42,767 bases of DNA from Deltaproteobacteria bacterium (GTDB taxonomy: Bacteria > Desulfobacterota > Desulfobulbia > Desulfobulbales > SURF-16). The stretch spans positions 5,034 to 47,800 of the forward strand of contig JACQYM010000109.1 in NCBI GenBank assembly GCA_016208225.1, given 5' to 3'. A program made the translations under genes and the position numbers. Under the pieces are notes generated by a model. It searched no databases and was not told the origin of the DNA. It was given only the letters and a program-made list of their open reading frames with translations. This document shows, in pieces, positions 1 through 42,767 of this stretch (positions within the stretch are counted from its first letter, which is position 1; the number at the start of each line of letters is the position of its first letter).

Positions 1-227
1 ATGGCCTGGGCCCGGCCCATCTCCTCGCCCTTTGCGGTGACAAAGGAGTTGAGGGACATGTTCTGCGATTTGAACGGCGCCACCGACACCCCGTCCTGCA
101 GCAGAATGCGGCACAGGGCCGCGGTGAGAAACGATTTTCCGGCATTGGAACAGGTGCCCTGCAGCATGAGGGCCGGGGTGCGGACCTGCGTGGTCCGGCG
201 GAACAGTTCGGCAAGGGTCGGGGCCAT
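1..227 (-). CDS. cobQ: Cobyric acid synthase, N-terminal part (runs off the window)
   Basis: Reverse-strand translation [68 protein letters not shown] matches the CobQ N-terminal P-loop and NMSLNS signature. Confidence 0.87.
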
Positions 228-231
228 GTTT

Positions 232-888
232 TTATGCCGCCGTTTTGGTAAAGATCACCAGATGACGCGTGGCCCGGCTGAAAGGCAGGGCAAGGGGCAC
301 CACCTCCCGCAGCCGGTAGGGACTGGCCGGCTGGTCATGCTGCCACTGGCTGATCTCCTCCTCGGCCCTGGGGCCCTTCATGCAGATCACCGTGCCGCCG
401 GCCGGACTGAACGGCGCCGCCAGGGCGAGAAATTCGCTGATGGCGGCGACGGCCCGGCTGGTGATGCAGGGATAGGCCGGCAGCTGGCCGGCCAGGGCGG
501 GTTCAAGACGTTTTTCCATGACTTCGACGTGGTTCAAGGCGAGGCTGCGGACAATATGGCGCAGAAAGGCGGCCCGCTTGGCCCGGGGCTCGATGAGGGT
601 CAGGTTGAGCTGCGGGCAGGCGGCCTTCAGCACCAGGCCGGGGAAACCGGCGCCGCTGCCCACATCCAGCAGCTCGGGCTTTTCCCCGGGCAGATGGGGC
701 AGCAGGGTGAGGGAATCGAGAAAATGGGTCTCAATGATTTCCTGCGTCGGTGCCCTGGCCACCAGATTCATCTTCAGGTTCCACTTGGCGAGTTCCGTGT
801 AATAGCGGGCCAGACGATCAATCTCCCGGCTGCCGAGCTGCAGCCCGAGGGCCTTGCTGCCCTGCACAAGTAAGTCCCGTGGCGTCAT
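232..888 (-). CDS. rsmG: 16S rRNA (guanine527-N7)-methyltransferase
   Basis: 218 aa; [16 protein letters not shown] motif and [14 protein letters not shown] region typical of RsmG/GidB. Confidence 0.96.
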
Positions 889-896
889 GGCAACAA

Positions 897-2210
897 TCAG
901 CTCTGGTCGTCAAGCCTGATCACCACCGAGCGGGCATGGGCGGTCAGCCCCTCCAGGTTGGCCAGATTGACGATATGTTCGGCATCGGCCAGAAAGGCCC
1001 GGCGGGAGCAGGAAATCAGGCTGCTTTTTTTGAGAAATGTTTCCACGCCCAGGGACGAGGAGATGCGGGCCGTGCCCATGGTGGGCAGCACATGATTCGG
1101 ACCGGCCACATAGTCGCCGTAGGCCTCGGGGGAATAATCGCCGAGGAAGATCGCCCCGGCATGGCGGATGGCGGGCAGCCAGTTGAAGGGGTCGGTCACC
1201 ATCAGTTCCAGGTGCTCGATGGCGATGTCATTGGCAATTTCCATGGCCTCCTCCAGCGAGCCGCAGACCAGAATGGCGCCCCGGTCGGTGAGGGACTTGC
1301 GGGCAATCCACTCGCGGCTCAGCAGCTGCAGCTGTTTTTCCAGCTCCATGACGGTGCGGTCGGCCACATCCTGGCTGGTGGTAACCAGCATGGCCAGGGC
1401 CTGGGGGTCATGCTCGGCCTGGGCCAGCATGTCCGCGGCGATAAAGGCCGGGTTGGCCGTCTGGTCGGCCACGATGAGCACCTCGCTGGGTCCGGCGATC
1501 ATATCGATCCCCACCCGGCCCGCCACCTGGCGTTTGGCCTCGGTGACATACTGATTGCCCGGTCCGACGATGACGTCAACCGCCGGAATGATGCCGGTGC
1601 CGTACGCCAGGGCCGCAATGGCCCAGGCGCTGCCGGCCTTGTAGATCTGGGTGATGCCGATTTCCTGGGCCGCCACCAGCAGGGCGGGATGCACCATGCC
1701 CCGTTCATTGGGCGGGGTGACCATGATGCGGTGTTTTACCCCGGCAATGCCCGCCGGGATGCCGTTCATCAGCACCGACGAGACCAGCGGCGTTTTCCCG
1801 CCCTGGCCGCCAGGCACGTAAAGGCCGGCATAGGCCACCGGCCGCACCAGGCGGCCGGTGATGGAGCCGTCCTCCCTGGTGAGAATCCAGGACTGCTCCA
1901 TCTCCCGTTCATGGAAGGTCTGGATGCGCTCTTTGGCCAGCCGCAGGCTCTGCATCAGGTTATCGTCAACCTGGGCGTAGGCCTCGGCCAGCTCGGACTC
2001 CGAGACCCGCAGCTGGTCAATGGTCATGTTCGGGGCGTCGAAGCGGCGGGTGTACTCCAGCAGGGCCTCGTCGCCCCGCTCCCGGACGGCCTGAAGGATG
2101 GCGCTGACCGCCTGTCGGCAGATGTCGTCAGCCAGTTGAAAACGATAGGTCAGTCGGGCCAGAGAGCGCTTGCCCTCGATTGATTGGGTAGTGCATGGGG
2201 TAATGATCAT
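897..2210 (-). CDS. hisD: Histidinol dehydrogenase
   Basis: 437 aa; [68 protein letters not shown] signatures. Confidence 0.97.
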
Positions 2211-2238
2211 TTTAGATCTCCTGAATTGCGGATCTTAT

Positions 2239-2322
2239 GGATTGCGGATTTCGGATTGCGGATTTCGGATTGCCATCAACCATCAATCATGAGCCATCAG
2301 CTATGAGCCATGAGCCATCAGC
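2239..2322. repeat. Period-7 tandem array, 12 consecutive heptamers (GGATTGC/GGATTTC family joined in phase to CATCAAY/CATGAGC/CATCAGC family)
   Basis: Read directly: GGATTGC GGATTTC GGATTGC GGATTTC GGATTGC CATCAAC CATCAAT CATGAGC CATCAGC TATGAGC CATGAGC CATCAGC. Confidence 0.93.
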
Positions 2323-4042
2323 TTTCTTGATATACCGGGCATTTTATCTCAGGGCTGTAATTTTTATACGCCGGATCATTATACTCCTTGTGGCATTCCA
2401 GGCAGAGGCCGACGCGCAGGATGCGGGCCAGCTCCTCCTTGTTGAACGGCCGCACCGCCGGACGGGAGCTTTTCTGCAGAGGAGTGCCGTCAATGGTGAC
2501 ATAGGCGTCCAAGGCCGGCGTCCGGCCCGCCGCCGTCTCAATGCCCTGGTCGGTGCCGGCAAAATGCCAGGCCCCGTTTTCCCGCCACACCGTGCCTTCG
2601 CCCAGGCCCAGCACCTTGGGGGAGAGGTGGCAATCCGTACAGCTCCTGCCCCCGGCCTGGGTGGTATGGGGGTTGATGGCCGCCATGGTGAGGCTGTTGA
2701 ACTGGCGGTCCGGCCGGCCTTTCTGGTCAATCAGGGTGACCACGTCCTGGCAGCCGGGGGTGACGATCACCACCTCTTCATCCCACATGGCCAGCATCGG
2801 CCGTTCAAAGCGCAGATAGGAGCGGCCCTCGTTCCACCAGCCCGCTGTTTCCGTCAGCGTCAGCTTGTCCAGATGGGTCTCGGTCATGTCGCGCTTCACG
2901 TGACAGCCGTAACACTGGGGGACCCAGAGGGAGTGGCACGCCTCGCAGCCCACCCGTTTGTGGCCGGCAAAGTCGCACACCCCGGCCTTGGGCGGCTTCA
3001 AGGGGTGTTTTTTGTCGCTGATCTTATTGTTGAGCAGCCAGGAGTCGCCTTCCCGGCTGACATTGTTCAGCTTCTCATTTTTCCTGGTCTGGCCCGGGAC
3101 CAGGCCTTCGCCGCTCTGTCCGGCACTGACATGGCAGGTGGCGCAGCTGATCTCGAGCTGCTCTTCGTAATGGGCATAGTTGGTGCCGTCGCCCATGATC
3201 TCGTTTCGGGTATGGCAGTCGATGCAGGCCATGCCGCGTTGATAATGGATGTCAGCGGGCAGGTCAAGATAAAAGCGGTCGCCGGGCAGCCTTTTTTCCG
3301 ACATTCGGCCATTGCTGTACGGGGTGCCGTAATTTTCCGATTCATAGACGCCGGTATAGCTTATGCCGATGCGGCCGCTCCGGTTGTGGCAGCGGACACA
3401 GTTCTCCACCGGGATCTTTTTGATGATCAGCGGGTGGATTTTTTTGGCCTCTTCCGGGGGCAGCTTCGGGTCCTTGATGAAATGGCAGGCAGTGCAGCCG
3501 CCGCCTTTTTCGCCGAAGAATCCGGGCAGATCGCCTTTCTGTTTCCACAGATGGCAGGTGCCGCACAGTTTGCGGAAATAATCCAGGGCGAGGGAGGTCT
3601 CGCCGCTTGCCAGCAGTTTTTCCACCGAATAGTCGCCGTTCTGGTCCGGGGCCTCGCCCCAGTAGTAGAGCAGGGTGGCCAGAATGCCGCGGTTGGTGGC
3701 CATCAGGGAGTTTTTCACCTTTTTGACGTCCGCCGCGTGGCACCCCTCGATGCCGCAGGTTTTTTCCACCAGCCGCAGATCGCCCGGATTCTTGACAATG
3801 CCCGCATGGGCCTTTTCCTTGTCAATGGCCAGGGCATCGCCCAGATGGCAGGGGGAGCAGCCGATCACCAGCCGGTCGTGGGCCGCGTCCAGTTTCTCCG
3901 TGGTATGACAGCTCAGGCACATCTCGACCTGACCGGAGGTGGTCTGATAGAGGCGCTCCGGCCGCTTGGTCAGATTTTCGCGGATGACCAGCAGCAGCAC
4001 GACCAGCAGAACCAGGAAAAGCACAAGCCGGGATTTCGACAT
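2318..4042 (-). CDS. Membrane-anchored multiheme c-type cytochrome (11 CxxCH + 1 CX4CH)
   Basis: N-terminal hydrophobic anchor MSKSRLVLFLVLLVVLLLVI, then CLSCH, CSPCH, CGIEGCH (CX4CH), CGTCH, CTACH, CVRCH, CIDCH, CATCH, CEACH, CYGCH, CTDCH, CLECH. ORF track starts at 4066, but ATG at 4042 has an AGGG-type RBS and avoids overlap with nadE. Confidence 0.9.
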   Translation of the reverse strand: MSKSRLVLFLVLLVVLLLVIRENLTKRPERLYQTTSGQVEMCLSCHTTEKLDAAHDRLVIGCSPCHLGDALAIDKEKAHAGIVKNPGDLRLVEKTCGIEGCHAADVKKVKNSLMATNRGILATLLYYWGEAPDQNGDYSVEKLLASGETSLALDYFRKLCGTCHLWKQKGDLPGFFGEKGGGCTACHFIKDPKLPPEEAKKIHPLIIKKIPVENCVRCHNRSGRIGISYTGVYESENYGTPYSNGRMSEKRLPGDRFYLDLPADIHYQRGMACIDCHTRNEIMGDGTNYAHYEEQLEISCATCHVSAGQSGEGLVPGQTRKNEKLNNVSREGDSWLLNNKISDKKHPLKPPKAGVCDFAGHKRVGCEACHSLWVPQCYGCHVKRDMTETHLDKLTLTETAGWWNEGRSYLRFERPMLAMWDEEVVIVTPGCQDVVTLIDQKGRPDRQFNSLTMAAINPHTTQAGGRSCTDCHLSPKVLGLGEGTVWRENGAWHFAGTDQGIETAAGRTPALDAYVTIDGTPLQKSSRPAVRPFNKEELARILRVGLCLECHKEYNDPAYKNYSPEIKCPVYQES

Positions 4043-4043
4043 C

Positions 4044-5681
4044 TTATTCCCTGAAATTCTGGGCAATGGGATAGCGGCGGCCGTAGCCGAAGGCCTTGGA
4101 GGTGACTTTCAGCCCCATGGCCGCCTGCTGCCGTTTGTATTCGTTGCGTTTGATGCGGCGGACGATGTCTTCCACGATATGGCGGTCAAAACCCCGGCGG
4201 ACGATGTCGTCGATGGCAAGATGCTCCTCCAGGTAGGCGGCGAGGATGGGATCGAGCACCTCGTAAGGGGGCAGGTCATCCTGGTCCTTCTGGTCCGGGG
4301 CCAGCTCGGCGCTGGGGGCGCGGCTGATGGTGCGGGCCGGGATGATTTCCCTGTCCCGGTTGACAAAGCGGGCCAGGGCATAGACCATCTGTTTGGGGAT
4401 GTCGGCGAGCAGGGAAAGGGCGCCGGCCATATCGCCGTACAGGGTGCAGTAGCCCACTGCCATTTCCGATTTGTTGCCGGTGGAGAGCAGCAGGGCGTTG
4501 AATTTGTTGGCCAGGGCCATGAGCAGTGTGCCGCGGATGCGGGCCTGGATGTTCTGTTCGGTGATGTCCTCCTGCAGACCGGTGAAAAGAGGTGCGAGGG
4601 TGCTGCGGAAGGAGGCAAAGGTGTCGGAGATATTCAGGGTCTCCAGGCGGATGCCCAGGTTGGCGGCCAGCCGGTCGGCGTCGGTAATGCTTTCCATGGA
4701 CGTGTAAGGGGAGGGCAGGGCCACCCCCATGACGTTTTCAGGGCCCAGGGCCTCGCAGGCAATGGCGCAGGTCAGGGCCGAATCGATGCCGCCGCTTACG
4801 CCGATCAATACCCTGGAGAAACCGCATTTTCTGATGTAGTCCCGGCAGCCCATGGCCAGGGCCTGGAAAACAAGGGCGGTTTCATCAGTTGCCGCCGGCG
4901 CCGCCGGCGCCGGCAACCGGTCGGTGTCGATGACGAGCATCTCTTCGCAGAAGGAGGCGGCCTGGCGGCGGAGGCAGCCGTCTTGGCCCAGCACCAGGCT
5001 CGCCCCGTCAAACAGCACGCTGTCCTGGCCCCCGACCTGGTTGACATAGAGCATGGGGGTCTGATATTTGCGGCAGAGCTGGGAGAAAATCGTCAGCCGG
5101 AGCTGCTGCTTGCCCATGGTGAAAGGGGAGGCGGCGATATTGATGAGCAGATCGATGCCGGACCGGGTCAGGTCGGCGACCGGATTGACCTGATAGAGCG
5201 GATGGGGAAAGCTGTCCTCATCGTTGAAGATATCCTCGCAGATGGTGATGCCCAGGCGCAATCCCTTGTAGGGAAAGGGGATGCTCGCCTCGCCCGGTTC
5301 AAAATAACGGGCCTCGTCAAAGACATCATAGGTGGGCAGCAGCCGCTTGTGGGCGGCAAACAGAATGCTGCCGTTCTCAAAGAGCAGGGCGCTGTTGTGC
5401 AGGGGCTTGCCCGTGCTGCCGCTATGGCGGGTGATGGCCCCGCACAGCACGCCGATGCCGCGGACGTCCGCGACCAGGGCGTTGATGGCGGCTTCCTGCT
5501 GGCCCAGAAACGCCTCATGCTCCAGGTAATCCTGCGGCGGGTAGCCGCTGATGGCGTGTTCCGGCAGCACGGCCAGCCCGCAGCCGGCCTGGGCGGCTTT
5601 TTCAAGGTAGCGGCTGATTTTGGCGATATTGCCGGGAAAATCACCGATAACCGGATTTAATTGAATGAGGGCGACTTTCAT
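4044..5681 (-). CDS. nadE: Glutamine-dependent NAD+ synthetase (nitrilase-like + NAD synthase domains)
   Basis: MKVALIQLNPVIGDFPGN.., GVSGGIDSALT, NKSEMAVGYCTLYGDMAGAL. Start chosen at 5681 (MKVALI), not the ORF-track start within the heptamer repeat. Confidence 0.95.
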   Translation of the reverse strand: MKVALIQLNPVIGDFPGNIAKISRYLEKAAQAGCGLAVLPEHAISGYPPQDYLEHEAFLGQQEAAINALVADVRGIGVLCGAITRHSGSTGKPLHNSALLFENGSILFAAHKRLLPTYDVFDEARYFEPGEASIPFPYKGLRLGITICEDIFNDEDSFPHPLYQVNPVADLTRSGIDLLINIAASPFTMGKQQLRLTIFSQLCRKYQTPMLYVNQVGGQDSVLFDGASLVLGQDGCLRRQAASFCEEMLVIDTDRLPAPAAPAATDETALVFQALAMGCRDYIRKCGFSRVLIGVSGGIDSALTCAIACEALGPENVMGVALPSPYTSMESITDADRLAANLGIRLETLNISDTFASFRSTLAPLFTGLQEDITEQNIQARIRGTLLMALANKFNALLLSTGNKSEMAVGYCTLYGDMAGALSLLADIPKQMVYALARFVNRDREIIPARTISRAPSAELAPDQKDQDDLPPYEVLDPILAAYLEEHLAIDDIVRRGFDRHIVEDIVRRIKRNEYKRQQAAMGLKVTSKAFGYGRRYPIAQNFRE

Positions 5682-5688
5682 ATCAGGT

Positions 5689-5772
5689 GATGGCTCATGG
5701 CTCATGGGTAATAGTTTATAGTTAATGGTTGACTGCCCGCGGGTTTTTGGTTTTGCTCATGAGCCATGAGCT
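5689..5772. repeat. Inverted pair of period-7 repeats (GATGGCT CATGGCT CATGGGT AATAGTT TATAGTT AATGGTT ... GCTCATG AGCCATG AGCT)
   Basis: gctcatggctcatg near 5693-5706 is complementary to catgagccatgagc near 5757-5771. Confidence 0.85.
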
Positions 5773-5901
5773 ACTTATAGCATAATCAGGAGGCGCCTGC
5801 CGCATCAATTTTCGGTCAAGTTTTGCTTGCAGGATCAGCAGTTTTCATACTACTCTGCATGACGCTTTATTACTGCATTATCTTGTGCGCTTTAATCCTA
5901 A

Positions 5902-5939
5902 AGGGTGTCTTGAATAATTAGAATTATTCGAGATGCCCT
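5902..5939. repeat. Near-perfect 38 bp palindrome upstream of the PhoH/PIN gene
   Basis: agggtgtcttgaataatt-ag-aattattcgagatgccct; all arm differences are compatible with G-U pairs in RNA. Confidence 0.85.
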
Positions 5940-5962
5940 AAAGTCCATAGAGGCCTTCCTGC

Positions 5963-7282
5963 ATGCGAAAATATTTCGTCCTTGACACCAACGTTCTGCT
6001 GCATAATGCTGATTCAATCAGCTCCTTTACCGATAATTATGTCGTGCTGCCCATGTCGGTCATCGAGGAGCTTGATAAATTCAAATCCCGTAGCGACGAG
6101 CTTGGCCGCAACGCCCGCAAGGTCATCAGGGATCTTGATCATCTCCGGGTGCGCGGCAGGCTGGCCGAGGGCGTGGAAATGGATAACGGCGGCATCCTGA
6201 AAATCATTACCGAAGGAGAAAATATCGACTGCGGCGGCCTGAACATGAATGTGCCGGACAACCGGATTCTGGCCGTGGCCTACACCCTGTTTAAAAAAGG
6301 CGAAAAGGTCATTTTCGTTTCCAAGGATATCAATGCCCGCCTGAAGGCCGATGCCCTGGGTATCGGGGTCATGGACTTCGAGAAGCAGAAGATCAATTTC
6401 GACGAACTTTTTTCCGGCTACCGGGAACTGCCGGTGCCGGGCAAAGTGATCGATACTTTTTATGAAAAACGTGAGGTGGAGAGCGAGGGGCTGGGGCTGA
6501 TGCCCAATGAATTCGTGCTGCTGCAGGATGAGGCCGACCCCAAGCATACCGCCCTGGCCCGGGCCATCAGCGACAAAAAACTGGTGCGGCTGAATCCCCA
6601 GTATGATTCAGCCTGGCAGATCCGCTCCCGCAGCAAGGAACAGCGCATGTGCCTGGAACTTTTGCTTGATCCGGGTGTCGAAATTGTAACGCTGGTGGGG
6701 CAGGCCGGCACCGGCAAGACCTTGCTCGCCCTTGCCGCGGGTCTGGAAGAGGTGATTATCAACAAGCGTTATGAAAAAATTCTTGTCTCCCGGCCGATCA
6801 TCCCCCTTGGCAAGGACCTGGGCTACATGCCCGGCGACAAGGACGAAAAACTGGCCCACTGGATGCAGCCCATTTTTGACAACCTCACCTTTCTCATGGG
6901 CAGCGGTCAGCCGCCGAAAAACCGGCAGGATGACGACTCGTTGCGCCATAAGATGGAAAAGCTGCTGAAGGACCATGTGGTGGAGCTGGAGGCCCTGACC
7001 TACATCAGGGGCCGGTCGATTTCCGGCCAGTATGTGATTGTCGATGAGGCGCAGAACCTCACCCCGCACGAGGTCAAAACCATCATCAGCCGGGCCGGCG
7101 AGGGGACGAAAATGGTGCTGACCGGAGATCCGTATCAGATCGACAACCCGTATCTCGATTCCAGCAGTAACGGGTTGACCTATACGGTGGAACGGCTGAA
7201 GGAGCTGCCCATTCACGGCCACATCACCCTGCGGAAAAGTGAACGGAGCCAGCTCGCCGGGGTAGCGGCGGATTATCTGTAA
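5963..7282 (+). CDS. PhoH family ATPase with N-terminal PIN domain
   Basis: N-term KYFVLDTNVLLHNADSI (PIN), Walker A VGQAGTGKTLLAL, PLGKDLGYMPGDKDEK, VIVDEAQNLTPHEVKTIISRAGEGTKMVLTGD. Confidence 0.95.
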   Translation: MRKYFVLDTNVLLHNADSISSFTDNYVVLPMSVIEELDKFKSRSDELGRNARKVIRDLDHLRVRGRLAEGVEMDNGGILKIITEGENIDCGGLNMNVPDNRILAVAYTLFKKGEKVIFVSKDINARLKADALGIGVMDFEKQKINFDELFSGYRELPVPGKVIDTFYEKREVESEGLGLMPNEFVLLQDEADPKHTALARAISDKKLVRLNPQYDSAWQIRSRSKEQRMCLELLLDPGVEIVTLVGQAGTGKTLLALAAGLEEVIINKRYEKILVSRPIIPLGKDLGYMPGDKDEKLAHWMQPIFDNLTFLMGSGQPPKNRQDDDSLRHKMEKLLKDHVVELEALTYIRGRSISGQYVIVDEAQNLTPHEVKTIISRAGEGTKMVLTGDPYQIDNPYLDSSSNGLTYTVERLKELPIHGHITLRKSERSQLAGVAADYL

Positions 7283-7295
7283 TGGGAGAGAATTC

Positions 7296-7437
7296 AGGAG
7301 CCAGGAGTCAGGAGCCAGAAGTTATAAAAGTACCGGTTATCTGTGGCGTCATGCCGGATGTCCAACGTTTCAAGGGTCGGTGAGGTGGTACTTTTGCCTT
7401 GTGCCTAATGCCTGTTGCCTCCTGACTCCTGCTAACC
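7296..7437. repeat. 142 bp palindromic element with heptamer arrays at both ends (CAGGAGY... / GCCTNNT...GACTCCT) and inner perfect arms aaaagtacc/ggtactttt
   Basis: CAGGAGC CAGGAGT CAGGAGC CAGAAGT at 7296-7323; GCCTTGT GCCTAAT GCCTGTT GCCTCCT GACTCCT GCTAACC at 7396-7437; inner arms 7326-7334 and 7387-7395. Confidence 0.85.
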
Positions 7438-7465
7438 ACATCGAATCTTTAAGGAAGCGAACAAT

Positions 7466-8533
7466 ATGGAATTCGTACCGAAATGGATTGCCTGGGAAAT
7501 CACCAGACGTTGCAACCTCCACTGCGTGCACTGCCGTTCTTCATCGGAACTTGAGGTCATAGGCCATCCTGATTTTTCACTTGCTGAGGCGAAAAGGGTC
7601 CTGGACGACATCGCCTCCTATGCCAGTCCGGTCATCGTGCTTTCCGGCGGTGAACCCCTGCTGCGGGGGGATGTCTTTGACATTGCCGCCTATGGCACCG
7701 GCAAAGGGCTGCGCATGTGCCTGGCCACCAACGGCACCCTGGTTACCGAGGAAACCTGCGCCGGCATCAAAGCCGCCGGCATCAAGATGGTGTCGCTCAG
7801 TCTGGACGGCTCCAGCGCCGCGGTGCATGACGATTTCCGCAGTCAGACCGGGGCCTTTGCCGGCACCCTCAATGCCGCGGCCCTGTTCAAGAAGCATGAT
7901 ATCCCCTTTCTGATCAATTCCTCCTTCACCAAACGCAATCAGGAGGAGATCCCTAAAATCTACAAACTGGCCAAGGAGCTTGGCGCCACGGCCTGGTACA
8001 TGTTTATGATCGTGCCCACCGGCCGGGGGGAGGATATCATGAAGGAGCTGATATCCATGGAGGATTATGAAAAGATGCTGGAATGGCATTATGAGATGGA
8101 AAAGGAGGAGGACGAGATTCTGGTCCGTCCCACCTGCGCCCCCAGTTATTACCGCATCGTCCTGCAGAAGAAGAAGGAAACCGGCGACGATTTCCAGCGG
8201 CGCAGTCTGAAATTTTCCACGGGCGGCTCAAAAGGGTGCCTTGCCGGCCAGCTCATCTGCCTGATCGATGTGGACGGCAATGTGCTGCCCTGCAGCTACT
8301 TTCCGGTGAGCGCCGGTAATATTCGCGAGCAATCCTTTAAGGACATCTGGGAAAATTCCAAGCTCTTTCACGATATGCGCGATTTCAAGTCCTATGAGGG
8401 CCGTTGCGGTTCCTGTGAATATGTCGGCGTCTGCGGCGGCTGCCGCGCCCGGGCCTACGCCATCCACGGCAACTATATGGCGGAGGAGCCTTTCTGTTCC
8501 CATGTGCCGGCCAAATTAAAGAGGATCGGCTGA
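7466..8533 (+). CDS. Radical SAM/SPASM protein, AhbD/NirJ-like (alternative heme pathway type)
   Basis: [15 protein letters not shown] (CX3CX2C), GGEPLLR, SLDG, C-terminal SPASM-type CX..C cluster ([34 protein letters not shown]); next to hemE/hemH. Confidence 0.85.
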
Positions 8534-8580
8534 AGGCAGAAGGCAGAAGGCAATAGACAAGAGGCAATAGGCAAGGGGCA
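8532..8580. repeat. Period-7 tandem array, 7 heptamers (GAAGGCA x3, ATAGACA, AGAGGCA, ATAGGCA, AGGGGCA)
   Basis: Read directly; begins at the stop codon of the radical SAM gene. Confidence 0.92.
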
Positions 8581-8587
8581 GGGGGGC

Positions 8588-8610
8588 GTAGGAGCGGGTC
8601 TTGCCCGCGA
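8588..8610 (+). repeat. REP-like element with GTAG head and short hairpin
   Basis: gtaggagcgggtcttgcccgcga: GTAG tetranucleotide followed by gcggg-tcttg-cccgc stem-loop, resembling GTAG-type bacterial REP sequences. Confidence 0.6.
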
Positions 8611-8726
8611 TGAAGAATTTTCACGGTGCTCTCTGGCTGCTCCGTGGCGAAAAGGGCCCTCCCCGCCATGGCAAAGGTGTCCGTCGCCGGGAGGATGCGG
8701 TTAGTGAAGAGGCTTTCATGGCCATA

Positions 8727-8761
8727 CAACCGTCAACCGTCAACTGTAAACCGTAACCACC
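8727..8761. repeat. Period-7 tandem array (CAACCGT CAACCGT CAACTGT AAACCGT AACCACC)
   Basis: Read directly. Confidence 0.88.
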
Positions 8762-8854
8762 CTTGGCCGCCTGAATAATGAAGGGTAAATCCGGTTTTTC
8801 CGGAAGAACAAGTCAACCAGTCAATCGATCCACCAATCACTCAAGGAAAAAAGA

Positions 8855-9883
8855 ATGAATACAAATTTTCTCAAGGCATGCAGAGGGGAAGAAGTCAGCC
8901 ATACGCCGATCTGGATTATGCGGCAGGCGGGCCGTTATCTGCCTGATTATCATAAGGTGCGCGGCAAGGTTACGTTCCTTGAGCTCTGCAAAACTCCCGA
9001 GCTGGCGGCGGAAGTTACCCTGCAGCCGGTTGATATTCTCGGCGTTGACGCGGCGATTCTCTTTTCCGATATTCTGGTGGTGCTCGACGCCATGGGCATG
9101 GAGCTTGATTTCAGGGAAAAACAGGGGCCGGTGCTGCCTTCCCCCATCCGCAGCCGGGCCGATGTGGATCGCCTGATCGTGCCTGATCCGGTGGAGGGGC
9201 TCGGCTATGTCATGGACACCATCCGCCTGCTGCGCCGGGAACTGGCCCACAAGGTGCCGCTCATCGGCTTTTGCGGCGCCCCCTTTACCCTGGCCACCTA
9301 CATGGTGGAAGGCGGATCGTCGAAGAGTTTTTTCCAGACCAAGAAGATGATGTATGCCGAACCGGAGCTTTACGGGGCCATGCTTGACAAGGTCACCGAC
9401 TGTACCATCGCCTATCTGCAGGCCCAGGTGGAGGCCGGGGCCCAGGCTCTGCAGGTGTTTGATTCCTGGGCCGGCGCCCTGGCGCCCTGCGACTTTGAGG
9501 AGTTCGCCCTGCCCTATGTGAAAAAGATCATGGCGGCCCTGAAACCGGCCGGGGTACCGCTCATCTATTTTGCCAACAACGGCGCCACCCTGATGGAGCT
9601 GTCCAAAACCTGCGGTGCTGACGTGCAGGGGCTTGACTGGCGGGTGAATCTGGCCGATGCTGTCAAGGTTTTCGGGCCGGATATCGCGGTGCAGGGAAAT
9701 CTTGACCCCTGCGCCCTGCTGCTGCCCGAGGAGAAGCTGGAAAAACGGGTCGCCCGCATCCTGGCCGACGGCAAGGGTGCCCGGGGCCATATTTTCAACC
9801 TGGGCCATGGCATTCTGCCGGAAACCCCGCCGGAAAAGGCCAAGTTCCTGGTTGACACGGTGCATCGCCTGTCGGCCCGGTAA
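8855..9883 (+). CDS. hemE: Uroporphyrinogen decarboxylase
   Basis: [54 protein letters not shown]. Confidence 0.97.
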
Positions 9884-9905
9884 ACGGCGGGCAAGGGGGG
9901 GCGGC

Positions 9906-10466
9906 ATGATACCCACGGTAGAGACCTGTCTGCAGCTGATGGATGAGCACCGGATGCTCGACAACATCAGGGAGCACTCCAGGGTGGTGGCCAGGGTGGC
10001 CGAATTGATCACCACCGGGCTCAGGCAGCAGGGAGAGACGCTTGACCTTGACCTGATCACCGCCGGGGCCCTGCTCCATGACATTGCCAAAACTCATTGT
10101 CTGGACAGCCGCTGCGACCATGCCAAGGTGGGCAGCGCCATCTGCCGGGACCTTGGTTTCCATGAAACCGCCGAGATTGTGGCCGAGCACGTGCTGCTGA
10201 AAAGCAACGGCAGCGGCCCGGTCACGGAAAAGGAAATCGTCTATTACGCCGACAAACGGGTCAACCATGACCGGGTTGTCAGTCTCCATGAGCGGCTGGA
10301 CTATATCCTGGATCGCTATGCCCGCAATGACGAGGTGCGTCAGGAGCTGATCCGCCAGAATTTCGATAAATGCCTCGTTGTGGAGCAACGGGTTTTTGCC
10401 GCCCTTGATTTCAGGCCTGAGCAGGTGGCCGCACTTGTCATGTCCCGCAGGGATTGGAGGGTTTAA
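9906..10466 (+). CDS. HD-domain protein (HDIG-like phosphohydrolase)
   Basis: REHSRVVARVAELI..GALLHDIAKTHCL..HAKVGSAICRDLG..IVAEHV. Start at ATG 9906; longer ORF-track start overlaps hemE out of frame. Confidence 0.85.
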   Translation: MIPTVETCLQLMDEHRMLDNIREHSRVVARVAELITTGLRQQGETLDLDLITAGALLHDIAKTHCLDSRCDHAKVGSAICRDLGFHETAEIVAEHVLLKSNGSGPVTEKEIVYYADKRVNHDRVVSLHERLDYILDRYARNDEVRQELIRQNFDKCLVVEQRVFAALDFRPEQVAALVMSRRDWRV

Positions 10467-11258
10467 ATGGATGATCAGGCGCAGAACGCCATCGCTGTTA
10501 TACTCCTGAATCTGGGCGGCCCGGAGCGGCTGCAGGATGTGGAGCCGTTTCTGTTCAACCTCTTTGCCGACCGCCGCATTATCCGGCTTGGTCCGGCATT
10601 GCTGCAGAAGACCCTGCAGCAGCTCGCCGACCTGAACATCTCCCGCATTATCGCCCTGACCCTCTACCCCCATTACTCCAAGGCCACCACCGGTTCTTCC
10701 CTGGATGATCTGCGCGAGGCGGCCGCCGCCTTCCCTGCCTTTTTCGATATCGCGGAAATAGCCGCCTGGCCGGATCAGCCCGATTACATCAACTGCCTGG
10801 CTGCCGCCATTCAGGCCGGCATGCGGCAGTTCGGCGGAGAGGATACCCAGCTCGTCTACAGCGCCCACAGCCTGCCGGTGCAGTTTATTGAGGAGGGCGA
10901 CCCGTATCTGGATGATATGCAGAAAACGATCAGGGGGGTGGAGAAGATCACCGGCCTGGCCGGCCATCTCTGCTTTCAGAGCAGAAGCGGCCCGGTTGAA
11001 TGGCTCTCCCCGTCAACCCCGGAAATGCTGGAAAAACTGGCGGCCCAGGGCTGCAGGAAGGTGTTGATGGTGCCCATCAGTTTTGTCTCCGACCATGTGG
11101 AAACCCTGTACGAGATTGATATCCAGTACCGGGAAATGGCCGAGGAACTGGGCATGACCCTGAAACGGACCGAATCCCTGAACGTCATGCCCCGCTTCAT
11201 CACCGGCTTGAAGACCCTGGTTGAGGCGGCCGCCCGGCAGCAGAACTGGCTGGCGTAA
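10467..11258 (+). CDS. hemH: Ferrochelatase with apparent internal in-frame deletion
   Basis: AVILLNLGGPERLQDVEPFLFNLFADRRIIRL, LTLYPHYSKATTGSSLDDL, YSAHSLP, ISFVSDHVETLYEIDIQYRE. 263 aa; the usual G(G/I)SPL..(M)RYWHPFxE segment is absent. Confidence 0.9.
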   Translation: MDDQAQNAIAVILLNLGGPERLQDVEPFLFNLFADRRIIRLGPALLQKTLQQLADLNISRIIALTLYPHYSKATTGSSLDDLREAAAAFPAFFDIAEIAAWPDQPDYINCLAAAIQAGMRQFGGEDTQLVYSAHSLPVQFIEEGDPYLDDMQKTIRGVEKITGLAGHLCFQSRSGPVEWLSPSTPEMLEKLAAQGCRKVLMVPISFVSDHVETLYEIDIQYREMAEELGMTLKRTESLNVMPRFITGLKTLVEAAARQQNWLA

Positions 11259-11302
11259 ACCTTTCCACTGTCGCATGACAGTGTAGCATGGCCCTGCCAC
11301 AC

Positions 11303-11343
11303 AATGTGTGGCACGCCGCATCTCGTGCCACACATTCCTTTTT
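11303..11343 (+). terminator. Intrinsic terminator after hemH
   Basis: Perfect 13 bp stem aatgtgtggcacg/cgtgccacacatt with 8 nt loop, followed by ccttttt. Confidence 0.8.
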
Positions 11344-11496
11344 GTCCGTTCTGCCACACCAAACAAATAGCTTTATATTATCAATATGTTGCCTGGTAAA
11401 TGCCATGTGCCGACGCCTGTGGCACGTCTGCTGCATTTCTTTAAATTAAAAAATAGAAATGCAGCACCTCTTGAAAGGGACAAAGGGGGGACGGTC

Positions 11497-11715
11497 ATGA
11501 AAAAGAGAACTGAAAACAAGGCATGCACCGCAGTCATCGACAGATACGATTATGATGAAGATATTGCTGAAGCAGCAAGTCATGTCGGGACGGGCACAAT
11601 TTTTAATCTCTGCGCGCTGATCGGCGCCTGGGGGGTTACCTGTCTGGGCAGCGCCGTCGTCCAGTTCGGCATCGCTACAATGGTGAAAGGCTGGTTTGCC
11701 GGCATCACGGGGTAA
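11497..11715 (+). CDS. Small hypothetical protein (72 aa) with hydrophobic C-terminal half
   Basis: MKKRTENKACTAVIDRYDYDEDIAEAASHVGTGTIFNLCALIGAWGVTCLGSAVVQFGIATMVKGWFAGITG; G/A-rich sequence upstream (aaggggggacggtcATG). Confidence 0.6.
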   Translation: MKKRTENKACTAVIDRYDYDEDIAEAASHVGTGTIFNLCALIGAWGVTCLGSAVVQFGIATMVKGWFAGITG

Positions 11716-11746
11716 AGATCTGGAAACGGCTTCGTAAAAAGTCTTT

Positions 11747-11839
11747 TTTCACCACAGAGCACACAGAGATCACAGAGAAATAATATTTAGTACAGCTAGT
11801 TATCTCTGTGGGCTCTGGGCGCTCCGTGGTTGATTTTCA
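11747..11839. repeat. Nonamer-based palindromic repeat, copy 1
   Basis: accacagag cacacagag atcacagag ... ctctgtggg ctctgggcg ctccgtggt. Confidence 0.9.
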
Positions 11840-11870
11840 GTTCCTGCGAGTTCGTCACATATGCTTAAAG

Positions 11871-11891
11871 CACCCCGTGGGGTGTTTTTTT
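11871..11891 (+). terminator. Short GC hairpin plus T-run
   Basis: caccc-cgtg-gggtg followed by ttttttt. Confidence 0.55.
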
Positions 11892-11933
11892 CACTCCTCA
11901 CTCCTTACTCCTTACTCCTTACTCTTCACTCTC
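11892..11933. repeat. Period-7 tandem array (CACTCCT x2, TACTCCT x2, TACTCTT, CACTCTC)
   Basis: Read directly, just downstream of rodA's 3' end. Confidence 0.92.
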
Positions 11934-11950
11934 ACTTTACCTGCTCAAGC

Positions 11951-13063
11951 TTACCCCGGCACCTGATAGCGCCGCATGCGGACGCTGATCAGGATGCCGA
12001 TGCCGGCCATGGTGGTGATCAGCGATGAGCCGCCGTAGCTGAACAGGGGCAGCGGCATGCCGACCACGGGCAGCATGCCCATGACCATGGCCAGATTGAT
12101 GAATGCCTGCCAGAAGATAAGCGACACCACGCCGATGCTGAGCAGGGTGCCGAATTTGTCCCGGGAGGAGACGGCGCTGTTCAGCCCCCAGAGGATGAGA
12201 AAAAAATAGATGAAGAGGAACAGGGACGAGCCGATAAAGCCGAATTCCTCGGCCCAGATGGAAAAGGCGAAATCCGTGTGCCGTTCCGGCAGAAAGTCGA
12301 GATGGCCCTGGGTACCCTCCAGATAGCCTTTGCCGGAGAACAGACCGCTGCCCACCGCGATCTTGGATTGCATGATATGATAGCCGGTTTTCAGGGGATC
12401 GGCCTCGGGGTTCAGAAAGGTTTCAATGCGCTGGCGCTGGTATGGTTTGAGGATGAATTTCCAGGCAATGGGGACAAGGGAGGCGCATGTTCCCAGCAGG
12501 ATGCTCAATGTCTGCCATTTGAGTTTGACAAAAAGGGTCATGGAGACAAAGATAAAGCCCAGCATGAGCGCCGTGCCCAGATCCGGCTGTTTCAGGATGA
12601 GCAGAAAGGGCACCAGTGTCAGGGTAATGGGAATGGCCAGTTCCATGAGGGTGAAGCCCTTGCCGGTGTCCTTGCGGGAGTAATAGCTCGCCAGGGTGAT
12701 GACCAGCATCAGTTTGGCCGGCTCGGAGGGCTGCAGGTTAAAAAAACCGAGATTGATCCAGCGCTGCGCCCCTGACAGGGTTTTGCCCATGATGAGGGCA
12801 TAGAGCAGCAGCAGACAGATGAGCCCGTACATCGGATAATTCCAGGCCATGAAAAGACGGTAATCGACGCTGATGATGGCCAGGACCAGTCCCATGCCCA
12901 TGATGAAATAGTAGAGCTGCTTGATGTAGACCGGGGTGCCCGGGGGTTTGTCCGGGTAGATGGCGCTGTAGAGGTTCATCAGGCACATGGTGGCAATGAG
13001 CGCCAGCCAGATGAGGATGATCCAGTCAAAATGCTGCAGAAGTCGTCTGTCAAAGCGTATCAT
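11951..13063 (-). CDS. rodA: Rod shape-determining SEDS protein RodA
   Basis: GAQRWINLGFFNLQPSEPAKLMLVI, KQPDLGTALM, FLPERHTDFAFSIWAEEFGFIGS, GMPLPLFSYGGSSLI. Confidence 0.96.
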   Translation of the reverse strand: MIRFDRRLLQHFDWIILIWLALIATMCLMNLYSAIYPDKPPGTPVYIKQLYYFIMGMGLVLAIISVDYRLFMAWNYPMYGLICLLLLYALIMGKTLSGAQRWINLGFFNLQPSEPAKLMLVITLASYYSRKDTGKGFTLMELAIPITLTLVPFLLILKQPDLGTALMLGFIFVSMTLFVKLKWQTLSILLGTCASLVPIAWKFILKPYQRQRIETFLNPEADPLKTGYHIMQSKIAVGSGLFSGKGYLEGTQGHLDFLPERHTDFAFSIWAEEFGFIGSSLFLFIYFFLILWGLNSAVSSRDKFGTLLSIGVVSLIFWQAFINLAMVMGMLPVVGMPLPLFSYGGSSLITTMAGIGILISVRMRRYQVPG

Positions 13064-13100
13064 GATATCTCGAAATTAATAACTGCGCAGGTCGATAGTA

Positions 13101-13195
13101 TGAAAATTAACCACAGAGAGCACAGAGCCCACAGAGATGATGAATCGTAAATAAAAAATATTTTCTCTGTGATCTCTGTGTGCTCTGTGGTGAAA
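13101..13195. repeat. Nonamer-based palindromic repeat, copy 2 (inverted relative to copy 1), between mrdA and rodA
   Basis: accacagag agcacagag cccacagag ... ctctgtgat ctctgtgtg ctctgtggt; reverse complement of the right arm is identical over 27 bp to the left arm of copy 1. Confidence 0.92.
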
Positions 13196-13202
13196 CCGAA
13201 GT

Positions 13203-15071
13203 TTACGGTGTCGGCGCATCCCCGTTTTTCTCTTTAAAATACATTTCCAGTATCTGTTTGGCAATGGGCGCCGCCACCGAGCCGCCGTGGCCGCTGTGTT
13301 CCACCAGCACGGTCACGGCGATTTCCGGTTTTTCCGCCGGGGCAAAGCAGGTGAACCAGGCGTGGTCCTTGTATTTCCGGGGCAGCTGCGACTCCGGGAT
13401 GCTCTTGAACTTGGCCATGCGCACAACCTGGGCGGTTCCGGTTTTGCCGCCCACAATAATGTTTTCCATTTTAGCGCTGGTGGCGGTGCCGTGTCTGGTG
13501 TTCACGGCATCGATCAGCCCTCTGACGATAAACTCCCGATCCTGGGCCGAACCATTAACCTTGCCGAGCAGCTTGGGCTCGATTTTTTTCATGGTGGAGC
13601 CGTCCGGGTCCTTGATTGCCTCAATAATCTGCGGCTTGTAGAGCTTGCCGCCATTGACGATGGCTGCGGTCATGCGGCAGATCTGCAGCGGGGTCGCCAG
13701 ATTGAAACCCTGGCCGATGGCCACGGACAGTGTTTCGCCGTCCTGCCACTTCTCGTTTTTTTTCATCTTTTTCCAGGCAGAGGTCGGGACCAGTCCCGGT
13801 TTTTCATGCTCCAGCTCAATGCCCGTTTTTTTGCCCAGGCCAAGACTCTCCGCATAGGCGGCAAGGCGGTCCACGCCGACCTTCTGTCCCACCTGGTAAA
13901 AATAGACGTCGCAGGATTCGGAAAGGGCGCGCTGCAGGCTGATTGCCCCGTGCCCTGATTTTTTCCAGCAGCCGTAACGGCGATTATACATATGGAGTCC
14001 GCCGTTGCAGTAGAAAGTGGTCTGCGGGTTGATGACCTTTTCCGACAGGCCGGCCAGGGCGGTGATGATTTTGTAGGTTGAGCCCGGCGGATACTGGCCC
14101 TGCACCGATTTGTCGACCAGGGTATGCAGGGGATCGTTGAGCAGCTCCTGCCATACCCTGGTCGAGATGCCGCCGATGAACTCGTCAAGCTTGAGCGAGG
14201 GGGCGCTGGCAATGGCCAGCAGTTTCCCGGTGTTGACATCCATGGCCACCGCTGCTCCCGCGATCCCTTCCATCGCCTTTTCCGCGGTGTTCTGCAGATC
14301 GATATCCAGGGTCAGCTGCAGATCGTTGCCCGGCATCGGGTCCTGGTGCTGGAGGACCTGCTGTTCAAAGCCGAGGACATCCACCTCAAGGTAGCGGAAT
14401 CCTTTCTCGCCCCGCAGTTCATTTTCAAAAATCTTTTCAATACCCATTTTGCCGATCGGATCACCGCCCTGGTATTTGTTGTATTTGAGGGCCTCAAGCT
14501 CGGTTTTGCTGATCTGTCCCAGATAACCGATGAGGTGCGATGCCATATTGCCGTAAAGGTAATCGCGGCTCGGCACCGCCTCCACCCGCACGCCCGGCAG
14601 TTCAAGGTGATGATTCTCGATGTAGACCAGGGTTTTCCAGTCAATATCCTCTTTGATCAGGATGGGCATATAGCGGGGCTGCCCGGCTGCCTCGCGGATG
14701 CTGGTCAGCAGATTGGAAATATCTTCATTTAATATCTGGGAGAGACGTTTGGTCACCTCATCCGGGTTGGGTGCGTCCTCCTTGGTCCAGAGCAGATTGA
14801 AATAGGGGCGGTTGGTAATGATGACCCGGCCGAACCGGTCAAGGATATTGCCGCGCGGCGCCTGGGTCTGCTGGATGCGGATCCGGTTGTTTTCGGAAAG
14901 TTTTACATACTCTTCCCCGTTTTTGATCTGCAGAAACCAGAGGCGGGCGACCAGCAGGGCGATAAAAACGATGATGACGATGGTGGCGATTTCCACCCGT
15001 TTTTTGAGGACAATAAGCTCCTCTTCATCAATTTTATGTATTTTTTCGACGGCGCGGCGGATTCTGGGCAT
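13203..15071 (-). CDS. mrdA: Penicillin-binding protein 2
   Basis: RGNILDRFGRVIITNRPYF, SVQGQYPPGSTYKIITALAGL, GKTGTAQVV, HAWFTCFAPAEKPEIAVTVLVEHSGHGG. Confidence 0.96.
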   Translation of the reverse strand: MPRIRRAVEKIHKIDEEELIVLKKRVEIATIVIIVFIALLVARLWFLQIKNGEEYVKLSENNRIRIQQTQAPRGNILDRFGRVIITNRPYFNLLWTKEDAPNPDEVTKRLSQILNEDISNLLTSIREAAGQPRYMPILIKEDIDWKTLVYIENHHLELPGVRVEAVPSRDYLYGNMASHLIGYLGQISKTELEALKYNKYQGGDPIGKMGIEKIFENELRGEKGFRYLEVDVLGFEQQVLQHQDPMPGNDLQLTLDIDLQNTAEKAMEGIAGAAVAMDVNTGKLLAIASAPSLKLDEFIGGISTRVWQELLNDPLHTLVDKSVQGQYPPGSTYKIITALAGLSEKVINPQTTFYCNGGLHMYNRRYGCWKKSGHGAISLQRALSESCDVYFYQVGQKVGVDRLAAYAESLGLGKKTGIELEHEKPGLVPTSAWKKMKKNEKWQDGETLSVAIGQGFNLATPLQICRMTAAIVNGGKLYKPQIIEAIKDPDGSTMKKIEPKLLGKVNGSAQDREFIVRGLIDAVNTRHGTATSAKMENIIVGGKTGTAQVVRMAKFKSIPESQLPRKYKDHAWFTCFAPAEKPEIAVTVLVEHSGHGGSVAAPIAKQILEMYFKEKNGDAPTP

Positions 15072-15095
15072 GGGCGGGAAATGGGGGAAACCAGG

Positions 15096-15632
15096 TTAAT
15101 CCCTGAAGGTATTTTTGTGTTTCGGCCGCAGAAAAAACAGTCCGGACTTCTTGGGGGACAGCAAGGTGTCAAAGGCCTCAAACACGTTGAACATCGGCAT
15201 GGTGATCAGGCCCAGCAGCAGGGTCTGCAGCAGAATGTCCTTCCAGTACCACGGCAGTTCGTTTTCCGGGGCCAGGAAGGTGGCAAAGGAATAGAGCAGG
15301 CTGTTGGCGAACAGAAAACTGGCAAGCACCAGGGGAATGCGATGGACCACCTCCTGAATGGCCAGTTTTTTCGCCAGACCATGGAGCACAAAAAAGAGCA
15401 GCAGGTAGGTGATCGGATAGATGCCCAGAAAAATTCCGGAGAAAATATCCATGACCAGTCCCAGCAGCAGGAGCAGCAGGGCGCCGTGCACCAGTTCGAG
15501 ACGCATGGCCGTAAAGACGATCAGCACGAAAAAGGGATCAGGGGTGCCGATCCAGTCCGGCAGAATGGTCAGCAGGGAGGTCTGCACCACAAGCAGAAAG
15601 ACGCCGAGAAAAAAATAGGAGATGACAGGCAT
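15096..15632 (-). CDS. mreD: Rod shape-determining protein MreD
   Basis: 178 aa multi-TM protein positioned between mreC and mrdA. Confidence 0.85.
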   Translation of the reverse strand: MPVISYFFLGVFLLVVQTSLLTILPDWIGTPDPFFVLIVFTAMRLELVHGALLLLLLGLVMDIFSGIFLGIYPITYLLLFFVLHGLAKKLAIQEVVHRIPLVLASFLFANSLLYSFATFLAPENELPWYWKDILLQTLLLGLITMPMFNVFEAFDTLLSPKKSGLFFLRPKHKNTFRD

Positions 15633-15634
15633 GA

Positions 15635-16495
15635 TCAGTGGTGTTGCTGCCCTAAATCCTGGGCGGCCAGCGAGCTTTCGTGCATGATAATGATCAGATA
15701 TTCGAGCTGCGAAAAATCGACCGCCGGTTCAATATCAATTTTCTGAAACATCCCCCTCTTGCTCTTGGTCACTTCGGACACCTTGCCCACCGGCAGACCT
15801 TTGGGGAAAATATCGCCGAGACCGGAGGTGACGATGGCGTCACCCTTTTCCACATCGGCGTTCTTCAACACATACAGGAGATTGAAGCCGCTGCTGCCGT
15901 TGCCTTTCAGGATGCCCTGCACCCGGTTCTTCTGCACCAGCACGTCAATGGCGCTGTTCGGATCATTGGCCAGGAGAACCTTCGAGTAGTTGGGCGACGT
16001 GTCAAGTATCTGGCCGACCACCCCCTCAACGGTGACGACCGGCATCCCCTTTTCCACGCCCTCGCTGCTTCCCCGGTCAATAATGATGGTGCGGAACCAG
16101 AGGGACGGGTCGCGGCCCACGATCTGCGCGGTCAAGGTGGGCGGCGGGAGGGAATCCTTCAGCTGCAGGAGCTTGCTGAGGCGGACATTGGTGGCCACCG
16201 CCTCGCGGTACTTGATGTTGGTTGCCTTGAACGAATCAAGCTCCTCTCTGAGCCGCGTATTTTCATCCCGCACATGCAGCAGGCCGACGTAGTTGGTCCA
16301 GATGCCGGTGATGCCGCCGGTGAGGCGGATCATGACATACTGCCCTTTGCCGATGAGATCCAGAGCAAGCCGTTGCGGTCCGTTCAATTCCTGACGGCCC
16401 ACGGTGGAGGCGATCAGAATGAGAATGAAGGTCAGGATGGAGCCGAAGAGGAAAAAAATCTTGATCTGCCGTGATTTTTTATTTTTTTTTCTCAT
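15635..16495 (-). CDS. mreC: Rod shape-determining protein MreC
   Basis: N-terminal TM, coiled coil, AQIVGRDPSLWFRTIIIDRGSSEGVEKGMPVVTVEGVVGQI, TSGLGDIFPKGLPVGKV. Confidence 0.95.
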   Translation of the reverse strand: MRKKNKKSRQIKIFFLFGSILTFILILIASTVGRQELNGPQRLALDLIGKGQYVMIRLTGGITGIWTNYVGLLHVRDENTRLREELDSFKATNIKYREAVATNVRLSKLLQLKDSLPPPTLTAQIVGRDPSLWFRTIIIDRGSSEGVEKGMPVVTVEGVVGQILDTSPNYSKVLLANDPNSAIDVLVQKNRVQGILKGNGSSGFNLLYVLKNADVEKGDAIVTSGLGDIFPKGLPVGKVSEVTKSKRGMFQKIDIEPAVDFSQLEYLIIIMHESSLAAQDLGQQHH

Positions 16496-16504
16496 CAGGA
16501 TAGA

Positions 16505-17554
<1,050 letters not shown>

Positions 17555-17863
17555 TTAGGGGTTAAATTTTGAATAATTTGCATGTTTCAGGATCCGGATC
17601 ATTTCATGAGAGTCCGGCAATGGGATTTCGTAGAGGAAAACTTTCAAAGAATATCCCGCTTGGCGGGACTATATTTGATCGCTCATACTCCTTAAACCTT
17701 AACTTGCACACCTTAGCAAACAAAAAAAATGTTAGCAAGAAAAATGCTTTTTGGGCGATAGTTTGTCGGGTGCGCATTCCGTTCGTCAGGTTTGCCGGGA
17801 AAAAATACTTGACAGCCATAAACCATTCCGATTATATGTGGCCATCATTTTGTCTTGCGGAAT

Positions 17864-17939
<76 letters not shown>

Positions 17940-17989
17940 AAGTAAGGCAGACAGTTGTTTTTCCGGGTCGTCGATATACCTTAAAATAA

Positions 17990-18127
17990 ATTGCGGCTGG
18001 GCGTTCCGTCTCACATACGCAATGAGGATCTTTAATCGGGGAGGGCCTTACAGTTTTTCCTAATATTAAAGATAGCCTCTGTCGGCACTCAAGAATTGGC
18101 CTTCTTTACGCCGCAGAGGCTTTTTTT
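17990..18127 (+). ncRNA. Candidate structured RNA ending in an intrinsic terminator
   Basis: Three successive stems: attgcg/cgcaat (17990-18023), atctttaat/attaaagat (18028-18073), agcctctg(t)cggc/gccgcagaggct (18074-18121) followed by T7; no convincing ORF. Confidence 0.5.
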
Positions 18128-18304
18128 ATTTGCCGGCCGGAAGATCGGTCAAATCGGTAACCGGTGCGGCCTGATTCCGTGCAGGCGGGAATCCCGGTAC
18201 CGTTACCATTGCCATCAATCATCAATCGGCCGGCAGATCATGTGCCAGTTGCCGATTCCCGTTTTTCCTGGGAAAGTATTCCCAGCTGTTCATCGGAGAT
18301 TTTC

Positions 18305-18493
18305 ATGTCCTCAGTCAAAAATCAGGGTGACGCGCAAGACAAGTCCTTGTCAAAGGCGATAACCGATGAAGCGATTCTGAAGGTCACCAAGGAAATCATT
18401 GTCAAGTTTATCGAGTGCGGCCGGCTGTCGCCGGCAAATTTTGACGAAACGTTTGAGCAGGTCTACAAAAAGGTCGTGAGCACGGTCCGGTGA
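18305..18493 (+). CDS. Small hypothetical protein (62 aa)
   Basis: MSSVKNQGDAQDKSLSKAITDEAILKVTKEIIVKFIECGRLSPANFDETFEQVYKKVVSTVR; GGAG upstream; compact helical composition. Confidence 0.65.
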   Translation: MSSVKNQGDAQDKSLSKAITDEAILKVTKEIIVKFIECGRLSPANFDETFEQVYKKVVSTVR

Positions 18494-18495
18494 TG

Positions 18496-18620
18496 ATTCC
18501 AGGTCGCCTTCAAACCAGTACCTTTGTCGGCTGCGCTGTGCGGCTCCTCTCCGTACTCCATGTACTGTCTCGTCGCTGCTCGCTTGCCTTCGCGGTCTTG
18601 GTCTGAATGCAACCTGGAAT
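18496..18620. repeat. 125 bp imperfect palindrome overlapping the mpl start codon
   Basis: attccaggtcgccttcaaac (18496-18515) versus reverse complement of gtctgaatgcaacctggaat (18601-18620): 17/20 identical; internal gtactccatgtac. Confidence 0.8.
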
Positions 18621-20091
18621 GAGTAAGGGCGAAGAGGGGGCAACGGTTGATCCTTCTCTGAATATCTTTCCGGCCCATGTCCGCCATATTCATCTGATGG
18701 GGATATGCGGCACCGCCATGGCAGCCATGGCCGGCATGCTCAAAAGCCAGGGTTTTCATGTAACCGGATCGGATGCCCATGTGTATCCGCCCATGAGCGA
18801 TTTCCTGGTCCGCACCGGCATTCCCATTCTGGAAGGCTATCGGGCCGAAAATCTGGCGGACCGGCCGGACCTGGTCATCGTCGGCAACGTCATCACCCGT
18901 AAAAATCCCGAAACAGCGGCCCTGGCCGCTCTGCGCATCCCCTATCTGTCATTTCCCCAGGTGCTGCGCCATCTCTTCCTGGCCGGCAAGCAGTCCCTGG
19001 TGGTGGCCGGCACCCACGGCAAAACCACCACCTCCTCCATGCTGGCCACCATGCTCCATGGCGCCGGCCTTGATCCCGGCTTCATGATCGGCGGCATCGT
19101 CCAGGCCTTTGGCCGCAATTTCAGAGTGGGGCAGGGGCCTTATTTTGTCGTGGAAGGTGACGAGTATGACACGGCCTTTTTTGATAAGGGGCCGAAATTT
19201 CTTCATTATCAGCCCCATATCGCCATTATTACCAGCATTGAGTTTGACCATGCGGATATCTACGCGGATCTGGACGCGGTCAAACGCTCCTTTGCCCGAT
19301 TGATTGCCCTGATGCCGGCGGACGGCTGCCTGGTCGCCCATGTCGATGACCCGGTGGTGCAGGAACTGACCGCTGCCGCCCCCTGCCCGGTGGTGGGCTA
19401 CGGCCACCTGGCGGAAGATGAGTGGCGCCTCACTGACGTGCAATCCTATCGGGGCGGAAGTTCTTTCACGGCCCTGCACCGCGGCCAGCCCTTCGGCGCG
19501 TTTTCCACGAAGATGCCCGGCAGGCATAATTGCCTGAACAGCCTGGCGGTCATTGCCGTGCTGCACCGGTTGGGTCTTGCAGCGGACGTCATCGGCCGGG
19601 AGCTCGCTCTTTTCCAGGGGGTCAAGCGGCGTCAGGAGGTGCGCGGCGAGGTCGGCGGCGTCACCGTGATTGATGATTTCGCCCATCACCCGACCGCGGT
19701 GCGGGAAACCCTGGCCGCGCTGCGGGCCGCATATGCCGGGCAGCGGCTGGTCACCGTGTTTGAGCCGCGCACCAATACGAGCCGGCGCCGGGTGTTTCAG
19801 CAGGATTATGTCCGTGTCTTTGATGACGCGGATGTGGTGCTGGTCAAGGAGCCCGATGTTCTCGCCGCCGTGGCCGAGGATCAGCGCTTTTCCTCGGCGG
19901 AGCTGGTCGGGTCGCTGCGGCAGCGAGGGGTTGACGCCCATTATTTCCCGGACACCGACCGGATTCTCGCTTATCTCGCCGATATCCTGCGGCCGCAGGA
20001 TGTTGTCGCCATCCTGTCCAACGGCGGATTTGACAATATTCATGCCCGGCTGCTGCAGCAGCTTGCACAACGTTTTTCGCCTGTTGGATAA
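18619..20091 (+). CDS. mpl: UDP-N-acetylmuramate:L-alanyl-gamma-D-glutamyl-meso-diaminopimelate ligase
   Basis: HIHLMGICGTAMAAMAGMLKSQGFHVTGSDAHVYPPMSDFL, VVAGTHGKTTTSSMLA, DDFAHHPTAVRETLAALR. Start uncertain (18607 or 18619). Confidence 0.9.
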   Translation: MSKGEEGATVDPSLNIFPAHVRHIHLMGICGTAMAAMAGMLKSQGFHVTGSDAHVYPPMSDFLVRTGIPILEGYRAENLADRPDLVIVGNVITRKNPETAALAALRIPYLSFPQVLRHLFLAGKQSLVVAGTHGKTTTSSMLATMLHGAGLDPGFMIGGIVQAFGRNFRVGQGPYFVVEGDEYDTAFFDKGPKFLHYQPHIAIITSIEFDHADIYADLDAVKRSFARLIALMPADGCLVAHVDDPVVQELTAAAPCPVVGYGHLAEDEWRLTDVQSYRGGSSFTALHRGQPFGAFSTKMPGRHNCLNSLAVIAVLHRLGLAADVIGRELALFQGVKRRQEVRGEVGGVTVIDDFAHHPTAVRETLAALRAAYAGQRLVTVFEPRTNTSRRRVFQQDYVRVFDDADVVLVKEPDVLAAVAEDQRFSSAELVGSLRQRGVDAHYFPDTDRILAYLADILRPQDVVAILSNGGFDNIHARLLQQLAQRFSPVG

Positions 20092-20290
20092 ATAGTCTCT
20101 ATTTCCGTATTTCTACGGACTTTTCTCCCCATGGACCCGTCTCTGTTTTCCGTGCTTATGCACAAAAAATAAGTGCAGCTTTTTCCCCTGGTATTGTTGC
20201 GTAAAATCAGCATGATATGTTTGATTTTTCGGTCATGCGCCGGGAATGAACCGTTATTCATAATTGTGTGAATAGCCATTCATTTTTTGC

Positions 20291-20319
20291 TTGACATAGA
20301 AAATGCTATGGGATAAAAA
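20291..20319 (+). promoter_or_regulatory. Putative sigma70-type promoter of the nuo operon
   Basis: TTGACA, 16-18 nt spacer, ATAAAAAT. Confidence 0.5.
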
Positions 20320-20320
20320 T

Positions 20321-20580
20321 CCGCTGGAACTGCGCAATTTCAAGTGTTGCGCGGCAAAGAGTCAAAGTTCCGCAAACAGGTGAACCTGCCCGGAGCAGGA
20401 AGATGATGGACGAATTCTCCTGTTCCCCCGGTGCGGAGGGATGACTTTCCAGGCAACTCCCCCGGGAGCTGGCCTTTCTTCAGGTCACAACAACCATTTT
20501 AAAGGTGCTGCTCAGTCTGGAACTGAAAAGCGCCTGATCGTCCCCCCGGAGATTTCCGCCGGACGGACAAAGGAGCTGAA
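20321..20580 (+). promoter_or_regulatory. Long structured 5' leader of the nuo operon
   Basis: ggaact..agttcc enclosing gcgcaa..ttgcgc; caggtgaacctg; ggagcagga..tcctgttcc; about 260 nt between putative promoter and nuoA. Confidence 0.45.
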
Positions 20581-20582
20581 TC

Positions 20583-20984
20583 GTGGAACAACAGGCTCTC
20601 CTTGATCTTCTTTATGTCGCGGCATTTACCCTTTGCGGTCTCGGCTTTGGTTTTGGCCCCCTCCTCATTGTTTATCTCTTCTCCCCGCGCGGCACCCGCA
20701 ATCTCGTCAACAAGACAAGAATCCCTATTGAGTGCGGTATGGAAACCATAGGTCCTGCCTGGATTCGATACGGTATTGTCTATTATCTGTATGCCTTGAT
20801 GTTTCTGGCCTTTGATGTGGATGTGCTGTTTCTTTTTCCCGTGGCAGCGGTTTATAACGATTTCCCCGGGATGCGGGGGTTTGTCGAAATTGTTTTATTT
20901 GTCGCGGTTCTTTCACTGGCGATTGTTTATGCATGGAATAAGGGAGTGTTCAAGTGGGAACGGAAAGTATACCAACAGCAGTAG
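20583..20984 (+). CDS. nuoA: NADH-quinone oxidoreductase subunit A-like
   Basis: 133 aa; [25 protein letters not shown] start. Confidence 0.94.
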
Positions 20985-21490
20985 AGAGTGCTATACCCCC
21001 TGCATTGTTGCAGTTTCATCAACTTGATAAACTGCGGATGCTGGCCAGGGCAAACTCATTGTGGCCCATGACCTTCGGCTTGGCCTGCTGCGCCATTGAG
21101 ATGCTGTCAAGCGGCTGCGCCCGTTTTGACCTGTCGCGTTTCGGTGCGGAGGTTTTCCGTCCGTCACCGCGGCAAAGCGATGTGATGATCGTTGCCGGCA
21201 CCCTCAATAAAAAGATGTTGCCCGCCGTCAAGATCCTTTATGACCAGATGCCGGAACCCAAGTGGGTTATCGCCATGGGAAACTGCGCGATTTCCGGCGG
21301 TCCTTTTGTTTTTCCGGGTCAATATAATGTTGTGGAAGGAGTGGACAGCTTTCTGCCGGTTGATGTCTATATCCCCGGTTGTCCGCCGCGTCCTGAGGCC
21401 CTGATTGAGGGATTGCTGGAACTGGAGGAAAAGATTACCGGTCACCGGCGCTGGCCGCGGGTGAAACCGGAAACAGCGGTCAAGGGTTGA
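20954..21490 (+). CDS. nuoB: NADH-quinone oxidoreductase subunit B-like
   Basis: [49 protein letters not shown]; overlaps nuoA by about 31 nt. Confidence 0.96.
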
Positions 21491-21574
21491 GCCGGAGCAG
21501 CATTTACCACTCACAGGTTGCCGGGTATTTACAGGTACTGCCGGTTATGGTGAGTTCACCTTCATGGTAACGTT

Positions 21575-22141
21575 ATGGATCGAGCTAAAATAAAAAGAGA
21601 ACTGGAAAAGTTGGCCGCTGCAGGTATGCCTGCCGAGCAACCGCAGGAAGCAGCGGCGCCGGTGGAAGTCCAAGCTGAAGGAGAGGGAGAGGGCAAGCCG
21701 AAGCCCAAGGCCAAGAAGGAAGAGGATGCCCCCCCCCGAAAAAATGGCCTGATCGAAACGGAATATGCAAAACGGGGCGCTCATCTTGATGTGCAGATCA
21801 ACCCGGATCAGGTGGTCAGCGCGGCTGAATTCCTGGATGGCGAGGGGATGACCCTGGAGATGGTGACCGGCGTTGACTGGATCAAGGAGAATCAGTTCGA
21901 AGTCATTTATGACTATTCCTATACCGGCGGCCAGCTGTTGCGGGTGGTGGTGCGGGCCAGAGTTGACCGGAACAAGCCCGACATTGCCACTGTTTGTCAT
22001 ATCTTTGGGGGCGCAAACTGGCATGAGAGGGAGACCTGGGAATTGCTGGGCATCAATTTTGTCGGTCATCCGCAGCTTGAACACTTCCTGTTGCCGGAAG
22101 ATGCTGATTTTTTCCCATTACGTAAGGATTTCAAACCATGA
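21575..22141 (+). CDS. nuoC: NADH-quinone oxidoreductase subunit C-like with low-complexity N-terminal extension
   Basis: NWHERETWELLGINFVGHPQLEHFLLPED; N-term AEQPQEAAAPVEVQAEGEGEGKPKPKAKKEEDAPPRK. Confidence 0.94.
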   Translation: MDRAKIKRELEKLAAAGMPAEQPQEAAAPVEVQAEGEGEGKPKPKAKKEEDAPPRKNGLIETEYAKRGAHLDVQINPDQVVSAAEFLDGEGMTLEMVTGVDWIKENQFEVIYDYSYTGGQLLRVVVRARVDRNKPDIATVCHIFGGANWHERETWELLGINFVGHPQLEHFLLPEDADFFPLRKDFKP

Positions 22142-23256
22142 GTTCATTAGCCCAAAGCCAGTTGCGTGAGACCTTTGAGCTGAATATAGGTCCACAGCAT
22201 CCTGCCACCCACGGTGTACTGCGCATCAAGGTCGTCATGGACGGGGAATATATCGTCCGGGCGGAGCCTATTCTCGGCTATATTCACCGCATGCATGAGA
22301 AAATGGGCGAAAACCGGACATGGAACCAGTTCTGGCCCAATATGGGCCGGCTCGATTATCTGTCCGCCATTGCCTATAACCATTGCTATGCCTGTCTGGT
22401 GGAGCGGGCCATGGGCATCGAGGTGCCTGAGCGGGCGGAGTATATTCGCGTCATCACCGCCGAGCTGAACCGGATCCAGAGCCATCTTTTAGGCTTCGGT
22501 GCCTATATCATGGATCTTGGCGGCTTTACACCGCTCATGTACGCCATGGATGAGCGCGAGCAGATCCTCGACCTCCTGGAGTCGGTCACCGGCTCCCGCC
22601 TCACCTACTGTTATTTCCGGTTCGGCGGGGTGTATAACGATATCGATGACGACTTCATCACCGGCACCCGCGCCTTTATCAAGAGATTTCGGCCCCAGAT
22701 TCCCATGTATCATAAGCTGGTTACCGGCAATGTCATCCTGATGGACCGTCTTAATGGCGTCGGCCCCATTTCCGCGGATCTGTGCCGGAAATATGGCGCC
22801 ACCGGCCCTGTGCTGCGGGGTTCGGGCGTCAATTTTGATGTCCGCCGGAATGAACCGTACGGGGTCTATCCGGAGCTTGATTTCGATATTCCGGTGTATC
22901 ACGAATGTGATTCCATGGCCCGTTACATGGTGAGAATGGATGAGATGGTGCAGTCCTGCCGCATCATCGAAAATGCCTTGAATAAACTGCCGGAAGGGCC
23001 GGTGATGGCTGAGAAGGTGCCGAAGGCCCTGAAACCGCCCAAAGGTGATTTTCATTTTGCCGTGGAAGCCGCGCGCGGAACTTTTTCCATGAGAACCGTC
23101 AGTGACGGCACCAACACCTCGTACCGGATGAGACTGCGGTCTCCAACCTATTCCAATGTCAGCCTGTTCGAGGAGGCAAGCCGCGGGATGCTGCTTTCCG
23201 ACGCCCTGGCGTTTTTGGGAAGTCTTGATCCCGTCATCCCCGAGATGGACCGGTAA
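22138..23256 (+). CDS. nuoD: NADH-quinone oxidoreductase subunit D-like
   Basis: NIGPQHPATHGVLRIKVVMDGE, GYIHRMHEKMGENRTWNQ. Confidence 0.97.
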   Translation: MSSLAQSQLRETFELNIGPQHPATHGVLRIKVVMDGEYIVRAEPILGYIHRMHEKMGENRTWNQFWPNMGRLDYLSAIAYNHCYACLVERAMGIEVPERAEYIRVITAELNRIQSHLLGFGAYIMDLGGFTPLMYAMDEREQILDLLESVTGSRLTYCYFRFGGVYNDIDDDFITGTRAFIKRFRPQIPMYHKLVTGNVILMDRLNGVGPISADLCRKYGATGPVLRGSGVNFDVRRNEPYGVYPELDFDIPVYHECDSMARYMVRMDEMVQSCRIIENALNKLPEGPVMAEKVPKALKPPKGDFHFAVEAARGTFSMRTVSDGTNTSYRMRLRSPTYSNVSLFEEASRGMLLSDALAFLGSLDPVIPEMDR

Positions 23257-23268
23257 GGAGCAAGCACG

Positions 23269-24252
23269 ATGAATGAATTAATACGATTACTCGCTTACAT
23301 GCTGGGCATTGCCGCCTTTCTTGGTTTGAATCTCGCCTATCTGGGCTGGGTCGAGAGGAAGGGCGCCGGTCATTTTCAGCGGCGGACCGGCCCGAAAGAG
23401 GTTGGGCCCTATGGACTGCTGCAGCCCCTTGCCGACGGTCTCAAGCTCATGTCAAAACAGCTTGTTGTCCCGACCAATGCCGACAGGCCGCTCTATATGT
23501 GCGCCCCGATCCTCATCATGGTGCCCTCTGTTCTGTTGTTTGTCGCCATCCCGTTTGGCGAGCATCTGGTGCCCAGGGAATTTAATTTCGGTCTGATCAT
23601 GATGTTTGCCTTTGCCTCCATGGCCGGTTTATCCATCCTGATCGGCGGCTGGGGCTCGGGGAACAAATATTCACTCATCGCCGGAACCAGGGCGGTCTCG
23701 CAGAATGTTGCCTATGAGATTCCCATGCTGATCACGGCAATCAACATCGTCCTGATCACCGGCTCCCTGGATCTGAATGAAATCGTCCGGCAGCAGGGCA
23801 GCTACATCTGGAACTGGAATGTATTCCGGCTGGATAAATCCATCCTCATGCCGGTTTCCTTCCTGGTTTTCTTTATCTGTTCCCTGGCCGAGACCAATCG
23901 TACCCCGTTTGATCTGGGTGAGTGCGAAGGCGAGCTTGTCGCCGGCTATCATACGGAATACGGCGGTATGGGGTTCGGCCTTTTCATGATGGCTGAGTAT
24001 GCCAACCTTGTCATCGGCTGCAGCCTGACCACTGTTCTCTTTCTCGGCGGCTGGCAGTGTCCGTTCGGTTTATTCCCGGGGCCGCACTGGTTCCTGCTCA
24101 AGATGTATTTTCTCATCTGGTGTTTTGTCTGGATTCGCTGGACCTATCCGCGCACCACATTCTGGGGCCTGCTGAATCTTTCCTGGAAATATCTCATTCC
24201 GTTTTCATTGGTTAACTTGTTGCTAACAGCCTTATTTATAAAGGTATTTTGA
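23269..24252 (+). CDS. nuoH: NADH-quinone oxidoreductase subunit H-like
   Basis: ERKGAGHFQRRTGPKEVGPYGLLQPLADGLKL, AETNRTPFDLGECEGELVAGYHTEYGGMGF. Confidence 0.97.
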   Translation: MNELIRLLAYMLGIAAFLGLNLAYLGWVERKGAGHFQRRTGPKEVGPYGLLQPLADGLKLMSKQLVVPTNADRPLYMCAPILIMVPSVLLFVAIPFGEHLVPREFNFGLIMMFAFASMAGLSILIGGWGSGNKYSLIAGTRAVSQNVAYEIPMLITAINIVLITGSLDLNEIVRQQGSYIWNWNVFRLDKSILMPVSFLVFFICSLAETNRTPFDLGECEGELVAGYHTEYGGMGFGLFMMAEYANLVIGCSLTTVLFLGGWQCPFGLFPGPHWFLLKMYFLIWCFVWIRWTYPRTTFWGLLNLSWKYLIPFSLVNLLLTALFIKVF

Positions 24253-24824
24253 TTATGTCCGGATACTTTAAAGAGATCATTACGGGATTGAAAAGTCTGG
24301 CCATCGGCTTGCAGATCACCAATAAAGAATTTTTCACCAAACCCATCACCCTGCAGTATCCCCATGAGTCGGTGAAGATGACGCCCCGCTATCGGGGCCA
24401 TATTGAACTGGTCAAGGACCCGCAGACCGGCACGCACCGGTGCATCGCCTGCGGCATGTGCGAGAAGGGCTGCCCCACGGGCTGCATTACCGTGCAGGCG
24501 GAAAAGCGGGAAGGGGTCAAGGGCAAGGTGCTGACCGCCTATATTCTCAACTTTACCACCTGCAGTCTGTGCGGTCAGTGTGTGGAAAACTGCAAGCCCG
24601 AGGCCATCAACTTTTCCAATGAGTACAATCTGGCCAGCACCCGGCGCGAAGATTACATTTTCAACCTGCTGCAAAAGCTGCATCCCGAAGGTGTTCCGGA
24701 ACCTGAGATTGATCCGGAGTTATTAAAGAAAGAACGCGAGAAAAAAGAAGCTGCAAAGAAAGAACCCGCAAAAAAAGCAGCAGCTAAGGAAGGCGGGGAA
24801 TCAAAAGCAGAGGAAAAAAGCTGA
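24249..24824 (+). CDS. nuoI: NADH-quinone oxidoreductase subunit I-like, with K/E/A-rich C-terminal tail
   Basis: Two 4Fe-4S motifs CIACGMCEKGCP and CSLCGQCVENCKP; tail LLKKEREKKEAAKKEPAKKAAAKEGGESKAEEKS. Confidence 0.95.
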   Translation: MIMSGYFKEIITGLKSLAIGLQITNKEFFTKPITLQYPHESVKMTPRYRGHIELVKDPQTGTHRCIACGMCEKGCPTGCITVQAEKREGVKGKVLTAYILNFTTCSLCGQCVENCKPEAINFSNEYNLASTRREDYIFNLLQKLHPEGVPEPEIDPELLKKEREKKEAAKKEPAKKAAAKEGGESKAEEKS

Positions 24825-25357
24825 TGAATCCTTCACTGTTTTCACCGGAAGGTCTAGCCGGGATTATTTTCCTGATCCTGATCGGCGTGACAATACTCGG
24901 GGCGATCATAGCCACCTGTACGAAAAGGCTGATCAGAAGTGTTACCGGACTTGCGGTCTGTTTCGTGGGCGTTGCCGGACTTTACTACTTCCTGAACAGC
25001 CCCTTTGTCGCCATGATGGAACTGCTGATTTATGTCGGCGCCGTCTGTGTGACCATCGCCTTTGCCATCATGCTCGCCGAACCGGACGAGGCAAGGCTGG
25101 CGAGAAAAATCAGCGGGTTGAGCGGCGGCCTGGCCGCGATCTGCGGCGGGGCCATAGCATTTGCCCTTGGTTACGCGGCTGTCAACGGCACCTGGATGGC
25201 GGCGCCCGCTGCCCGGGCCAACGACGGATCGCTGAAGATGATCGGTGAATCCCTGCTGACCAGATACAGCATGGTATTTGAACTGATCTCGATTGTCCTG
25301 CTGGTGGCCATCATCGGCTCAATGGCTCTTGCCCGGGGCGGAAGGAGGGAAGAATAA
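24824..25357 (+). CDS. nuoJ: NADH-quinone oxidoreductase subunit J-like
   Basis: LYYFLNSPFVAMMELLIYVGAVCVTIAFAIML. Confidence 0.93.
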   Translation: MNPSLFSPEGLAGIIFLILIGVTILGAIIATCTKRLIRSVTGLAVCFVGVAGLYYFLNSPFVAMMELLIYVGAVCVTIAFAIMLAEPDEARLARKISGLSGGLAAICGGAIAFALGYAAVNGTWMAAPAARANDGSLKMIGESLLTRYSMVFELISIVLLVAIIGSMALARGGRREE

Positions 25358-25359
25358 TC

Positions 25360-25680
25360 ATGTTAACTCTCAGTTCTCAGCTCAACACGTATCTTATCAT
25401 GGGTGCCGTTCTTTTCGGATTCGGCATTTTCGGCCTGCTGCGCCGGCCGAGCCTCATCGGCATGCTGATCGCCGTGGAGCTTGTTTTAAGCGGCGCCTCG
25501 ATCAATTTTATGGCCTTTAACCGTTTTCTGGCGCCTGATCCCACGGTGGGGCAGATCATAACCCTGTTCATCATGGCCATCGCCGCGGCCGAGGCCGCCA
25601 TCTCGCTGAGCATCGTTATCGCCGTATACAGGAATTACAAGTCCATTGAAGTTGAAGACCTGGTAGAACTTAAAGGATAG
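25360..25680 (+). CDS. nuoK: NADH-quinone oxidoreductase subunit K-like
   Basis: LIGMLIAVELVLSGASINFMAFNRF..MAIAAAEAAISLSIVIAVYRN. Confidence 0.95.
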   Translation: MLTLSSQLNTYLIMGAVLFGFGIFGLLRRPSLIGMLIAVELVLSGASINFMAFNRFLAPDPTVGQIITLFIMAIAAAEAAISLSIVIAVYRNYKSIEVEDLVELKG

Positions 25681-25682
25681 AA

Positions 25683-27181
25683 TTGAGGATTATCATGGAA
25701 ACCGTCAGCGCCGCCACCGGCGATATCGTAACCACAAGTAGATTAGTATGGACTTTGATTGTCCCGTTGCTTGGCTCCTTCCTCGTTTCATTGTCCGGGA
25801 AAAAGCCCAATCTGCGGGAGAGCTGGTCTGTCATATCTGCCGTCATACTTTTTTCACTGGTCTTAACGATGGTTTCACCGGTTTTGGCCGGGAAAACCTT
25901 TTATTATCAGCTTTTTAAAATACTGCCGGGCGTGACGGTAACCCTGCGGGCCGATGCTTTTTCCATGATCTTCGCCCTGGTCGCCTCCTCCCTCTGGATC
26001 GCGGCCGCTTTTTACTCCATGGGGTATATGCGCGGGCTGCATGAGCATGCGCAGACCCGGTTCAACACCTGTTTTGCCATTGCCATCTTCGGCGCCATCG
26101 GCGTGGCCTTCTCGGACAACCTGTTTACCATGTATCTCTTCTATGAGATCGTCAGTGTCTGCACCTACCCGCTTGTTGCGCATCATCAGGATGAAGAGGC
26201 GTATGAAGGGGCAAAAAAATATATTGTTTATCTGACCACCACGGCCAAAGGGTTTCTGCTGCCCTCCCTGGCGCTCATTTACGTGATGACCGGCTCGCTC
26301 GATTTCCCCTATAACATTTACAGCGGTATGTTCCCGGCTGATGCCAACTCCGCCATTGTTACCATGCTCTTCATCTTCTGCCTGTTCGGCTTTGCCAAAA
26401 ACGGCGTCATGCCGTTCCATCGCTGGCTGCCGGGCGCCATGGTCGCCCCGACCCCGGTCAGTGCCCTTCTCCATGCCGTGGCCGTGTCTTCTGTACCGCC
26501 CGCATGATGCTGTACGGATTCGGCGTTGATCTGATGACGTCCCTGAATCTTGGCCTGCCCACGGCCTACTTTGTCGGCTTTACCGTGGTGATGGCCTCCG
26601 TCATCGCCCTGACCAAGGATAATCTGAAAGCGCGGCTGGCCTACTCCACGGTCAGTCAGCTCTCCTATATTATCCTGGGGGTCTGTCTGCTCACCCCGCA
26701 CGGCATTGCCGGCGGTCTGATCCATATCGCCAATCACGCCTTTTCCAAAATCACCCTCTTCTTCTGCGCCGGCGCCATCTATGTCGCCACCCATAAGAAA
26801 AATATCTCCGAGATGGGCGGACTGGCGAAATCCATGCCCTTTACCTTCGGGGCCTTTGCCATCGCCTCGCCCAGCACGATCGGCGCCCCGCCGCTGGCGG
26901 GCTCTGTGACCAAATGGGAACTGCTGGTCGGCCCCATCGAATCGGGTTCCTTCGGCATCATTCTCGTCTTGCTTGCCAGTACGCTGCTCAATGTCGGTTA
27001 TTTTGCCCCGGTCGCCTACAAGGCATTTTTCGGCAAACGGCCGGCCGGCGAGCAGTATGAGGGCATCAAAGAGGCGCCATTGAGCATGGTTATTCCCCTG
27101 TGCACAGCCTCACTTATTTCGGTCATTATTGGCATCTATCCGAATTTTTTCATGAATTTTGTTAAGGCGGTGATAGGATGA
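25683..27181 (+). pseudogene. NuoL/MrpD-like antiporter subunit split by an apparent frameshift (ORFs 25683-26507 and 26504-27181)
   Basis: First ORF ends ..PTPVSALLHAVAV|SSVPPA*; the second frame resumes FCTARMMLYGFGVDLM just after; about 4 residues of the expected HAVAVVK(A/S)GVF segment are missing at about 26486. Confidence 0.75.
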
Positions 27182-27426
27182 TTAGCTTGATTGAATTCTT
27201 CCGCGAGCGCCTGAAGGGAACTATTATCGCCTGTCTGGTTTTGATCGGCATAATAGCTCTCTGGGGGGCATTTATGGTTGATACGAGCCATGCTCATACC
27301 AAAATGGAAAAGATCCCGTTTTTCTGGAGTTTTTTTGGACTGATCGGCGGAGCGTTGCTTATTCTCCTGTCACGATTCTTCGGCCGCCTGGGAATCATGA
27401 CCCGCGAGGATTATTACGATGAATAA
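27178..27426 (+). CDS. Small membrane protein (82 aa) embedded in the nuo operon
   Basis: Two hydrophobic segments; start overlaps upstream stop (ATGA) and its end overlaps the next gene by 8 nt. Confidence 0.8.
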   Translation: MISLIEFFRERLKGTIIACLVLIGIIALWGAFMVDTSHAHTKMEKIPFFWSFFGLIGGALLILLSRFFGRLGIMTREDYYDE

Positions 27427-29197
27427 TTTCTGGATGCATCCCGCATTGATACTGATCATCGGCGGACTCGTTCTGCCCCTGATGAAAGGGCCGATCAGGA
27501 AACCATTTCTCATGATCGTGCCGCTGCTGACCTTTCTGAACGTGCTGGCCCTGGATGAAGGGGTACACGGCGTGGTGCAGTTCATTGACTGGCACCTCGT
27601 CTTCGGCCGGGTTGACAACCTGAGCCAGATATTCGGCTATATCATGTCGCTCATGTGTATCATCGGCACCCTCTTTGCCTTGAATGTCGAGGAGGATGCG
27701 CAGCATATCGCGGCCTGGTTTTATGTGGCCGGCTCCCTTGGCGTCATCTTCTGCGGCGATTATGTCGTCCTCTTCCTCTTCTGGGAACTGATGGCCTTTG
27801 CCTCCGTTTTTCTGGTCTGGTTCCGCCGTGGTCCGCAGTCGCTGGCCACCGGCTACCGGTATTTGCTCGTGCATACGCTGGGCGGGCTTTTCCTGCTGGC
27901 CGGTTTTGTGCTGCGCTACTATAATACCGGCGGCGACATTTCCTTTGTCCCCCTGGGCGTTGATACCCCGAACCTGGCCACCTATCTGATTCTGATGGGT
28001 TTCATCGTCAACGCCGCCGTGCCGCCCTTCCACTCCTGGCTGCCGGACGCCTATGCCGAAGCCAGTGTCGCCGGCGCCGTGTTCATGTGCGCCTTTACCA
28101 CCAAAACGGCAATCTATGTCCTGGCCCGCGGCTTTGCCGGCATGGATATTCTTATCCCCCTTGGTGCCGTCATGGCGCTCTATGGGGTGGTCTACGGAGT
28201 CATTGAAAATGACGGCCGCCGCATTTTTGCCTGGGATACGGTGAGCCAGGTCGGCTACATGGTGGTGGGCGTCGGCATCGGCTCCAATCTGGCCATCAAC
28301 GGCGCCTGTGCCCATGCCTTTGCCCATATCCTTTATAACGGTCTGCTGTTCATGGGCACCGGCTCGGTGCTGTACATGACCGGCACCTGCAAGCTCAACG
28401 AACTGGGCGGTCTCTACCGGAAGATGCCGCGCACCTTTCTCTTTACCATGATCGGCGGCCTGTCCATTGCAGGTTTTCCGTTATTCAGCGGTTTTGTCAG
28501 CAAGTCAATGATCATCTCCGCCGGGTTCGAGTCGCATCAGACTCTGGCCGCCTTTGCCCTGCTGCTGGCCTCCGGCGGTACATTCCTGCTGGCCGGTCTG
28601 AAGGTGCCCTACTTTATCTGGTTCGGCAAGAACAACTGCAGCAGCGAGCGATGGGAAAAGGCGGCTGATCCGCCATGGAACATGCAGGCCGCCATGGCTA
28701 TCGCCTCGGTGATGTGCGCCTTTATCGGCTGCTATACGGCGTATCTCTATAACATGCTGCCGTTTCCGGTCGACTACCATCCCTATTCGGCCTACCATCT
28801 GTCCGAGACATTCCAGATTATCGGCACCTGCGGCATCATGTTTTTTGTCCTGAAACGGTTCATGGAGCCCACCGCCACCATCAGTCTTGATCTTGACTGG
28901 TTTTACCGGATGGCCGGCCGCGGTTTCATGTGGATTGACAGCAGGATATTCCAGTTTATCGACACCTGTGTCGGTGAAATTTACCGTTATATCGGTCTCT
29001 TCCCGTTAATGACCATTTCCCGCTTCTGGTCATGGTTTGACTGGAATGCCATCGACGGCGTGGTGGACGGCACGGCCCGGTCGGTGCGGTCCATCGGCGG
29101 CGTAGTGCGCAAGGTGCAGGCTGGTAATTTACAATACAATATATTCTTTGCCGCTACCTTCGTTGCAGGGGCGGTACTGATCTTTGTATTTGTTTGA
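27419..29197 (+). CDS. Second NuoL/MrpD-like antiporter subunit with long C-terminal extension
   Basis: FLFWELMAFASVFLVWF, PPFHSWLPDAYAEASVAGAVFMCAFTTKTAIYVLAR, HAFAHILYNGLLFMGTGSVLYMTG. Confidence 0.93.
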   Translation: MNNFWMHPALILIIGGLVLPLMKGPIRKPFLMIVPLLTFLNVLALDEGVHGVVQFIDWHLVFGRVDNLSQIFGYIMSLMCIIGTLFALNVEEDAQHIAAWFYVAGSLGVIFCGDYVVLFLFWELMAFASVFLVWFRRGPQSLATGYRYLLVHTLGGLFLLAGFVLRYYNTGGDISFVPLGVDTPNLATYLILMGFIVNAAVPPFHSWLPDAYAEASVAGAVFMCAFTTKTAIYVLARGFAGMDILIPLGAVMALYGVVYGVIENDGRRIFAWDTVSQVGYMVVGVGIGSNLAINGACAHAFAHILYNGLLFMGTGSVLYMTGTCKLNELGGLYRKMPRTFLFTMIGGLSIAGFPLFSGFVSKSMIISAGFESHQTLAAFALLLASGGTFLLAGLKVPYFIWFGKNNCSSERWEKAADPPWNMQAAMAIASVMCAFIGCYTAYLYNMLPFPVDYHPYSAYHLSETFQIIGTCGIMFFVLKRFMEPTATISLDLDWFYRMAGRGFMWIDSRIFQFIDTCVGEIYRYIGLFPLMTISRFWSWFDWNAIDGVVDGTARSVRSIGGVVRKVQAGNLQYNIFFAATFVAGAVLIFVFV

Positions 29198-29245
29198 GGG
29201 ATCGAACGGCAAAACTCTCTCAGTAATATTATTGAATAGAGGAAA

Positions 29246-30757
29246 GTGGTAATGGATTTTTTAATAATGAATGAAGGGTTTCCCCTCTTAAGCACCCTCG
29301 TCTTTCTTCCTTTGGCAGGGGCGTTTATCCTGCTGTTTCTGCCGGGAGAGAATGTGCAGCGCCTCTGGGCCATGATCGTCACCTCGGTCACGGCGGGCAT
29401 ATCCCTGTCCCTCTATTCAGGATTTGACTCCGCCACGGCCAAATATCAGTTCGGCGAGCACATCAGCTGGATTCCCTCCTTGAATATCAATTATACCCTT
29501 GGCATTGACGGCATCAGCCTGCTGCTTGTCCTGCTGACCACCCTCATCATGCCTTTATGTGTTCTCGGCTCCTGGACCTATATCAAGGTCCGGGTGAAGG
29601 AATTCATGATCTGTCTGCTGATCATGGAAACCGCCATGCTCGGCGTTTTCATGGCCCTGGATTTCGTCCTTTTCTATGTGCTGTGGGAGGCCATGCTCAT
29701 CCCCATGTACCTGCTGATCGGTGTATGGGGCGGGCCGCGCAAGATCTATGCCTCCATCAAGTTCTTCCTCTACACCCTGGCCGGCTCCGTCATGCTGCTT
29801 GTGGCCATTATCGCCCTGTATCTCAAAACCGGTTCCTTCAGTATCCCGGTAATGATGGGACAGGATTATTCATCCACATTCCAGATCTGGGTATTTTTGG
29901 CCTTCTTCCTCGCCTTTGCCATCAAGGTTCCCATGTTCCCCTTTCATACATGGTTGCCCGCGGCCCATGTCGAGGCCCCCACCGCCGGCAGTGTGATTCT
30001 GGCCAGTATTCTGCTGAAGATGGGCACCTATGGTTTTCTGCGTTTCTGTCTGCCGATCACGCCGCTGGCAACCCTGAGCCTCGGACCATATGTCCTGTGG
30101 CTGTCGGTGGCGGCCATTCTTTACGGCGGCTTTACCGCCCTGGCCCAGTCTGATATGAAGAAGCTGATCGCTTACTCCAGCGTCGGACATATGGGATTTG
30201 TCACCCTCGGTATTTTTTTCCTGAACCGCCAGGGTCTGGAAGGGGCCATTCTGCAGATGATCAATCACGGCGTCACCACCGGCGCCCTGTTCCTCTGCGT
30301 TGGTATGATGTATGAGCGGACGCACAGCCGGGAGATTGCCGATCATTCGGGCATCGCCCAGAACCTGCCGATATTCGTGTCGTTTCTGACCATTTTTTCC
30401 CTCTCCTCCCTGGCCTTTCCGGCAACGAACAGTTTTGTCGGCGAATTTCTCGTGCTGGCCGGGGCATTCAGCGTCAATAAGATAGTCGCCGGTGCCGCCA
30501 TCCCGGGCGCCATTCTGGCCGCCGCCTACATGATGCGTCTGCTGCAGCATGTTCTCTTCCGCGGACCCGGTCGGCCTGATATCGCTGATTTGAATATCCG
30601 TGAGATTGTAACGCTTGCACCCCTGCTCTGCTTTGTGTTCTGGATCGGTTTAGCGCCTGAGCCTTTTTTAAGCGTCATGCATACCAGTGTTGATAATTTG
30701 ATCCAGCAGGTAAATGTGGCCAGAACGGCACAGGTTGCCATGCTCCTGGCGCCGTAG
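29246..30757 (+). CDS. nuoM: NADH-quinone oxidoreductase subunit M-like
   Basis: YTLGIDGISLLLVLLTTLIMPL, YVLWEAMLIPMYLLIGVWGG, KVPMFPFHTWLPAAHVEAPTAGSVILASILLKMGTYG. Confidence 0.97.
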   Translation: MVMDFLIMNEGFPLLSTLVFLPLAGAFILLFLPGENVQRLWAMIVTSVTAGISLSLYSGFDSATAKYQFGEHISWIPSLNINYTLGIDGISLLLVLLTTLIMPLCVLGSWTYIKVRVKEFMICLLIMETAMLGVFMALDFVLFYVLWEAMLIPMYLLIGVWGGPRKIYASIKFFLYTLAGSVMLLVAIIALYLKTGSFSIPVMMGQDYSSTFQIWVFLAFFLAFAIKVPMFPFHTWLPAAHVEAPTAGSVILASILLKMGTYGFLRFCLPITPLATLSLGPYVLWLSVAAILYGGFTALAQSDMKKLIAYSSVGHMGFVTLGIFFLNRQGLEGAILQMINHGVTTGALFLCVGMMYERTHSREIADHSGIAQNLPIFVSFLTIFSLSSLAFPATNSFVGEFLVLAGAFSVNKIVAGAAIPGAILAAAYMMRLLQHVLFRGPGRPDIADLNIREIVTLAPLLCFVFWIGLAPEPFLSVMHTSVDNLIQQVNVARTAQVAMLLAP

Positions 30758-30843
30758 CCGTTGATTCATAGTCGACGCAGTTTTGAGTTTTAACCGCGTA
30801 GTTATTATTAAGGCAAGCTGATCATACAGTATAAGGATTACAC

Positions 30844-32259
30844 ATGTTGTTCGCACCAGAGTTAGTACTGTTAATAGGGAGTCTGGTTCTCTTCGGCCTC
30901 TGTCTCGGGGAGGAGAAAGGAAATCTGGCGAAATTCGCGGCCCTTGTGCTGGCTGTCGTCGCAGCCATAGCGAGCCTTGCCACCTTGAATATGTCGGGCA
31001 GCCTGTTTTATGAAGCCTACCGCATCGATCTTTTCTCGCAGCTGTTCAAGCTCGCCATTTCCGTCGGCCTGATAGCCGTGTTGATGTTCAGCACGGAATC
31101 AAAGGGTATTTCCGTTCGCATGCGGGCCGAATATTATCTTTTCATGATTCTGAGCACCCTTGGCCTGGTGATGATGGTCAGCAGTGTTGAGTTGCTCTCC
31201 CTGTTCATCGCGCTGGAACTTTCCTCATACTCCCTCTATCTGATGGTGCCGATGCGCAACGACCAGAAAGGTTTGAAGGTGCAGATGGAGGCGGCAATCA
31301 AATATGTTCTCTTTGGTGTGGTTGCCACGGGCACCATGCTGTATGGCATGAGTTTCATTTTCGGCATGACCGGCACCACCTATTTAAATGAACTGGTGCC
31401 CAGGATGCATTCTCTTGTCGCCTCCCCCACGACCCTGCTGGCCATTGCCCTGTTCATGGCAGGCTTTTTTTATAAGCTTGCCGTATTTCCCTTTCATTTC
31501 TGGGTGCCGGATGTGTATCAGGGGGCGGCCAACGCCACGACCGCCTTCATTGCCTCCATCCCGAAACTTGGCGCCGTTGCCATTCTGATCCGCATCACCA
31601 CCCTGGTCGCTCCCACGGGCGGAGAGGCGGTGGTCACCATGCTGATGATCCTTGCCGTCTGTTCCATGTTCTACGGCAACCTGTCGGCCCTGGTGCAGAA
31701 AGACATCAAGCGCATGCTCGGCTTTTCCGGTATTTCCCATGCGGGTTTTGTGCTGCTTGGTCTGCTGACCTTGAAGGAGACCGGCTATGCGACTTCCATG
31801 TATTATATCACCGGTTATGTTTTCATGAACCTTGCCTGTTTTCTGGTGATCTGCAAAGTTTCGCAGAAGGGCGAGAATCTCTGCATCGATGATCTGAGCG
31901 GTCTCTATAAACGGGCGCCGCTCCTCGCCCTGACGCTGCTGGTGGGCATGATGGCCCTGGCCGGGATCCCGCCCTTTGTCGGCTTCATGGGCAAATTCAT
32001 GCTGTTGACCGGCGCCCTGCGCGCCGGGCATCTGACCCTGGTCATTCTGGCCGCGCTCAATACCGCCATTGCCATCTATTATTATCTGTCCGTGGTGCGG
32101 GTGGCATTCTGCAGCGCCCCGGAAGAGCGTCCGGATGTGCCGGTTGACCTGATGACCCGATGCGTCAGCATTTCATTGATTGCGGTCATCATTTTCATGG
32201 GGGTGGCGCCCAAACAGATTGTTGAAATTGCCGCAACTGCTGTGCGGACCATCCTCTAG
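30844..32259 (+). CDS. nuoN: NADH-quinone oxidoreductase subunit N-like
   Basis: FYKLAVFPFHFWVPDVYQGAANATTAFIASIPKLGAVAIL, LAGIPPFVGFMGKF. Confidence 0.97.
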   Translation: MLFAPELVLLIGSLVLFGLCLGEEKGNLAKFAALVLAVVAAIASLATLNMSGSLFYEAYRIDLFSQLFKLAISVGLIAVLMFSTESKGISVRMRAEYYLFMILSTLGLVMMVSSVELLSLFIALELSSYSLYLMVPMRNDQKGLKVQMEAAIKYVLFGVVATGTMLYGMSFIFGMTGTTYLNELVPRMHSLVASPTTLLAIALFMAGFFYKLAVFPFHFWVPDVYQGAANATTAFIASIPKLGAVAILIRITTLVAPTGGEAVVTMLMILAVCSMFYGNLSALVQKDIKRMLGFSGISHAGFVLLGLLTLKETGYATSMYYITGYVFMNLACFLVICKVSQKGENLCIDDLSGLYKRAPLLALTLLVGMMALAGIPPFVGFMGKFMLLTGALRAGHLTLVILAALNTAIAIYYYLSVVRVAFCSAPEERPDVPVDLMTRCVSISLIAVIIFMGVAPKQIVEIAATAVRTIL

Positions 32260-32268
32260 AATCGCGCC

Positions 32269-32342
32269 GGGAGCCGGAAGACGGAATTCAGGGTCTGCAG
32301 GAGAAAGACTTGCACCCTGATTCTTCAATCCCGGCTCCTGAG
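32269..32342. repeat. Imperfect inverted pair of GGAGCC/GAATTC-type period-7 sequence downstream of nuoN
   Basis: gggagccggaagacggaattcagggt versus accctgattcttcaatcccggctcctgag. Confidence 0.55.
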
Positions 32343-32559
32343 CAGTTGCCTCCGCCGCGTAAATGCCGTAGGCAGAGTCCTCTTACGGGGTAATTAATCT
32401 GCCTCCGGTCCCTTGTAGTTTTCCGATCTTTGCGCACCACCCCTGCCGGGGCAGGCATCACCTGTCTGGCGCAAGTCCATTGCTCTCCGTCACAAGCTCC
32501 TCTCGACTGTCTGCTTGACAAGCTGAAAAAATTGGGTATAGTATGTCATTAACTTATGG

Positions 32560-32635
32560 GCGGACATAGCTCAGCTGGTAGAGTACAAGCTTCCCAAGCT
32601 TGGTGTCGCGGGTTCGAATCCCGTTGTCCGCTCCA
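32560..32635 (+). tRNA. tRNA-Gly (CCC anticodon), CCA encoded
   Basis: gcggaca/tgtccgc acceptor; tagctcagctggtagag; anticodon stem caagc/gcttg with loop ttCCCaa; cgggttcgaatcccg T-arm. Confidence 0.97.
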
Positions 32636-32834
32636 ACAGAGTTAATATGAGTTCGCTGTTTTTGGCAGCGACTCTTTCCTGAGGGCATGGTTGCCAGGAT
32701 GTTCTTCCTGCGCTGTGCACGTTTGGCGGATGCACACAGTGCTCATTATTTCTGCCAAGCTTCTTAAAGTACAAGGGTTATGCCGGGCGCAGAAACCTTG
32801 ACTGGATGGCCTTTCCGTCGCCATCCGAAGAGAA

Positions 32835-32858
32835 AGTGGGCTATGCCCGCTTTTTTTA
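32835..32858 (+). promoter_or_regulatory. rimP-leader-like hairpin/attenuator
   Basis: agtgggc-tat-gcccgct followed by ttttttta, about 30 nt before the rimP ATG; preceded by ggatggc/gccatcc hairpin (32804-32826). Confidence 0.6.
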
Positions 32859-32889
32859 TTTTTGACGTACCTCATTTTCTCTGGTTGAT

Positions 32890-33354
32890 ATGACTTCACA
32901 TAAAGAGCATATTGTTGCGGAAGTCGGGCGATTGCTCGAACCTGTGCTAGCCGAAAATTATCTGGAACTGGTCGAGGTGCAGTTCCGGCAGGAACCGGCT
33001 GGCTGGGTGCTCAGGGTTATTATTTATAAAGAAGGCGGGACATCGGTTGATGACTGCGCGAAGGTGAGCCGGGAGTTGAGCCGTCTGCTGGACGTTGAGG
33101 ATCTCATTCCGCAGAAATATATGCTGGAGGTATCGTCACCCGGCCTTGACCGACCGCTGCAATCGGAAAGGGATTTTTTGCGCAACAGAGGCGAAAAGGT
33201 GCGGCTTACGGTGGAAATTGCCGGGACTTTTGCGACGGTAACCGGAATCATTGACAATGTACGGGACGGCATGCTCGTGCTCAAGGACGATGCCGGCATG
33301 GTTTCCCATCCGCTAACCGCGATAAAGAAAGCAAGGCTTGAGATTGAATTTTAA
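32890..33354 (+). CDS. rimP: Ribosome maturation factor RimP
   Basis: [45 protein letters not shown]. Confidence 0.96.
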
Positions 33355-33435
33355 TCAGGTCTGTTCAAGAATTTAATATATTGCCGGTTTCAGCCGCTTT
33401 AGCAGCCTGTATGGTACGGGTTGGAATTGTGGAGA

Positions 33436-34734
33436 ATGATGATGTTATCAGATTTGAAAAGAATAATAGACCAGATCAGTCGGGATAAGGGCATTGACCG
33501 GCAGCTTCTCATCGAGGCTCTGGAAGAGGCAGTGCTGTCCGCTGCCAAAAAACGGTATGGCCTGCGACGTGATATTGAAGTCAAATTCAATGACGAATTC
33601 GGCGAGGTTGAACTGTTCCAGTTTCGGAAAGTGGTTGAGCAGGTGGAAGACGAACAGGTCGAGGTTTCCCTTGAGGAGGCCAAAAGACTTGACCCGGAAG
33701 TTGAGCTCGGCGATGAGCTGGGTTCGAAAATGGAAAATGTTTCGGATCTCGGCCGCATTGCCGCCCAGTCAGCCAAGCAGGTCATTATTCAGAAAATGAA
33801 GGATGCGGAGCGGGGCGTGATCTTTGACATGTACCGGGACCGCAAGGGTGAGATTGTTAACGGCATTGTGCAGCGCTTTGAGCGCGGCAACATGATTATC
33901 AATCTGGGCCGGACGGACGCGCTGCTGCCGAAAAAGGAGCAGATGCCGCGCCGGTCATACCGGCAGGGTGACCGTATCCGCGCCTATCTCATGGATGTCC
34001 GGCAGGACGTGCGCGAGCAGCAATTGATTCTGAGCCGCACCTGCAATGAGTTTCTCGTCAAGCTTTTCGAGATGGAAGTGCCGGAGATTTCCGAGGGCAT
34101 TGTCAAAATCATCAATGCCTGCCGCGAACCGGGCTCCCGGGCAAAAATTGCGGTTGCTTCATCCGAACCGGATGTGGACCCGGTGGGTGCCTGCGTGGGT
34201 ATGAAGGGGTCCCGGGTGCAGAATGTGGTGCAGGAACTGCAGGGCGAAAAGATTGATATTGTTCCCTGGAGCCCTGATCCGGCAAAATATGTTTCCAATG
34301 CCCTGGCCCCGGCCCAGGTTTCCATGGTTGTGGTCGATGAGGACAAAAGGACGCTGCTCGTGGTTGTGCCGGATGATCAGCTTTCGCTGGCCATCGGCAG
34401 GCAGGGACAGAATGTCCGTCTGGCCTCCCAGTTGCTGGGCTGGCGCATAGATGTGAAAAGCGAGCAGCGGTACAGCAGGATGACGGAGGCCGGTTTCCAG
34501 TCCATGATGCGGGTGCGGGGCATGAGTGAAAAAATTGCCGAAACCCTTTATGACGGCGGGATCAACACGGCCCTGGAGCTGGCAAACGTCGATGAGGCTG
34601 AGCTGATGAAAATTATCGGCATAAGCGAGGTCGAGGCCCAGCTCATGAAGGCCGAGGCGGCCCGATCCGTGGCGGCTGCCGATCAGCAGGATGCAGAGGC
34701 TGAAAGTGTGACGCAGCCCGCGGATGGTGAATGA
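33436..34734 (+). CDS. nusA: Transcription termination/antitermination factor NusA
   Basis: S1/KH signatures: GRTDALLPKKEQMPRRSYRQGDRIRAYL, VGACVGMKGSRVQNVVQELQGEKIDIV, LAIGRQGQNVRLASQLLGWRIDVK. Start chosen at ATG after GGAG. Confidence 0.97.
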   Translation: MMMLSDLKRIIDQISRDKGIDRQLLIEALEEAVLSAAKKRYGLRRDIEVKFNDEFGEVELFQFRKVVEQVEDEQVEVSLEEAKRLDPEVELGDELGSKMENVSDLGRIAAQSAKQVIIQKMKDAERGVIFDMYRDRKGEIVNGIVQRFERGNMIINLGRTDALLPKKEQMPRRSYRQGDRIRAYLMDVRQDVREQQLILSRTCNEFLVKLFEMEVPEISEGIVKIINACREPGSRAKIAVASSEPDVDPVGACVGMKGSRVQNVVQELQGEKIDIVPWSPDPAKYVSNALAPAQVSMVVVDEDKRTLLVVVPDDQLSLAIGRQGQNVRLASQLLGWRIDVKSEQRYSRMTEAGFQSMMRVRGMSEKIAETLYDGGINTALELANVDEAELMKIIGISEVEAQLMKAEAARSVAAADQQDAEAESVTQPADGE

Positions 34735-35038
34735 TCAGCAATACGTGGGTGGAAAGACGGAAAAGACAGGGCCGGTACGAACGTGCCTCGGCTGCGGAAA
34801 AAAGGCGCCGAAAGCCAGTCTGATCCGGTTTGCGGTGGTGAATGGCCGCATTGTTGTTGATGAAGGATACAGTCTTACCGGCAGAGGAGCATACAGCTGC
34901 AGGCAGGAGATCTGCCTGCGCCTGCTGGCAAAAAAAGGAAAAAGACTTGCCAGGGCTCTCCGCTGTGAGAAGCCGGATCCCCACCATGACATGGCATCGT
35001 TGATCAGCACCACGATTGATAGTTTTGTAGCAAAATAG
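34724..35038 (+). CDS. YlxR-family (DUF448) protein
   Basis: VRTCLGCGKKAPKASLIRFAVVNGRIVVD..GRGAYSCR; between nusA and infB. Confidence 0.9.
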   Translation: MVNDQQYVGGKTEKTGPVRTCLGCGKKAPKASLIRFAVVNGRIVVDEGYSLTGRGAYSCRQEICLRLLAKKGKRLARALRCEKPDPHHDMASLISTTIDSFVAK

Positions 35039-35104
35039 CGGGGGCCGGAGAAAAGAATAATTTTTAAGGCGTCCGCGCGCAGAAAGGCAGTTTCAGGAGC
35101 ATAT

Positions 35105-37975
35105 ATGGGAAAAATCCGGGTATACGAGTTGGCCAAAGAAGCAGGGGTTGAAAGTAAAATTTTGACCGCCCAACTCATTGAATTAGGCTATAATGTACGA
35201 GCCTATAACTCCACCCTTGAAGATGATGCGGTCGAAGAAATCCGCACCAGGCTGGGTTTTAAAAAGGTTGAAGTGCAAGAAAAAAGAATAGAAAGCAAAG
35301 GGCGGACCACAATTATCCGCCGGCGGACGCCGACCGTCGCCGAACCAGAGGAAGAATTGCCGGGAAAAGAAACGGCTGAGGAATATGTTCCGGAGACGCT
35401 TGCGCGGGCAGAGGAACACAAAGTCGAGACGGCGGAGTCCTTAGAGGAAAAGGCCGTAGAGGCCTTGCCGGAGGAGAAACCGGATCGTGTTGAGCCCGCC
35501 GGCCCGCGAGGGGTTGAAGAAGCCGCTGGTCAAGCTGCTGCCGCCGCCGAAAAAGCGGCCGTGCAGCCTGCGGCGCTCGGGGCTGAAAAACCGGCAGTCG
35601 CCGGGCCGCCGGCGGAAAGCCAACCCGGCCAAAGGGCCGAACAGCAGCCGGAGCTTGCCGAGGCTGAGCCCCAAGCTGCGGTGGAAAGTGCTGCGGTACG
35701 TGCAGCCGGGGAAGCCGTTTCCGAAACCGCTCCCGCGGCAGAAGCCATGGGCACTGGGGAACTGGAGGAAGTCGGCCCGGCGGCACCGGAGTCGCCCCGG
35801 GATGAAGCGCCGTTATTAAAACGCAAAAAAGGGCTGGCCAAGATCATCGGGCGCACGGAGATTCCCCTGCCGGTTGAGGACAGCCGACTGGTACGCCCCA
35901 AAAAAGTGGTCGAAAAACCGAAAAAAGCGAAAGTTGTGCTTCGCCCCGAAGTTGAGACGGTTGAAGTCGTCGATGAGGATGCGAAAGGCAAAGCCAAGGC
36001 GAAAAAGGGCAAACGTTTTGTCAAGTTCAGTCCGGAACCGGGGCTGGCGCGTTTCAAGAAAGGCGTGAAACGCAAAGACGGCGTTGATGTGGATGTGGAT
36101 GAGATCGGCCCGCTCGGCGCCCGCATCGCTTCCGGAGTCCGCGTGATGCGCGGCCAGAGGGGCGGCCACAAGAAGAAGAAACGTGAAGAAGCCGTGCAGC
36201 TGATCAGCGAAACAAAGGCCATCAAGAAACGGATCAAGGTGCTGGAAACCATCACCGTCGGCGATCTTGCCCACCGGATGGGCGTTAAATCCAATGAAAT
36301 CATCGCCAAACTCATCGGCCTGGGGATTATGGCCACGGTAAATCAGGCCCTTGATGTCGATACGGCGATGCTTGTTGCCAACGATTTCGGCTTTGAGGTG
36401 GAACAGGGCATAACGGAGGAGCAGTCCATCATTGAACTGATTGCCTCGGAAAGCGGCGGTGCCGTCATTCCCCGTCCTCCCGTGGTGACCGTCATGGGAC
36501 ATGTCGATCACGGCAAGACCTCCATCCTTGATGCCATCCGCAATACGGATGTGGCTGCCGGCGAGGCAGGCGGTATCACCCAGCATATCGGCGCCCATTA
36601 TGTCCGGTCGCTCAAGGGGGATCTGGTGTTTCTCGATACGCCTGGACATGCGGCATTCACGGAAATGCGTTCCCGCGGCGCCCAGGTGACGGATGTGGTG
36701 GTGCTCGTGGTCGCGGCCGATGACGGCGTGATGGATCAGACCAAAGAGGCGATCAACCATGCCAAGGCGGCAGGGGTGCCGATCCTTGTTGCGGTCAATA
36801 AAATAGACAAGCCCGATGCCGATCCGGCCAGGGTGAAGCGTGAACTGGCGGAACTGGGGCTGGTGCCGGAAGAGTGGGGCGGTGAGACGATCTATTGCGA
36901 AACTTCCGCCAAGCAGGGCCTCGGCATTGATGAACTGGTGGAAAGCATCACGCTGCAGACCGAGATTCTTGAATTGAAAGCCGACCCGAATCGACGGGCG
37001 AAGGGCTGGGTTATCGAGGCCCAGCTTCATAAAGGCCGCGGCCCCGTTGCCACGGTGCTTGTCCAGCATGGCACCCTGCGTGTCGGCGATCATTTTGTCG
37101 CCGGCATCTTTCATGGCAAGGTCCGCTCGCTGACCGACGATAAAGGGCGCAAGATAACCGAGGCCGGCCCGTCAATGCCGGTTGAAATCCAGGGATTGAC
37201 CGGTGTGCCCAAGGCCGGTGATGAATTTGTGGTTGTGCCGGATGAAAAGATGGCAAGAAGCGTCAGCTCCGATCGGCAACTGAAGAGCCGTGAGTCGGAA
37301 CTGGCCAGCAGCACCAAGATTTCCCTCGAGAATCTCTTCGAAAAGCTGCAGGAAGGGGAGATGAAAGAGCTGCGGGTCGTGCTGCGCGCCGATGTCCAGG
37401 GTACCCTGGAGGCTTTCGGCAAGGCGATTCAGGAACTGAGCACCGATGCAATCAAGGTGAAGATCCTCCATTCCGGCACCGGCACCATCATTGAGTCCGA
37501 TGTGTTGCTGGCCGCCGCCTCGAACGCCCTGATCATCGGGTTTAACGTCCGTCCCAACAGCAAGGTGGCGGAGCTTGCCAAGTCCGAGAATGTGGATCTG
37601 CGTTTCTATGACGTTATCTACCATGCCCTGGATGATATCAGAAAGGCGATGGTCGGCCTGCTCGAACCGACCTTTAAGGAAAAGGTTATCGGTAAAGTTG
37701 AGGTGCGCAACACCTTTCACGTACCGAAAATTGGTACAATTGCCGGCTGTTACGTGCTTGACGGCAAGATTGAACGTAATGCCCATGTGCGCCTGCTGCG
37801 GGATGGCGTGGTTGTCTTTACCGGCCGGATTTCATCGCTCAAGCGCTTCAAGGATGACGTCAGGGACGTGCAGTCAGGGTATGAATGCGGGCTGGGCATT
37901 GAAAATTATAATGACATCAAGGTGGGTGACCAGCTTGAGGCTTTTGTCATGGAAAAGATGGAGGCTGAGCTGTAA
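35105..37975 (+). CDS. infB: Translation initiation factor IF-2
   Basis: [51 protein letters not shown]; long A/E/P-rich N-terminal linker. Confidence 0.98.
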
Positions 37976-37992
37976 GGCTTTCCTCGTAATGG

Positions 37993-38409
37993 ATGACCAT
38001 GGTTGCCGCAAAGGATAAATCACGATTCACCCTGCCTGCCGGCCTGGCCCCCGGGCCGAAGAGACGGCCGGTCAGAGTGGCAGATACCATCAGAAACGAG
38101 ATCGCCGTCCTGCTTCTCTTCAAGGTGAAGGACCCGGCCCTGCACAATGTCAGCATTGTGCATGTGGACGTGAGCGACGATCTGAGCCGGGCCAGGATTT
38201 ATTATGCCTGCGCCCCGGACATGGCCGCCAAGGTCGGCGCCGGGCTGAACCGGGCGAAAGGTTTTATCCGCAGCCACCTTGCCAAGGTAATGCAGATGCG
38301 GCATGTGCCGGAACTGCTGTTTAATTTCGACCCGTCAACCGAACATGATGCCAAGATGCAGAAAATTTTTCAGGAGATAGCCCGCGAAAATGAACCAGGC
38401 TCTGTCTGA
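37993..38409 (+). CDS. rbfA: Ribosome-binding factor A
   Basis: VADTIRNEIAVLLLFKVKDPALHNVSIVHVDVSDDLSRARIYY. Confidence 0.94.
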   Translation: MTMVAAKDKSRFTLPAGLAPGPKRRPVRVADTIRNEIAVLLLFKVKDPALHNVSIVHVDVSDDLSRARIYYACAPDMAAKVGAGLNRAKGFIRSHLAKVMQMRHVPELLFNFDPSTEHDAKMQKIFQEIARENEPGSV

Positions 38410-39367
38410 AATAATTCCCGTGCTCAACGCCGCCAGCAACGTGCTGATTGCCACCCATGTTTTCCCGGATGCCGATGCGCTGGGTGCCCAGCTTGCATTA
38501 GGCAATATCCTGCGGTCCAGGGGCAAGGGCGTTTATCTCTACAGCGAGGAGCCGGCGCATTATATCCTTGAGTTTCTGCGCGGTTCCGACCGGCTGAACA
38601 TCGGCCTGCCCGGCCCGAATCAATTTGACTGCGCCGTGGCCCTCGATTGCGGCGATGACGTGCGGCTCGGCAAGGCAAAGGAAGAACTGCTGACAATCCA
38701 TCCCTTTGTGGTCATCGATCATCATACCGGCCATAAAAATTTCGGCGATGTGCGCTGGGTTGATCCTGGGAAATCCTCGACCGGCGAGATGGTGTATGAA
38801 CTGGCCCTGGCCATGGGGGCGGAAATTGATTACGACACGGCCTATTGTCTCTATTCCGCCATTGTTTCCGATACCGGCTCGTTCAAGTACGCATCGACCA
38901 CCGCCGATACCCTGCGCATTGCCGGCGAACTGGTGGCCCGGGGGGTGAAACCGGCCGAGATTTCCGGCAAGATCTTTGATAATTTTACCAGGAACCGGCT
39001 GCAGCTCCTCCAGGAAGTGTTGTCAACATTGACGCTGTACGAGGAGGAGCAGTTGGCGCTCATCGCGGTGACCAGCGATCTGTATGTTAAGACCGGCACC
39101 AGCGCGGCGGATACCGAGCTGTTTATCAATTACCCCCGATCACTGGAAACGGTAAAAATCGCCGCCTTTATCAAGGAGGCGAAAGATTATATCAGCGTGA
39201 GCCTGCGCTCCAAGGGTCAGTATGATGTGGCCCAGGTGGCGCGCAAGTTCGGCGGCGGCGGCCATCGCAATGCGGCGGGATTCAAATTGCCCGGCCAAAC
39301 CATGGCCGAGGTGCGCCGTGATCTGCTGGCAGAACTGCGGACCCTGCTGCCGGCGGCGCGTAAATAA
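38390..39367 (+). CDS. nrnA: DHH/DHHA1 phosphoesterase (NrnA-type oligoribonuclease/pAp phosphatase)
   Basis: ATHVFPDADALGAQLALG, VIDHHTGHKNFGDVRWVDP, DTGSFKYASTT, FGGGGHRNAAGF. Confidence 0.92.
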   Translation: MNQALSEIIPVLNAASNVLIATHVFPDADALGAQLALGNILRSRGKGVYLYSEEPAHYILEFLRGSDRLNIGLPGPNQFDCAVALDCGDDVRLGKAKEELLTIHPFVVIDHHTGHKNFGDVRWVDPGKSSTGEMVYELALAMGAEIDYDTAYCLYSAIVSDTGSFKYASTTADTLRIAGELVARGVKPAEISGKIFDNFTRNRLQLLQEVLSTLTLYEEEQLALIAVTSDLYVKTGTSAADTELFINYPRSLETVKIAAFIKEAKDYISVSLRSKGQYDVAQVARKFGGGGHRNAAGFKLPGQTMAEVRRDLLAELRTLLPAARK

Positions 39368-40102
39368 ATGCAGGCTGTTGCGCCGGGCGTGATCCTGCTT
39401 GACAAACCTGTCGGCCCCACCTCGTTTAGAATGGTACAGCTGGTCAGACGGGCGCTGCAGATCAAGAAGGTGGGCCACACCGGCACCCTTGATCCTTTTG
39501 CCTCGGGACTGCTTGTCATCTGCTCCGGCAGGGCGGCCACCAAGACCATTCCGCTGCTCATGGAAGGGGAAAAAGAGTACACCGCCACGCTCCAGCTCGG
39601 CATTGAGACCGACAGTCAGGACCTGACCGGCACCGTTATCAGGCGCAGTCCAGTCCCTGATCTCAGCAGCACAAGGATTGAAGAGTGTCTGGGGGCCTTT
39701 GTCGGTGAACAGCTGCAGCAGCCGCCCAATTTCTCGGCCTTGAAATTTCAGGGGAAGCCGCTCTACTATTATGCCAGGAAGGGCGTGACGGTTGAAAAAG
39801 AGCCGCGACTGATTTTTGTCAGGGAAATTGAAGCGCTCGGCCGGCAGGAAGATCAGCTGCAGATCCGGGTGGTATGCGGCAAAGGAACGTACATCCGGGC
39901 TCTGGCTGCTGATATCGGCGCCGCCCTTGGCTGCGGCGCCCATCTGGTTGCCTTGCGCCGCTTGCGGAACGGCCCTTTTTCGGTGGCGGACGCCGTGGCC
40001 GGCGATGCCCTGGTTGATGACCGGCAGGCGGCATGCGAGCTGTTGCTGAAAAATATGCTGCCCGTTGATGATCTGATCGCCGGATGCAGGAAAAACGTGT
40101 AA
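39368..40102 (+). CDS. truB: tRNA pseudouridine synthase B
   Basis: GVILLDKPVGPTSFRMVQLVRR, KVGHTGTLDPFASGLLVI, GKGTYIRALAADIGAALGCGAHLVALRRL. Confidence 0.96.
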   Translation: MQAVAPGVILLDKPVGPTSFRMVQLVRRALQIKKVGHTGTLDPFASGLLVICSGRAATKTIPLLMEGEKEYTATLQLGIETDSQDLTGTVIRRSPVPDLSSTRIEECLGAFVGEQLQQPPNFSALKFQGKPLYYYARKGVTVEKEPRLIFVREIEALGRQEDQLQIRVVCGKGTYIRALAADIGAALGCGAHLVALRRLRNGPFSVADAVAGDALVDDRQAACELLLKNMLPVDDLIAGCRKNV

Positions 40103-40237
40103 TATAGGAAAGGAAGTTTTGGAATTTAGTCTGTCATCTGTTGAGATTTTTATGAAAAATAGTATTTATCTCAGCAGGTTAATGTAACGCCGTAAGTGAA
40201 ATCAAGAATGTCTATTATTTGGTAGGAGGATATAATC

Positions 40238-40507
40238 GTGTCATTGGAACCTGTGCAGAAACAAGAAATTATCGAAAAATTTGCAACGCATAAAGGCGAT
40301 ACCGGCTCCCCTGAAGTTCAGGTTGCCCTGCTCAGCGCGCGGATTGCGTACCTCACCGGCCATTTTCAGACCCACAAGAAGGACCACCATTCCCGGCGTG
40401 GTCTGTTGAAACTTGTCGGGCAGAGAAGACGGCTGCTCAATTATCTGAAAGTGAAAAATGTTGACCGCTACCGTTCGGTCATCAAGGAACTCGGCATCCG
40501 GAAATAA
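40238..40507 (+). CDS. rpsO: Ribosomal protein S15
   Basis: 89 aa; [53 protein letters not shown]. Confidence 0.98.
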
Positions 40508-40655
40508 CGTTGTCTTTCGGGGTGGCAGGGAACTTCTGCACCACGAAAATCATCGAAAGTAATGACGCCTGCACCACTTCATGGTGCTGCCGGCGCCTCT
40601 GTCAGGCAATCTCCGTGCACGGCCTGCCCTGCTGCAGGCCGGGATATTGCAAACG

Positions 40656-40688
40656 GTCCAGGACTTATCCGAGTCCTGGACTTTTATT
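40656..40688 (+). terminator. Intrinsic terminator between rpsO and pnp
   Basis: Perfect 10 bp stem gtccaggact-tatccg-agtcctggac followed by ttttatt. Confidence 0.88.
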
Positions 40689-40698
40689 ATTTTTACAT

Positions 40699-40823
40699 CG
40701 GGTTACGAATTAGGCCTGAGCAATGAAGGGTTGCGCAGCGGGGTTCCCCGCCGCGTCCGGCGGGTCGCTGCCCGCTTTCTTTGGTGAGGCCATATTATTG
40801 CTCAGTCGTAGTTCGTAATCCGG
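40699..40823 (+). promoter_or_regulatory. Long inverted-repeat pnp leader
   Basis: cgggttacgaattaggcctgagcaat (about 40699-40724) pairs with attgctcagtcgtagttcgtaatccgg (about 40797-40823); internal gcggggttccccgc hairpin. Confidence 0.65.
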
Positions 40824-40834
40824 AAGGTGAAGGA

Positions 40835-42767
40835 ATGTATAAAAAAGTTGAAGTAGAAATCGGTGGTCGAATCCTTGCCATTGAAACCGGCAAAATCGCG
40901 AAACAGGCAAATGGGTCGGTCGTCGTCACCTATGGCGACAGCGTTGTGCTGGTCACGGCCACGGCGGCGAAAGTGGGCCGGCCTGATATTGATTTTTTCC
41001 CGCTCACCGTGGAGTACCAGGAGCGTTTTTACGCAGTCGGCAAAATCCCCGGCAGCTATTTCCGCCGGGAAATCGGCAGACCCACGGAAAAGGAAACCCT
41101 GTCCAGCCGCTTTATCGACCGTCCGCTGCGGCCGCTGTTTGCCGCCGGCTATCGCAATGAAACGCAGATCATCGCCACCGTGCTCTCGGCGGACAGAATG
41201 AATGACCCGGACATCATGGCCATGGTCGGCGCCTCTGCCGCGCTGACCGTATCGGATATTCCCTTTCTCGGGCCGATCGCCGGCGTCCGGGTCGGCTATG
41301 TTGACGGGCAATATGTGCTCAATCCGTCCAAGGAGGAGCTGACCAGATCCAGGCTGGACCTGATCGTGGCCGGCAGCCGCAATGCGGTGGTCATGGTTGA
41401 GGGCGGCGCGGACAACCTGTCCGAGGATGAGGTGCTGTCCGGTGTTTATTTCGGTCATCAGGGACTGCAGCCTCTCCTCGATATCCAGGAGGAGCTGCGG
41501 CGTGAGGTTGGCCGTCCCAAACTCGCCGTGACCGCGCCCGTGGTCAATGAAGCCCTGCAGGCCCGGATCGCGGCCATGGCTGCGGAAAAAATGCAGAAGG
41601 TGGTAACCACCGCCGACAAGATGGCCCGGAGTGATCTCTACCAGGAACTGGAGAAAGAGATACTGGCGGAACTGGAAAAAGAGGAGGGTTTTGCCGACCA
41701 GCGCGAGGCCAAGGAACTTCTTCACGACCTGAACAAGACCCTGATGCGCGACATGATCATCAAGGACGGCAAACGCATTGACGGCCGTTCGTTTGCCGAT
41801 ATCAGGCCCATTGCCAGTGAAATCGCCATTCTGCCCAGGGCGCACGGCTCGGCCCTGTTCACCCGCGGTGAAACCCAGGCCCTGGTCACGGCCACCCTTG
41901 GCAGCGGCGAGGACGAGCAGCGGGTGGAAACCCTGGAAGGCATGGAAAACCTGCCCTTCATGCTCCACTATAATTTCCCCCCCTTCTGTGTCGGCGAGGT
42001 GCGCTTCATGCGCGGCCCCAGCCGGAGGGATATCGGCCATGGCGCCCTAGCCACCCGGGCCATCCAGGCCATTCTGCCCGAAGTCGGCACATTTCCCTAT
42101 ACCATCAGGATCGTTTCCGATGTCATGGAGTCAAACGGCTCCTCGTCCATGGCCACGGTGTGCGGCGGCTGTCTGTCCCTGATGGATGCCGGCGTGCCCA
42201 TCAAGCAGCCGGTGTCCGGCGTGGCCATGGGGCTGATCAAGGACGGGGATACCGTCGCCGTGCTCTCCGACATCCTGGGTGACGAAGATCATCTCGGCGA
42301 TATGGATTTCAAGGTATGCGGCACGGCGGACGGCATTACCGCTCTGCAGATGGATATCAAGATCGAGGGCATTTCCCGGGAGATCATGACCAGCGCCCTT
42401 GCCCAGGCAAAAGCCGGGCGGCTGCATATCCTGGAGAAGATGGCCGAGGCCATCAAGGAACCGCGGGCCGTGCTGCCTGAGCATGCCCCCAAGATCTTCA
42501 CCATGCAGATCAACCCTGACAAGATCCGCGATCTCATCGGCCCCGGGGGCAAAATGATCAAGTCGATCACCGCTGAATACGCGGTGAAAATCGATGTGGA
42601 GGATTCCGGCAAGGTCATGATTTTTGCACCGGACGGTATTGTCGGACAGAAGGTCTATGACCGGGTGCACGAAATCACCGCGGAAGTGGAGATCGGCAAA
42701 ATATACAAAGGCAAGGTGCAGAAGATTGTCGATTTCGGCGCCTTTGTCGAAATCCTGCCCGGCACCG
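40835..42767 (+). CDS. pnp: Polyribonucleotide nucleotidyltransferase (runs off the window; absent from ORF track)
   Basis: ATG at 40835 gives MYKKVEVEIGGRILAIETGKIAKQANGSVVVTYGDSVVLVTATAAK; open to the window end at the S1 domain (VDFGAFVEILPGT). Confidence 0.96.
   Translation, partial: MYKKVEVEIGGRILAIETGKIAKQANGSVVVTYGDSVVLVTATAAKVGRPDIDFFPLTVEYQERFYAVGKIPGSYFRREIGRPTEKETLSSRFIDRPLRPLFAAGYRNETQIIATVLSADRMNDPDIMAMVGASAALTVSDIPFLGPIAGVRVGYVDGQYVLNPSKEELTRSRLDLIVAGSRNAVVMVEGGADNLSEDEVLSGVYFGHQGLQPLLDIQEELRREVGRPKLAVTAPVVNEALQARIAAMAAEKMQKVVTTADKMARSDLYQELEKEILAELEKEEGFADQREAKELLHDLNKTLMRDMIIKDGKRIDGRSFADIRPIASEIAILPRAHGSALFTRGETQALVTATLGSGEDEQRVETLEGMENLPFMLHYNFPPFCVGEVRFMRGPSRRDIGHGALATRAIQAILPEVGTFPYTIRIVSDVMESNGSSSMATVCGGCLSLMDAGVPIKQPVSGVAMGLIKDGDTVAVLSDILGDEDHLGDMDFKVCGTADGITALQMDIKIEGISREIMTSALAQAKAGRLHILEKMAEAIKEPRAVLPEHAPKIFTMQINPDKIRDLIGPGGKMIKSITAEYAVKIDVEDSGKVMIFAPDGIVGQKVYDRVHEITAEVEIGKIYKGKVQKIVDFGAFVEILPGT

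Follow-up and report, generated by a model that had tools for sequence, protein, structure and literature searches.

The two palindromes that flank rodA in the window (by which we mean the whole stretch of 42,767 nucleotides analysed here) are copies of a MITE, abundant in its genome, that has TIRs and a 4-bp target duplication. Our preferred reading, to which we assign a probability of roughly 85%, is that they arrived as independent, non-autonomous cut-and-paste insertions of a unit of ~134 bp with a gene-less inverted-array core, that they are passengers at this locus, and that the hairpin contributed by copy 2 is probably cut by RNase III and does not act as a switch.

An earlier note on this DNA had described two inverted nonamer palindromes on either side of rodA, and both are indeed present (Table 1). 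Copy 2 lies inside the mrdA–rodA junction (mrdA stop at 13203, rodA start at 13063), while copy 1 lies past the 3′ end of rodA, convergent with a small ORF (11386–11715); the arms reported as shared, the left of copy 1 and the right of copy 2, are 93% complementary across 42 nt (11747–11788 against 13154–13195). Within the window, the nonamer-pair pattern CACAGAGNNCACAGAG gave 8 matches at up to two mismatches against 0.15 expected. Neither copy is flanked by a target duplication, and for copy 1, where the flanking 4 bp were read from the sequence, this led us to regard it as an old insertion. The TIRs of copy 2 are eroded around an intact core, with remnants TTTACG near 13202–13207 and TGAAAATTAACC near 13101–13112, and direct reading of the overlap places the mrdA stop codon within the eroded TIR at the right end of this copy, where it may be the TAA of TCGTAAAAA.

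Table 1. Features of the rodA–mrdA region, in window coordinates.
Feature	Position	Strand	Basis and remarks
MITE copy 1	11724..11857	+	TIR match at 11724 with 3 mismatches, full architecture; right end ...CAGTTCCTGCGAGTTCGTCA at 11857
Nonamer palindrome core, copy 1	11747..11828	.	Motif matches, arm alignment; nonamers start at 11753, 11762 and 11771, inverse nonamers 11804–11828
rodA (370 aa)	11951..13063	-	ORF; homologues in 23/23 relatives searched
MITE copy 2	13083..13218	-	mrdA–rodA junction; ends set by consensus alignment; opposite orientation to copy 1
Nonamer palindrome core, copy 2	13107..13195	.	Motif matches, arm alignment, fold; nonamers start at 13112, 13121 and 13130, inverse nonamers 13165–13189; predicted hairpin in mrdA–rodA transcript
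mrdA (PBP2-like, 622 aa)	13203..15071	-	ORF; name from earlier note and translation

The source genome, a fragmented assembly of 3.43 Mb in 412 contigs and 88% complete, holds many more such elements. The nonamer-pair pattern had 310 exact matches genome-wide on both strands and none for the reversed control, the TIR pattern had 208 matches at up to two mismatches compared to 4 for its control, and BLAST with copy 1 returned 42 scored matches at 73–100% identity. Dividing match counts by matches per element gives an estimate of ~80–110 copies, mostly intergenic. Alignment of the copies showed that conservation extends past the nonamers, to an element of ~134 bp (listed copies 119–160 bp, most of them 133–137 bp) in which both ends read TGATG(A/G)N(C/T)TCGTAAAAA; the outer TIRs are TGATGnnnTCGTAAAAAGTC, and the TIR TGATGRNYTCGTAAAAA is present at both ends. 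From one end to the other, the order is TIR, GTCTTTTTTCACC, three nonamers, an AT-rich centre, three inverse nonamers, GGTTAATTTTCAGT and TIR. The nonamer cores described in the earlier note are real, but the unit does not end with them, since the outer TIRs are its true ends, and the two copies beside rodA do not form a pair of their own but belong to a large family.

Target duplication is of fixed length. Across all fetched loci, 24 of 58 short TIR pairs carry an exact 4-bp duplication, where 1.8 would be expected, and in the source genome 9 of 23 copies do so, against 0.86 in shuffled pairings; no comparable excess was seen at 2 or 3 bp. TIRs together with an exact 4-bp duplication identify the element as a MITE, and it is short, non-coding, dispersed, multicopy and mostly intergenic. 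Copy-by-copy statistics come from ~40 regions selected for carrying elements or TIRs, with genes taken as greedy long ORFs; of the 68 elements in them, 58 fall outside ORFs, and those between two genes stand in tandem, convergent and divergent contexts (31, 14 and 9) in the same proportions as the background (162, 66 and 58). This is the random dispersed repeat with no bias that the earlier note had itself set against its own idea.

The same ends recur among relatives. An exact TIR was found in 43 of the 77 genomes of the order, the source genome included (control matches 0), and many of the TIR-bearing elements there are other MITEs of 97–206 bp with unrelated interiors; loci L088 (2615–2778), L135, L137, L144 and L151 hold such families, with TGATGnnnTCGTAAAAAGTC ends. 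The full palindrome, with the same TIRs and often with the duplication, was found in 11 of the 77 genomes, which belong to six genera in two families. The TIR can thus occur apart from the nonamer core. A search of about 2.03 Mb of loci turned up no autonomous element with these TIRs, so that we can only infer the transposase, which would be of the DDE type and would move the MITE in trans. Seven viral contigs examined for a carrier of the TIR held short elements or lone ends only. A 2.96-kb TIR pair at L134 was considered as an autonomous carrier and rejected, as it merely brackets cydAB-like genes and has no matching duplication.

The core also travels far beyond this order. When one of its arms was scanned against GTDB, the matches listed included Anaerolineales and other Chloroflexi, Planctomycetes, Acidobacteria, Chlamydiae, Latescibacterota, Omnitrophota, several proteobacterial classes and Desulfobacterota. 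The outer contexts differ among genomes, the core standing in unrelated MITE chassis; in Anaerolineales UBA5796, for instance, it lies in an element of 141–149 bp that ends GGCTCTT...AAGAGCC (L161, L190, L194, L208–L210, L229 and L232); three of eight copies carry an exact 8-bp duplication, and we take the ends to resemble the ISL3 family. The nonamer core belongs to a repeat class that is widespread and, it seems, undescribed; a partial literature search found no pertinent mention of these nonamers or TIRs.

A possible origin of the core is suggested by arrays around genes of the GxxExxY family, which family scans identify as TIGR04256 and PF13366, within the PD-(D/E)XK superfamily. Of 198 genomes sampled from the phylum, 69 carry such genes, in up to ten copies, and most of the 30 best-scoring members are flanked on at least one side by nonamer-like arrays, whose unit varies. 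We used a motif-free test in which the 400 bp upstream were aligned to the 400 bp downstream after reverse complementation of the latter, an arm-versus-arm design chosen over lag autocorrelation, which is too strict for three-unit arrays. At these loci, which are the best-scoring family members rather than a random sample, true pairs had a median score of 37 and mismatched pairs one of 20, and at a distance of 700 bp both medians were down to 19; the flanks of rodA scored 19 against 20 in the same test. GxxExxY genes were present in 11 of 14 genomes picked for carrying the CACAGAG arm, and a CACAGAG array brackets the gene in several of these, from Rhodocyclales (L347), Rhodospirillaceae (L352), Pirellulales (L353), Limnoglobus roseus (L354) and Chlamydiae (L355). 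Among the 77 genomes of the order, the gene accompanies the palindrome in 9 of 11 genomes and occurs in 15 of the 66 others (Fisher p = 3e-4, uncorrected for shared ancestry). In a congener (G002), it lies between AACCACAGAG arrays; there, as at the other GxxExxY loci examined, no TGATG TIR was found.

The window copies are inverted arrays of CACRRAG-type nonamers, and their arms are those found around GxxExxY genes, the congener's among them. Since such arrays bracket GxxExxY genes in other genomes, the core is best read as a gene-less form of an inverted-array unit that is carried by MITEs; the copies hold no gene between their arms and no GxxExxY gene was found in the source genome, so the window palindrome would be at most a gene-less derivative. 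The proteins themselves (L279–L308, L346–L359) carry a full set of motifs: in 34 aligned sequences the D, E and K of D...ExK and the Q of QxxxY are invariant, and the Y of QxxxY, a motif that marks RecB/Cas4-type nucleases, is present in 33. This suggests an active RecB/Cas4-type nuclease. PDB searches with GxxExxY gave no convincing match, and a partial search of the literature found no published link between GxxExxY/PDDEXK_3 and inverted repeats.

Genes for IVP four-helix proteins (PF05635) are likewise bracketed, in their case by period-7 arrays: in their flanks, lag 7 averages 17.7 of 24, compared to 11–13 at all other lags except 14, and the GxxExxY flanks show a weak peak at lag 9 (13.6). 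The source genome has three IVP genes (C16:1879–2193, C12:100–414 and C325:1713–2024), the first of which (L321) stands between inverted AGGCAAT heptamer arrays. In the window, tandem heptamers (ACTCCTCACTCCTTACTCCTTACTCC) at 11893–11925 adjoin the 3′ end of rodA, with the period of 7 of the kind that flanks IVP genes elsewhere, and a GAGCCATGAGCC heptamer-type repeat lies at about 2305 beside a cytochrome-like gene. In the 23S intervening sequence of Coxiella, which RNase III excises, tandem heptamers precede the S23 ORF and the termini are inverted repeats (PMC4990558).

We tentatively propose, with the balance of probability tipped slightly against us, that inverted short-period arrays (nonamers with a GxxExxY PD-(D/E)XK nuclease, heptamers with an IVP four-helix protein) are widespread, undescribed selfish units in which the cargo acts on its own array and keeps or copies both arms in concert, and that gene-less palindromes are their satellites, spread by capture in unrelated MITEs. 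If so, the pattern may explain, through two uncharacterised gene families, several 'junk' repeat families of environmental genomes (the CACAGAG, CACGAAG and CGCAAAG nonamers and the AGTCCAA and TAGCAGT heptamers), there would be a concrete candidate for the substrate of the GxxExxY nuclease, and the old question of the origin and spread of 23S rRNA intervening sequences would become directly testable. It is this class of array and cargo that should interest the specialist; the rodA locus is ordinary and the elements there are passengers.

Could the palindrome nevertheless be a functional RNA or DNA site, such as a processing signal or a protein-binding array, that selection keeps at genes such as mrdA and rodA? 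The palindromes fold into strong predicted RNA hairpins (z-scores from -5.2 to -7.7), in agreement with the large hairpin that the earlier note had placed inside a cell-shape operon; the core is conserved across phyla; and one relative of another genus (G010; L260) has a separate, shorter CACAGAG nonamer palindrome in the same mrdA–rodA junction. Against this, the junction is palindrome-free in 7 of 8 relatives examined, including members of the same genus, the gene contexts of the element match the background, an Rfam search of the window returned two tRNAs only and no family for the palindromes, and no terminator-like site was found at the copies. We consider a selected site improbable. Under the MITE reading, copy 2 would simply add a long hairpin between mrdA and rodA in the message, and by analogy with 23S rRNA intervening sequences this hairpin is probably cut by RNase III rather than working as a switch.

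Less probable still, with only a slim chance of being right, is that the element is a REP-, BIME- or REPIN-type repeat spread by a RAYT, that is, a Y1 HUH transposase of the kind the earlier note had raised. Its many palindromic, intergenic copies would suit such an origin, as would the four Y1_Tnp genes of the source genome and the situation in Alcanivorax, where copies of the core stand among GTAGGAGCG-type palindromes that resemble REPs. However, no RAYT was found beside the element, and none of the four Y1_Tnp loci is flanked by element or TIR, one of them having a single isolated CACRGAG heptamer. Y1 transposition makes no target duplication, and the 4-bp duplication of the element thus weakens this explanation further.

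That rodA itself forms an invertible or excisable segment, switched or removed by recombination between the inverted copies, is scarcely credible and finds nothing in its favour beyond the inverted geometry and complementarity of the arms, since in 8 of 8 relatives (four congeners and four from other genera of the family) rodA adjoins mrdA and reads in the same direction, at a junction mostly free of palindromes, chance alone should place about four pairs of neighbours within 1.4 kb of each other among ~100 copies in 3.43 Mb (an estimate), the gene context is that of the background, and an inversion would presumably part rodA, an essential gene of cell shape, from its operon.

Among known systems, the MITE resembles REP, BIME and REPIN sequences in forming many intergenic palindromes without a gene, and differs from REP/RAYT systems in its 4-bp duplication, its long TIRs and the lack of an adjacent Y1 transposase. 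With MITEs (reviewed in PMC10969869) it shares short length, non-coding character, TIRs, target duplication and many intergenic copies; it departs from them in that its autonomous partner was not found and in a nonamer-palindrome core common to unrelated MITE chassis. A term search of PMC4692102, which deals with heptameric intergenic repeats in Xanthomonas and Nostoc, found nothing on nonamers, 23S, S23 or four-helix proteins; those repeats have period 7, unlike ours, and are similar in being short-period intergenic arrays, some of them in inverted pairs. Compared to 23S rRNA intervening sequences (PMC4990558), the window copies lie outside rRNA, between genes of protein operons, have no ORF and have a period of 9, but they share the inverted repeats that give rise to a long RNA stem, which is here a predicted one.
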